A stretch of DNA of 47,631 bases, taken from Gloeomargarita sp. SKYG116. GTDB taxonomy: Bacteria > Cyanobacteriota > Cyanobacteriia > Gloeomargaritales > Gloeomargaritaceae. The position numbers and the translations under genes are program-made. Location: positions 1-47,631 of the forward strand of contig JANWVM010000017.1 in assembly GCA_025056115.1 (NCBI GenBank), read 5' to 3'. The notes beneath the pieces are model-generated. The model saw only the letters and a program-made list of their open reading frames with translations, was not told where the DNA came from and did no database searches. Numbering within the stretch: position 1 is the first letter of the stretch; every line of letters starts with the position of its first letter. Shown piece by piece: positions 1 to 47,631 of this stretch.

Positions 1-44
1 CACTGGCCTAGCATAGACATAGAAGGAGTTGGTCACAAAGGATC

Positions 45-734
45 ATGTTTTACTTTGACCCGTTGTACTTGATATTGGCGCTGCCGGCTCTCGTGCTTGG
101 CTTGTGGGCGCAGATGCGAGTACAGTCAGCGTTTCAACGCTATTCGCAAGTAGGGACTCGGTTCACAGGGGCACAGGCAGCCCGTCTGTTGTTGGATCGC
201 TATGGCTTAAAAGGCGTGCGGGTAGAACGAGCATACGGTTTTTTAACCGATCACTACAATCCTTTGACGCGGGAGTTGTGCCTGAGTCCAGCGGTGTATG
301 ACGCGCCAACGGTCGCTGCTGTAGGGGTGGCCGCCCATGAAGCCGGTCATGCCTTGCAACACGCAGAGGGTTATGCCCCGTTGCAATTTCGCTCAGCGAT
401 TGTGCCAGTCGTGGCGTTTGGCAGTTGGCTGGGGCCGATCCTGTTCATGGTGGGGTTTGTTTTCAGCGCCCTGCGCATCTTGGCCTGGATTGGGGTACTC
501 ATTTTCGCCGCATCTGCCCTGTTTGCCCTGATTACATTGCCGGTGGAGTTTGACGCTAGCAACCGCGCCAAGAAACTGCTGGTGGCCGAAGGGATTTTAG
601 CGCCCCAGGAAATGGTGGGGGTCAATGCCGTATTGGACGCAGCAGCGTTGACGTACGTGGCGGCGGCGATTCAGGCCATTGCCAACCTGCTGTACTACGT
701 GCTGCTGTTACTGGGCAACCGGCAACGCGAGTAG
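45..734 (+). CDS. Membrane zinc metallopeptidase, YugP family
   Basis: This 229-residue protein is a membrane-embedded zinc metallopeptidase of the YugP/COG2738 family. The zinc motif HEAGH lies at residues 98-102 and supplies two zinc-binding histidines and the catalytic glutamate. A hydrophobic N-terminal helix (about residues 8-24) and two or three hydrophobic segments after the motif (about 118-180 and 205-225) place it in the membrane. The length is normal for the family. The ATG follows a purine-rich stretch (AAAGGA) at a short distance. Its last 27 bases overlap the end of the convergent glycosyltransferase-like gene. The physiological substrate of this family is unknown in cyanobacteria; membrane-protein quality control is only an inference. 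Confidence 0.9.
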   Translation: MFYFDPLYLILALPALVLGLWAQMRVQSAFQRYSQVGTRFTGAQAARLLLDRYGLKGVRVERAYGFLTDHYNPLTRELCLSPAVYDAPTVAAVGVAAHEAGHALQHAEGYAPLQFRSAIVPVVAFGSWLGPILFMVGFVFSALRILAWIGVLIFAASALFALITLPVEFDASNRAKKLLVAEGILAPQEMVGVNAVLDAAALTYVAAAIQAIANLLYYVLLLLGNRQRE

Positions 735-1889
735 CTGGAGAATTTCCTGGGCAATCCCTGCAGCGCCCCCGGCCCGGGCGACCCGTTCTCGGCCATTGCG
801 CCGGCAGCGTTGGTGATACAGTTCATCGTCCAAAATCTGATGCACTAAGTGGGCCGCTTGTTGTAATTCCCTGTCGCCAGCGGGACCTTGGCCAACGGTT
901 TGCACCGAACATCCCAGTAGTCGCATTTGCGCTTCGGCAAACCGGTACGTAAACTGCGGCCCACGCCCAGGAATCTGTATCACAGGTTTACCCAACCCCA
1001 CTGCCTGCTCAATGGCTGTGCCGGCCATGCCCACGACCACGCGGCTCGCCCACAGAATGTCCGCAAATTGCGACCGGCTGTAGTGAATAACCCCCTTATG
1101 GCACTGGAGTTGTCCTTCCTGGTGCAACCATCCTTCGGCTTGGGCGAGTTCACTTAGCACTGCATCGGTGAAGCCAGGTACGAGCGCGGCCCACACCTGC
1201 ACCTGGGGACGGATAGCGAACAGATAGCGACAAAAACGCAGTAACAACCGGAAATTGTCGGTGGCTTCGGGCAAACGACTGCCTGGCAAGAGCGCAACGA
1301 CAGGATAGGCGTTGTGGACATTGATTGGCTGGCCGCTGAGTTCTAGTCCGTCCATGATGGGATAGCCGGCAAAGACGGCTTTGACCATACCCTGTTGCTG
1401 CAACTGTTTCGCCGTCAAACCATCGCGTGTGAACACTTTGCGACATCGGGGCGCTGTCAATCCCCACCAGGTTAGCGCTGGTAGTTGCAATCGGCCTTCG
1501 TAATAACTGGATGTGGACACGATAAATGCCACGTAGGGCCGACCAGACAGGCGGGCAAAGGTCAAGGGAACGCCGTCGCCCACCGCCACCAGCAGGTCAG
1601 AATGGGGAGCCACCCGTTGCAACGCCCGCCATTGCTGCCAGGTCAACTGGGGTAGTCCCGCTAGCACGTCCTGCACCAGCACCAGCGGATTCATATAAAC
1701 CAGGCCCCCCGATGGCAATGCCCGCACCGGCCCCACAACCGGAATGTCCAAGCGCCGGTAGGCCTGCCCCAACCCCACCAGCGGTAATGCCAGAACGTCT
1801 GCCCCCCCTAACTGGCGACAGGCATCGGCAATCAAACTGGCGTTTAAGTCTTCTCCGTGCCCATTGCTGAGAAATAGCAGCCGCGCCAT
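708..1889 (-). CDS. Lipid-A-disaccharide synthase-related protein
   Basis: A 393-residue protein resembling the cyanobacterial family annotated as lipid-A-disaccharide synthase-related (TIGR03492), a GT-B-fold glycosyltransferase relative of LpxB. It opens with the family-like NGHGEDLNA motif (residues 9-17), and near residue 290 it has a GMAGTAIEQAVGLGKPVI segment, which looks like the sugar-nucleotide-binding part of GT-B enzymes. It is not LpxB proper, and the acceptor is unknown. Its start codon directly abuts the stop codon of the giant membrane-protein gene upstream, so the two are very probably cotranscribed and translationally coupled. The 3' end overlaps the convergent metallopeptidase gene. 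Confidence 0.85.
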   Translation of the reverse strand: MARLLFLSNGHGEDLNASLIADACRQLGGADVLALPLVGLGQAYRRLDIPVVGPVRALPSGGLVYMNPLVLVQDVLAGLPQLTWQQWRALQRVAPHSDLLVAVGDGVPLTFARLSGRPYVAFIVSTSSYYEGRLQLPALTWWGLTAPRCRKVFTRDGLTAKQLQQQGMVKAVFAGYPIMDGLELSGQPINVHNAYPVVALLPGSRLPEATDNFRLLLRFCRYLFAIRPQVQVWAALVPGFTDAVLSELAQAEGWLHQEGQLQCHKGVIHYSRSQFADILWASRVVVGMAGTAIEQAVGLGKPVIQIPGRGPQFTYRFAEAQMRLLGCSVQTVGQGPAGDRELQQAAHLVHQILDDELYHQRCRRNGRERVARAGGAAGIAQEILQLLALPVAQ

Positions 1890-4800
1890 CTATTCCCAAC
1901 CGGCCCAACCGCTGGTTATCAATGTCGTCAAGGCTTGTAGCCAGTCCCGCACTTGCGCCCGCCGCGTTTCAAAGGTCGCTGCCATCCACAATAACACCAC
2001 ACCAGCCGCTAACCCCAGCACCCAGATGAAAAAGCTATGGGTCGTGACAAACATCCAGACTTGGATCAATGCTTGCAAGGCAAAGACGAGCGTTCCCACC
2101 CACAGATAAGCCCGCACTCGTCGCCATAGACCCAACCCCGCCAGCGCCAATCCCAACGCCATCGTCAGCAATCCTGGTCCCCAAGCTCCTTGCGTTTCCC
2201 AAATCAACGTTGCCCCAATCAATCCCGTCGCCCAACATCGCAGTGCGTGGCGTTCTTCCCGTGTGTCCGCCTGCCGCCAATAGACATCTACCTGCGCCAC
2301 ATACAGCATTGACAGGCCGATGATCAGGGCGTAGGCCAAAAATGATGACCAGTCTTGCTCCCGCAGAAACTTGAACAATCCCCAATCCAGCAGCAGCAGA
2401 CTGACATAGCTCCAGCGCAAGTTATCCTTGGCGGCCCAGGCGTAAAATGCCGCTGTCACCAGTAGATTCGGCCAGGTCACCCAGTTCCCACCGGCTATCC
2501 AGCCCAACAGCAACACCGTCCCCCCTGGCACTGCCCATCCCACCGCCTGCCAGCGCTGTTTTTCCGGCCATCCCCACCGTTCCCAAGGGGCGCTCACGAA
2601 AAATAAGCCCAGCAAACTGCCCATGGTCCCCGCCCAGGCGGCTAACGTCGTCTCCGCTACCAGCACCATCAATATATCGCCTACTGCTGCTAGGAATATC
2701 GCCGCTCCTGCCCATACCCATGCCCCTTGATGCCGCCCGTACCCCAAGGCATAAACACTGCACAGTAAGAGGACAATGGCATTACCCACAACGCCACTTC
2801 GACTCGTAGGAAAGCCTAAGCGAATGGCTGCCAGCAGCACCGCCAATCCCCAGTGGGCATGTCCCAGGTAGAACGCCACTGCCGGTGCAATGACCCGCGC
2901 CCCCCAGCGTTGTAGGCCAACGTAGGCATAACTCAGCAGCATCGCCAACGCCGCCAATGCCATCCAGCCATCGCCCGGTTGTCCCGCCGGTTGTTGCAGG
3001 AGCCAATAGACCAGGAATTGATAGAGTCCTAACGAAATCGCCCCCCAACCGGTGTAGGTCAGCCATAGACTAAGCGAGCGCCAGCGCTGGATACTCAACA
3101 CCACCAGGCCAAAACCCACTGCCGTCCAACCCGTTAAATCTGTCAAGGGTGTTCCCAGCCCCACGACCAAACCAATCGTGACGTAGAACAGGGGAATGAC
3201 CATCACCCAGCGAGACGGTAATTGCCGCCGAAGCAGCACCAGCGCCACTAGACCCAAAACGGTATTGCCCAGCGCCAACACCAGCCAGCGGTCCGCCGTT
3301 GCCAGTACAGCGCCGACTCCCAGGGCTGCTTCCAATCCCAGCACCAGCATCCAGCCGACCCAGCCTTGCCCGCGTTGATACAACCGGTAGGCCAGCCCTA
3401 GATTGACAATTCCCAGGCCGGCGAGCGTGCGGACAACAGTGCTGGTATCCGGCAAAACACCTGCGGTATAGGCGGGGGAAATCGTGTACACTGCCCCGAA
3501 CAGCAGCCCCCCACTCACCACGGCTGCCCAATCATCGGCAATCCAGGCGTAAAGCTCTCGATGTAAAGCCAAATAGTGGCGGCCCGCCCACACCAGCAAT
3601 AAAAACCCCGTCTCGAGTAGGGTTGTGATGACTCCCAGCTCATCGGGGATCAACCGCAGCCACAGCCACCAGCCCAGCGACAGCGTCACCCAGCCGGTCA
3701 GACCATTTGGCCATTGCCAGGCATTGAATGCGGTTATCACTGCTGCTAACCCCAACGCCAGCGTTCGCCATTCATCCGGCATCCAAAGCGCCACCAACCC
3801 CGCACTCACAGTTGAAATCCCCAGCCACCAGCGCGGTAATGGGCACGGCGGCTGCCAGGCCAGAATACTCAACGCCAACGGGGGGAGCAGTCCGCCCAGC
3901 AACCAGGCATTTGGGGAACTCATGAGCCACTGTCCGTAACCCAGCGCCATGAGCACCAACCCTACCGGCCAGCCTGTTTGGCGCCAGCGATGCTCTGTAC
4001 AGCACCAGCACCATTCCCCCGCCGCCCCTATGAATAAAAGCAACGCCCAAATCTCGCTCGGTAATTCAGGCGCCAGCCGGTCAACGGCAAATAACACGGC
4101 ACTCCACGTTAAGGCTTGCCCTAGATAGACCCAACCGAGATGAACCGCTGGTTGTCCCCGCCCCCACCCCCACAGGTATAGAGCACAACCGCCCCAGAGC
4201 AGCACCCGCCAAGTGGGATTGGCCAGGCTGAGCACACACAAAGCCGCCCCTAACGCCAGGGCAAACCATCGGCCATCACGAGCAAAATCGGCATTTCCCC
4301 GGCGCTCCCACCACTGGCTGACCGCCAAGACCACTCCCAATGCCGGTAGCCACAGCACGCTAAGCAACACTGTCGGCATCCCCAACGTGCCCCCGACCCG
4401 TTCCGCTGTGGTCAGGATTGCATCTCGTACCGTTGCTGGAATCGCTGTCCACAGCAGCCACCAGGCTTGAAGTTGCAGCAATCCCAAACCCCAAATCCCT
4501 ATCCTGGCACGGGTTTGACGCACCCACCGGTAAATCAGCGCCCCTAGCACCAGCACCATGCCGGCTGCCGACCATGCCCATTCCGCGCCCCAACTGGCCC
4601 ACAACCATCCCGCCCACGCCAGCGGCCAGCCTACCCACTGCGGTCCCAACAGCACCAACAACCCACCGCTCCCGCCCACTGCCAAAGCCAATTCTCGCGC
4701 TGACCAACCCAGCGTCCCAATGGCCCGCACCAGCAACAGCCCCACGCTCCCAGCAACCGCTATTTCCGGCCATTGCCAGCGCCTTTGCCGCAGGAGCACT

Positions 4801-5954
4801 GCCGTTGCCAAGCCCACACCCAGATACACCGCGCCGTAAATGACCACCGGTTGCGGCCAGTACGATTGCAGCCAAGCTAACGCAAGCGCTACACCCGCCG
4901 ACCGGTTCTGCCCCAGTAACCACCATCCCAAACCGGTTAGTATCAGCCCTGAGCCGATGGCGACTGCCAATTGTTCCTGCCACAATCCCAGCCCATCCAT
5001 CGCCCAGAAGTTAATGGGAATCAACAGTAACGTCAGGCTCTGGAGTAAAGTCGTTGTCAAAGGCACCCGATTCGTACGCTGTAACCGCCAGGTCAGACCG
5101 CCAAACGCCAGTGTGTACAGCGCCAGAAGGGCGTACTGCCCGACCCGGCCCAAGACATCCCAAACGCTGACCACCAGCACCACCGACGACAGCACCACCA
5201 AAAACACCCCCACAAGTCCTAGCCAGAGAATGCTCAGCTCGGTTTGCAGGGATTGCAACAGTGCTGGTGGTTGAGCGATAGATGCCACCGGTTCAGTCAC
5301 GACAGAAACCACTCCTCGGCGCTGGTTGGCCACTCTTGTCATGTACGGAATGAGCAGAATATCTACCAATTGCCCGATGCCGCACAAGCCGAGGCTAAAA
5401 AACCACAGCAATCCCCAGCCTATTTGCCCTAGGTAGAGCCGGTGCAGGCCGCACAGTCCCACAAAGCCCAATGCCCACAGTAGATAGGCTGTTCCTACGG
5501 ATAGGGGCTGAACCGCTCCACCTAATCGTCCAGGTTCCGTCACGCGAGACGACCTTGGCTCTACCAACGACGGAATTTCCCTGAGCGGTTGCGTGAGATA
5601 GTCCTGGCAAAACCAGGCCAGCTGCTTGTCCGATAGCAACCCAAGTTGTAGCCAACGTTCTAACCCCCCTAACAACTGTTCCGGTAACTGGGAGAAAACC
5701 ACTTTCCCTTCGACTGGCGCCGTCACCAAACCCAATTCTGCCCAGGTCTTCATCCCTTGAATCACTCGGGGAATTTGGGCAGTAGTCGTGATGTTTAGCG
5801 TTAAATCAATCGTCCGCGCCTCTCGCTGGATAATCGCTAGGTTTAGGGTTGCACCTTCCCACAATCCCCGCTCTTGCCAGTCTTGTAATCCTGCCACCAG
5901 TGCAGCCGCCGATTGGCTGGAAAAACGCAACACATATCCTGCGGCTGGAGACAT
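1890..5954 (-). CDS. Giant polytopic membrane protein with TM2 domain (DUF2157-like)
   Basis: A protein of about 1354 residues. The frame extends to a TTG at 6008, but the ATG at 5954 is the better start. The first ~150 residues look soluble and include helices such as LERWLQLGLLSDKQLAWF, which resemble the N-terminal helix of DUF2157 proteins. Next comes a TM2-type hairpin (about residues 155-215) with the typical GLHRLYLG turn and a second helix ending in a polar QLVDILLIP segment. The remaining ~1100 residues are almost continuous hydrophobic, Trp/Leu/Gly-rich helices, by eye thirty or more transmembrane segments. No catalytic motif is visible. It is followed without a gap by the glycosyltransferase-like gene, so an envelope role is possible, but no function can be assigned. 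Confidence 0.85.
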   Translation of the reverse strand: MSPAAGYVLRFSSQSAAALVAGLQDWQERGLWEGATLNLAIIQREARTIDLTLNITTTAQIPRVIQGMKTWAELGLVTAPVEGKVVFSQLPEQLLGGLERWLQLGLLSDKQLAWFCQDYLTQPLREIPSLVEPRSSRVTEPGRLGGAVQPLSVGTAYLLWALGFVGLCGLHRLYLGQIGWGLLWFFSLGLCGIGQLVDILLIPYMTRVANQRRGVVSVVTEPVASIAQPPALLQSLQTELSILWLGLVGVFLVVLSSVVLVVSVWDVLGRVGQYALLALYTLAFGGLTWRLQRTNRVPLTTTLLQSLTLLLIPINFWAMDGLGLWQEQLAVAIGSGLILTGLGWWLLGQNRSAGVALALAWLQSYWPQPVVIYGAVYLGVGLATAVLLRQRRWQWPEIAVAGSVGLLLVRAIGTLGWSARELALAVGGSGGLLVLLGPQWVGWPLAWAGWLWASWGAEWAWSAAGMVLVLGALIYRWVRQTRARIGIWGLGLLQLQAWWLLWTAIPATVRDAILTTAERVGGTLGMPTVLLSVLWLPALGVVLAVSQWWERRGNADFARDGRWFALALGAALCVLSLANPTWRVLLWGGCALYLWGWGRGQPAVHLGWVYLGQALTWSAVLFAVDRLAPELPSEIWALLLFIGAAGEWCWCCTEHRWRQTGWPVGLVLMALGYGQWLMSSPNAWLLGGLLPPLALSILAWQPPCPLPRWWLGISTVSAGLVALWMPDEWRTLALGLAAVITAFNAWQWPNGLTGWVTLSLGWWLWLRLIPDELGVITTLLETGFLLLVWAGRHYLALHRELYAWIADDWAAVVSGGLLFGAVYTISPAYTAGVLPDTSTVVRTLAGLGIVNLGLAYRLYQRGQGWVGWMLVLGLEAALGVGAVLATADRWLVLALGNTVLGLVALVLLRRQLPSRWVMVIPLFYVTIGLVVGLGTPLTDLTGWTAVGFGLVVLSIQRWRSLSLWLTYTGWGAISLGLYQFLVYWLLQQPAGQPGDGWMALAALAMLLSYAYVGLQRWGARVIAPAVAFYLGHAHWGLAVLLAAIRLGFPTSRSGVVGNAIVLLLCSVYALGYGRHQGAWVWAGAAIFLAAVGDILMVLVAETTLAAWAGTMGSLLGLFFVSAPWERWGWPEKQRWQAVGWAVPGGTVLLLGWIAGGNWVTWPNLLVTAAFYAWAAKDNLRWSYVSLLLLDWGLFKFLREQDWSSFLAYALIIGLSMLYVAQVDVYWRQADTREERHALRCWATGLIGATLIWETQGAWGPGLLTMALGLALAGLGLWRRVRAYLWVGTLVFALQALIQVWMFVTTHSFFIWVLGLAAGVVLLWMAATFETRRAQVRDWLQALTTLITSGWAGWE

Positions 5955-6041
5955 GATAGGCTGAGGGCAACTGCTCTCACCTATAGCATACCGGCTTATC
6001 CCAATCAACCAGGATGGGTAAAGCCGTTCTGTATGTGATAG

Positions 6042-6047
6042 TATAAC
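6042..6047 (+). promoter_or_regulatory. Possible -10 box before the methyltransferase gene
   Basis: A TATAAC hexamer sits immediately before the first ATG (6049) of the methyltransferase gene. If it is a real -10 element, transcription would start near 6054 and the usable start codon would be the ATG at 6079 rather than 6049. No clear -35 box accompanies it. Confidence 0.3.
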
Positions 6048-6048
6048 T

Positions 6049-6927
6049 ATGACTAATTTTTACGCCGTTATTCTTGACATGATAGATGCCCGCGTACACT
6101 GTGGAGACTGTGCAGAAATTTTGCAAGACTATCCCGATGCTTTTTTTGATTTAATTATCACATCACCCCCTTACGCGGACCGCCGCCAGTCTCTCTATGG
6201 TGGAGTTGCTCCTGAAGCCTATGTTGAATGGTTTTTACCAAAAGCCGAACAATTCTGGCGCGTACTTAAACCCAGTGGTTCTTTTGTTCTAAATATTAAA
6301 GAGAGAGTCGAAAACGGCGAGCGTCACACGTACGTACTAGAATTAATCCTGGCTCTCAAAAAAGCAGGATGGCTCTGGGTAGAAGAATACATTTGGCACA
6401 AAAAGAACTGCTATCCTGGCAAATGGCCAAACCGGTTTCGGGATGCCTGGGAACGATGTTTACACTTTACTAAAAGTCGCCAGTTCAAAATGCGACAAGA
6501 AGCGGTCATGGTACCTGTGGGTGATTGGGCTGAAAAGCGTCTCAAGCGGCTAGGTGAAAATGATGTCGTGCGTTTTGATTCACGAGTCGGAAGTGGCTTT
6601 GGTAAAAACATTGCGAATTGGCTTGGCCGAGAGTATGTCTACCCAACGAATGTACTAACTTTTGCGACTGAATGCAGTAATAAAAATCATCCAGCCGCTT
6701 TCCCTAAAGCATTACCAGAGTGGTTTATTAAGCTTTTTACCGACCCAGGTGACTGGGTGCTTGATCCGTTTGTTGGCAGTGGGACGACTATCGCCGCAGC
6801 AGTTCCTCTGGGACGCCACGTAGTGGGCATTGACTTGAAACCAGAATACTGCGAGTTAGCAAAAGCAGCAATTCCTGAGCAAATGGTTTTGTTAGAGCCA
6901 ACCGGAATGTATGTCTGCGACGGCTAG
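6049..6927 (+). CDS. Site-specific DNA methyltransferase (beta class, type II)
   Basis: A 292-residue exocyclic-amino DNA methyltransferase. The catalytic motif IV, TSPPY, is at residues 38-42, and the S-adenosylmethionine-binding motif I, DPFVGSGTT, is at residues 239-247. Catalytic motif before SAM motif is the beta-class order. TSPPY is most often seen in N4-cytosine enzymes, but N6-adenine specificity cannot be excluded. The region between the motifs is the presumed target-recognition domain. An alternative start at residue 11 (6079) would begin right at the conserved core. The downstream nuclease gene overlaps by 17 nt, forming a modification-then-restriction operon. The DNA is visibly AT-richer than the genes on either side, suggesting horizontal acquisition. 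Confidence 0.9.
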   Translation: MTNFYAVILDMIDARVHCGDCAEILQDYPDAFFDLIITSPPYADRRQSLYGGVAPEAYVEWFLPKAEQFWRVLKPSGSFVLNIKERVENGERHTYVLELILALKKAGWLWVEEYIWHKKNCYPGKWPNRFRDAWERCLHFTKSRQFKMRQEAVMVPVGDWAEKRLKRLGENDVVRFDSRVGSGFGKNIANWLGREYVYPTNVLTFATECSNKNHPAAFPKALPEWFIKLFTDPGDWVLDPFVGSGTTIAAAVPLGRHVVGIDLKPEYCELAKAAIPEQMVLLEPTGMYVCDG

Positions 6928-7666
6928 TCCCTTTGACCCATATCACGCAGCGCTTAGCAGCATCACTCTAAGTGACTTTGTTGGGCAATGGATTGACAAT
7001 TTTCACCAACGACGGCTAGATTCGCTGAATTCCCTGAAATTAGACCAGCTATTACGTCGGAAAAATATTTACCTTTTCAAAGCTAAGAACCTGGAAGTCG
7101 TTACTGACCTAGTTCGCTCCCTATTAGATGCCCATCTTTCATCCCAGGAAGAAACATTATTTGGCAAAGTATTGGAAGCAATTGCTTTGTTTGTCTGTGC
7201 TCGAACGCATAATGGCAGGAAATCAGCAGCACAGGGGATTGATATCGAGTTTCAATTCAATAGTAACTACTATATTGTTTCTGTGAAGTCTGGACCAAAC
7301 TGGGGTAATCACCAGCAAGTGCAACGAATGAAGCAAAACTTTTCGGCGGCCAAAAGAATTTTGAATCTCCCTAATGCTATAGCAGTTAATGGTTGTTGCT
7401 ATGGCCGAGATAATCAAGAAAACAAAGGTGATTATCTTAAGTTATGTGGCCAGTCTTTTTGGGAACTTATTTCTAATGACCCCAACTTTTATCTAAGCTT
7501 TATTGAGCCTTTAGGTCAGAATGCCAAGGAGAAGAACGAAGAATTTTTTCGGGGTTACTATCGGATAGTTAATCGCTTTACGGAAGAGTTTTTCCGGAAG
7601 GGATGGTGTCGTGATGGTAGAATCGATTGGGAAGGATTGGTTAAGTTTAACTCTGGTAAAACCTAG
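6911..7666 (+). CDS. Probable type II restriction endonuclease (PmeII-like)
   Basis: This 251-residue protein begins inside the last codons of the methyltransferase gene. Its position alone makes a cognate restriction endonuclease likely. A candidate PD-(D/E)XK-type core is visible: GIDIEF (residues 109-114, with D111 and E113), a hydrophobic strand, then VSVKSGPNWGN (residues 123-133) with K126. The position two before the lysine is Ser rather than Asp or Glu, so the core is a variant form. The KSGPNWGN segment recalls the PmeII family, from memory only. The AT-rich composition matches the methyltransferase. No controller protein or Vsr nuclease gene is seen next to the pair. Confidence 0.7.
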   Translation: MSATASPFDPYHAALSSITLSDFVGQWIDNFHQRRLDSLNSLKLDQLLRRKNIYLFKAKNLEVVTDLVRSLLDAHLSSQEETLFGKVLEAIALFVCARTHNGRKSAAQGIDIEFQFNSNYYIVSVKSGPNWGNHQQVQRMKQNFSAAKRILNLPNAIAVNGCCYGRDNQENKGDYLKLCGQSFWELISNDPNFYLSFIEPLGQNAKEKNEEFFRGYYRIVNRFTEEFFRKGWCRDGRIDWEGLVKFNSGKT

Positions 7667-7887
7667 CAATAAACCAACTGGTTTACAAGCAATTGTAGTA
7701 AGTCTTATTGGTTCTTCCACTATAGCAGAAAGCATTTAGGTTGTCGCCCTTGGGAAGCCATCAACATGGAAACATCTAGGGTTCCGGTTGCTGCCTGTGT
7801 CAAGCATTCTGTGCTTAGCTATATTTGATAGGTACTGTATAAGACGCGGTATTGGTAAAATGGACAATGAATCGAGTGGAGTCTTTT

Positions 7888-8037
7888 ATGGAATGGTTCA
7901 ACCGCTGGGTAATGCCCCTACTCCTAATCCTGATGTTCGGAGTAGCGTTAGTCGCCGTAACGGCGCGTTCCTTTTTACCAGGAGATATGGCAGTGCCAGC
8001 ACCGACGGGTGTAATTTTGCTGGGCGTTCTCAAGTAA
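7888..8037 (+). CDS. Tiny single-helix membrane protein, unknown
   Basis: A 49-residue protein with a short amphipathic start (MEWFNRW), one transmembrane helix (about residues 8-26), then a polar tail with a Pro-rich stretch (PAPTG) and a second short hydrophobic run. The ATG at 7888 is preceded by GTGGAG at a good Shine-Dalgarno distance, which favours it over the ATG at 7867 and the TTG at 7852. A TATAAG hexamer at 7838-7843 is a possible -10 box. The size and layout recall small subunits of thylakoid complexes, but it matches none that I recall (PsbX, PsaI, PsaJ, PetN and others were considered). It could also be an unrelated small membrane protein. Confidence 0.6.
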   Translation: MEWFNRWVMPLLLILMFGVALVAVTARSFLPGDMAVPAPTGVILLGVLK

Positions 8038-8231
8038 CTAAATGATTTCCGTGCTGGTAGGGTTGCGAAAAAGCACGTTGTATCCCAGCAGGCTAGGAGT
8101 TGATAACAAGCCTACATGACTCAGTTGTATTGTGCCCACACCAAGAAAAACTCAGTACAGCGATTTACCTTGCAATCCCAGGGAAAGAAGACAAGTTTCA
8201 GAGCCGTGAAAGTATCTTGCAAATGTTCTCA

Positions 8232-10007
8232 CTAAAAATCACACCGCTGTTGCACAGCTTTTAAGAGACGTTCTTCGGCCTCAGCAACAGTTAACGCTCC
8301 TAAATCTCCTCCATGGCGTGTGCGAATACTCAGGGTGCCCGTTTCCTGTTCTTTCGATCCCACAATGGCCATGACTGGAATTTTGGCTGTTTCGGCATTG
8401 CGAATTAGTTTTCCAAGCCGTTCTCCCGAGGTATCTACCTCAACCCGTAATCCCAACTTCTGCCAATCAGTGGCAATGTTTTTCGCATAAGACACATATT
8501 GTTCCCCAACCGGTAAAAACCGCAACTGCACCGGCGCCAGCCACAGGGGAAAGTCACCAGCATAATGCTCAATCAACACTCCGAAAAAGCGTTCTAGGGA
8601 ACCAAAAATGGCCCGGTGGATCATGATTGGTACTTGGCGAGAACCATCAGCAGCCACATACTCCAAACCAAATCGCTGCGGCAAATTGAAATCCACCTGC
8701 ACTGTTGAGCATTGCCACAACCGTCCAATCGCATCCCGAATCTTAATATCAATCTTCGGACCGTAAAACGCGCCACCTCCAACATCTTCTTTATAAGCCC
8801 ACCCTTTCGTATCGAGAGCATTGCGCAGGGCATTGGTCGCTAGTTCCCAGACTTCATCTGAACCAACTGATTTTTCTGGCCGTGTAGATAAGTTGACCTC
8901 ATAATCCCGAAATCCAAAATCTGACAAGACTTGCTCAGTTAAATTCAATACGCCCAGAATCTCATCTGCCACCTGTTCCGGCAAACAAAAGATGTGAGCA
9001 TCATCCTGGGTAAAACCCCGCACTCGCATCAACCCATGCAATGTTCCCGACCGTTCGTAACGATAAACCGTTCCTAATTCGGCATAACGAATCGGCAATT
9101 CGCGGTAGGAATGGAGATGGGTTTTATACGTCAACACATGGAAGGGGCAATTCATCGGTTTGAGTTGATATTCCTGGGACTCAACCGTGATAGCATCAAA
9201 CATACTCTCCCGATAAAAGTCCCAGTGCCCTGACGTTTTCCAAAGGTCTAAGTGGGCTAGATGGGGCGTATAGAGCAACTCATAACCGGCTCGCAAGTGG
9301 GCTTCTCGCCAGTAGTTTTCAATCAATAACCGCATGCGGGCGCCTTTCGGATGCCAGAAGACCAATCCCCCCCCTGCTTCCTCTTGAATACTGAACAAAT
9401 CTAATTCTTGACCCAATCGCCGGTGGTCACGCCGTAATGCTTCCCGCTTGCGCTGCAAATACGCCTGCAATTGCTCAGGAGTCTCCCAAGCAGTGCCATA
9501 AATCCGCTGGAGCATGGGATTGCGTTCATCTCCCCGCCAGTAGGCCCCTGCGACGCTTTCCAGTTCAATTGCATCAGGGTTAAGTTCACCGACATTATCC
9601 AGATGCGGACCTGCACACAAATCCCACCACTCATCCCCCAGGTGATAAATCGTGATGGGTTCCTCTTTAATGTCGGCTAGGATTTCTAATTTGTAGGGTT
9701 CATTGAGCGCTTGAATACGGCGCAGGGCTTCTTCCCGGCTAACTTCCTCGCGGATTACCGGCAGTTTTTTCTTGATAATTTTGACCATCTCTTTTTTGAT
9801 GGCTTTTAGGTCCTGTTCAGTGAATGGTTCCGGGTGGTCAAAGTCGTAATAGAACCCGTCTTCGATCCACGGTCCAATCGTAACTTTGGCTTTGGGAAAT
9901 AGCCGTTGCACTGCCATCGCCATCACATGGGAGGCCGTGTGCCGAATGCGCTTGAGCCGCTCGGATTCGCTCGTTTTGGGTAGATGAATGGGTGTCGTTT
10001 CACTCAT
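8232..10007 (-). CDS. thrS: Threonyl-tRNA synthetase
   Basis: Charges tRNA-Thr with threonine in the cytosol. The 591-residue protein starts directly with the editing-domain region (HTASHVMAMAVQRLFP, about residues 23-38) and lacks the N-terminal TGS domain of the longer E. coli enzyme, as expected for cyanobacteria. Class II core signatures follow: the editing-site motif CAGPHL, the motif 2 region with MNCPFH (its Cys is a zinc ligand) and an arginine-containing TVYRYERSGTLHGL, and a C-terminal anticodon-binding domain (about residues 490-591). The CheW-like gene lies only 7 nt upstream on the same strand, so the two are probably cotranscribed. No T-box-like leader is visible. Confidence 0.97.
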   Translation of the reverse strand: MSETTPIHLPKTSESERLKRIRHTASHVMAMAVQRLFPKAKVTIGPWIEDGFYYDFDHPEPFTEQDLKAIKKEMVKIIKKKLPVIREEVSREEALRRIQALNEPYKLEILADIKEEPITIYHLGDEWWDLCAGPHLDNVGELNPDAIELESVAGAYWRGDERNPMLQRIYGTAWETPEQLQAYLQRKREALRRDHRRLGQELDLFSIQEEAGGGLVFWHPKGARMRLLIENYWREAHLRAGYELLYTPHLAHLDLWKTSGHWDFYRESMFDAITVESQEYQLKPMNCPFHVLTYKTHLHSYRELPIRYAELGTVYRYERSGTLHGLMRVRGFTQDDAHIFCLPEQVADEILGVLNLTEQVLSDFGFRDYEVNLSTRPEKSVGSDEVWELATNALRNALDTKGWAYKEDVGGGAFYGPKIDIKIRDAIGRLWQCSTVQVDFNLPQRFGLEYVAADGSRQVPIMIHRAIFGSLERFFGVLIEHYAGDFPLWLAPVQLRFLPVGEQYVSYAKNIATDWQKLGLRVEVDTSGERLGKLIRNAETAKIPVMAIVGSKEQETGTLSIRTRHGGDLGALTVAEAEERLLKAVQQRCDF

Positions 10008-10014
10008 GCCCCTA

Positions 10015-10446
10015 TCATAACGCAGGCGAAGGCGTGCAGAGCGAGGCGAGGCGTTGGCTGTCCAGCAAAAACAGCGTCAGGGTATCGTTGTGCAGACGCA
10101 CTACATGGCTGGCGAGTCCCAAGGTATCCGCTTGCCGATAGGTGGGGGGCAGTGGTTGGAGTTGGTCAGGTGCCACATCCACCAAAGCCGGTATCACGCC
10201 ACAGGGAATGCCGTACAGTTCCTGACCGTTGCGGGCAATGATCAAGTGGGTGGGCGCTGCGACGCTAGGTTGACCAAACAAATACTGATGTAAATCTAGA
10301 ACGATGACTTCTTGCTGCTCGAAATGGGCTAAGCCGATGGGTTTTTGACCACTGCTGAAAACGGTTGGGTAAGGGATTACTTTCTGCACTTGCGTCAAGG
10401 GAAATCCCAGTTGGAGCGGTCCTAGGGGAAAATGCAAGATTTTCAT
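10015..10446 (-). CDS. CheW-like domain protein
   Basis: A 143-residue single-domain protein resembling CheW, the adaptor that links chemoreceptors to CheA-type kinases. The CheW-like pattern includes a first strand MKILHFPLG, a V-x-KVIPYP helix-strand, GLAHFEQQEVIVLDL (the conserved G-x-x-x-x-x-x-x-V-I-x-L-D-L segment), and an LIIARNG-x-x-YGIPCGVI strand pair. In cyanobacteria such proteins act in type IV pilus motility and phototaxis. No receptor or kinase gene is nearby. It sits 7 nt upstream of thrS, an unexpected operon partner. Confidence 0.8.
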   Translation of the reverse strand: MKILHFPLGPLQLGFPLTQVQKVIPYPTVFSSGQKPIGLAHFEQQEVIVLDLHQYLFGQPSVAAPTHLIIARNGQELYGIPCGVIPALVDVAPDQLQPLPPTYRQADTLGLASHVVRLHNDTLTLFLLDSQRLASLCTPSPAL

Positions 10447-10595
10447 GAATCAACTATCTCAGTGGCTTGTTCTTTTCTATTATGAAACTATAGCGAAGTC
10501 ATCTATGCTGGGCATCCCCTGGCTCGCAAGGTGCACTTCCTAGCCTCTCTTTGAACAAGCTAGAGGGGTATGGTTATCGTGATCAACCCACAGTC

Positions 10596-10847
10596 ATGAA
10601 AAAAGCTGTCAAGCTCCAAACCACACTGGCATCGGGGTTCATAGCCGGTTTAGTAGGGGCAGTCTTAGGACTGGCAGTTTCTTACATAGGGCACCGCGAT
10701 TTTAACCGACTGCGGTTTGAAAGTGAGCTTTACCAGCGTTTACACCGGCAGTATTTTGTGGTGATTGGAGCGGGGTTGGGGTTTGGATTGGGAGCAGCGC
10801 AATCATGTATTGTGCAGTTGAGTAAAAGTCGGTTGGATGGGGATTAA
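10596..10847 (+). CDS. Small membrane protein, unknown
   Basis: An 83-residue protein from the ATG at 10596 (the frame reaches a TTG at 10551). It has two hydrophobic helices, about residues 10-30 (FIAGLVGAVLGLAVSYIG) and 55-72 (FVVIGAGLGFGLGAAQS), separated by a charged loop with several Arg and Glu residues. Both helices carry glycine-rich small-residue patterns typical of packed helical hairpins. Its stop codon overlaps the stop of the convergent Uma2 gene. I do not recognise a family. Confidence 0.6.
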   Translation: MKKAVKLQTTLASGFIAGLVGAVLGLAVSYIGHRDFNRLRFESELYQRLHRQYFVVIGAGLGFGLGAAQSCIVQLSKSRLDGD

Positions 10848-11410
10848 AATTCCCATGATGGGAAAAGTTCTGCTACAGGTAAGGTAAAGCCTGGTACCAC
10901 ATCTTCGCCATCCAGAATATCGTTGATGCGTAGGAAGCTGTCCGGTTCAGGTTGGTGATAAACTAAAACAAACCGTTCTGCCGGGTGAATCACCCACACT
11001 AGCCGGGTTTGATTCTGGAAATATTCCTCAATTTTTTCGTGCATTTCCGCAACCGTATTGCCAGGCGATAGAATCTCTACTACCAAGTCTGGCGATCCAG
11101 CAAAAAAACCGTGGAATGGTTGAGTGAATCCCTGTAATCTTTCCCGCCTGACAAACGCAATGTCCGGAGAACGCCGGTTGCCGCTTTTAAGAGTAAATGC
11201 CGTGCTACCATCGCAAACAATCCCTAGCTTGTGGCGCCGGACATAGATGGCTAGACATCCGCCCAGATAGGCCCCAATTTCGCCATGTGCCATCCCAGCG
11301 CTCCCCATGTCTACTAACTCCCCATTTACTAACTCGTAACGATGCCCATCCTGGGGTAACGCCAGCCATTCCGCATCGGTCCATTCCCTAGCGCCTGCAA
11401 CAGCAACCAT
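10844..11410 (-). CDS. Uma2-family protein (DUF820, PD-(D/E)XK-like)
   Basis: A 188-residue Uma2-family protein. The family has a restriction-endonuclease-like fold and is greatly expanded in cyanobacteria; its cellular role is unknown. Typical elements are visible: the start WTDAEWLALP-x-DGHRYELVNGELVDM, the core RRSPDIAFVRRER (PD pair) and LVVEILSPGNT (E in the active-site strand), and then the conserved helix EKIEEYF before a VWVIHP strand. It is only distantly related to the tandem Uma2 pair at the right edge of the window. The gene converges on and overlaps by a few bases the small membrane-protein gene. Confidence 0.9.
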   Translation of the reverse strand: MVAVAGAREWTDAEWLALPQDGHRYELVNGELVDMGSAGMAHGEIGAYLGGCLAIYVRRHKLGIVCDGSTAFTLKSGNRRSPDIAFVRRERLQGFTQPFHGFFAGSPDLVVEILSPGNTVAEMHEKIEEYFQNQTRLVWVIHPAERFVLVYHQPEPDSFLRINDILDGEDVVPGFTLPVAELFPSWEF

Positions 11411-11437
11411 GGTTTTCCTCTCAATCGCTAGCTCGGG

Positions 11438-13018
11438 TTACAAATTCACCACATACGCATCCTGAATCCCCTGCACTTGCAGCACTTTTTCCACTACACC
11501 ATCGGGCAAGGGATCGTCCACGCTTAATACCATCACTGCATCGCCGCGCACCAGTTTTCGCCCAACCTGCATACTGGCGATGTTGACATTCAAATTGCCC
11601 AGCAGGGAACCAATCTTACCAATGATGCCGGGCATATCCTGGTGCAAGGTGATGAGCATGTAGCGGGTGGGCGCGACGCTGATGGGAAAACCGTCAATGC
11701 TCGTAATGCGCAATTCTCCCGTGCCTAACAACGCGCCGGCCACGCTGTGTCCCCCTTGACTGCCTTGGGCGGTGACGACCAATGACCCGCTGTAGTCCCG
11801 CACCGATTCATCCCGGGTTTCTACGACTCGAATGCCGCGTTCTTTGGCTTCGATGGCTGCGTTGACATAGTTGACTCGCTCCTGTAGGGCCGGTCCCAGT
11901 AACCCTTTGATGGCAGCAATCACCACCGGCTGGCTGGCTTGGTTAGCTAACTCCCCTTGCAGCCGCACTTCTAGGGTTTCCACCCGCCCCCCAGCCAATT
12001 GTCCTGCTAGGTTGCCGAGAATTTCTGCCAGTTCCAGATATGGCTTTAACCGGGTTAATACATCGGCGCTTAGACCGGGGATATTCACCGCCGAACGGGC
12101 CGGCAACCCCAGCAACACATCGCGAATTTGCTCGGCAACATCAGTGGCCACGTTGCTCTGGGCTTCGACCGTGGAAGCGCCTAGGTGGGGCGTTAAAACC
12201 ACCTCCTTGCCCAGGAGTAACAAGGGACTGTTCACCGGCGGCTCTTGTTCAAACACGTCCAAAGCGGCGCCGGCAATCCGACCTTCCCGCAAGGCATCCA
12301 CCAACGCCACTTCGTCAATCAAACCACCCCGCGCACAGTTAATGATCCGGGTGGTGGGTTTCATCTTTTTGAAACTCTCTCGGTTGATGAGATGGGTCGT
12401 GTCGGGTGTTTTGGGAATGTGCAGCGTGATGTAATCCGCTTCCCGTAAGAGAATGTCTAATTCCACCAACGTGCAGCCCAACTGTTCGGCTCGTTCCTTA
12501 GCAATGTAGGGGTCGTAGGCCAGCAGGCGCATTCCCATCGCCCGCGCAATCGTCGCCACGTGCGAACCAATTTTCCCCAACCCAATAATGCCCAGGGTTT
12601 TTTTGTACACCTCTACCCCGACAAATTCCTTGCGGTTCCACGCGCCACTTTTGACGCTCTGGTCTGCCTGGGGAATAAAGCGAGACAGGGCCAGCATCAG
12701 GGCAATCGTGTGCTCGGCAGCAGCAATAGTGTTGCCTTCGGGAGAATTGACCACCACAATCCCCTGGCGCGTAGCCGCTGCAACGTCAATGTTGTCCACG
12801 CCAACCCCGGCTCGGCCAATGATTTTGAGATTGCGCCCGGCAGCAATGATGTCCGCTGTGACTTTGGTGGCCGAGCGCACCATCAACGCGTCGTACTCGC
12901 CAATACACGCCTGTAATTCTGCTGGGGTAAGGTCATGGCGCTGGTCTACTTGGGCTACCTGGGCCAGAATCTCAATCCCAGCGGGGTCAATCGGTTCCGT
13001 TACCAGTACACGGGGCAT
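11438..13018 (-). CDS. serA: D-3-phosphoglycerate dehydrogenase
   Basis: Catalyses the first step of phosphorylated serine synthesis, oxidation of 3-phosphoglycerate with NAD. With the ATG at 13018 the protein has 526 residues, the usual long-form length; upstream in-frame starts (13024, 13045) are less likely. Visible features are the NAD-binding LGKIG loop (about residue 145-155), the INCARGGLIDE segment, and TPHLGAST with the catalytic His. An intervening allosteric-substrate-binding domain (about 320-440) follows, then a C-terminal ACT domain with DMPGIIGKIGSLLG. The ACT domain is the usual site of serine feedback control, though binding here is inferred. Confidence 0.96.
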   Translation of the reverse strand: MPRVLVTEPIDPAGIEILAQVAQVDQRHDLTPAELQACIGEYDALMVRSATKVTADIIAAGRNLKIIGRAGVGVDNIDVAAATRQGIVVVNSPEGNTIAAAEHTIALMLALSRFIPQADQSVKSGAWNRKEFVGVEVYKKTLGIIGLGKIGSHVATIARAMGMRLLAYDPYIAKERAEQLGCTLVELDILLREADYITLHIPKTPDTTHLINRESFKKMKPTTRIINCARGGLIDEVALVDALREGRIAGAALDVFEQEPPVNSPLLLLGKEVVLTPHLGASTVEAQSNVATDVAEQIRDVLLGLPARSAVNIPGLSADVLTRLKPYLELAEILGNLAGQLAGGRVETLEVRLQGELANQASQPVVIAAIKGLLGPALQERVNYVNAAIEAKERGIRVVETRDESVRDYSGSLVVTAQGSQGGHSVAGALLGTGELRITSIDGFPISVAPTRYMLITLHQDMPGIIGKIGSLLGNLNVNIASMQVGRKLVRGDAVMVLSVDDPLPDGVVEKVLQVQGIQDAYVVNL

Positions 13019-13113
13019 AGGCATTCCGCACAAGCATATTCTCATTTAATGTACCCCGCTTAAGGCAGCATCTCCAACCTGCGTGAGACCAATGTGACGA
13101 GGAATGTTCGCGC

Positions 13114-13119
13114 TACAAT
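13114..13119 (+). promoter_or_regulatory. Candidate -10 box of the M16 peptidase operon
   Basis: A TACAAT hexamer lies 85 nt upstream of the first M16 gene, in the divergent region shared with serA. It fits a -10 element, with no convincing -35 box at standard spacing. Confidence 0.4.
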
Positions 13120-13203
13120 AGAAAACTACTCGTCATCCGGTTGGGTTTGGGAATAGCTGCATGATTCATCATCACTCTGGCAGTCAGAGAGGGAGGCGTA
13201 TTC

Positions 13204-14469
13204 TTGTCCGAATTGGTTTACCCAAACGCGCCGGTACATACCATCACCCTAACCAACGGGTTACAGGTGGTTTATCACTACCAGCCGACCGCAGTGGTGG
13301 CGATTGAGTTTTGGGTACGGGCGGGGGCGGCAGTCGAACCGGCGGTTTACAATGGCTTGGCCCATGCCCTAGAACACATGGTGTTTCGCGGCAGTGAGCA
13401 ATTTCCCGCAGGCGCTTTCGACCGTTTGATCGAACAGCATGGCGGTTTGACCAATGCAGCGACCAGCCAGGATTACGCCCATTACTATGTCCTGACGTCA
13501 CTAGACCACTGGCGCGAGAGTTTGATGGCTTTGGCGGATGTGTTGCTGCGACCGGATTTGGCGGCGGAGGCCTGGGAACAGGAACAGGCGGTGATTGCCG
13601 AAGAGCTGCGCCAGGCCCAAGACCATCCTGATTGGGTCGGCCAACAGGTGATCTATCAACATTGCTATCCGGACCATCCCTACGGACGACCGATTTTGGG
13701 AACGGATGAAACGCTGGCGCGCATTACACCGGCCGTGTTGCAGCAGTTTCACCGGCAGTATTACCACCCTGGCAACATGGTGGTGGTAGTGGTAGGCGCT
13801 GTGCCTTGGGAACAGCTACTGGCAGTACTGGAGGAGGTTTGTCCAGGTTCCCAGGAAACGCAAGCAACCACGCCCCGTCTGGCTGCTCCGCCATGGGTGC
13901 AACCGGTGTACCGCCAACTCGTCTGGCCCCAAGCAGAACAGGGACGGCTGTGGTGGGTATGGCAGGTGCCAGAAACGCAGGATGCCGCGACGGGCTGGGG
14001 ATTGGATTTGCTGGCCGCCATTTTGACGGGGGGACGGTTGGCCCGCTTGACCCAACGCTTGCGGGAGGAATGGGGATGGGTGCAGGACATTGACGCCTGT
14101 TACCAACACCAACTGGCTGGGGGGCACTGGCAACTAACCGCCTGGTTGAACGAGGGAGTCTGTCCGGAGCAGGTGCAGGAGGTCATTGCAGCGGAAATGC
14201 TGGCGCTCCAACACCACCCCGTCTCTCCTGACGAACTGCGGCGGGCGAAGCGACAATTGCTGCACGCTTACACCTTTGCCATGGAAACGCCCCAGCAAAT
14301 GGCGCAACTGTATGGCTACTATCACTACGTGGGTTGGTTGGAACAGGGGATGCAGTACCGCGACCGATTGAGCCAATTTGACCCGGAGTCCCTGCAACAG
14401 TTGGCGTGTCGTTATCTCCATCCCGAGCAGGCCGTGCGGTTGTGGTTGCAGCCAGGGGTGGCCGTATGA
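13204..14469 (+). CDS. M16 zinc peptidase, catalytic subunit
   Basis: A 421-residue insulinase/processing-peptidase (M16) family protein. The inverted zinc motif HxxEH is intact at residues 54-58 (HALEH), followed by the family-typical NGGLTNAAT-like segment (GGLTNAATSQDYAHYYV) and downstream glutamates that can complete the site. Initiation is at TTG: a GGGAGG Shine-Dalgarno sequence lies at the right distance and no ATG is better placed. The second half is the inactive C-terminal M16 domain. The stop codon overlaps the ATG of the next M16 gene (ATGA), so the two are translationally coupled and probably form a heterodimer like mitochondrial processing peptidase. No signal peptide is evident. 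Confidence 0.92.
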   Translation: MSELVYPNAPVHTITLTNGLQVVYHYQPTAVVAIEFWVRAGAAVEPAVYNGLAHALEHMVFRGSEQFPAGAFDRLIEQHGGLTNAATSQDYAHYYVLTSLDHWRESLMALADVLLRPDLAAEAWEQEQAVIAEELRQAQDHPDWVGQQVIYQHCYPDHPYGRPILGTDETLARITPAVLQQFHRQYYHPGNMVVVVVGAVPWEQLLAVLEEVCPGSQETQATTPRLAAPPWVQPVYRQLVWPQAEQGRLWWVWQVPETQDAATGWGLDLLAAILTGGRLARLTQRLREEWGWVQDIDACYQHQLAGGHWQLTAWLNEGVCPEQVQEVIAAEMLALQHHPVSPDELRRAKRQLLHAYTFAMETPQQMAQLYGYYHYVGWLEQGMQYRDRLSQFDPESLQQLACRYLHPEQAVRLWLQPGVAV

Positions 14470-15749
14470 GTCTGGAAGTGCAGCCAGCCAGTTCGCTCCA
14501 GGGACGGTGGTTCCGCTGGCGCTTAGACAACGGTTTGACGCTGGTGGTGGTGGACAATCCGGCGGCGGACATTGTGGCAGCGCGGTTGTTTTTACGACCG
14601 GGGATGTTGGCAGAACTGCCTCACCAGTGGGGCCTCAATCATTTGCTGGCGGCCACTTTGACCAAGGGAACCCAGCGGCGTTCGGCCCAAGACATCGCGC
14701 TGGCGGTGGAATCCCTAGGAGCCAGTTTGGGGACAGAGGCAGCGCCCGATTACTTCGTGCTGGGATTGAAGGCAGTTACCGGCGATTTCCCGGAGTTGTT
14801 TGAGTTGGCCTCGGAGCTCTGGCGTCTGCCGACCTTTCCTGACCCCGAGGTGGCCTTGGAACGGGAATTGACCCTCCAGAATTTACGCCTGCAACAGGAA
14901 CAGCCGTTTCATCTGGCCTATGACCAGTTGCGCCGGACGCTCTATCCCCATCATCCTTACAGCGTCAGCACCTTAGGCACCCTGGAATCAGTGAGGAATT
15001 TAACGCCTGAGGATTTACGGGCGTACCATCAACGCTATTTCTGTCCTGCTCACACAGTGGTGAGTATCTGCGGGCGGGTGGAACCGGAACGGGTACGAGC
15101 CTGGGTGGAACGTTGTTTCGCCGATTGGTCAGCACCGGCAGTGGACTGGCAGCCCCCTCCTGTACCGACGCCAGAACCGCCAGTGGCACCCTTGCGCACC
15201 ATTCGCCCGACGCAACAGAGTCTAGTGATGCTGGGATATCCGGGGCCAGCGGTGCATTCGGCCGACTATCCAGCGATGAAGTTGCTGAGCACCTATCTGG
15301 GTAATGGATTATCGAGCCGGTTGTTTGTGGAATTGCGGGAAAAGCAGGGGCTGGCGTACGATGTGTCGGCGTTTTATCCCACCCGTTGGCAACCAGCGCC
15401 CTTTGGGGTGTATTTGGGAACGGCAGCAGCCAATACGCGTTTAGCCCTGGTGAAACTGGCCGCCGAAATGCAGCGGTTGTTGGCAGAGCCGTTACCGGAG
15501 GCGGAACTCCTGACGGCGCGCAGCAAGCTGTTGGGGCAGTATGCGCTCGGCAAGCAAACCAACGCCCAAATTGCCCAACTGTTGGGTTGGTATGAGGTGC
15601 TGGGGTTGGGCGCTGACTACGATTTCCTCTTCCCCCAATTGATCCGGCAGTTGACTCCCGAACACCTCTGGCGAGCTGCCCAGCGCTATCTACGTCACCC
15701 CTGGGTTTCGCTGGTGGGACCGGCAACGGCGCTGGCGGACATCGGTTGA
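14466..15749 (+). CDS. M16 peptidase-like protein, non-catalytic subunit
   Basis: A 427-residue M16-family protein that starts at the ATG overlapping the stop of its partner. At the position of the zinc motif it reads HLLAA, so the HxxEH residues are lost and it should not cleave on its own. The C-terminal half keeps the substrate-binding pattern GNGLSSRLFVELREKQGLAY (about residues 278-297), which the catalytic partner lacks in clear form. This division of labour matches known alpha/beta M16 heterodimers. Its last 55 nt overlap the end of the convergent aroE gene. Confidence 0.92.
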   Translation: MSLEVQPASSLQGRWFRWRLDNGLTLVVVDNPAADIVAARLFLRPGMLAELPHQWGLNHLLAATLTKGTQRRSAQDIALAVESLGASLGTEAAPDYFVLGLKAVTGDFPELFELASELWRLPTFPDPEVALERELTLQNLRLQQEQPFHLAYDQLRRTLYPHHPYSVSTLGTLESVRNLTPEDLRAYHQRYFCPAHTVVSICGRVEPERVRAWVERCFADWSAPAVDWQPPPVPTPEPPVAPLRTIRPTQQSLVMLGYPGPAVHSADYPAMKLLSTYLGNGLSSRLFVELREKQGLAYDVSAFYPTRWQPAPFGVYLGTAAANTRLALVKLAAEMQRLLAEPLPEAELLTARSKLLGQYALGKQTNAQIAQLLGWYEVLGLGADYDFLFPQLIRQLTPEHLWRAAQRYLRHPWVSLVGPATALADIG

Positions 15750-16567
15750 AGGCTCTCTTGGAAATACTGTTCGAGACTGGCGGTCATCACCGACAAGGGA
15801 GCTGCTCGCTGAAACCAGTATTCCCAAGCGGCGGCGCCTTGCCCAACTAACATCGCCAGACCATCCTGTGTGGGATACCCCAAGGCGGCGGCCCAACGGA
15901 GCAATTGCGTCGGGCGGGGCGTGTAAATCAGGTCGTACACCCAAGCGCCAGCGGGGAGTGTTTGCAGTTGCTCAGGGGTCAAAGGACTGGCAGCCACATC
16001 GGGCGTCATCCCTAGGGGTGTCGTATTCACCACTAAATCGGCGTGGGGGAGATAGACAGGCAAGTCAGACCAGGGGTGGAGTTGGGCGGGGGGCATGACG
16101 GGTTGCTGGGGCTGGCGACTAAACACGTGAATGGCTGTGCAACCTATCTGTTGTAATCCCCAAACCACGGCCCGCGCCGCCCCCCCGTAGCCCAACACGA
16201 CAGCCATTTCCCCAGACCAGCCCGCCAGGGGTTGCACAAAACCCAGGCCGTCGGTATTCGCCCCACACCAGCCCGATGCCCCGCGATACAGGGTATTGAC
16301 GGCGCCAATCGCCTGGGCCGCCGGTGTCAGGTCGGTCACATATTGCATCACCCGTTGTTTGTGGGGAATGGTAATGTTCAACCCCAGCCATTGGGTGTGC
16401 CACAGGGCCGATAGCACCTCCCCCAGATGGTCAGCCGGCACTGGCAGGGCTACATAGCAGGCATCTACCTGGGCATGGGCCAAAGCGGCATTATGCATCA
16501 GGGGAGAAAGGGAGTGGTGGACAGGGTCGCCCAAAACGGCAAGTAAGCGGGTGTGGCCAGTGATCAT
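15695..16567 (-). CDS. aroE: Shikimate dehydrogenase
   Basis: Reduces 3-dehydroshikimate to shikimate with NADPH in aromatic amino-acid synthesis. The 290-residue protein shows all signatures: SLSPLMHN (shikimate-binding serines, about residues 18-25), NITIPHKQ with the catalytic Lys, GAVNTLYR, GANTDGLGF with the catalytic Asp, and the NADP-binding loop GYGGAARAV. The ATG is close to the divergent kinase gene, leaving about 60 nt for two promoters. The 3' end overlaps the M16-like gene by 55 nt. The C-terminal tail after the core is slightly extended and falls entirely in the overlap. Confidence 0.96.
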   Translation of the reverse strand: MITGHTRLLAVLGDPVHHSLSPLMHNAALAHAQVDACYVALPVPADHLGEVLSALWHTQWLGLNITIPHKQRVMQYVTDLTPAAQAIGAVNTLYRGASGWCGANTDGLGFVQPLAGWSGEMAVVLGYGGAARAVVWGLQQIGCTAIHVFSRQPQQPVMPPAQLHPWSDLPVYLPHADLVVNTTPLGMTPDVAASPLTPEQLQTLPAGAWVYDLIYTPRPTQLLRWAAALGYPTQDGLAMLVGQGAAAWEYWFQRAAPLSVMTASLEQYFQESLQPMSASAVAGPTSETQG

Positions 16568-16629
16568 TCCTGCTGAAAACGGGGGAACTATCGGTCATAA
16601 TAGCGGTGAACGCCGGGGAGGGCCGGGGC

Positions 16630-18111
16630 ATGCAAGCAGGAGAAAAACTAGCCGGGCGCTATGTCGTCGTGAAAACCTTGGGTTCAGGCGGATTTGGCAC
16701 GACCTACTTGGCCCGCGATACCCAGCGACCAGGACAACCCGCCTGTGTCGTTAAACACCTCAAACCCGACAGCCAGGATGAATTTGTGGTCACCACTGCC
16801 CGCCGGTTGTTCAATAGCGAAGCCGAGATTTTGGAAAAATTGGGCAAGCACGACCAAATCCCCTCTCTGCTGGCCTATTTCGAGCAAGATGGCGAGTTCT
16901 ACCTGGTGCAGGAGTTTATCGAGGGTCATCCCCTGAGTCAGGAAATGCAAAAGGGCGTGCCTTGGCCCCAGGAAAAAGTGGTGCGGCTGCTGGCTGATGT
17001 CCTGACCACCCTCGATTTTGTCCACCGCAACGGCGTCATCCACCGGGACATCAAACCGGATAATTTAATCCGCCGTAAATCCGATGGCAAGCTGGTGCTG
17101 ATTGACTTTGGCGCCGTCAAACAAATCCGCGACCCCCAGGCGGCAGCCCAACAACGGACAGGGGCCACGGTCGCCATTGGCACAGTCGGGTATGCCCCCG
17201 CTGAACAGGCCCAAGGGAAACCCCAATTCGCCAGCGATATTTACAGCCTGGGAATTGTGGCCATTTGCGCGCTCACCGGCAAGCAACCCGACCAACTGGA
17301 GAGTGACCCCCAAACTGGCGAACTGGTCTGGCGACCAGGGGTGCAGGTGAGTCATGCCCTGGGAACCGTCCTTGACCGCATGGTACGCTACCACTACAGC
17401 AAACGCTACGCCAACGCCGGGGAAGTGCTGGCCGCCTTGCGCAGTTTTCATCTGTTGGACACCCCGCCGCCCCCAACCCGTGTCTCTACTGTCACAGCGG
17501 CGGCACCAGCACCCACAACCATCCGTCGTCCCTCGCCGCCAACCCAGGTGACGCCACCGCCCATCTTCCATAGCGTGGTTTGGAAATACGGAGCCATCAC
17601 GGCGGTCGCACTAATCGTGATTGGCCTTCTGAGTATTCCGTTCCAGGCATTGGTCAGCCAGCGCATCCGGCGCGTCGAACCCAGCCCAGCCCCCACGACA
17701 CCCGTCGCCACTCCCAATCCTGAGGCTCAACCCATTGCCCGCACGATGGAAATTGACTTGCCACCCAACAGCACCTTTCAGACAGAACGAGTCCTCCAGA
17801 CAGCAGAAACCCACCTCTACACCTTCAAGGCGAACCCCAACCCCGGCAGCGCTCCCTTGGAACTGGTGTTGGCTTTAACCGCTAGCGATCCTCTGCTCAC
17901 AGCCCATCTCATCTACCCCAACCAGCAAGCGCAAGAAAATATCCGCGAAGGTACCTATAAGCTATCCCTGCCAGGCGTGTACGGGATCAAAATTGCCGGT
18001 GGCCGAGGCTCCTATCAACTCCAACTGCGTCTGGTGGCGCCGACTCCTGAACCCAGTCCCACACCTGAAGCAGAAGAAGAACCAACCAATCCCGTACTAC
18101 GCGGGCGCTGA
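16630..18111 (+). CDS. Membrane-anchored Ser/Thr protein kinase
   Basis: A 493-residue eukaryotic-type protein kinase. The ATG at 16630 is preceded by GGGGAGGG at good spacing and beats the upstream GTG at 16606. The kinase domain (about residues 10-275) has the glycine loop GSGGFGTTY, the catalytic loop HRDIKPDN, the DFG metal motif (IDFGAVKQI) and an APE-like APAEQ segment, so it should be active. A Pro/Thr-rich linker follows, then one transmembrane helix (about 320-340) and an extracytoplasmic domain of about 150 residues with a beta-rich pre-peptidase-like look, ending in a Pro/Glu-rich tail. The topology fits an envelope sensor kinase of the cyanobacterial Spk type. ftrV follows 49 nt downstream. 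Confidence 0.9.
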   Translation: MQAGEKLAGRYVVVKTLGSGGFGTTYLARDTQRPGQPACVVKHLKPDSQDEFVVTTARRLFNSEAEILEKLGKHDQIPSLLAYFEQDGEFYLVQEFIEGHPLSQEMQKGVPWPQEKVVRLLADVLTTLDFVHRNGVIHRDIKPDNLIRRKSDGKLVLIDFGAVKQIRDPQAAAQQRTGATVAIGTVGYAPAEQAQGKPQFASDIYSLGIVAICALTGKQPDQLESDPQTGELVWRPGVQVSHALGTVLDRMVRYHYSKRYANAGEVLAALRSFHLLDTPPPPTRVSTVTAAAPAPTTIRRPSPPTQVTPPPIFHSVVWKYGAITAVALIVIGLLSIPFQALVSQRIRRVEPSPAPTTPVATPNPEAQPIARTMEIDLPPNSTFQTERVLQTAETHLYTFKANPNPGSAPLELVLALTASDPLLTAHLIYPNQQAQENIREGTYKLSLPGVYGIKIAGGRGSYQLQLRLVAPTPEPSPTPEAEEEPTNPVLRGR

Positions 18112-18160
18112 AGGGGGGCATTTCGTGTCAGGATCAACACAGCAACCCTCTAAAACCATC

Positions 18161-18418
18161 ATGAGTCAGGAGTCTCCCTTTCAAGTCGGTCAAACGGTGC
18201 GGGTCAAAGCTCCCGTCGTGGTGTACCATCATCCCCAGTACAAGGGCAAACCCTATAATCTCCAGGGGCAAGTTGGCACAGTGGTGGAAGTGATCAAAAC
18301 CTGGCAAGGTCGTCCCCTGACAGCCAACCTGCCGATTGTGGTGCAATTTGACCCTAAATTCAAGGCGCACCTCCAAGTGGAAGAATTGGAACCAGTCCCA
18401 GCCGATGGAGCGGACTAG
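18161..18418 (+). CDS. ftrV: Ferredoxin-thioredoxin reductase, variable subunit
   Basis: An 85-residue protein matching the variable (alpha) subunit of ferredoxin-thioredoxin reductase. This subunit forms an SH3-like barrel that stabilises the catalytic iron-sulfur subunit, which passes electrons from photosynthetic ferredoxin to thioredoxin. Family marks are VRVKAPVVVYHHPQYKGKP, then a WQGRPLTANLPIVVQF stretch and FKAHLQVEELE near the end. The start is the ATG at 18161; the longer frame reaching back into the kinase gene reads out of frame through that gene and is not credible. The catalytic subunit gene is not in the window, which is common. Confidence 0.9.
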   Translation: MSQESPFQVGQTVRVKAPVVVYHHPQYKGKPYNLQGQVGTVVEVIKTWQGRPLTANLPIVVQFDPKFKAHLQVEELEPVPADGAD

Positions 18419-18475
18419 CGACGCAAACAAAGGGCGGCCATTGCCCAGCCATAGCGACATACTCCCGCAACGGTG

Positions 18476-19540
18476 ATGACAAAGCGCTGGGTAAGTTTGG
18501 ATGTCTTCCGGGGCATGACCATGGCGGCCATGGTTCTCGTCAATAACCCCGGTGACTGGAACTACGTCTTGCCACCCCTCCGGCACGCCGCCTGGCATGG
18601 GTGTACGCCTACCGATTGCATTTTTCCCTTTTTCTTATTCATCATGGGGGTTGCTATCCCGTTGACCCGCCGGTTAACCCCTCAGCGCATCCTGCGGCGC
18701 ACTGGCATTTTGATAGGGTTGGGATTACTACTAAACGGCTTTCCCACCTACGACTGGTCACGGCTACGCCTGTTAGGTGTCCTGCAACGGATTGGCCTGT
18801 GTTACCTAGGCGCCACGGTGGTGTACCAATGGACCCCGACCTGGCAACGTCGCGCCATTATGGTTAGCCTGTTGGTGGGTCATGCGCTGTTATTGACAGC
18901 CGTACCTGTACCTGGCGGTGGCATTGACCCGCTCACACCAACCGGAAATTGGGGCGCGTGGCTTGACCGCCAGATTTTTAGCCCACAGCATCTCTACCCC
19001 TTGGCTCCCTTTTTTGGTCAGGGCGACCCCGAAAGCCTGCTGGGGACGTTGCCGGCGCTGGTCACAGTGTTGTTAGGGCTGGAAGCCGGTCTCTGGCTGC
19101 AACGGGGCGGCTCCACGTCGAGCCTCGCGCTGGGGGGATTGAGCTTGCTGGTGCTGGGTTATGGCTGGGGGACGGTGTTGCCCTGGAACAAACCCCTGTG
19201 GACTGGTTCCTACGTGTTGTGGACGGGGGGGTGGGCCTGCCTCATCCTAGCTGGGTTATACGCCTGGGTCGAGGAACGCGGGCGACAGGGCTGGTGTTGG
19301 CCATGGGTCGTTTTGGGACGCAATGCCCTCGTGTTGTTTGTTGGAGCCGGTCTGCTAGGGCGGAGCCTGCGTTTTTATCGGGTCGGCGAAACGCCTCTGG
19401 TCACCTGGCTGTTTGAACAGGCTTTCTTGCCCTGGCTAGGGCCATGGTGGGGGTCGCTCGGGTTTGCCCTGGCGATGGTCGCGTTATGGTGGGTCGCCCT
19501 CTACGGCCTCGACCGCTGGGGCATCTGGCTGCGAGTCTAG
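18476..19540 (+). CDS. HGSNAT-like acyltransferase-family membrane protein
   Basis: A 354-residue polytopic protein of the DUF1624/DUF5009 group (COG4299), related to the human lysosomal heparan-alpha-glucosaminide N-acetyltransferase. It opens with the conserved LDVFRGMTMAAMVLVN-like helix, then TDCIFPFFLFIMGVAIPL, and has about ten hydrophobic helices. Such proteins are thought to move acyl groups across a membrane onto a sugar, but no bacterial substrate is established here. The ATG directly follows a GTG in the same frame. It points the same way as ftrV (57-nt gap) and abuts the convergent methyltransferase gene with no gap between stop codons. Confidence 0.85.
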   Translation: MTKRWVSLDVFRGMTMAAMVLVNNPGDWNYVLPPLRHAAWHGCTPTDCIFPFFLFIMGVAIPLTRRLTPQRILRRTGILIGLGLLLNGFPTYDWSRLRLLGVLQRIGLCYLGATVVYQWTPTWQRRAIMVSLLVGHALLLTAVPVPGGGIDPLTPTGNWGAWLDRQIFSPQHLYPLAPFFGQGDPESLLGTLPALVTVLLGLEAGLWLQRGGSTSSLALGGLSLLVLGYGWGTVLPWNKPLWTGSYVLWTGGWACLILAGLYAWVEERGRQGWCWPWVVLGRNALVLFVGAGLLGRSLRFYRVGETPLVTWLFEQAFLPWLGPWWGSLGFALAMVALWWVALYGLDRWGIWLRV

Positions 19541-20182
19541 TCACTCCTTGACTTCCTTGCGCAAATGGGGCGGCAGCTTGCTCGGTTCCGGCACAATCCA
19601 CAGGTAAATCGTCCGCCCATCAACTTGCTGCACCTTATCCGGCTGCCATTCCCCCATATCAAAGGCGTGGGAGACAATTCGCGTTCCCGGTCGCAACCGT
19701 AACAACTTGGGACGCAGGCGTAAATTGACGCTCGGCAGCAAGTACATCGTAATTACAGTATATTTGCTCAAATCTGCGTCGAACAAGTTTTGCTGGATAA
19801 TTTCGGCCCGGTCAGCGATACCAGCAGCTTCGATATTGCGGCGACTTTCGGCCACCAAGGCAGGGTCAATCTCGATGCCGACTGCTTTTTTTACCCCATG
19901 ATTTTTAACAGCGCTGATGACAATGCGTCCATCGCCGCTCCCCAAATCCACCAGCACGTCCTCACTATTGACATTTGCCAGTTTGAGCATGGCATCCACG
20001 ACCGGTTGGGGCGTGGGGACGTAGGGAACGTCTTTAGCGACAAACTCAGTGACCTCGGATGGGGCTACTTCCGCTGGAGCCGGTGGGTCGGGCAAGGCCC
20101 GCAACGGCAGAACCACCCAGGGAACCATAGCCGCCACCCCCAGACCAATACCGGTCAGCCAAAGCATAGATGTACGCACCAT
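19541..20182 (-). CDS. Membrane-anchored SAM-dependent methyltransferase
   Basis: A 213-residue class I methyltransferase. The ATG at 20182 has GGAGGT at proper spacing, so the long in-frame extension to 20353, which overlaps the permease gene, is rejected. The N-terminus is a hydrophobic segment (about residues 5-28) followed by a Pro-rich stretch, consistent with a membrane anchor or uncleaved signal. The SAM-binding motif I is VDLGSGDGRI, with an acidic GIEIDP motif II, then a QQNLFDADL segment. Proteins with this layout (VPTPQPVVDAML before motif I) are common in cyanobacteria, but the methyl acceptor is unknown. It lies 61 nt behind the permease gene on the same strand. Confidence 0.85.
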   Translation of the reverse strand: MVRTSMLWLTGIGLGVAAMVPWVVLPLRALPDPPAPAEVAPSEVTEFVAKDVPYVPTPQPVVDAMLKLANVNSEDVLVDLGSGDGRIVISAVKNHGVKKAVGIEIDPALVAESRRNIEAAGIADRAEIIQQNLFDADLSKYTVITMYLLPSVNLRLRPKLLRLRPGTRIVSHAFDMGEWQPDKVQQVDGRTIYLWIVPEPSKLPPHLRKEVKE

Positions 20183-20243
20183 CGGATACCACCTCCACAC
20201 AAACGTCGTTGACCACATTACGCATGAACCGGGCAGAGAGGAT

Positions 20244-21587
20244 TTAGGTCGATTTGGGCAGGAAACTGAACGGCAAGCCCACCGCCAGCACCCCCACCCC
20301 CACCAGCGCGCCAATGCCGGTGTAGGCCAGACTGGCGTAGAGCAGGTAGCCACAGGTGGCGCAAAACAGCAGCGGTGTCAGGGGATAGCCCGGCACTCGA
20401 AACGGTCGCACCCGGTCTGGTTCCCGCCATCGCAAACCGATGAGCGCTACGCCCGTCAACAGCATGAACAGCCAGAACACCGGCGCCGTGTAATCCACCA
20501 TCGTGGCAAACCCCTTGCGGGTCACCGTCCCCAAGCCTACCAAAGCGAGACATACCACCCCTTGGAAAGCTAATGCAGCGACGGGCGAATCCCAGCGTTG
20601 GTTCCAGACGCCCAATCCCCGGAACAAGGAAAAATCCTGGCCCAGCGCGTAATTGGTGCGGGCGCCAGTGATCATGGTTCCTTGGATGGCTCCCAGCGCC
20701 GACAGGGCAATTAACCCGCTTGTCAAGGCCACCCCTGCCGGTCCAAACGTCTGGCGCATCAGTTCCGCTGCCACCGCTTGCGACGCCGCCATCCCGTTGA
20801 GACCCAACCCCCGCAGGTAGGCCCAATTCACCAGCAGGTATAACACTGTCACTAGGCCGATACCCCCTAGCAACACCCGTGGCATCGTTCGACGCACATG
20901 CCGCAACTCCGCTGAAATGTAGGCCGCCTCATTCCACCCACCGTAGGTAAACAAGACGAAAATCAAGGCCAGTCCCAGGTTAAACGTGGTCGTTGACGGT
21001 GTTGACTCAGACATGACACCCACAGCCCGCCAACCAGCCACCACCACCAGCAACAACCCTAGCACCTTGGCCCCACTCAACCCCGCCTGTAGCCATTTGG
21101 CCGGTTTCACTCCCAACCAGTTACAGCCGGTCAACAGGAGCACTACCGCCGCTGCATACCACGACGCGCTATAGTCCCCCAACCGCCACAACTGGCTGCA
21201 ATAGTCGCCAAAGACAAAGGCTAGGAGCGCAATCGAACCCGACTGGATAACTGTCATGCGCGCCCAGCCAAACAAAAAGGCCAGCCGTGAGCCAAACATG
21301 CGGTCGAGATAGTGATAGACGCCGCCAGGATGGGGATAGGCCGCGCCCAACTCCGCAAAACACAACCCACCCACCAACGATAGAAAACCACCCAACAACC
21401 ACACTCCCAGCATCTGCCAGCCGCTGGTCAGATTGGCTGCGACCCACACCGGCGTTTCAAAGATACCCACACCGACAACAATGCCGACAATCAGCGCAAT
21501 GCCATCCCAGGTCGTCAATTGGGGCCGCAGCGGGGTCGGTGCATTCATTCCCACCGCAGGACGAGTCGGGCTATCCGGTAGGGTCAT
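20244..21587 (-). CDS. Amino-acid permease, APC superfamily
   Basis: A 447-residue secondary transporter with about twelve transmembrane helices. The first helix carries the unwound substrate-binding motif GIVVGVGIFETP typical of APC-type amino-acid/polyamine/organocation permeases. Other family marks are GGLCFAELGAAYPHPGG in helix 2-3 and YGGWNEAAY around helix 6. The resemblance is to the LAT/cationic amino-acid branch. The substrate cannot be read from sequence. The N-terminal ~25 residues are a polar, Pro-rich extension; an internal start at residue 14 is possible. The upstream 80 nt hold no obvious regulatory element. Confidence 0.9.
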   Translation of the reverse strand: MTLPDSPTRPAVGMNAPTPLRPQLTTWDGIALIVGIVVGVGIFETPVWVAANLTSGWQMLGVWLLGGFLSLVGGLCFAELGAAYPHPGGVYHYLDRMFGSRLAFLFGWARMTVIQSGSIALLAFVFGDYCSQLWRLGDYSASWYAAAVVLLLTGCNWLGVKPAKWLQAGLSGAKVLGLLLVVVAGWRAVGVMSESTPSTTTFNLGLALIFVLFTYGGWNEAAYISAELRHVRRTMPRVLLGGIGLVTVLYLLVNWAYLRGLGLNGMAASQAVAAELMRQTFGPAGVALTSGLIALSALGAIQGTMITGARTNYALGQDFSLFRGLGVWNQRWDSPVAALAFQGVVCLALVGLGTVTRKGFATMVDYTAPVFWLFMLLTGVALIGLRWREPDRVRPFRVPGYPLTPLLFCATCGYLLYASLAYTGIGALVGVGVLAVGLPFSFLPKST

Positions 21588-21667
21588 GATTTAGTAACAA
21601 AAACGACACAAAAGCTATCCGCTACGATAAGCGAGCCACCGTCTATTTGACAAGGCGCAATCCGTCT

Positions 21668-22039
21668 CTAGAACCGGTCAGGATCGAGATTTTGCTCAAA
21701 ATGTTCCCGTTTCAGGTAAATCGGAATAAACCGGTGGAGCGCAACCGTCTCCAACAGCACGAGAATTTGGGGTTGCGGCGCGACTAGAAACACCTGGCCC
21801 CCCAGCGCCTGTACTTGTTTACTGCAACTGACCAGCGCCCCCAGGCCCCTGCTGTCCATGAAATCCACCGCGCTGAGGTTAATCCCAACAACCTTGCTCT
21901 GGCCGCCCAGGCAATCCAAACACTGTTTCTTAAACGTTTCCGCCGTTGAGGTATCCAGACGGGTCAAGGGAATGTCTATTGGTTGCGGCGGCTGGCCGAA
22001 TGATTCTCGGACCATCGGCGTAAATAAGATGCGCTCCAT
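21668..22039 (-). CDS. STAS-domain protein (anti-sigma-factor antagonist-like)
   Basis: A 123-residue protein consisting of one STAS domain (about residues 20-115). The conserved phosphorylation-site segment is present as VDFMDSRGLGALV, with the serine that SpoIIAA-like antagonists use in partner switching, so it could be regulated by an HPK/RsbW-type kinase. No such kinase or phosphatase gene is adjacent. The cupin gene lies 21 nt upstream on the same strand and may share a transcript. Confidence 0.88.
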   Translation of the reverse strand: MERILFTPMVRESFGQPPQPIDIPLTRLDTSTAETFKKQCLDCLGGQSKVVGINLSAVDFMDSRGLGALVSCSKQVQALGGQVFLVAPQPQILVLLETVALHRFIPIYLKREHFEQNLDPDRF

Positions 22040-22060
22040 ATGCTCCTTGGGACTAGCGCT

Positions 22061-22354
22061 CTAGTCAAAACGATAGTGCTTGCGAACGGGTTGGGTAATT
22101 TTCCACGTACATTGCAGACCTTTGGGAAAAACCACCAAATCACCGGCGCGCACAGTTACCGGTTCCCCATTCACCGGCGTTACCGTCACCTCTCCCGCCA
22201 GGAAATAACAGGTTTCTTGGGTTGTGTACGTCCATGGGAACTCTGACACTTCTTTTTCCCAAATCGGCCAGTTTTTAACGCCCAGCGCCTCCTGTTCAGC
22301 CGTGGCAATTTGACGTTTAATTTGAATCCCCTCTTTTGTCGTCAGACCTTCCAT
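22061..22354 (-). CDS. Small cupin-domain protein (EutQ/DUF861-like)
   Basis: A 97-residue single-domain cupin. The pattern TYTTQETCYFLAGEVTVTP and AGDLVVFPKGLQCTW gives the two cupin motifs, with a Glu and a Cys where many cupins have His ligands, as is usual in the DUF861 type. The reaction is unknown. The ATG at 22354 is the likely start, but the in-frame GTG at 22369 lies next to a GGAGGAGG sequence and could be used instead. The longer frame to 22459 lacks family-like sequence. The GT61 gene ends about 117 nt upstream. Confidence 0.8.
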   Translation of the reverse strand: MEGLTTKEGIQIKRQIATAEQEALGVKNWPIWEKEVSEFPWTYTTQETCYFLAGEVTVTPVNGEPVTVRAGDLVVFPKGLQCTWKITQPVRKHYRFD

Positions 22355-22471
22355 TACCCTTATTCTCACCTCCTCCCCGCGCTTGACACGTTTGACGTTT
22401 GAAAATACGTTAACACAAGACCAGGGGAGCAAGCCTGCCGCTTCAACAAAATTCAACATTCGCGAGGTTCA

Positions 22472-23632
22472 TCAACTCTCAAAGTGGTCAACGACTTGGG
22501 CAAATGCTCGTGTGTCAATCCAAATGTCAGCATCGTAACTGCCGTTTTGACTAGTTGGGTACCAGTAGTAGTAATCCAAACCCACCTGATTGGCCAATAT
22601 CCAGTAACAATCGCGCCGAGGTACATCGGGAAAAATCTCCAGAACTCGCCCACCCGGTTCACACCAGGCGATATTCGTTAAACCGGCCCCGTGCAAGCCG
22701 ATAACATATTTTGCATTTCGGAATAAACTAATTTGCTCCGAGAAACTTAGATCTTCCAAGCAGTAAGCTGTATATCCGCGGCGAGTCAAATAGTCTAAAA
22801 CTTGGTCTTCATTAGCAATTTTTCGCCTTTTGGCTTTTCTACGACTAATGTAAATTTTCTTATTACTAGACACATCGAGATTTTGCCGCGGCAAAAAGGA
22901 ACTCCTTAAGAAATCTAAAATCCACCTCGGCTTTTCTCGAATATAGTTTGGTAGAACTACCAAAGGACATTTCAAGGAGTGACTGAACTTGGTATACATA
23001 ATTTGCTCTTTGCTGATGCCTAAAATATCTAGAGTTATCTGTAGTTGCGGTAGGGGCTTATCAACCAGAAAGTAGTCAATCTTAGGCCAGATTGCTTCTT
23101 TCTGCATTAAATAGAATTTTGGCAAGATATCAAACAGCCAATGCCAATAGTTTATGCCACCACCGCCATCCGTCATGACTGCGATGGTGTGGTCTACTGC
23201 CCGAGTGGTTGGAAATTTAAGGTGCAAGGCTTCATTTTCTGCAACTGGTAGCCCACACTGGCGGGAGCTGTCATGAATGACGCGACCATCATGCGCGACA
23301 ACACTGCCCATAGAACGATACGCTCTCAGAATGGTGCCCTCTGGTACGGTCAGCCAGTAGGTCTCAGGTATCTGCCGATGTGCTCGCTGGGAAAAGCAGG
23401 GGTGAATGTCGGTGTGAATGGTGTGCGGTAGCCTGTAAGTAACTTCATAACCTGGATAACAAACATGGTATTCTAAACCCGGTAATTGCCCGCAATAGTT
23501 TTGATAGTATTCCCAACTGGAAGCCCAATACCCTTTCGCTGGTATGGTTCCTAAAATAGGAGTTGTCCACTTCAACCAGCGGCGATGTATCTTTTCAAAA
23601 AGTTCGTATTTGCTGCCTACTGCTGTTGTCAT
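22472..23632 (-). CDS. Glycosyltransferase family 61 protein (DUF563)
   Basis: A 386-residue GT61-family enzyme. Signatures in the C-terminal half are IYISRRKAKRRKI, a VIGLHGAGLTN segment and an EIFPD motif, all typical of this family, which adds sugars to polysaccharides or glycans. An earlier DGGGGINYWHWLFDILPK segment also fits. No signal peptide is seen, so the protein is probably cytosolic or peripheral. The start is taken at the ATG 10 nt after the egtD stop; the in-frame extension to 23686 would overlap egtD. The gene is noticeably AT-richer than its neighbours, suggesting more recent acquisition. Acceptor unknown. Confidence 0.88.
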   Translation of the reverse strand: MTTAVGSKYELFEKIHRRWLKWTTPILGTIPAKGYWASSWEYYQNYCGQLPGLEYHVCYPGYEVTYRLPHTIHTDIHPCFSQRAHRQIPETYWLTVPEGTILRAYRSMGSVVAHDGRVIHDSSRQCGLPVAENEALHLKFPTTRAVDHTIAVMTDGGGGINYWHWLFDILPKFYLMQKEAIWPKIDYFLVDKPLPQLQITLDILGISKEQIMYTKFSHSLKCPLVVLPNYIREKPRWILDFLRSSFLPRQNLDVSSNKKIYISRRKAKRRKIANEDQVLDYLTRRGYTAYCLEDLSFSEQISLFRNAKYVIGLHGAGLTNIAWCEPGGRVLEIFPDVPRRDCYWILANQVGLDYYYWYPTSQNGSYDADIWIDTRAFAQVVDHFES

Positions 23633-23642
23633 TTGTGCGTCA

Positions 23643-24650
23643 CTATACCCGTTTACATAGCAATAAAGCAAACCACTTTTGCTCATCCTGCCAGACCCGT
23701 TGCACTGGTAAACCGTGGCAGTCGAGTTGTTTGGCCATTAAAGTGACATCAAACTTGCGGGAAATTTCCGTGCGAATTGTTTCCTGGGCCCTCAAGTCCA
23801 CCTCTAAACCTAAATCCAGTAACTGGATGACTTGATACTCTAAACTAACCAGGTGCATTTCAATCTGGTGCAGTTCCTCATTATAAAACGCCCAGTGGGT
23901 AAAACGGTCTAGGCTAAAGTTGCCCCTGAAGCAATGATTGAGATGGCGCAGAATGTTGAGGTTGAAGGCGGCTGTGACTCCTTGACTATCATTATAGGCT
24001 GCTGTCAAGACGTGAATGTCCTTTTGCAAATCAACTCCTAGTAAAAAGTGATCACCTGGGCTAAGGCTGAGATAGATTTGGCGCAGGAATTGGCCCTCTT
24101 CTTGGGGAGATAAGTTACCAATGGTACTGCCTAAGAAGATGAGTAAACGTGCTCGCGCTGAAGGAGGTAAGTGCTCTAACGCGGTTTCATAAACACCTGC
24201 TAGGGCATGGATAAATAGGCAAGGATAGTCGGCCAAGAGATGGAGCGCTGTGGTTTGTAACATTGTGGTACTGACGTCAATGGGGATATAAGTGCAATCT
24301 CCCTGTAATTGGCTGTAGGCATCCAGAAGCAGGCGAGTTTTGCGGGAGCTGCCACTGCCTAACTCCACGAGGTCGCACGGGCCAGTCAGCGCAGCAATTT
24401 CTGGAGCCGCAGACGCTAAGATTTTCTGTTCGGTGCGGGTAGGATAATACTCCGGTAAATTGCAAATTTGTTCAAACAATTCCGAACCCCGTTGGTCATA
24501 GAAGTAGTAGCTGGGTAGGGTTTTGGGACGGCGCGTTAAGCCCTGAATGACATCGGCTCCCCGTTGACCCGTGGGTATCGGGACCAGGTCGCAACGGTAG
24601 CGATGGCGCAAGTCGTATTCCATGGGTTCCCCCCTGACCACCGTTAGCAT
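23643..24650 (-). CDS. egtD: L-histidine N-alpha-methyltransferase (ergothioneine pathway)
   Basis: This 335-residue protein trimethylates histidine to hercynine, the first step of ergothioneine synthesis. Family signatures are YYFYDQRGSELFEQIC-NLPEYYPTRTE (split here for length), the SAM-binding LVELGSGSSRKTR, IPIDVSTTML, and FLGSTIGNLSPQE. The in-frame ATG at 24623 is preceded by AGGGGGG and is an alternative start giving 326 residues. The gene lies 10 nt from cruA upstream and 10 nt from the GT61 gene downstream, so all three are probably one transcript. The usual partner egtB (hercynine sulfoxide synthase) is not adjacent. DUF2260-type histidine methyltransferases outside this pathway remain an alternative. 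Confidence 0.9.
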   Translation of the reverse strand: MLTVVRGEPMEYDLRHRYRCDLVPIPTGQRGADVIQGLTRRPKTLPSYYFYDQRGSELFEQICNLPEYYPTRTEQKILASAAPEIAALTGPCDLVELGSGSSRKTRLLLDAYSQLQGDCTYIPIDVSTTMLQTTALHLLADYPCLFIHALAGVYETALEHLPPSARARLLIFLGSTIGNLSPQEEGQFLRQIYLSLSPGDHFLLGVDLQKDIHVLTAAYNDSQGVTAAFNLNILRHLNHCFRGNFSLDRFTHWAFYNEELHQIEMHLVSLEYQVIQLLDLGLEVDLRAQETIRTEISRKFDVTLMAKQLDCHGLPVQRVWQDEQKWFALLLCKRV

Positions 24651-24660
24651 GATACGCGGG

Positions 24661-26664
24661 CTAGGAGGACACCGACAACCGCCGTTCTACCCGTGGTCGC
24701 CCGACGCTGTAGCCCAGGTGATAACTCTGCGCCAGCCATAGCAGCCACCATTTGGGGAAGTGCTTTTCTAACCAGGGTTGTCCCCACCGCAAAACGACAG
24801 GCCACCAAGGCAGCAACACTGCACTCACTAGCGCTTCCCAAGTGAATATGACGTAGCTGCGTAACCAGCGAAGCATTTCCTGCCACTCCGTCAGGGGCCA
24901 AATCCAAACCAAAATCAGCGGGTTGGTCCATGCCGCCTTGAGGGCCATATGGGTAAATTCCCACCAGCCGCTACGGTCTTTGATGAAGCGGTCGGCGACT
25001 TCCGGCGGCGCCTTGGCCAATAACCCAAAAAAGGTGTTGAGAATGCTGTTGATGTGGGCCGGCGGCAGTTGCTTACCCGTGGGCACCATCATCCCCTTGG
25101 AAAAGAGCCAAGTGACCGATGTATTGCCCTGGTAAGCCCGGATGACGTTGAGGGAATTGGCATCGAGTAGATCATGTCGCAGCGCTGTGTCCAGTAAATC
25201 GGTTAGACGGGGGAGATTGCGCACGAGGGACCCAAAGCCGGTAAACACCAGAGGGGACTGCAACGCCGCTGCATCGCCAATGCTGATCACCCGGTCCCAA
25301 GCCACCCGACGTTCCCCAAAGCTGCTACTGAAATGGCCCGGAATGTAGCCAAATGTCGCTTTGACCCATTGCAACTGCTCCAGGTCGCAGCGGCGGTATT
25401 CGGGAAAGATATGGAAAAAGTCTTCGTACAGTTCCAGAAGGGAACCCGGATTTTGTGGGCAGGGCTGGTGATAGTGAAACAAATACACTGTTAATTCATC
25501 CCGCGCCCCTGGGAACAACTCCCAGATCAACTGCCGCCCCCGGGAAATATCGCCGTGACTGTGCAGGACATCCCCGTAACGCCGGTCCCACACCTGCGGG
25601 TCCAGCCCCCGCAACACCGCTCCTACCGTGGGACACACACTGTCAAAGGCCCGTCCACCGTTCAACTGCCAAGCAATCGGCGAGGCCGTTCCCATCGCAT
25701 CCACCAGTAACCGACCGGTCACCTGCTGAATTTGACCAGTGCGCAGACAACGAAACTGCACCGTGACCCCCTGGGCGCCGACGTCGGCTTTGATAAATTC
25801 ACCCTCATCCCAGATATCGCCCCCAGCCCGCCGTAATTTCTCTCCAGCCAGTTGCAATAACTTCTGGGCGTCCAGGGCGATGTTCAACACAGTCGGGGTA
25901 TGGAGCACCGGCGCGCGCACCTTGGGGGGAACTTCCGGCCAATAAAACTGGTGAAATCCGTCCTCGTACTCACAGGCAATGGTGCGCTCAATTTCCGCAG
26001 CGGTAAATAGATTCAGGTCAATTAGGGTTTGCAACTCGCTACGGGAGATATTCCATTCTCGATTCATTCGCCCAAACGGTAATCGCTCAATCAACAAGAC
26101 CCGATATCCCAAACGCGCCATCACTGCTGCATGAATGACGCCCAGCGCGCCTCCCACATAAATCAAGTCGTAGTCCGGTCGGGCGTTCACAGTACCAGCA
26201 AACAAAACCTGATTGACCTGGGGATTCTGTACACCCTGGCGCCAGCGTTGCTCCCACCAGTACACTCGCTTCAGGTCATACGCGCCATTGGGGATTTTCT
26301 GGAAAAAATGCACCGTCGCCGGATAATGAGGAGCCAGCGCTGTGAAAATGTCATCTCGCGTCAGGTCAATGGTGGGGAAAACCGGGTATTGAAGCGGGAA
26401 CTCCCGGTCAAGGTCAGCCGTCAACTGGCGCAACCACAGGCGCTCCCCTGGCCCGGCCTGCCAACGGAAGACTTTTAAGTAGGTTGTTCGCTGTAGCCCC
26501 CAAGTCACTACCGTCCACTCCCCACTCCCCTGCCGCAGGTGTAATCCGGTAGGCATTGGCGTTACCGTCAACTCTGGCGCCCGCCACTGCTGTAACCACG
26601 CCCGCACCCGCTCCACCGCTGGACAAGGAATTTCTCGGTACAAAAGCTCCTGTATCACCGGCAT
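24661..26664 (-). CDS. cruA: Lycopene cyclase, CruA family (FAD-dependent)
   Basis: A 667-residue flavoprotein of the CruA/CruP group, which closes the ends of lycopene to make cyclic carotenoids. A dinucleotide-binding fold begins near residue 165 (YDLIYVGGALGVIHAA), followed by LLIERLPFGRMNREWNIS, which fits CruA better than its paralogue CruP from memory. A second FAD-binding element GDAAALQSPLVFTGFG lies near residue 480. The C-terminus (about 560-650) has Trp-rich hydrophobic stretches that may attach it to thylakoid or plasma membrane. The ATG at 26664 is preferred to the TTG one codon earlier. An AT-rich 110-nt divergent region upstream presumably holds its promoter. CruP remains possible. 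Confidence 0.78.
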   Translation of the reverse strand: MPVIQELLYREIPCPAVERVRAWLQQWRAPELTVTPMPTGLHLRQGSGEWTVVTWGLQRTTYLKVFRWQAGPGERLWLRQLTADLDREFPLQYPVFPTIDLTRDDIFTALAPHYPATVHFFQKIPNGAYDLKRVYWWEQRWRQGVQNPQVNQVLFAGTVNARPDYDLIYVGGALGVIHAAVMARLGYRVLLIERLPFGRMNREWNISRSELQTLIDLNLFTAAEIERTIACEYEDGFHQFYWPEVPPKVRAPVLHTPTVLNIALDAQKLLQLAGEKLRRAGGDIWDEGEFIKADVGAQGVTVQFRCLRTGQIQQVTGRLLVDAMGTASPIAWQLNGGRAFDSVCPTVGAVLRGLDPQVWDRRYGDVLHSHGDISRGRQLIWELFPGARDELTVYLFHYHQPCPQNPGSLLELYEDFFHIFPEYRRCDLEQLQWVKATFGYIPGHFSSSFGERRVAWDRVISIGDAAALQSPLVFTGFGSLVRNLPRLTDLLDTALRHDLLDANSLNVIRAYQGNTSVTWLFSKGMMVPTGKQLPPAHINSILNTFFGLLAKAPPEVADRFIKDRSGWWEFTHMALKAAWTNPLILVWIWPLTEWQEMLRWLRSYVIFTWEALVSAVLLPWWPVVLRWGQPWLEKHFPKWWLLWLAQSYHLGYSVGRPRVERRLSVSS

Positions 26665-26774
26665 CAATCCCCAAAATTTGTTACATTCTTAGAAACATCC
26701 TTAAAAAAGTTTACAATCTTCTCATAATAATGAGCGCATCCTTTTACGCTGTTACTTACTGATTGTGGATCGTG

Positions 26775-27035
26775 ATGGTACCGCCGATTCCCCAGACCCC
26801 GGAAGAATTTGCGGCCTTGCGGCAACAACCGCCGAGTCCCGACCGGATTGCGGTGGCGATTGCCGGGGTGGTGCGTTTGGGGCGAGCGGCAGGGCAATCT
26901 TTGGCCGAGTTACAGGCGCAAATTTTAGCGGAGGATGGGCTGCTGGAACCAGCAACGCGGTCGTGGTTGAGCCAGTTGGTAGCCCAGGCGTGGGAACTCA
27001 TGGCCCCAGAAGCACCTGCGTCGTACAGTGGGTAA
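26775..27035 (+). CDS. Small protein, unknown
   Basis: An 86-residue acidic protein with no membrane segment. It starts MVPPIPQTPEEFAAL and continues with Leu/Ala-rich helices (about residues 25-45, GVVRLGRAAGQSLAEL, and 60-78). It looks like a small all-helical cytosolic protein. The ATG at 26775 is preferred over the TTG (26763) and GTG (26772) just upstream. Its last 38 nt overlap the end of the convergent inositol-phosphatase gene. I cannot name a family. Confidence 0.6.
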   Translation: MVPPIPQTPEEFAALRQQPPSPDRIAVAIAGVVRLGRAAGQSLAELQAQILAEDGLLEPATRSWLSQLVAQAWELMAPEAPASYSG

Positions 27036-27828
27036 GGGCGTAACTCAGGGCGGCATGAATCCAACCGTTGGTAGCCAGCAAGCGTCCAGAAAAAACGTCC
27101 ACCGGCTGGCCGTCGTAGGCTGTGACGAGCCCTCCCGCTTCCCGCACCAGGACAATGCCGGCGGTGATGTCCCAAGGCGATAACCCCCGTTCCCAATAGC
27201 CATCCAACCGCCCGCAAGCTACATAAGCCAGGTCAATAGCCGCTGAACCGCCCCGGCGAACCCCTTGGCACCGGTGGGTGAGGTGGCAAAACTCGGCGTA
27301 GTTGTTGTCCGGGGTTTCCCGGCGGTCGTAGGCAAAGCCCGTCACCAGCAGGCTACGCTCCAGGGTGTCCGTGCGGGAGACCTGCATGGGTTGGCGGTTA
27401 CGGGTGGCGCCCAAGCCTCGAGCCGCGCGGAACAGTTCCTGACGCAAGGGATCGAGCACCACGCCTACGACCGGTTCGCCTTGAAAGAGCAAGCCGACTG
27501 AAACACTGTAGAAGGGGTACTGGTGGGCAAAGTTGGTCGTGCCGTCGAGGGGGTCCACCGCCCAGAGAAATTCTGGTTGCGGGCGCGTCGTTTGCCAGCC
27601 TGACTCTTCCGCCAGGATGCTATGGGTCGGGAAGTGCCGCTGGAGAACGGCCAAAATCGCGGCTTCCGACTCCCGGTCAGCGGCTGTCACCAAATCCCCA
27701 CTGCGACCTTTTTCTTCGATCTCGGCCAGCTTACCCCAGTACGTCTGCAGCACAGCCGCTCCCGCCCATGCCGCTTCTGTCGCGATGTCCAGGTAGATGG
27801 CTAGTTCCTCCTGGGAAATGGTGTCCAT
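26998..27828 (-). CDS. Inositol monophosphatase family protein
   Basis: A 276-residue member of the inositol-monophosphatase superfamily, metal-dependent phosphatases of myo-inositol phosphates, 3'-phosphoadenosine phosphate or histidinol phosphate. Metal-binding motifs are visible: LAEESGWQ (Glu), DPLDGTTNFAH (two Asp and the Gly-Thr-Thr phosphate loop), and WDITAGIVLVREAGG near residue 215. The length is typical. The superfamily members cannot be told apart safely from sequence alone; no substrate is suggested by neighbours. It is divergent from rpaB, and both share a 160-nt control region. Confidence 0.9.
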   Translation of the reverse strand: MDTISQEELAIYLDIATEAAWAGAAVLQTYWGKLAEIEEKGRSGDLVTAADRESEAAILAVLQRHFPTHSILAEESGWQTTRPQPEFLWAVDPLDGTTNFAHQYPFYSVSVGLLFQGEPVVGVVLDPLRQELFRAARGLGATRNRQPMQVSRTDTLERSLLVTGFAYDRRETPDNNYAEFCHLTHRCQGVRRGGSAAIDLAYVACGRLDGYWERGLSPWDITAGIVLVREAGGLVTAYDGQPVDVFSGRLLATNGWIHAALSYALTHCTTQVLLGP

Positions 27829-27937
27829 GACCGCCCCTCATCACCAATAGCAATATTTCTTTACTCTATCCGGCATTCGCGTAAAGAGATCGGATAACAT
27901 CAAAATAAGATGAGGGTAGTTGTAAACCCTGTTAAAA

Positions 27938-27955
27938 TTAAGCATGATTGCTTAA
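27938..27955. promoter_or_regulatory. Perfect inverted repeat upstream of rpaB
   Basis: TTAAGCA and TGCTTAA form a perfect 7-bp inverted repeat around a 4-nt centre, 32 nt before the rpaB ATG. The AT-rich symmetric form and the position suggest a dimeric regulator's operator or a small 5'-UTR hairpin. The protein that binds it is unknown. Confidence 0.45.
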
Positions 27956-27987
27956 ATGTTAGGACGTCCGATACGGTGCGTGGGTCT

Positions 27988-28740
27988 ATGGCAGCGACAA
28001 CATTAGATAACCGGAAAGAGCGTATTTTAGTAGTGGATGATGAAGCGAGCATTCGCCGGATTTTAGAAACGCGGCTCTCGATGATTGGTTACGATGTGGT
28101 GACGGCGGCGGATGGGGAAGAGGCATTGACGGTCTTTCGCCGCGAACATCCCCATCTAGTGGTGTTAGACGTGATGATGCCCAAGTTGGATGGCTACGGG
28201 GTCTGCCAAGAGCTGCGCAAGGAGTCGGATGTCCCCATTATCATGCTGACGGCGCTGGGGGATGTGGCGGACCGGATTACGGGCCTGGAATTGGGGGCGG
28301 ATGATTACGTGGTCAAACCGTTTTCACCCAAGGAATTAGAAGCCCGCATCCGGTCGGTGTTGCGTCGGGTGGAGAAAAATGGCAGCACTAGCAACATTCC
28401 CAGTTCGGGGGTGATTGTTGTCAACAATCTCAAGATTGACCTCAACAAGCGGCAGGTTTACAAAAATAACGAACGCATCCGTTTGACGGGGATGGAATTC
28501 AGCCTGTTGGAGTTGCTGGTGAGCCGGTCTGGCGAGCCGTTTTCCCGCACCGATATTCTGCAAGAGGTCTGGGGTTATACGCCGGAGCGCCATGTGGATA
28601 CGCGGGTGGTAGATGTGCATATCTCGCGCCTGCGGGCAAAGCTAGAAGATGACCCCAGCAACCCCGATTTGATCCTAACGGCCCGGGGCACGGGTTACCT
28701 GTTCCAGCGGATTACCGACCAGAACAAGGCTTCTGAGTGA
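27988..28740 (+). CDS. rpaB: OmpR-family response regulator RpaB
   Basis: A 250-residue response regulator of the RpaB/Ycf27 type, an essential cyanobacterial regulator of high-light and photosystem genes, normally phosphorylated by the NblS kinase. The receiver domain (about residues 13-128) has the acidic VVDDE pocket, the phospho-acceptor Asp in VVLDVMMPKLDG, a TALGD switch and the conserved VKPF lysine. The winged-helix DNA-binding domain (about 145-245) ends with RVVDVHISRLRAKLE and an RGTGYLF wing. The match to RpaB is close, as remembered. The in-frame extension to 27910 is not conserved-looking. A single base separates its stop from the convergent gamma-subunit gene, leaving no room for a terminator. 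Confidence 0.9.
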   Translation: MAATTLDNRKERILVVDDEASIRRILETRLSMIGYDVVTAADGEEALTVFRREHPHLVVLDVMMPKLDGYGVCQELRKESDVPIIMLTALGDVADRITGLELGADDYVVKPFSPKELEARIRSVLRRVEKNGSTSNIPSSGVIVVNNLKIDLNKRQVYKNNERIRLTGMEFSLLELLVSRSGEPFSRTDILQEVWGYTPERHVDTRVVDVHISRLRAKLEDDPSNPDLILTARGTGYLFQRITDQNKASE

Positions 28741-28741
28741 T

Positions 28742-29695
28742 TTAGTCTTTCAACGCATTGGCCCCAGAGACCACCTCCATAATCTGTTGGGTAATCGCTG
28801 CCTGGCGGGCCTTGTTGTAGGAGATGGTCAGGTTTTTGATCAGGGTCTTGGCGTTGTCGCTGGCGTTACTCATGGCCGTCATGCGGGCTGCGAGTTCACT
28901 AGCTGCTGCTTCCTGCAAGGCCCGCAATACCTGGTTATTGAGGTAAAGGGGCAGCAGGGCGCTGAAAATTTGCACGGGGTCCTGCTCGAAGATCATCTCC
29001 TGGGGAAAGACCATCCCGGGCGGTTGGGCTTGGGGACGGCGTTCCACCGCAAAGCGACCTTCCCGCGTCGTCAGCCGGAAAATTTCGTCGTCTTGCGGCT
29101 CTAAACCTTGGAGCGTCATGGGCAGGATGGTTTGCACTACCGGGCGAGAACTGATCAAGGAAACAAAGCGGGTATAAATGAGTTCCACCCGGTCCACGTC
29201 CTCCGATAGAAACAAACTGAGCATTTCCTGGCTGATCCGGCGGGCTTCCGCAGCGGTGGGAATTTGCTCGAGACCCGTAAATGACCGGTCAATCGGGTGC
29301 TGCCGGCGACTGAAGTACTGGGTAGCTTTGCGGCCTACAGGCACCAGGGTGTACTCGAGTCCCAACTCTTGCAGCTCCCGAATCCGCTGGTCGGCCCGGC
29401 GAATCACATTGGCGTTGTAGGCCCCGCACAATCCCCGGTCGCCCGAGAGGATCACCAATGCCACCCGTCGCACGGGTCGTTGCTGCAACAAGGGAACATC
29501 CAGGTTTTCCAACTGCAACCGGGATTGCAGGCCGTACAGGACTTGGGCCAACCGGTCGGCAAACGGACGAGTTGCCAACACCTGTTCCTGCGCCCGGCGC
29601 ACCTTGGCCGCCGCCACCAGCCGCATCGCTTCCGTGATCTTGCGGGTGTTTTTCACCGAATTGATCCGGTCCCGGATTGATTTCAGGCTCGGCAT
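28742..29695 (-). CDS. atpG: ATP synthase gamma subunit (cyanobacterial atpC)
   Basis: Central rotor stalk of F1, 317 residues. The N-terminal helix is typical ([21 protein letters not shown]), as is the C-terminal helix with [22 protein letters not shown]. The protein is longer than the E. coli subunit, consistent with the insertion that distinguishes photosynthetic gamma subunits (about residues 195-230); no redox-active Cys pair is seen in it, as in cyanobacteria and unlike chloroplasts. It ends the seven-gene operon, 14 nt after atpA. The beta and epsilon genes are elsewhere, as usual for cyanobacteria. Confidence 0.97.
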
Positions 29696-29709
29696 CTCCT
29701 GCCCTCCTC

Positions 29710-31221
29710 TTAAGCGGTAAAGCTGGCCTTGTATTCAGTAATGGCTTCCTTCAGCAGGGTTTCAGCTTCCGGCGTCAGTTGTTTTTGGGTGCGGATGATC
29801 TCCCCAAACTGGGGCTTGTTGGTGCGTAAGTACTCCCGCAATCCCGTCAGGAATGGTTGCACTTGGGCAAGGGCCAAGTCGTCCACATAGCCATTGGTAC
29901 AGGCATAAATCATCGCCACTTGCTCTTCCACCGGAATCGGCGAGAACTGGGGCTGCTTGAGCATTTCCCGAATCCGTTGCCCCCGCGCCAACTGCTCCTG
30001 GGTCGCCTTGTCCAAATCCGAGGCAAACTGGGCAAAGGCTTCCAATTCGGCAAACTGGGCCAACTCCAACTTCAACTTCCCGGCCACCTGTTTCATCGCC
30101 TTGATCTGGGCCGCCGACCCTACCCGCGATACCGAAATCCCCACGTTGATGGCCGGACGCACCCCGGCGTTGAACAGGTCTGCCGATAGGAAAATCTGCC
30201 CATCGGTAATCGAAATCACATTGGTGGGAATATAGGCGGCCACGTCCCCCGCCTGGGTCTCCACAATCGGCAGGGCCGTCATGCTGCCCCCACCCAGCGC
30301 GTCGTTTAACTTGGCGGCCCGTTCCAACAAGCGTGAGTGCAGGTAGAACACATCCCCTGGATAGGCTTCCCGTCCTGGTGGCCGCCGCAACAACAACGAC
30401 ATCTGCCGGTAGGCCTGCGCCTGCTTGGACAGGTCATCGTAAATCACCAGCGTCGCCCGGCCCTTGTACATGAAATACTCCGCCATCGCGGCACCGGCGT
30501 AGGGGGCTAGGTACTGCAAGGTGGCCGGGTCGTCAGCATTCGCAGCCACGACAATGGTATATTTCATGGCGCCCCGTTCTTCCAGCACCCCCACCACTTG
30601 CGCCACCGACGAGGCTTTCTGCCCAATCGCTACATATACGCAAATGACATCCTGGTCTGCCTGGTTGAGGATGGTATCCAGGGCAATGGCCGTTTTACCG
30701 GTCTGCCGGTCGCCAATGATCAACTCCCGCTGGCCCCGGCCAATGGGAATCATGGCATCAATCGCGGTAATCCCCGTTTGCAAGGGTTCGTACACGGACC
30801 GGCGGGCCACAATACCCGGCGCTGGCGACTCAATCAACCGGCTAGCGGTGGTGTGGATCGGGCCTTTGCCATCGAGGGGCTGTCCCAGGGGATTGACCAC
30901 CCGCCCCAGCAGGGCTTCACCTACCGGCACTTGGGCAATTCTGCCAGTGGCCTTCACCGTGCTGCCTTCCGAGATATTGCGACCATCTCCCATCAGCACG
31001 GCCCCCACATTGTCCTGCTCGAGATTCAGGGCGATGCCGATGGTGCCATCTTCAAACTCCAGCAATTCGGAGGCCATCACCTTTTCCAGGCCATAGATGC
31101 GGGCAATGCCATCCCCGACTTGAAGGACGGTACCCACATTGGCCACTTCCACCGTCTGGTCGTACTGCTCAATTTGCTGCCGGATAATCTGGCTGATTTC
31201 ATCGGGGCGGATACTGATCAT
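29710..31221 (-). CDS. atpA: ATP synthase alpha subunit
   Basis: A 503-residue F1 alpha subunit, the non-catalytic nucleotide-binding subunit. The P-loop GDRQTGKTA lies near residue 170, and the nucleotide-binding region continues with [27 protein letters not shown] (quoted in two pieces: [15 protein letters not shown] and [12 protein letters not shown]). The SISVRVG-like signature appears as [12 protein letters not shown]. The length is normal. The gene lies 21 nt behind the delta-subunit gene and 14 nt before gamma, within the operon. Confidence 0.98.
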
Positions 31222-31242
31222 AACCTTCCTTCCTCGTGGGGA

Positions 31243-31797
31243 CTAAACAACCGTTTGACTCAATCGTAGAGCCAGTCGCTGCAACTGACTCCGCAAACTT
31301 GTGTCCAGAAATTGGGAACCCATCTGCACTGTAAATCCCCCCAACAGCGACGGGTCTACCTGCACGTCTAATTCCACCTGGCGGGCGCCGCTGAGTTGCG
31401 ATAAACGCTGGCTCAACCGTTCCACCTGGGCAGGCGTGAGCGGTACAGCGGCTCGCACTCGCGCCAAGCGGGTTCCCCGCACCTGTCTCGCCCGCTCTCG
31501 AAATACGTCAATCATCCGCTCCAGCAGCACAATGCGCCCCCTGTCCACCAGCAGTAGCAAAAAATTCAAGACCATCGGCTGGACTTGTCCTGTGAAAATT
31601 TGCCGCAGGAGGGCCTTTTTGCGCACAGGCATCACCGTAGGCCGCCGCAACACCTGCGCCAGTTCCGGCACCTGGTTGAGCAACTGCTGAATGTCCGTTA
31701 ACTCCTGCTCGATGGTTTCCAACTGGTTGCGCGCCTGGGCCAATTCCAACAGGGCTTCGGCATAGGGTTCGGCCAAACGGGCCACCGCCACTGTCAT
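31243..31797 (-). CDS. atpH: ATP synthase delta subunit (cyanobacterial atpD)
   Basis: A 184-residue peripheral-stalk subunit that ties the b/b' dimer to F1. The N-terminal RLAEPYAEALLELAQ and the C-terminal LLGGFTVQMGSQFLDTSLRSQL are typical of the delta/OSCP family. Its start overlaps the stop of atpF by 4 nt (translational coupling), giving matched synthesis with the b subunit. Confidence 0.95.
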   Translation of the reverse strand: MTVAVARLAEPYAEALLELAQARNQLETIEQELTDIQQLLNQVPELAQVLRRPTVMPVRKKALLRQIFTGQVQPMVLNFLLLLVDRGRIVLLERMIDVFRERARQVRGTRLARVRAAVPLTPAQVERLSQRLSQLSGARQVELDVQVDPSLLGGFTVQMGSQFLDTSLRSQLQRLALRLSQTVV

Positions 31798-32321
31798 TGC
31801 TCACCTCCCAACCGGGCAATGCCTTCGTCAATCAGACGGGCGTGCAGCTCCGGCGTCAACCGTTGTTGCAACTGGGTCGTCACGTAGGCCAGGGTTAATT
31901 CAGTCAACCGCTGGCGAATCGCTGCCACCGCCTGTTCCTGCTCCACTTCAATACTGCGCTGGGCTTGCAGACCGATCCGCTCGGCTTCCTGGGCGGCTTG
32001 GGACAGAATTGCTTCCCGTATCTGGTCTGCTTTGAGGCGCCCCTCCTGGCGAATCTGTTCCGCCTGCACCTGGGCTTGGGAGAATTTTTCTTGGGCAATC
32101 GCCAAGGCGGCTGTGGCTTCTCGCTGCGCGGTTTCGGCTTGGGTAACGGCCTGGACAATACTCTGCTGACGCTCTTGCAATATCCGCCCTAAAAAGCCGC
32201 GGCCATAATAGATCACCAATCCGAGCACCACCAGGATGTTCAGGGTGTTGGTGCCCAGTAAATCGGGATTCAGACGTACCCCTGCTTCCTCTGCCGCTAC
32301 GGCCAAAAGTAGGGAATCCAT
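31794..32321 (-). CDS. atpF: ATP synthase b subunit
   Basis: A 175-residue F0 subunit b. One transmembrane helix (about residues 25-45, TLNILVVLGLVIYYG) is followed by a long charged helix rich in Ala, Gln and Glu, which dimerises with b' as the outer stalk. The gene follows that of b' after 3 nt and overlaps the delta gene by 4 nt. Both b and b' are present, a mark of photosynthetic ATP synthases. Confidence 0.96.
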   Translation of the reverse strand: MDSLLLAVAAEEAGVRLNPDLLGTNTLNILVVLGLVIYYGRGFLGRILQERQQSIVQAVTQAETAQREATAALAIAQEKFSQAQVQAEQIRQEGRLKADQIREAILSQAAQEAERIGLQAQRSIEVEQEQAVAAIRQRLTELTLAYVTTQLQQRLTPELHARLIDEGIARLGGEQ

Positions 32322-32324
32322 GGT

Positions 32325-32786
32325 TCAACTCAATAACTTTGCCAAAATTGCTTCCCCGAGACTTTGCACCTGGGGTTCTAATTCTGCCAAGGCTTGCTTT
32401 TGTTGGACCGCCAACTCCGCCCGGGCTTGGGCAATTTGCGTCGCCGCTTCCTGTTGGGCCACGCGGATTTGGGCTTGCGCTTCCTGCTTGGCTTGGGCCT
32501 GGGTGGCATTGAGCAATTGCTGGACATCCCGCCGCGCCAAGGCCAGTTCGTGGTCATACTGCTGGGTCAGTTCGGCAGCCTTGGCCCGCAATAGCTTGGC
32601 TTGGGCTTGGTTGGACCGGATGTACTCTTCTCGCTCATCCACAACCCGCAACAGGGGCTGGTAGAACACAGCATTCAGGATGACCACCAGAACCAAAAAC
32701 TGGATGGCCATCACCGGCAACGTCGCATCCAGGTCAAACAGGCCACCGGCTTCTGCCAATAATCCCATCCCCAGCAAACTGGTCAT
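32325..32786 (-). CDS. atpF2: ATP synthase b' subunit (cyanobacterial atpG)
   Basis: A 153-residue second b-type subunit. It has an N-terminal membrane helix (about residues 24-42, LPVMAIQFLVLVVILNAVFY), the PLLRVVDEREEYIRSN turn and a long Ala/Gln-rich coiled-coil helix. It pairs with b in the peripheral stalk. It lies 36 nt behind the c-subunit gene. Internal ATGs exist at residues 7 and 26; the first ATG is preferred because it gives a full leader before the helix. Confidence 0.95.
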   Translation of the reverse strand: MTSLLGMGLLAEAGGLFDLDATLPVMAIQFLVLVVILNAVFYQPLLRVVDEREEYIRSNQAQAKLLRAKAAELTQQYDHELALARRDVQQLLNATQAQAKQEAQAQIRVAQQEAATQIAQARAELAVQQKQALAELEPQVQSLGEAILAKLLS

Positions 32787-32822
32787 GTATCACCTACCTT
32801 CGCGCCGACCAGGCCCATCCCG

Positions 32823-33167
<345 letters not shown>

Positions 33168-33926
33168 TTAGGCGATTTCGTGTTCGACCTCCTCCCCATG
33201 CTCGTGGTCCTCTAACGCTTCCGCAATATAGGTCGAAGCCAGGGTAGCGAAAATTAACGCCTGGATCGCACTCAGAAACAGTCCTAGCACCATCAACGGC
33301 ACTGGTACGAGCACAGGCACCAGCAGCACCAGTACCCCCACCACCAGTTCGTCCGCCAGGATGTTGCCAAAAAGACGGAAGCTCAGGGACAACGGCTTAG
33401 TGAAATCTTCAATGATCTTAAACGGCAGCATGATGGGGGATGGGTACAGATAGCCTTTGAAATACCCTAGCAGCCCCTTGCGACTGAAGCCGGCGTAGAA
33501 GTAGGCCAGCGAGGTCAGGAGGGCCAACGCCGCAGTGGTGTTGATGTCATTGGTGCTGGCCGCCAGCTCGCCCGCGGGGAGTTCGATCAACCGCCAAGGC
33601 ACCAGAATCCCGGTCCAGTTGCAGGTGAAGATGAACAAAAACAGCGTCCCCACGAAGGGCAGCCACGCCCGGTACTCCTTTTCCCCCAATTGGTTACGGG
33701 CAATCGTACGCACAAAATCCAGAACGTACTCCATAAAGTTTTGCCAGCCATGGGGCACCCGCTGGGGGTTACGCGTGGCTAAAACCGCAGCGATGATCAA
33801 CAAGGCCATTACCACCCACGAGGTAATTAACACCTGGCCGTGAACTTTCAAATTCCCCAGGCGCCAGTACAAATGTTCCCCCACCTCCAAGCTGGCCAGG
33901 AGTGGGAGCAACCCTGTTTGGAACAT
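33168..33926 (-). CDS. atpB: ATP synthase a subunit (cyanobacterial atpI)
   Basis: A 252-residue F0 subunit a, the stator half-channel for protons. About five to six helices are visible. The essential arginine is in the [19 protein letters not shown] helix, and the final helices include [18 protein letters not shown]. The ATG at 33926 is preferred to the upstream TTG at 33953. The short Atp1/AtpI-like gene that usually precedes this one in cyanobacteria is absent: fabH lies about 80 nt upstream, on the same strand. Confidence 0.97.
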
Positions 33927-34003
33927 AGACGACTCGCTCTCAATTGCTAGCAATCAACCCACATCAGACCCAGTCTAAGCTGCGCTGCCCTCTCTAGGCA
34001 ACG

Positions 34004-34987
34004 TCACCCCCAGCGACAGACCAAAGCGCCCAACGTCAATCCCGCACCAAACCCCGCCAGCACCAATGTATGCCCTGCCTGGATGTGCCCCGACCGCACC
34101 GCTTCATCCAACACGATGGGAATCGAAGCCGCCGATGTATTCCCGTAGCGGTCCAGATTGCTCAACATGCGTTCAGGCGGGACAGCTAACTTGGCCGCTA
34201 CCGCATCCAGAATGCGTTGATTAGCCTGGTGCAAGACAAAATAATCCACTTGGTCGCTGGTCAAGCCGGCTCGAAACAGGGCTTTTTCAATTACCTCTGG
34301 CACCCGTTTCACCGCAAACTTATACACCTCTTGACCATTCATAGCGATGAATTGGTAAGCCCCCAGGGTCACCGTCACATCATCAATCAAGGGTCGCGGT
34401 TGCCCTTGGTAGGCCAGGGTTAGACAGGCGTTTTGGCTGCCGTCATTTTGCAACTCAAATCCCAGCAGTCTATCCTGGGCACTCGCCTCCAAGACCACTG
34501 CGCCAGCCCCATCCCCAAACAAGACGCACGTGCGCCGGTCTTGCCAATCCACCCAGCGTGAGAGGACATCGGCGCCAATGACCACTGCCCGCCGGTAGGC
34601 GCCAGTTTTCAGGAATTGGGCTGCCGTCACCACGCCAAACACAAACCCGGAGCAAGCGGCGGTCAAGTCAAAAGCCACCGCTCGTTTCGCCCCCAACCGG
34701 TCCTGCACCAGGCTGGCAGAGCCAAAGAGGTCATCGGGCGTGGAGGTTGCCAGGATAATCAGCTCCACCTCAAAGGGCGTGAGACCAGCCGCAGCTAGGG
34801 CGTTTTGGGCCGCCTGTACCGCCAGATCCGTGACGCCTTGCTCAGCCGACACCAAACGGCGCGCGCGAATCCCGGTGCGGGTTACAATCCATTCATCGCT
34901 GGTGTCCACCAACTGGCTCAACTGGTGGTTATCCAACCTGGGAGACACCTCGGCCCGGCCCGTCCCCGTCAAGCGCACACCCAGCAC
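34004..34987 (-). CDS. fabH: 3-oxoacyl-ACP synthase III
   Basis: A 327-residue condensing enzyme that starts fatty-acid synthesis from acetyl-CoA and malonyl-ACP. The catalytic triad is visible: Cys in FDLTAACSGFVFG, His in VLHQANQRIL, and Asn in GNTSAASIPI. The start is GTG, whose first base is the last base of the plsX stop codon, so plsX and fabH are translationally coupled. It is followed after about 80 nt by the ATP synthase operon on the same strand. Confidence 0.96.
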   Translation of the reverse strand: MLGVRLTGTGRAEVSPRLDNHQLSQLVDTSDEWIVTRTGIRARRLVSAEQGVTDLAVQAAQNALAAAGLTPFEVELIILATSTPDDLFGSASLVQDRLGAKRAVAFDLTAACSGFVFGVVTAAQFLKTGAYRRAVVIGADVLSRWVDWQDRRTCVLFGDGAGAVVLEASAQDRLLGFELQNDGSQNACLTLAYQGQPRPLIDDVTVTLGAYQFIAMNGQEVYKFAVKRVPEVIEKALFRAGLTSDQVDYFVLHQANQRILDAVAAKLAVPPERMLSNLDRYGNTSAASIPIVLDEAVRSGHIQAGHTLVLAGFGAGLTLGALVCRWG

Positions 34988-36009
34988 TAGCGACCGTCCC
35001 GCCGTGTCAAGGCACCCACCTTTTCTTCCAGACGCTGCACGACCCGCTGGTCCACTGCTTCTGCCGCCAGTCGGATGGCATTAAAGACCGAAGCCGCGTG
35101 GGAGCTGCCGTGGCCAATCACACACACCCCGGGAACACCCAGCAGCAAGGCCCCCCCTCGTTCCGCATCATCCAACCGTTGCTTCACCCGCCGCAAATTT
35201 TCTCGCAACAGGGGCACACCAACCATCCCCCGCCACCCGCGCGGCAATTCATCCCGTAATAGTTGCACGATGACTCGTCCCACGCCTTCGGCGAATTTCA
35301 GTAAAATGTTGCCGACAAAACCATCACACACCACGACATCGTAGGCACCGGAAATCACGTCCCGTCCCTCCGCATTCCCCACAAATTCAATATCAGGGTT
35401 TTGGGCCAGCAGTTGATAAGCCCGTACCACCACATCATTGCCTTTACAGGCTTCCTCGCCGATATTCAACAGCCCCACCTTGGGACGGGGAACGCCCAGC
35501 ACGCATTGACTGTACACTGAACCCATCAGGGCAAATTGATTGAGAAACTTGGGCCGGCAATCCACATTCGCTCCCACATCCAGCAACAGCACCGTTTTAT
35601 CCGGGATTAACGTCGGTAGGGAGACACCAATCGCCGGTCGGTCAATGCCAGGTAAACGTCCTAATTGCAACAGTGCTGCCGCCATGACCGCGCCCGTATG
35701 CCCCGCTGAGTACACCGCGTCTGCCCGGCCATCCCGCACCAGGTTCATCGCCACCGTGATCGAAGCATCCGGTTTTTGCCGCAACGCGGTCAGCGGTTCC
35801 TCATTCATATCAATCGCTTCTTGAGCCGGCACCAGCGTCATGTGGTGGTGGTGATGGGCCAGCAGCGGTTGGAGCCGTTCTGGATGTCCGACCAGTAAGA
35901 TTTCTGCATCTAATTCCGCCTGGGCCCGCAACGCACCGGTGACAATTTCTTCAGGAGCATAATCACCCCCCATCGCATCCACCGCAATCCGGGGCCGGTT
36001 CAGCGCCAT
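34987..36009 (-). CDS. plsX: Phosphate acyltransferase PlsX
   Basis: A 340-residue enzyme making acyl-phosphate from acyl-ACP, the precursor step for phosphatidic acid synthesis with PlsY. The N-terminal IAVDAMGGDYAPEEIV is diagnostic; YSAGHTGAVMAAALLQLGRLPG and VVCDGFVGNILLKFAEG are also conserved. The ATG at 36009 is preferred over 36039. The gene overlaps fabH by one base and follows rpiA after 45 nt. The plsX-fabH pairing is common in bacteria. Confidence 0.96.
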   Translation of the reverse strand: MALNRPRIAVDAMGGDYAPEEIVTGALRAQAELDAEILLVGHPERLQPLLAHHHHHMTLVPAQEAIDMNEEPLTALRQKPDASITVAMNLVRDGRADAVYSAGHTGAVMAAALLQLGRLPGIDRPAIGVSLPTLIPDKTVLLLDVGANVDCRPKFLNQFALMGSVYSQCVLGVPRPKVGLLNIGEEACKGNDVVVRAYQLLAQNPDIEFVGNAEGRDVISGAYDVVVCDGFVGNILLKFAEGVGRVIVQLLRDELPRGWRGMVGVPLLRENLRRVKQRLDDAERGGALLLGVPGVCVIGHGSSHAASVFNAIRLAAEAVDQRVVQRLEEKVGALTRRDGR

Positions 36010-36054
36010 GCCACTCTCGCACGCACGTCGGTTAAGCATTTTATCAGAATTCCC

Positions 36055-36765
36055 TCACCACACCCGCACCTGGGGATGACCGTCCACGACGTGCCCAACC
36101 AGCACCCGTCCAGCCAAACCAACGAACAGACCGTTTTCCACAACCCCAGGAATGTTGTTGATCCGCGCTTCCAAGGCCGCCGGGTCGGGAATGTCCGCAA
36201 ATTTTACATCCACCACCATATTGCCCTGGTCTGTAATCACCGGGCCGTCTTTTTTGACCGCCATGCGCAATTCCGGTTGGCCCCCTAACTTGGTCAAAGC
36301 GCGCATCACCGGCATGACCGCTATAGGCAATACTTCCACCGGCACCGGAAACGTGCTGCCTAAGCGTTCCACTAGCTTCGACTCGTCCACCACCACGACC
36401 AATTCCCGCGCCAGGCTGGCCACAATTTTTTCCCGGGTGTGGGCGGCTCCTCCACCTTTAATCAAGTTTTTGTGGGGGTCTACTTCATCAGCGCCGTCAA
36501 TCGCCAGGTCTATCTCCTCGACCTCATCCAAACTAGTCAAGGGGATGCCCGCCTGCCGCGCCAACACCGTCGCCTGGAAGGAAGTGGGAACGCCGCGTAT
36601 GCCCTGAATTTCGCCGCGCCGGAGCCGTTCCCCCAGCGCCTCAATCATGAACGCCGCTGTTGAACCCGTCCCCAACCCCACCACCATACCCGATGCCACC
36701 AATTGCGCCGCTTGCTGCCCAACGGCTTGCTTAGCCTGCTTGATCAATTCTGGGGATGCTGCCAT
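36055..36765 (-). CDS. rpiA: Ribose-5-phosphate isomerase A
   Basis: A 236-residue enzyme interconverting ribose-5-phosphate and ribulose-5-phosphate in the Calvin cycle and pentose-phosphate pathway. Motifs include [12 protein letters not shown] (phosphate loop), DGADEVDP with catalytic Asp, and [14 protein letters not shown]. The ATG at 36765 is preceded by GGAGGGAGA and is preferred to the start at 36816. It is the first gene of a co-directional run into plsX, fabH and the ATP synthase operon. Confidence 0.97.
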
Positions 36766-36822
36766 GTTCTCCCTCCACCACTGCCTTCGAGGGTAGCGCA
36801 AAAAGTCCCCTTTCACGCAGCA

Positions 36823-36852
36823 AGGGCCTGGCTGTCAGCAGAGCCAGACCCT
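36823..36852. repeat. Hairpin upstream of rpiA
   Basis: Two 11-nt arms (AGGGCCTGGCT and AGCCAGACCCT) pair over all positions with one G-U wobble, around an 8-nt loop. There is no T-tract directly after it on either strand, so it is not a standard terminator. It lies 58 nt upstream of the rpiA start and would be in that gene's leader. Confidence 0.6.
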
Positions 36853-37045
36853 CAAAACGTAGTCATCAAGGAAGTTACTTTTAGCTAGGGTTGACAAAAC
36901 GAACGTTGACAGACTGAACCCAACTCCATCTTGCGGGGCTGACGGTGGCCTGGGCCGATCCAGACCCAACTACAGAGCCAAACTTTTTTACACTTCACGC
37001 TCTCTCAATGCCACCTGACTCAGCACTAATGGGTTTAACCAACTC

Positions 37046-37057
37046 GATTGCGCAATC
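37046..37057. promoter_or_regulatory. 12-bp perfect palindrome, possible operator
   Basis: GATTGCGCAATC is a perfect palindrome, with CCAA three bases to the left and TTGG two bases to the right continuing the symmetry. Two GGGTTTA copies (37031 and 37062) flank the whole. This looks like a binding site for a dimeric regulator; the regulator is unknown. Confidence 0.45.
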
Positions 37058-37106
37058 ACTTGGGTTTACACCCTCCCTGCCGGGAATTGGGTAGGATCTC
37101 GACCGG

Positions 37107-37150
37107 GGCACCTACGTCTCGATCCCATTTCTTGCTGCCTTTTAGGTGCC
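37107..37150. repeat. 8-bp inverted repeat with 28-nt loop
   Basis: GGCACCTA (37107-37114) and TAGGTGCC (37143-37150) are perfect complements, and a further G-U pair extends the stem outward. It may close a stem-loop in an RNA read from either strand. There is no T-tract behind it that would suggest a terminator. Confidence 0.5.
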
Positions 37151-37207
37151 TAGTATCACTATAGAAAATCCCCACCCAGCTTGGTTGGTTTATTACGTAT
37201 TTGTGAT

Positions 37208-37228
37208 AACTCTTTGCAGAGTTTGACA
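37208..37228 (+). promoter_or_regulatory. Short hairpin next to a TTGACA box
   Basis: AACTCT and AGAGTT form a perfect 6-bp stem around TTGC (37208-37223), directly overlapping a consensus TTGACA (37223-37228) about 75 nt before the secreted-protein gene. A weak AT-rich -10 (around 37246-37251) could complete a promoter, with the inverted repeat placed as an operator at its -35 end. Confidence 0.35.
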
Positions 37229-37301
37229 GGGGTAGATATTTGTTTGATTTTGGCGAGCGAACCCAGTTTTGATAGGCTAGCTAAAAAAGGGGGAATGTGC
37301 C

Positions 37302-37724
37302 GTGTTGCGCTTCATTTTGGTGGTATGGATGGCGCTGGGGCTGTGGTGGGGGGCGCTCAACCCAGCCTTGGCTTTGACGGAAATACGGTTGTTCAACCTG
37401 CGCGTGAGTGATTGCCCGCCGGAGTTGGCCCAAGGAGCCGTCACCAGTGGCGGGAATACTCTGCCGGCGCGTTGCTACTGGGTCACCGGCCAGGCGGAAA
37501 ATCCCACCAACCGCACTGTGTATGACGCGGATGTGTTCGGGCGGGTGTACGATGCGAACGGCGAACCAGCCATTCCCAAGCGCGGGCGCATCGGTACAAT
37601 TGAGGAAATCCCGCCTGGGGTGAGCGAGTTCCATTTACCGTTGATGGTACCGGCTGAACAACCACCGCCGTTGCAGTTGACTCAATTCAAGGCGATGGGC
37701 TTTAGCGCCAAAGTGCGTCGTTAG
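37302..37724 (+). CDS. Secreted protein, unknown
   Basis: A 140-residue protein with a clear signal peptide (about residues 1-25: a hydrophobic core LVVWMALGLWWGAL, then an ALA-type cleavage site). The mature part is about 115 residues, mostly beta-like, and has two Cys (in VSDCPPEL and ARCYWVTG) that could form a disulfide in the periplasm or lumen. The pattern WVTGQAENPTNRTVYDADVFGRVYD suggests a FxLYD-like beta-sandwich, but this is a guess. Initiation is at GTG with an AAGGGGG sequence about 10 nt upstream. No operon partner. Confidence 0.75.
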   Translation: MLRFILVVWMALGLWWGALNPALALTEIRLFNLRVSDCPPELAQGAVTSGGNTLPARCYWVTGQAENPTNRTVYDADVFGRVYDANGEPAIPKRGRIGTIEEIPPGVSEFHLPLMVPAEQPPPLQLTQFKAMGFSAKVRR

Positions 37725-38123
37725 TTTGGCAGTTTTGACACAGCGCTGGTCAAAGGAAACGTACGCAAATCCGCGAGGCATGGTACTCTTCCCAAAATCT
37801 ATTTATTTCCTAAAAAATGTCCAAATACACTATGGTCAAGCCAGTTTAGTCTGTCAGAAAGATAGTGGGAAAACCTAAGACAGGTCTGCGTCCTGCGACT
37901 CAAGCAGTGACTTCACTGTAGAACGCCAGGCTTTAGGGTGTGTACGTGCGTCTGGCTGTATCCATATTTCATCTTAAAGTTTATTTAACTTGATTTAACG
38001 ACAGTTGCTGAGATTTAGGCTAAGATGGGGGTAGAAAAGTGAGTGACGCAGGCCTGGAAATATACATTTTCTCGGGTCATGAGGGCATGAGTCTATCGCT
38101 GGTCTCCCAGAAAGGTGATGTTT
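37725..38123. other. 399-nt intergenic region with a compact inverted repeat
   Basis: No gene is supportable here. The region is AT-richer than the surroundings. CAGTGA and TCACTG (37905-37918) form an inverted repeat around two bases, suggesting an operator or tight hairpin. The stretch before the next gene (about 37960-38030) has several TTTAACTT/GATTTAAC motifs typical of promoter DNA, but no clear -35/-10 pair. Confidence 0.5.
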
Positions 38124-38363
38124 ATGACGACCAGCCATTTAGAGGACCCATTTAGTGTGTCGTTACGTACATTGATTCCCCTGCTGTTTGGGCTGGTGGA
38201 TGATGCTGTGGTGGTTGGTTTATCGCGCTTGGGTTGCACTGTGCCCGTCCTGAAAGTGCTGTCGCCGTTGATTTTGAGTGGGACAGTTTTTTACGTGCTT
38301 GTACAGCTTTATTCCCATGGTTGGCCGGCGTTGAAGACCTACTGGCGCAAGGCGCTATCCTAG
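38124..38363 (+). CDS. Small membrane protein, unknown
   Basis: A 79-residue protein with an N-terminal polar segment (MTTSHLEDPFSVSL), a hydrophobic helix with two Asp (LIPLLFGLVDDAVVVGL), and a second helix (LSPLILSGTVFYVLVQLY) before a basic tail. The ATG at 38124 has AAAGGTG at the right distance; an ATG and a GTG just upstream are in frame too. The end overlaps the convergent dnaG gene by 9 nt. I recognise no family. Confidence 0.6.
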   Translation: MTTSHLEDPFSVSLRTLIPLLFGLVDDAVVVGLSRLGCTVPVLKVLSPLILSGTVFYVLVQLYSHGWPALKTYWRKALS

Positions 38364-40385
38364 CTCTATCTCGTTGTTGTCGGTTCCTGTGGGAGTGGGG
38401 AACAGGTCTTCCCAGGGGAGGATGTCGGCTTCAGGCAGGGGGTCATGGTGAGGGGGAGGCGTTTTGGCGGGCTGTAAGCAACGTTGCCGGTCTAGATGCT
38501 CTAAATAGTTTTTTTCAGTTTGGATGGAATCTTGCAAGCGCTGGAGTTCGTCTAGGAGAGCCTGGCGCTCCTCGTGGTCTTGGGTTTGGGTGAGTAACAA
38601 GCTGCGTTCCTGCCAGAGGGACAACAGTTGCTTGCAGTTTTTTTCGCAAATCACCCGGGCGATGGTGGCCACTGCCGATTGGATGACCAGATGGGGCTGC
38701 CGCAATTCCAATTCGGTGACTTCGTCTAATTGAAATAGTTTTTGTACCTGCTGCATTTCGGTGGGGTGGTCATGGTGGAGCCGTTGCAGGGCGCTTACCA
38801 GGTCGAGCGTGTGGGGAACGCCACCAGTCTGGGCCACCCGTTGTTCCATCTGACGAATCTGTTGCCACAACCAGCGGTGTTGCGGCGTGCCGAAGGCTAA
38901 ATCCCATTCATCGAGGGCATCCACCACTGCTTGGCGACATTGGGGTAAATGCAGATAAATACGCAGGAGTTGGGCTTCAGCAGCTTCGAGTAAATTGGCG
39001 CTGGTGACTGGTGGCGATAAGCGCCGGGGCGAGGCAGGATGGGAGCGCAACAAGCGGTGCAAATAGGCTTCCAGTTGTAGCACCAAGCGGGCGTTACCCT
39101 GACTGAGGTCGTTGACAGCGGCGCTGATGTAACGCAGGCGCAGGGCGGGGTTGGGAATTTGGCGCAGCAGGGCCGCCAGTTCCTTGAGGATCGCGGGGAA
39201 TTGCTCCGGTCGCCGACTGTCGCGTTGCAGTAAAATCCGGTTGATTTGCCAGTCGAGCCAGAGGGGGGCTGTCTGCACCAGGGCTTGATAATCTTCGGCG
39301 GTATGGTGTTGCAGGTAGTCAGCGGCATCTTTGCCTGCGGGCAGGTACAGTACATGCAGCGCCACTTCCCCCCGATAGGCCATGTCTTTGACTTCCCCGA
39401 TCACCCGTTCCACTGCCCTCTGGCCCGCGGGGTCGGCATCGAAATTGAGGACAATGCGTTTGGACTCCGTATAGCGCAATAACAACCGCACTTGGTCGGC
39501 ATTCAAAGCGGTTCCCAACACGGCGACTGTCTGGGGCAAGCCGGCCTGATGGAGAGCAATCGCATCAAAATAACCTTCGACGACCAAGGCATAGTCGGCG
39601 CGGGTAATGGCTTCTTTGGCTCTATCCAAGGCAAACAGGGTTTGGCTTTTATTAAAGAGGGGTGTTTCCGGGGAATTGAGGTATTTGGGTTCTTCCCCAT
39701 CCAGGCTGCGCCCACCAAACCCGATCACGCGACCTTGGCTATCCCGAATGGGAATCATTAAGCGGTTGCGGAAACGGTCGTAATAACCACCAGTAGGCCG
39801 CTTGACAATCAAGCCTGCTTCTTCCACCAGGGGCGCTGGAAAGCCTTTGTGTTCAACGAGATAGCTGTAGAGGGTTTGCCAACCGTGCGGCGCGTAGCCC
39901 AGTTGAAATGTTTTGATGGTCTCCGGCGTTAAATGTCGCTTCTGGGTGAGATAGTCCCAGACCATTTGATGACTTTTCTGCGCCAGGGCGTATTCATAAA
40001 AGTGGGCGGCAACAGCCAGGATTTCGTAAAGTTGTTGCCGGCGGGAAAGCTGTTGTTGAAGCTGTTTTTGTTGTTCCGGTTCTAGGGTGCGAATGGGGAC
40101 TTGGTAACGATGAGCCAGGTCGAGAATGACCTCTTGAAAGGATGTTTTCCCTAGCTCCATCAGGAACTTGATGGCATCCCCGCCGGCGCCGCAACTAAAG
40201 CAGTGGTAAAGCTGTTTCTGAGGATTGACGTGCAGGCTGGGATGCTTGTCGTCATGAAAGGGGCATAAGCCAACAAAACCTTTGCCTTGGCGCCGCAGCA
40301 CCACGCGGGTGGAGACCACGTCCACAATATCAAGCTTCTGCCGCACCTGTTCGATGGTCTGGGGGTGCAGCCGGGGTGTTTCCAT
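38355..40385 (-). CDS. dnaG: DNA primase
   Basis: Synthesises RNA primers for replication. The 676-residue protein has the CHC2 zinc finger (C41, H44, C62, C65), the primase core with RFRNRLMIPI and GFGGRSLDGEEPKYLNSPET (about residues 205-240), and the TOPRIM domain with VVEGYFDAIALHQAG and the metal-binding DADPAG (about 260-330). The C-terminal ~250 residues are a helical helicase-binding region that is less conserved. It is the last gene of a unit starting with the YbjN gene, and its end overlaps the convergent small membrane-protein gene. The usual macromolecular-synthesis partners rpsU and rpoD are not here. Confidence 0.97.
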   Translation of the reverse strand: METPRLHPQTIEQVRQKLDIVDVVSTRVVLRRQGKGFVGLCPFHDDKHPSLHVNPQKQLYHCFSCGAGGDAIKFLMELGKTSFQEVILDLAHRYQVPIRTLEPEQQKQLQQQLSRRQQLYEILAVAAHFYEYALAQKSHQMVWDYLTQKRHLTPETIKTFQLGYAPHGWQTLYSYLVEHKGFPAPLVEEAGLIVKRPTGGYYDRFRNRLMIPIRDSQGRVIGFGGRSLDGEEPKYLNSPETPLFNKSQTLFALDRAKEAITRADYALVVEGYFDAIALHQAGLPQTVAVLGTALNADQVRLLLRYTESKRIVLNFDADPAGQRAVERVIGEVKDMAYRGEVALHVLYLPAGKDAADYLQHHTAEDYQALVQTAPLWLDWQINRILLQRDSRRPEQFPAILKELAALLRQIPNPALRLRYISAAVNDLSQGNARLVLQLEAYLHRLLRSHPASPRRLSPPVTSANLLEAAEAQLLRIYLHLPQCRQAVVDALDEWDLAFGTPQHRWLWQQIRQMEQRVAQTGGVPHTLDLVSALQRLHHDHPTEMQQVQKLFQLDEVTELELRQPHLVIQSAVATIARVICEKNCKQLLSLWQERSLLLTQTQDHEERQALLDELQRLQDSIQTEKNYLEHLDRQRCLQPAKTPPPHHDPLPEADILPWEDLFPTPTGTDNNEIELG

Positions 40386-40422
40386 CCGTCTCGCTCGCGG
40401 GATGCTTTTATTTTATCGGGTA

Positions 40423-40695
40423 CTAGGAGACACTCCGACGACCTAGCGCATACACCCCGGCCCCTACCGCTGCCAGCAACGCACAACTGACGCCCCAACT
40501 CTTGCCCAAGGACTGGTCGAGAACCCACTCGCACAAGCCACCCACCGCCAGCAAAGGCAAGACACCCACCAGGGACGCCGCGGCTGCTGGTAATCGTTGG
40601 GCTAGGCGCTCGTACAACCAGTCATTCAGGGTCGCAAATCCCCAGTAAAACGCAATTGCCCACAGACAAGCGCCAGCCACCATCCCTGCGGTCAT
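40423..40695 (-). CDS. Small membrane protein, unknown
   Basis: A 90-residue protein with three hydrophobic stretches (about residues 3-22, 38-56 and 68-84). A polar loop with NDWLYERLAQRLP follows the first. It is 3 nt downstream of the TM2 gene and 37 nt before dnaG on the same strand, so it is very probably cotranscribed with both. No family recognised. Confidence 0.65.
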   Translation of the reverse strand: MTAGMVAGACLWAIAFYWGFATLNDWLYERLAQRLPAAAASLVGVLPLLAVGGLCEWVLDQSLGKSWGVSCALLAAVGAGVYALGRRSVS

Positions 40696-40698
40696 GAG

Positions 40699-40971
40699 CT
40701 ATAGCCAACCTTTCTTATTGACGATGTAGGTATTGACAAACTCCTCGTCGCTTTTAGTCAAGTAAATAATGCCTTCAATCAAACCAACAATGCCCATCGC
40801 TGCCGAGGCCAGACCACAGGTAATCACGCCACCCACCAAACTGACTAGCAACATAATCAATCCTTCGGTGGTATAGCCCAAAACAAACTTGTGGACACCA
40901 AACGCCCCAAGAACAATCGCCAGCACGCCTGCTAGTACTTTTTTATTGGCATCCGGTGTATTGGTTGTCAT
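40699..40971 (-). CDS. TM2-domain membrane protein
   Basis: A 90-residue protein with a classic TM2 hairpin: helix LAGVLAIVLGAFGVHKF, the turn FVLGYTTEGL, and helix LIMLLVSLVGGVITCGLAS, then IVGLIEGIIYLTKSDEEF. The ATG at 40971 has a GGAG sequence upstream and is preferred to 41073, which would overlap YbjN. TM2 proteins are widespread, with unclear function. A TM2 hairpin also occurs in the giant membrane protein near the left edge of the window. Confidence 0.9.
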   Translation of the reverse strand: MTTNTPDANKKVLAGVLAIVLGAFGVHKFVLGYTTEGLIMLLVSLVGGVITCGLASAAMGIVGLIEGIIYLTKSDEEFVNTYIVNKKGWL

Positions 40972-41005
40972 AGCGCTCACTCCTCTCCACGTCAGAACAG
41001 TCAAT

Positions 41006-41461
41006 CTAGGTTGATTGTATCCCCAAACGGTCAGCCGCCCGTTGCCCACCGGCCAGTTGGGAGATTTCGTCATCGTAGCGGTCAGCCATTTCCATGATGG
41101 AGCGGGCAGAAGTTTCTAATTCTTTGCGGTCGCACGTGGAACCCACAATCGCATGTTCCAGAAGAATATCCCCATCTTCATCAATGCCGAAGGCACCAAA
41201 AGGGATTTCTGTATTTTTGCGCAATAAATACTGCAACAGTTCGGGCTTCATCTCCGCCCCCTTGACTACATAGGACCAGGTGCAAATGATGGCATCATCC
41301 TCCGTCCAGGGCAATACCTCGACCGCTGCATAAGCCGATCCCCGCGGAATGATAAAAATCGGCAGGTCATCGCGGACTTCCACCTGGTCGCCAAATATCT
41401 CCTGTATCCAGGGACGGATTTTTTCGTAGCAGGCTTGCTGGGGGGCACTCTCAAACCGCAT
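41006..41461 (-). CDS. YbjN-domain protein
   Basis: A 151-residue acidic protein with a YbjN-like fold (related to type III secretion chaperone folds). Visible features are the strands VEVRDDLPIFIIPRGSAYAAVEVLPW, quoted in part as DLPIFIIPRGSAYAAVEVLP, then KPELLQYLLRKNTEIPFGAF and GDILLEHAIVGSTCDRKEL. In cyanobacteria such proteins are common and of unclear function, with suggested roles as chaperones or regulators. It heads the YbjN-TM2-membrane protein-dnaG unit. Confidence 0.8.
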   Translation of the reverse strand: MRFESAPQQACYEKIRPWIQEIFGDQVEVRDDLPIFIIPRGSAYAAVEVLPWTEDDAIICTWSYVVKGAEMKPELLQYLLRKNTEIPFGAFGIDEDGDILLEHAIVGSTCDRKELETSARSIMEMADRYDDEISQLAGGQRAADRLGIQST

Positions 41462-41498
41462 GACGGTATCCTCGCAAACATCTGCCCATTAGTGTACT

Positions 41499-41563
41499 CG
41501 CAAGTGGAGAAACGCAAGGTTAAGTTCCGGTAATGAATGGCCCAAACCGGAAGGTGACTTGCG
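41499..41563. repeat. Nested inverted repeats in a divergent control region
   Basis: Outer arms CGCAAGT (41499-41505) and ACTTGCG (41557-41563) enclose inner arms TTCCGGT (41525-41531) and ACCGGAA (41546-41552). Both pairs are perfect 7-bp complements, and the inner loop is 14 nt. The structure lies about 50 nt before the cyclase start and about 40 nt from the YbjN start, so it could be a leader RNA fold or paired operators. Confidence 0.55.
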
Positions 41564-41611
41564 CAGGCAGGGCTTGCCAACCATCTTGGCTTAGGATACA
41601 GGTAGCCATTG

Positions 41612-42736
41612 ATGCGACCCGCCATGGCAGCGACGGCCAACCCCCTACAGGAAATGAACATTTTGATTGTGGATGATTCACCCAGCCAGCGCTTGTCTCT
41701 GGTGGCGATTCTGAAGGCGGCGGGTTTTCGGCATCTCTACAGTTGCGATAGCGCCCAGGAAGCGTTTGCCCTGTTGCAACAACAGCCGGTGGATTTAATC
41801 CTGATGGATATCAGCATGCCGCGAATGGATGGGATTGAAGCCTGCCGCATCCTCAAAAATCAGCCGGAACACCACGACATTCCCGTCATTATGGTCACGG
41901 CCAGCGTGGAGGTGTCGGACTTAGAATCGGCCTTTGAGGCGGGTGCGACGGATTACATTGTTAAACCACCCCATCAAATCGAACTGCTGGCGCGGGTGCG
42001 GTCTTGTTTACGACTCAAACACGAAACGGATCAGCGCAAGGCCAAGGAAGTCCAACTGCGGCAAGCGCTGGCTTCTCTCGACGAGCAACACCGTTTGCTC
42101 CGGCTGGAACAGGAAAAATCCGAACGCTTATTGCTCAATATCCTGCCCAAGCCCGTGGCCGAACGGCTGAAACAAGGACAGCAGGTGATTGCCGACGATT
42201 TTGCCGCTGTGACTGTGCTGTTTGCCGATATCGTGGATTTCACGTCGTTAGCGGCCCGTATGCCGGCTCAGGAAGTAGTGGCGCTGCTCAATGCCATTTT
42301 TTCCCGGTTTGACCAGCTGGCGGAACGGCACGGCCTGGAAAAGATTAAAACCATCGGCGATGCCTACATGGTGGTGGGGGGCTTACCGACACCGCGACCA
42401 GACCACGCCCGGGCCGTAGCTGCCTTTGCCCTGGATGTGATGCGAATGATGACAACGCCTGAACCCACAAAACAACTGCCGCAGGTGCGCATCGGGATGC
42501 ATACAGGGCCAGTGGTGGCGGGTGTGATTGGGACCAAAAAGTTTATCTACGACCTGTGGGGCGATACGGTGAACACGGCTAGCCGGATGCAGATGGTGGG
42601 CCAGCCCAACACCATTCAGGTCTCGGAGGCTACTTATCACCTGCTCAAGGAGGAATTTGTCCTGCAAGAACGGGGTCTCATTCCCGTCAAGGGCAAGGGA
42701 GAAATGCGGGTGTATTACCTGCTGGGCCAGCGCTGA
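41612..42736 (+). CDS. Response regulator-adenylyl cyclase fusion
   Basis: A 374-residue protein joining a receiver domain (about residues 13-130) to a class III cyclase domain (about 190-372) through a short coiled helix. The receiver has the acidic DD pair, the phospho-acceptor Asp (LILMDISMPRMDG) and VKPP lysine. The cyclase has both metal Asp (VLFADIVDFT and KTIGDAYM), a purine-selecting Lys in LEKIKTIGD and Asp in IYDLWGD, both of the ATP-selecting type, and the TVNTASRM Asn/Arg pair, so it should make cAMP. Asp rather than Thr at the second purine site argues against the bicarbonate-sensing class IIIb. No sensor kinase is adjacent. ATG at 41612 used; 41624 also possible. Confidence 0.92.
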   Translation: MRPAMAATANPLQEMNILIVDDSPSQRLSLVAILKAAGFRHLYSCDSAQEAFALLQQQPVDLILMDISMPRMDGIEACRILKNQPEHHDIPVIMVTASVEVSDLESAFEAGATDYIVKPPHQIELLARVRSCLRLKHETDQRKAKEVQLRQALASLDEQHRLLRLEQEKSERLLLNILPKPVAERLKQGQQVIADDFAAVTVLFADIVDFTSLAARMPAQEVVALLNAIFSRFDQLAERHGLEKIKTIGDAYMVVGGLPTPRPDHARAVAAFALDVMRMMTTPEPTKQLPQVRIGMHTGPVVAGVIGTKKFIYDLWGDTVNTASRMQMVGQPNTIQVSEATYHLLKEEFVLQERGLIPVKGKGEMRVYYLLGQR

Positions 42737-42739
42737 CCT

Positions 42740-43849
42740 TTACAACCGCTGCCACTGTTTTTTCAACTCCTCCAGCACCTCAGCCTTGGGCATGGGCCAG
42801 CGTTGCACCTGGGGGGATGGTTCGACGCCGGGAATGCCCTGGGTCCAAGGACTGGCCGGCACCTGGCTCAAATCCAAATTGGTCATGGGTCGAAAACCCT
42901 GTTGCGCAAACACTTGTTGTTGTTCCGGCGCCAGCAGAAACGCGATGAACGTTTGGGCTGCCCGAGCCAGACCAGGAGACACGCGCCGCCGGGCAATCGC
43001 TGCGGTCGAAACCGTCGTCACCGTGGGACTGAAGTAGTAAATCCGGTAGCCCTGCCCCTGGGACGCCTGCGCCTGCGACCAGCGACTGAGCGCAATGCTT
43101 TCGTACACCACTGCCACATCTCCTTCGTTCGGCCCCTGGCTAATAAACTCTTCCAGCAGAATGTCCGTCGAACGGGGCGGGCGATAAACCGATTGTTTAA
43201 GCAACCGTATGAGTTCGGTAACGGGCGGGCTATTGAGGTTACTGAGCGTTAATTCTTGGCCTAGTACCTGTCGAGACCACAGCGCCAAGGTCAATTGCCC
43301 ACTGTTGGAGCGCAGGGGGTCGGTCATGCGGAAATCAAAACTGCCCCAGGCCGCCGGTCCGCCTATCGCCGCCCATTGTCGGGCCTGCATCGCCTGCATC
43401 ACTCGCTCCCAGGCAAACCGCCCCTGGGGAAATAGCACTTGTCCCCGTTCCGGCCAGGCAATCCCTACCATCAACGTCGCAGCAATCGGTTGCGGTTCAC
43501 TGAAAAAAGGCTCCGTATTTTCCCGCGCCCGCCAATCTTGCGCCAGTTTTTCCAAAATTTCCTGATTTGCTGGGATTAAAATCGTGGGTTGGAAGTCTGG
43601 AAACGTGTCATCCAGATAGTTATTGGCCAGTTCTTGCGAGCCTTGGAAATGCAACTCTAACTGAATTCCTGGTTGCTGTTGTTCAAAGCGGGGTTTCAGG
43701 ATTTCCAGCACCTGCCGTAGCTCCGTTCCCGCGACTACCACTACGGTGTGGGATACCCCTGGCAATGGCGCCCAGGTCAAGACCGAACCCGCCGTCAAAA
43801 TCCCCAACGATAACAACGTGCGGCGGCGCAGGTGCTTTTTTTTGACCAT
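42740..43849 (-). CDS. Solitary extracellular substrate-binding protein
   Basis: A 369-residue periplasmic-binding-protein-like protein with an N-terminal export signal that has a twin arginine (RRRTLLSLG) before a hydrophobic core, so Tat or Sec export is possible. The domain begins with TVVVVAGTELRQVLEILKPRFEQ and has SNSGQLTLALW in the ligand region, as in the SBP_bac_11 type often fused to von Willebrand domains in cyanobacteria. Here no VWA domain is attached, and no ABC permease or ATPase is adjacent. The ligand is unknown. It lies 32 nt behind ftsW on the same strand and 3 nt from the end of the convergent cyclase gene. Confidence 0.8.
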   Translation of the reverse strand: MVKKKHLRRRTLLSLGILTAGSVLTWAPLPGVSHTVVVVAGTELRQVLEILKPRFEQQQPGIQLELHFQGSQELANNYLDDTFPDFQPTILIPANQEILEKLAQDWRARENTEPFFSEPQPIAATLMVGIAWPERGQVLFPQGRFAWERVMQAMQARQWAAIGGPAAWGSFDFRMTDPLRSNSGQLTLALWSRQVLGQELTLSNLNSPPVTELIRLLKQSVYRPPRSTDILLEEFISQGPNEGDVAVVYESIALSRWSQAQASQGQGYRIYYFSPTVTTVSTAAIARRRVSPGLARAAQTFIAFLLAPEQQQVFAQQGFRPMTNLDLSQVPASPWTQGIPGVEPSPQVQRWPMPKAEVLEELKKQWQRL

Positions 43850-43881
43850 GACCCATTACCCTTGCCCTACCCCCAGTATAG

Positions 43882-45102
43882 TTAGCGTCTCGGCCAGGGA
43901 ATGACCTCACCCCGGTCCACCTCCCGCGCGACTCGCACCAGCAGTCCCGCCAGCAGAAAACTTGCCAACAATGAATTCCCCCCATAGCTAAAAAACGGCA
44001 ACGGCAACCCGGTCGTTGGCAGCACGCCTGTCGCCACCCCGATATTCAGCAAGGACTGGCCGACCAACAGGACGGTTGACCCCAGCGCGACTAGTCGCAA
44101 TGCCGGTTGGGCTTCTGCTGCCATGGCTACCCGCAGTCCCCACCCCCCATACACCAGTAAAAACACCAAAAACAGCAGACTCCCCACCAACCCAAATTCC
44201 TCAGCAAAGACGGCAAAAATAAAATCTGTATGTTGAATTGGCAAGAAAAACAACTTTTGCTGCGACATCCCTAGCCCTGTGCCCCAGAGGCCCCCTGAAC
44301 CCACTGCCAACAAACTCTGCACTAGCTGATAGCCATGTCCCAAGGGATCAGCCCACGGATTGAGAAACGACACCACCCGCTGCCGTTGGTAGTCCTTGAG
44401 CAACAAACTCACGCCTGCCAGGGTCACTCCCGCCAGTGCCGTCGTCGTCAAATAAAACCAGGGCAAGCCTGCCACTAGCGCCAGTACCCACAAGGTCATG
44501 CCTGTCAGACCTGCCATACTCAAGTTGGGTTGGAGCAAGACCATTCCCACTACCAAAACAAATACCCCTAGCCAACAGCAGCGGGCCGTCCAAGGAATAT
44601 GAAACCAATTGGCAAACAAGCGGCTGCTCTGCAGGATGAGAAAGGGTTTGACCAATTCCGATGGCTGCACTAGCAACGGCCCCAGCGCCAGCCAGCGACT
44701 TGCCTCATTCACCTCCGTTCCGTGGGAGAGGGTCAACCCCATCAGCACAGCACATACCAACACCCCTGGCCCAGCGAGCCGCCACCACCATTTCAGCGGC
44801 ATCCGCAACACGGCTCCGTACCCCAGCACGCCCAACAATGCCCAGGCCGCCTGCCGCTTGATGTAGTAAAACCCATCGCCATGGTCTGCTAGACTCATGG
44901 GCAGCGATGCAGAAAACAGCACCACCAACCCTATTGCCAGCCACAGAAACGTCAGTCTTTGTAACCAGCGAGCTGACGCCGACCAGGAGGCCACTTCCGG
45001 GTCTGCAAACGGCAAAAACCAGCGCCGTAATCCTTCTACCATCTGTCGAGTGGGCCAACTGGTCTCTACTCTAGCCCAACCAGGCAAGGTTTTTGCTTCC
45101 AT
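43882..45102 (-). CDS. ftsW: FtsW, septal peptidoglycan polymerase
   Basis: A 406-residue SEDS-family glycosyltransferase for septal cell-wall synthesis. There are ten hydrophobic helices after a soluble N-terminus of about 45 residues. Family marks are KRQAAWALLG, the LVQPSELVKPFLIL motif, GSGGLWGTGLG and the C-terminal GVLPTTGLPLPFFSYGG. RodA is the main alternative, but the loop pattern and N-terminal extension favour FtsW. The SBP gene follows on the same strand. Confidence 0.92.
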   Translation of the reverse strand: MEAKTLPGWARVETSWPTRQMVEGLRRWFLPFADPEVASWSASARWLQRLTFLWLAIGLVVLFSASLPMSLADHGDGFYYIKRQAAWALLGVLGYGAVLRMPLKWWWRLAGPGVLVCAVLMGLTLSHGTEVNEASRWLALGPLLVQPSELVKPFLILQSSRLFANWFHIPWTARCCWLGVFVLVVGMVLLQPNLSMAGLTGMTLWVLALVAGLPWFYLTTTALAGVTLAGVSLLLKDYQRQRVVSFLNPWADPLGHGYQLVQSLLAVGSGGLWGTGLGMSQQKLFFLPIQHTDFIFAVFAEEFGLVGSLLFLVFLLVYGGWGLRVAMAAEAQPALRLVALGSTVLLVGQSLLNIGVATGVLPTTGLPLPFFSYGGNSLLASFLLAGLLVRVAREVDRGEVIPWPRR

Positions 45103-45157
45103 CAGTTCCCAAATTTCCTATCACGAATCACCAGTGAATTGATGCCAGTTTTCACCA

Positions 45158-45180
45158 AGTCTGAACTGATGGGACAGACT
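45158..45180. repeat. Weak inverted repeat upstream of fur
   Basis: AGTCTG and CAGACT (6 bp) are separated by 11 nt, in the region between ftsW and the Fur-family gene. Such short matches are common by chance, so only position speaks for it. Confidence 0.25.
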
Positions 45181-45233
45181 GCGCTTTGCCAGTTAAAGGT
45201 TAAACATCTCTACCACCGCCAATTAAACCGTAC

Positions 45234-45262
45234 TGGAAATGACTTTGTTTTGTAGGTATAAT
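45234..45262 (+). promoter_or_regulatory. Promoter of the Fur-family gene
   Basis: A consensus TATAAT -10 box (45257-45262) lies 17 nt after a TGGAAA -35-like hexamer, and transcription would begin about 45 nt before the ATG at 45314. Between them and the start is AT-rich DNA (about 45275-45300) where an autoregulatory Fur-type site could lie. Confidence 0.65.
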
Positions 45263-45313
45263 GAAGGCATAGCGGTATATTAACCAAAATTTAACAAACG
45301 TAGGGGCAGGGCA

Positions 45314-45790
45314 ATGACAGGCAAGGGTGCGGGCGTCCGGTCGTTAGAAGAAGCGATTCAACGGTGCCAAGCGTTGGGGATGCGGTTGAGTCAACAACGG
45401 CGGGCGATTTTGGAACTGTTGTGGCAGACGGGAGAGCACTTGTCGGCGCGGGAGATTTACCACCGGTTGAACGCGCAGGGGCAAGACATTGGCCATACGT
45501 CGGTGTATCAAAACTTAGATGCGCTGGCGTCGCAAGGGGTAATCGAGTGCATTGAGCGGGCGGATGGGCGGCTATACGGCAGCGTAAGCGAACCCCACAG
45601 CCATGTGCATTGCCTGGATACGCAACAGATTCAGGATGTGTGGGTGGAATTGCCGCCAGAGTTAATTGCTCAGGTGGAGCGGGAAACGGGCACGAAGATT
45701 ACCCATTACCGGATTGACTTTTTTGGATACCGGCAGACTAATCCACCAAGCGAATTGGTCCCTGCAACTCCCCGCGCAGAAATTGGGTGA
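45314..45790 (+). CDS. Fur-family transcriptional regulator (PerR/FurC-like)
   Basis: A 158-residue metalloregulator. The winged helix has RLSQQRRAILELLWQ, then HTSVYQNLDALASQGVI, and a C-terminal dimer domain with PHSHVHCLDTQQIQDV. The Fur structural-zinc CxxC motifs are not present: the HxHxHC segment is followed by no second Cys, and no CxxC occurs at the C-terminus. That pattern recalls cyanobacterial FurC/PerR peroxide regulators, but is from memory. The last 53 nt overlap the convergent ATPase gene. Ferric-uptake and zinc-uptake regulators remain alternatives. Confidence 0.85.
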   Translation: MTGKGAGVRSLEEAIQRCQALGMRLSQQRRAILELLWQTGEHLSAREIYHRLNAQGQDIGHTSVYQNLDALASQGVIECIERADGRLYGSVSEPHSHVHCLDTQQIQDVWVELPPELIAQVERETGTKITHYRIDFFGYRQTNPPSELVPATPRAEIG

Positions 45791-46520
45791 GATAGGGGTT
45801 GTCGCTAGTATCTAACTCGGCAGGGGTGCCTTCCCAGCGGATTTGCCCGTCATAGAGCAACAAAATCCGGTCGGCGGCGCGGCGAATTGTGCTTTCCTGG
45901 TGGGTGACCACGACGTAGGTGGCGGCATGTTGGACGGACCGTTGCAAATGGCGCATCAGGTCTTCGATCCGGTGGGCGGCAATCGGGTCTAGACCGGCGG
46001 TGGGTTCGTCGTAGAGCAAGATATCTAGGTCGTCTTCGGGATTATCCGGGTCCTCGATAATTGCCCGCGCTAGAGCCACGCGCCGCCGCATGCCCCCCGA
46101 AAGTTCCGCCGGATAGCGGTCACTAATGTCCTTGAGACCCACGCGCTCGAGACTCCGTTCCACCAGTTCCTGGATGCGCTCAGGGGACAACCGGCTGTGT
46201 TCGATTAGCAAAAAGCCCACGTTCTCAGCGACGGTGAGGGAATCAAACAGGGCGGCTTCCTGGAATACCATGCCGATGCGAGCTTTGCTTTTTTCTCCTT
46301 CGGTTACTAGGACTTGGGGCTGCCCTTTGACCCAAACTTCTCCCGCATCGGGGGCCATTAACCCAGCAATGAGCCGCAATGTGGTGGACTTGCCCGCGCC
46401 GGACGGCCCAATGATAGCCACGGCTTCTCCGGGATACACGGCTAGATTCACGCCATTGAGGACAGGACGGCCACCTAACGTTTTGTGAACGTTCCGAAAC
46501 TCAATGATGGGTTGAGGCAT
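45738..46520 (-). CDS. MlaF-like ABC transporter ATP-binding protein
   Basis: A 260-residue ATPase of the MlaF/Ttg2A type, which powers phospholipid transport between outer and inner membranes. The Walker A motif is GPSGAGKST, the signature motif LSGGMRRRVALARAI, the Walker B ILLYDEPTAGLD and the switch VVTHQ. A Q-loop VFQEAALFDSL fits the Mla subgroup. The MlaE-type permease and MlaD-type binding protein genes are not in the window; in cyanobacteria and chloroplasts (TGD3) they are often unlinked. Confidence 0.88.
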   Translation of the reverse strand: MPQPIIEFRNVHKTLGGRPVLNGVNLAVYPGEAVAIIGPSGAGKSTTLRLIAGLMAPDAGEVWVKGQPQVLVTEGEKSKARIGMVFQEAALFDSLTVAENVGFLLIEHSRLSPERIQELVERSLERVGLKDISDRYPAELSGGMRRRVALARAIIEDPDNPEDDLDILLYDEPTAGLDPIAAHRIEDLMRHLQRSVQHAATYVVVTHQESTIRRAADRILLLYDGQIRWEGTPAELDTSDNPYLTQFLRGELQGPIRLVD

Positions 46521-46624
46521 AGAACGGTAGGGTGACTGTTCACACTATATTCCTTTTTCTGGTTCTCGCCGCAGGTCAATGTCTATTTTCGGCGGAACAG
46601 GTCATCGCCGGATTAACCTTGAAA

Positions 46625-47220
46625 CTAATTCGTTGGTCACGGTTGGGGTATGGCAACTCGGCTCACACTGACCCAGTACCATGAGATGATTCGCCAGGGG
46701 ACATTTGCGCCAGGGGAGCGCGTGGAACTGATTGCTGGTCAATTGCATCCCATGTCACCCAAAGGCACCCGTCACGCCGTTTGCTGTACCCAGCTCTTGC
46801 GATTGCTCATCCCCTTGTTGCCGGCTGGGTTATTGCTGCGTTGCCAAGACCCGATTACATTACCAGGGGATAACGAACCGGAACCGGATATCGCGATTGT
46901 GAAACACGATGCTTATCTCCAGCGCCACCCTACGCCGACGGAGATTCTGCTAGTGATAGAAATTGCCGACACATTGCTGGAGTACGACCGCAGCATCAAA
47001 GCGCCTTTGTATGCCCAAGCGGGGATTCCCACCTACTGGCTGGTGAATTTGGTGGACAATCAACTGGAGGTTTTCAGTCAGCCCATACCGAGCGGCTACC
47101 AACAAAAAACGATTTACAACCGTACCCAAGTCGTGCCTTTTTTCACCACACTGATTGCCTGTGCTGATTTCTTGCCGTCATCTGAGCTAGGCTAAGCTAA
47201 CCTAGAGCTAATTCGTTGGT
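46625..47220 (+). repeat. Tandem duplication unit of the Uma2 genes
   Basis: CTAATTCGTTGGT occurs at 46625-46637 and again at 47208-47220, each a short way before a Uma2 start codon, so the duplication reaches past the coding start. The repeat interval is 583 nt while the start codons are 589 nt apart, indicating small insertions between the flank and the start. The coding parts differ mostly at scattered sites. Confidence 0.8.
46650..47195 (+). CDS. Uma2-family protein, first tandem copy
   Basis: A 181-residue Uma2 (DUF820) protein with the N-terminal LTLTQYHEMIRQGTF and the PGERVELIAGQLHPMSP segment, the core EPEPDIAIVK with the PD pair, ILLVIEIADTLLEYDR with the active-site Glu, then KAPLYAQAGIPTYWLVN. 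It looks complete. It is duplicated downstream. The function of the family is unknown. A 13-nt sequence CTAATTCGTTGGT upstream of its start (46625-46637) recurs before the second copy. Confidence 0.92.
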   Translation: MATRLTLTQYHEMIRQGTFAPGERVELIAGQLHPMSPKGTRHAVCCTQLLRLLIPLLPAGLLLRCQDPITLPGDNEPEPDIAIVKHDAYLQRHPTPTEILLVIEIADTLLEYDRSIKAPLYAQAGIPTYWLVNLVDNQLEVFSQPIPSGYQQKTIYNRTQVVPFFTTLIACADFLPSSELG

Positions 47221-47238
47221 TCTGCAGGGCCAAGACGC

Positions 47239-47631
47239 ATGACGGCGCAACTAACGTTGGCTCAATACCATGAGATGATTCGTCAGGGGAAATTTAGGCC
47301 GGGGGAGCGCGTGGAACTCATTGCTGGTCGCTTGCATCCCATGTCACCCAAAGGCACCCGCCACAGTGAATGTTGCCGTCGGTTATTGCATCTGTTGCCA
47401 CCCTTGTTGCCCCCAAACACGTTATTACAGTGTCAAGACCCGATTACATTACCAGGGGACAGCGAACCCGAACCAGATATGGCCATCGTGAAAAATGACG
47501 TTTATCTCCAGCGTCACCCTACGCCGGCGGAGATTTTGCTAGTGATTGAGATTGCCGATACATCTTTGGAGTATGACCGCACCATCAAAGCGCCTTTGTA
47601 CGCCCAAGGGGGGGGTCCCTCACCGCGTTTG
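47239..47631 (+). CDS. Uma2-family protein, second tandem copy, partial
   Basis: The ATG at 47239 opens a frame with no stop before the window end (131 codons). It reads MTAQLTLAQYHEMIRQGKF and continues in register with the first copy, about 80% identical over its first ~122 residues by eye. Near the end the match fails: where the first copy has YAQAGIPTYWL, this copy has YAQGGGPSPRL, coincident with a run of eight G. That could be a frameshift, a real divergence, or a base-call problem at the sequence end. The rest of the protein is outside the window. Confidence 0.85.
   Translation, partial: MTAQLTLAQYHEMIRQGKFRPGERVELIAGRLHPMSPKGTRHSECCRRLLHLLPPLLPPNTLLQCQDPITLPGDSEPEPDMAIVKNDVYLQRHPTPAEILLVIEIADTSLEYDRTIKAPLYAQGGGPSPRL

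What the first reader, a model, noticed from the sequence alone, without database searches (positions are those of the whole stretch)
1890..5954. Giant 1354-residue membrane protein with TM2 hairpin, coupled to a glycosyltransferase-like gene
The protein has a soluble DUF2157-like start, a TM2 hairpin, then about 1100 residues of nearly continuous Trp/Gly/Leu-rich helices with no catalytic motif. Its stop abuts the start of an LpxB-related gene. Such length and helix number are rare; the pair may handle an envelope lipid or glycan.
Basis: partly seen in the sequence, partly recalled or inferred. Interest (0 to 1): 0.6.

Follow-up and report, generated by a model that had tools for sequence, protein, structure and literature searches.

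The report
Giant 43-helix cyanobacterial membrane protein
This gene makes an unusually large membrane protein, found across many cyanobacteria, that looks like a stretched-out version of a small membrane-protein family distantly related to a protein that shields other bacteria from membrane-lipid damage; the sugar-transfer gene beside it is a local accident, not a partner.

Summary
In detail: on the minus strand, 1890-5954 encodes 1354 residues with a TM2 hairpin and about 1,120 residues of near-continuous helices (about 41 hydrophobic peaks plus the TM2 pair). Its stop abuts a TIGR03492 (LpxB-related) start.

The proposed pairing fails. The two genes adjoin in only 3 of 7 same-genus genomes and in none of about 60 other cyanobacterial loci. 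TIGR03492 is present in every genome tested, including those without the giant.

The giant is an old, single-copy family seen only in Cyanobacteriia, at about 1,240-1,660 residues. Profile comparison shows it is an expanded DUF2157 protein. The DUF2157 head matches residues 85-130 plus 228-344 once TM2 is cut out, and the DUF2157 tail matches the giant's C-terminus. TM2 is therefore an insertion inside the head, present only in two families (f1, f5). The middle grows by modules: five relatives carry two or three copies of the segment equivalent to residues ~710-865 (about 6 helices).

DUF2157 also resembles, weakly, DUF2339/Arc3A, a many-helix protein without catalytic motif that prevents lysophospholipid build-up after phospholipase attack. 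An Arc3A-like role in membrane-lipid protection is the best guess and is inferred. No solved relative was found. New variant of a known kind.

The parts
1890..5954 (-). Giant membrane protein gene, 1354 aa, ATG at 5954, stop at 1890-1892
   Evidence: Translation; conserved full-length family
5691..5954 (-). Residues 1-88: lineage-variable soluble N-terminal domain, modelled as strand-helix-strand-strand-helix-strand (ferredoxin-like order)
   Evidence: AF2 model, pLDDT about 46-72; present in f1 relatives, absent in most others of the 57-sequence alignment
5586..5690 (-). Residues 89-123: cytosolic helical start of the DUF2157-type head (L..GL..W..LGL motif)
   Evidence: Key columns conserved in 84-96% of sequences; part of the DUF2157-N profile match
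5358..5501 (-). Residues 152-199: TM2 domain inserted within the DUF2157 head
   Evidence: PF05154 41.1 bits; absent from giants outside families f1 and f5
4923..5273 (-). Residues 228-344: transmembrane part of the DUF2157-type head, the most conserved part of the protein (S241, W244, S256, S257, W265, Y274, N315, W317, D320 and others)
2436..4922 (-). Residues 345-1173: middle expansion, near-continuous TM helices, no family match
   Evidence: Hydropathy and model; Pfam scan of 30 members finds only DUF2157 recurrently
3360..3827 (-). Residues ~710-865: segment that is duplicated or triplicated in five relatives (about 6 helices)
   Evidence: Overlapping HMM hits in L171 (x3), L173, L174, L175, L176
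1893..2435 (-). Residues 1174-1354: C-terminal tail homologous to the C-terminus of DUF2157 proteins (match ~1211-1338), with a conserved FE.RR near its end
   Evidence: hhalign score 35.9 vs shuffled maximum 23.9;
708..1889 (-). TIGR03492 lipid-A-disaccharide-synthase-related gene; abuts but is not a conserved partner
   Evidence: 404.9 bits vs cut-off 219.2; neighbourhood; distribution

Best explanation
It is a giant, cyanobacteria-specific member of the DUF2157/DUF2339-like group of membrane proteins: a DUF2157-type head and tail with about 830-870 residues of extra transmembrane helices between them, and a TM2 hairpin inserted in the head. Shown: architecture, insertion, modular growth, distribution, independence from the TIGR03492 gene. 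Inferred: it has no active site and acts as a helix-rich intramembrane scaffold in the envelope (or thylakoid) membrane that protects membrane lipids. As proposed for the DUF2339 protein Arc3A, it would stop lysolipids or other damaged lipids from building up by sequestering, shielding or routing them, while its cytosolic head and the TM2 hairpin would sense or tune the response.
For: DUF2157-N profile against the giant with TM2 excised: probability 87.7, score 42.3, versus 24.0 for the next window and a maximum of 27.1 in 20 shuffles. DUF2157-C against the giant's C-terminus: score 35.9 versus shuffled maximum 23.9. PF09925 finds the giants of many genomes at the same place, a few above its gathering cut-off (G211, 35.3 bits). 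DUF2157 and DUF2339 profiles match N-to-N (30.1) and C-to-C (27.3), weakly but in register, with off-diagonal pairs at 13.9 and 22.1. PF09925 also hits the N-termini of two DUF2339 proteins (G148, G164) at E 1e-4 to 5e-4. Arc3A: DUF2339, 35 predicted TM segments, no enzymatic signature, prevents lysophospholipid accumulation (PMC8926400); lipase-effector role confirmed (PMC12663445). LiaF, described as having DUF2157 TM helices, belongs to an envelope-stress system (PMC11237479). Within Cyanobacteriia, clear DUF2339 proteins were found only in four genomes that lack the giant. Mid-protein segment duplicated in five relatives. K+R-rich loops alternate (31.2 vs 15.6 per protein). Conserved motifs in loops assigned to the non-cytosolic side: NFWAMD, NP..R, GDG.
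Against: No direct significant match between the giant and DUF2339/Arc3A (score 30.5, reversed control 29.3); the link runs through DUF2157 and is weak. The window's own PF09925 score (21.4 bits) is below the cut-off of 32.4. The DUF2339/giant exclusion rests on one family (f26), hence perhaps one event. No conserved neighbour, no lipid gene and no phenotype supports the role. Arc3A's own mechanism is unknown. The core model is of moderate confidence (pLDDT 69, pTM 0.41).
Confidence: 0.35

Rival explanations
1. Structural or organising protein of the photosynthetic or plasma membrane: a large helix array that shapes, corrals or scaffolds membrane patches or complexes, with no direct lipid-damage role.
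For: Restricted to Cyanobacteriia; Trp-rich, no active-site family; models resemble tandem helical repeats (best Z 14.3 to a designed circular repeat protein, rmsd 14.2 over 371 residues), an arrangement expected of a scaffold; modular length changes.
Against: Not found in several cyanobacteria (G020, G021, G027, G030, G036), so not a core photosynthesis part; helical-repeat matches at this Z can be generic; localisation unknown.
Confidence: 0.25
2. Envelope-stress sensor or signalling hub: the DUF2157-type head and TM2 sense membrane state and signal through the cytosolic N-terminal domain, as LiaF-type proteins are thought to do in PSP/Lia systems.
For: DUF2157 named as the TM part of LiaF (PMC11237479); head is the most conserved part; lineage-specific soluble N-terminal domain.
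Against: No regulator, kinase or Psp-like gene is a conserved neighbour; a sensor hardly needs 40 extra helices.
Confidence: 0.15
3. Transporter or channel for an unknown solute with a fold not yet solved.
For: Many conserved polar residues in or near membrane helices (R410, E875, N897, D995, H1034); no PDB relative by sequence.
Against: Segment duplication and fission at a mid-point (L067, L061) fit an open-ended array better than a closed transporter core; no transporter family match.
Confidence: 0.15
4. One reading: an operon pair with the LpxB-related glycosyltransferase, handling an envelope lipid or glycan (flippase or polymerase).
For: Direct abutment, conserved in G000, G001 and G003; an invariant Asp (D320) in a loop assigned to the non-cytosolic side.
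Against: Not adjacent in four same-genus genomes or in other cyanobacteria; TIGR03492 present where the giant is absent; no long extracytosolic loop and no glycosyltransferase family match.
Confidence: 0.06

Closest known systems
DUF2157 (PF09925) membrane proteins
   Same: Helical cytosolic start, transmembrane head and C-terminal tail all match by profile; the window's genome also holds an ordinary 433-residue DUF2157 frame on another contig
   Different: Giant is about three times longer; TM2 inserted in the head; window protein scores below the Pfam cut-off
Arc3A / DUF2339 (PF10101), Pseudomonas aeruginosa PA5114
   Same: Very long multi-helix protein with variable helix number and no catalytic signature; weak in-register similarity through DUF2157 (PMC8926400)
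   Different: No direct significant profile match to the giant; no conserved neighbour of the Arc3B or Aas kind seen; function in cyanobacteria untested
TM2 domain proteins (PF05154)
   Same: Hairpin passes the Pfam cut-off
   Different: In the genomes tested TM2 otherwise occurs in short frames of 85-245 codons; here it is inserted in a giant, only in families f1 and f5
LiaF-type DUF2157 proteins of the Lia/PSP envelope-stress systems
   Same: DUF2157-type TM helices (PMC11237479)
   Different: LiaF ends in a globular DUF2154 domain; no such domain here

Membership tests
DUF2157 (PF09925) | Pfam gathering score 32.4 bits | tested here: not met
   Window giant 21.4 bits at residues ~240-318; several orthologues pass (G211 35.3; G055, G090, G145 with neighbours in the frame)
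DUF2157 (PF09925) | Head sequence: cytosolic helical start followed by TM segment | tested here: met
   hhalign probability 87.7 with TM2 excised; controls far lower
DUF2157-type full-length proteins | Homologous C-terminal tail | tested here: met
   Score 35.9, shuffled maximum 23.9
DUF2339 / Arc3A (PF10101) | Pfam profile match | tested here: not met
   No match at E<=1 to the giant in 16 genomes
DUF2339 / Arc3A | Profile-profile similarity to DUF2339 proteins | tested here: inconclusive
   Direct score no better than reversed control; indirect link via DUF2157 in register but weak
DUF2339 / Arc3A | Prevents lysophospholipid accumulation | not testable with these tools
   Needs knock-out and lipidomics
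TM2 domain (PF05154) | Pfam gathering score 27.9 bits | tested here: met
   41.1 bits, residues 152-199
Operon partner of TIGR03492 | Conserved adjacency in relatives | tested here: not met
   3 of 7 genus genomes, none elsewhere
Helical-repeat (solenoid) fold | Confident structural match to a repeat fold | tested here: inconclusive
   Best Z 14.3 with rmsd 14.2, near the background for helical repeats; core model pTM 0.41

The most novel reading that the evidence does not exclude
The giant is an open-ended transmembrane helical-repeat array (a curved intramembrane fence or partial ring) that lengthens by whole ~155-residue, 6-helix modules between a fixed DUF2157 head and tail, and that corrals or shields damaged lipids; DUF2339/Arc3A would be its widespread cousin.
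Probability: 0.15. Interest if true: 0.8.

Novelty: new variant of a known kind. Interest (0 to 1): 0.45.

Why it matters
The family is among the longest polytopic proteins in cyanobacteria, is widespread and mostly single-copy, and no described function was found in the papers searched (only one paper in the library mentions DUF2157, and that in the context of LiaF). Linking it to DUF2157, and loosely to Arc3A, gives a testable hypothesis (protection against membrane-lipid damage) in genetically tractable strains, and a second system for the open question of how dozens of helices without an active site protect membranes.

Tried and rejected
Conserved operon partner: rejected; no neighbour cluster recurs beyond close relatives, and the ones checked are ordinary (Mfd-like helicase, ABC transporter, peroxiredoxins, photolyase, FtsW/RodA, UvrD). 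Whole-protein internal repeat: half-against-half hhalign score 38.9 against a shuffled maximum of 34.3, not convincing; one segment pair, 553-668 with 1023-1146, reached probability 82 and stays weak. Self-BLAST of the lengthened relatives found no repeats; only the HMM did. PDB sequence relatives: none at E<=1. Foldseek and VIA-align: mostly TPR/HEAT-like and designed helical repeats at low TM-score and large rmsd; not used for function. PADLOC defence models: none. Plasmids: two Acaryochloris plasmids carry a partial match called 'hypothetical protein'. Literature: no paper in the library mentions TIGR03492; one mentions DUF2157.

Full report
WHAT IS THERE. The reported gene is on the minus strand: ATG at 5954, TAG at 1890-1892, 1354 residues. 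It is a real gene. Same-length homologues occur in the same-genus genomes (98% identity in G001, ~71% in G003 where a frameshift splits it, 52-56% in G002, G004-G006). More distant full-length homologues of about 1,240-1,580 residues occur in named cyanobacteria such as Microcoleus, Fischerella, Dolichospermum, Calothrix and Prochloron. Pfam sees only TM2 at residues 152-199; NCBIfam sees nothing meaningful. Hydropathy averaged over the family gives about 41 peaks after the TM2 pair, and the AF2 model of residues 205-1354 has 44 helices. Basic residues alternate between loops (31.2 against 15.6), with one change of phase near residues 480-510, which fits a cytosolic N-terminus and a long serial array. 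Trp is 7.6% here and 3.5-7.6% in the family.

THE NEIGHBOUR. The giant's stop is followed directly by the ATG of a TIGR03492 gene. This arrangement is shared only by G001 and G003. In G002, G004, G005 and G006 the giant has other neighbours, and in about 60 further cyanobacterial loci (some on short contigs) no close TIGR03492 homologue is near. TIGR03492 occurs in all 17 genomes tested, usually twice, including five with no giant. No other neighbour recurs beyond close relatives.

WHAT THE PROTEIN IS. PF09925 (DUF2157) hits the giants of many cyanobacteria at residues ~240-318, mostly just below and sometimes above its cut-off. I built a profile from 30 cyanobacterial DUF2157 proteins and compared its ends with windows of the giant family. 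The DUF2157 head matched residues 85-130 joined to 228-344, that is, with TM2 cut out, at score 42.3; the next window scored 24.0 and 20 shuffles at most 27.1. The DUF2157 tail matched the giant's last 180 residues at 35.9, against a shuffled maximum of 23.9. So head and tail are homologous to an ordinary ~500-residue DUF2157 protein, and the middle is extra. TM2 sits inside the head; it is present in the giants of families f1 and f5 and absent from the others aligned.

HOW IT VARIES. In five relatives (L171, L173-L176) an HMM anchored on the window protein matches the segment equivalent to residues ~710-865 two or three times. In L067 and L061 the gene is split into two consecutive ORFs near residues 763-818. 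In three small genomes of one genus (G169, G203, G285) only stop-riddled remnants remain, and the G127 copy is broken by several stops. The family was found only in class Cyanobacteriia: 64 of 291 phylum genomes had a match, all in that class, a few of them remnants; a scan of one genome per species over bacteria and archaea also returned only cyanobacteria (which reaches close relatives only). The pattern suggests a useful but dispensable protein with a tolerant, modular middle.

LINK TO A KNOWN FUNCTION. DUF2157 and DUF2339 profiles match head-to-head and tail-to-tail, weakly but in register, and PF09925 hits the N-termini of two DUF2339 proteins. Arc3A of Pseudomonas aeruginosa is a DUF2339 protein with 35 predicted TM segments and no enzymatic signature; it prevents lysophospholipid accumulation after phospholipase attack, by an unknown mechanism (PMC8926400), and a second study confirmed its role against lipase effectors (PMC12663445). 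LiaF, described as having DUF2157 TM helices, is part of an envelope-stress system (PMC11237479). In Cyanobacteriia, clear DUF2339 proteins were found only in four genomes of family f26, none of which has the giant. The exclusion is suggestive, but it may be one event. A direct giant-to-DUF2339 comparison was no better than its reversed control, so I do not claim membership of the Arc3A family.

STRUCTURE. The 205-1354 model has pLDDT 69 and pTM 0.41. The 1-640 model is better (mean pLDDT 73.4, mostly 72-92 from residue 261). Residues 1-88 are modelled as a small alpha/beta domain at modest confidence. The best structural matches are helical-repeat proteins, with a designed circular tandem-repeat protein on top at Z 14.3 but rmsd 14.2 over 371 residues. 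That is near the level expected for any regular helical array, so it only hints at a repeat-like layout.

VERDICT. An Arc3A-like, non-enzymatic membrane-lipid protection role is the best current guess (about 0.35), with membrane scaffolding as the main rival.

Noticed in passing
window 6049-7666 (+): A type II restriction-modification pair (N6_N4 methylase plus EcoO109I-type endonuclease, PF14511 E 5e-74) lies divergently just upstream of the giant; no homologue was found near the giant in the relatives compared.
   Followed up: partly
window 22472-26667 (-): egtD-type histidine methyltransferase (TIGR03438) beside a 668-residue protein with no Pfam match and only weak flavoprotein/geranylgeranyl-reductase-like similarity, and a GT61 glycosyltransferase.
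   Followed up: no
window 40825-40947 (-): A second, stand-alone TM2 domain in a short frame of 138 codons, in the same window as the TM2-bearing giant.
   Followed up: no
G037:C1:1811319-1814872 (L091): The giant of this genome (contig of 2,696,255 bp, recalled as Synechococcus elongatus PCC 6301) has its last ~48 residues in another frame: a frameshift or sequencing error near the C-terminus.
   Followed up: no
G169, G203, G285 (family f29, genus g64, 2.8-3.1 Mb): Stop-riddled remnants of the giant in small genomes, while a larger genome of the same genus (G165) keeps an intact copy; possibly host-associated lineages.
   Followed up: no
L067:7932-11716 and L061:172-3425 (Candidatus Paraprochloron terpiosi): The giant is encoded as two consecutive ORFs separated by a few bases in two genomes, with the break near window residues 763-818.
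   Followed up: partly
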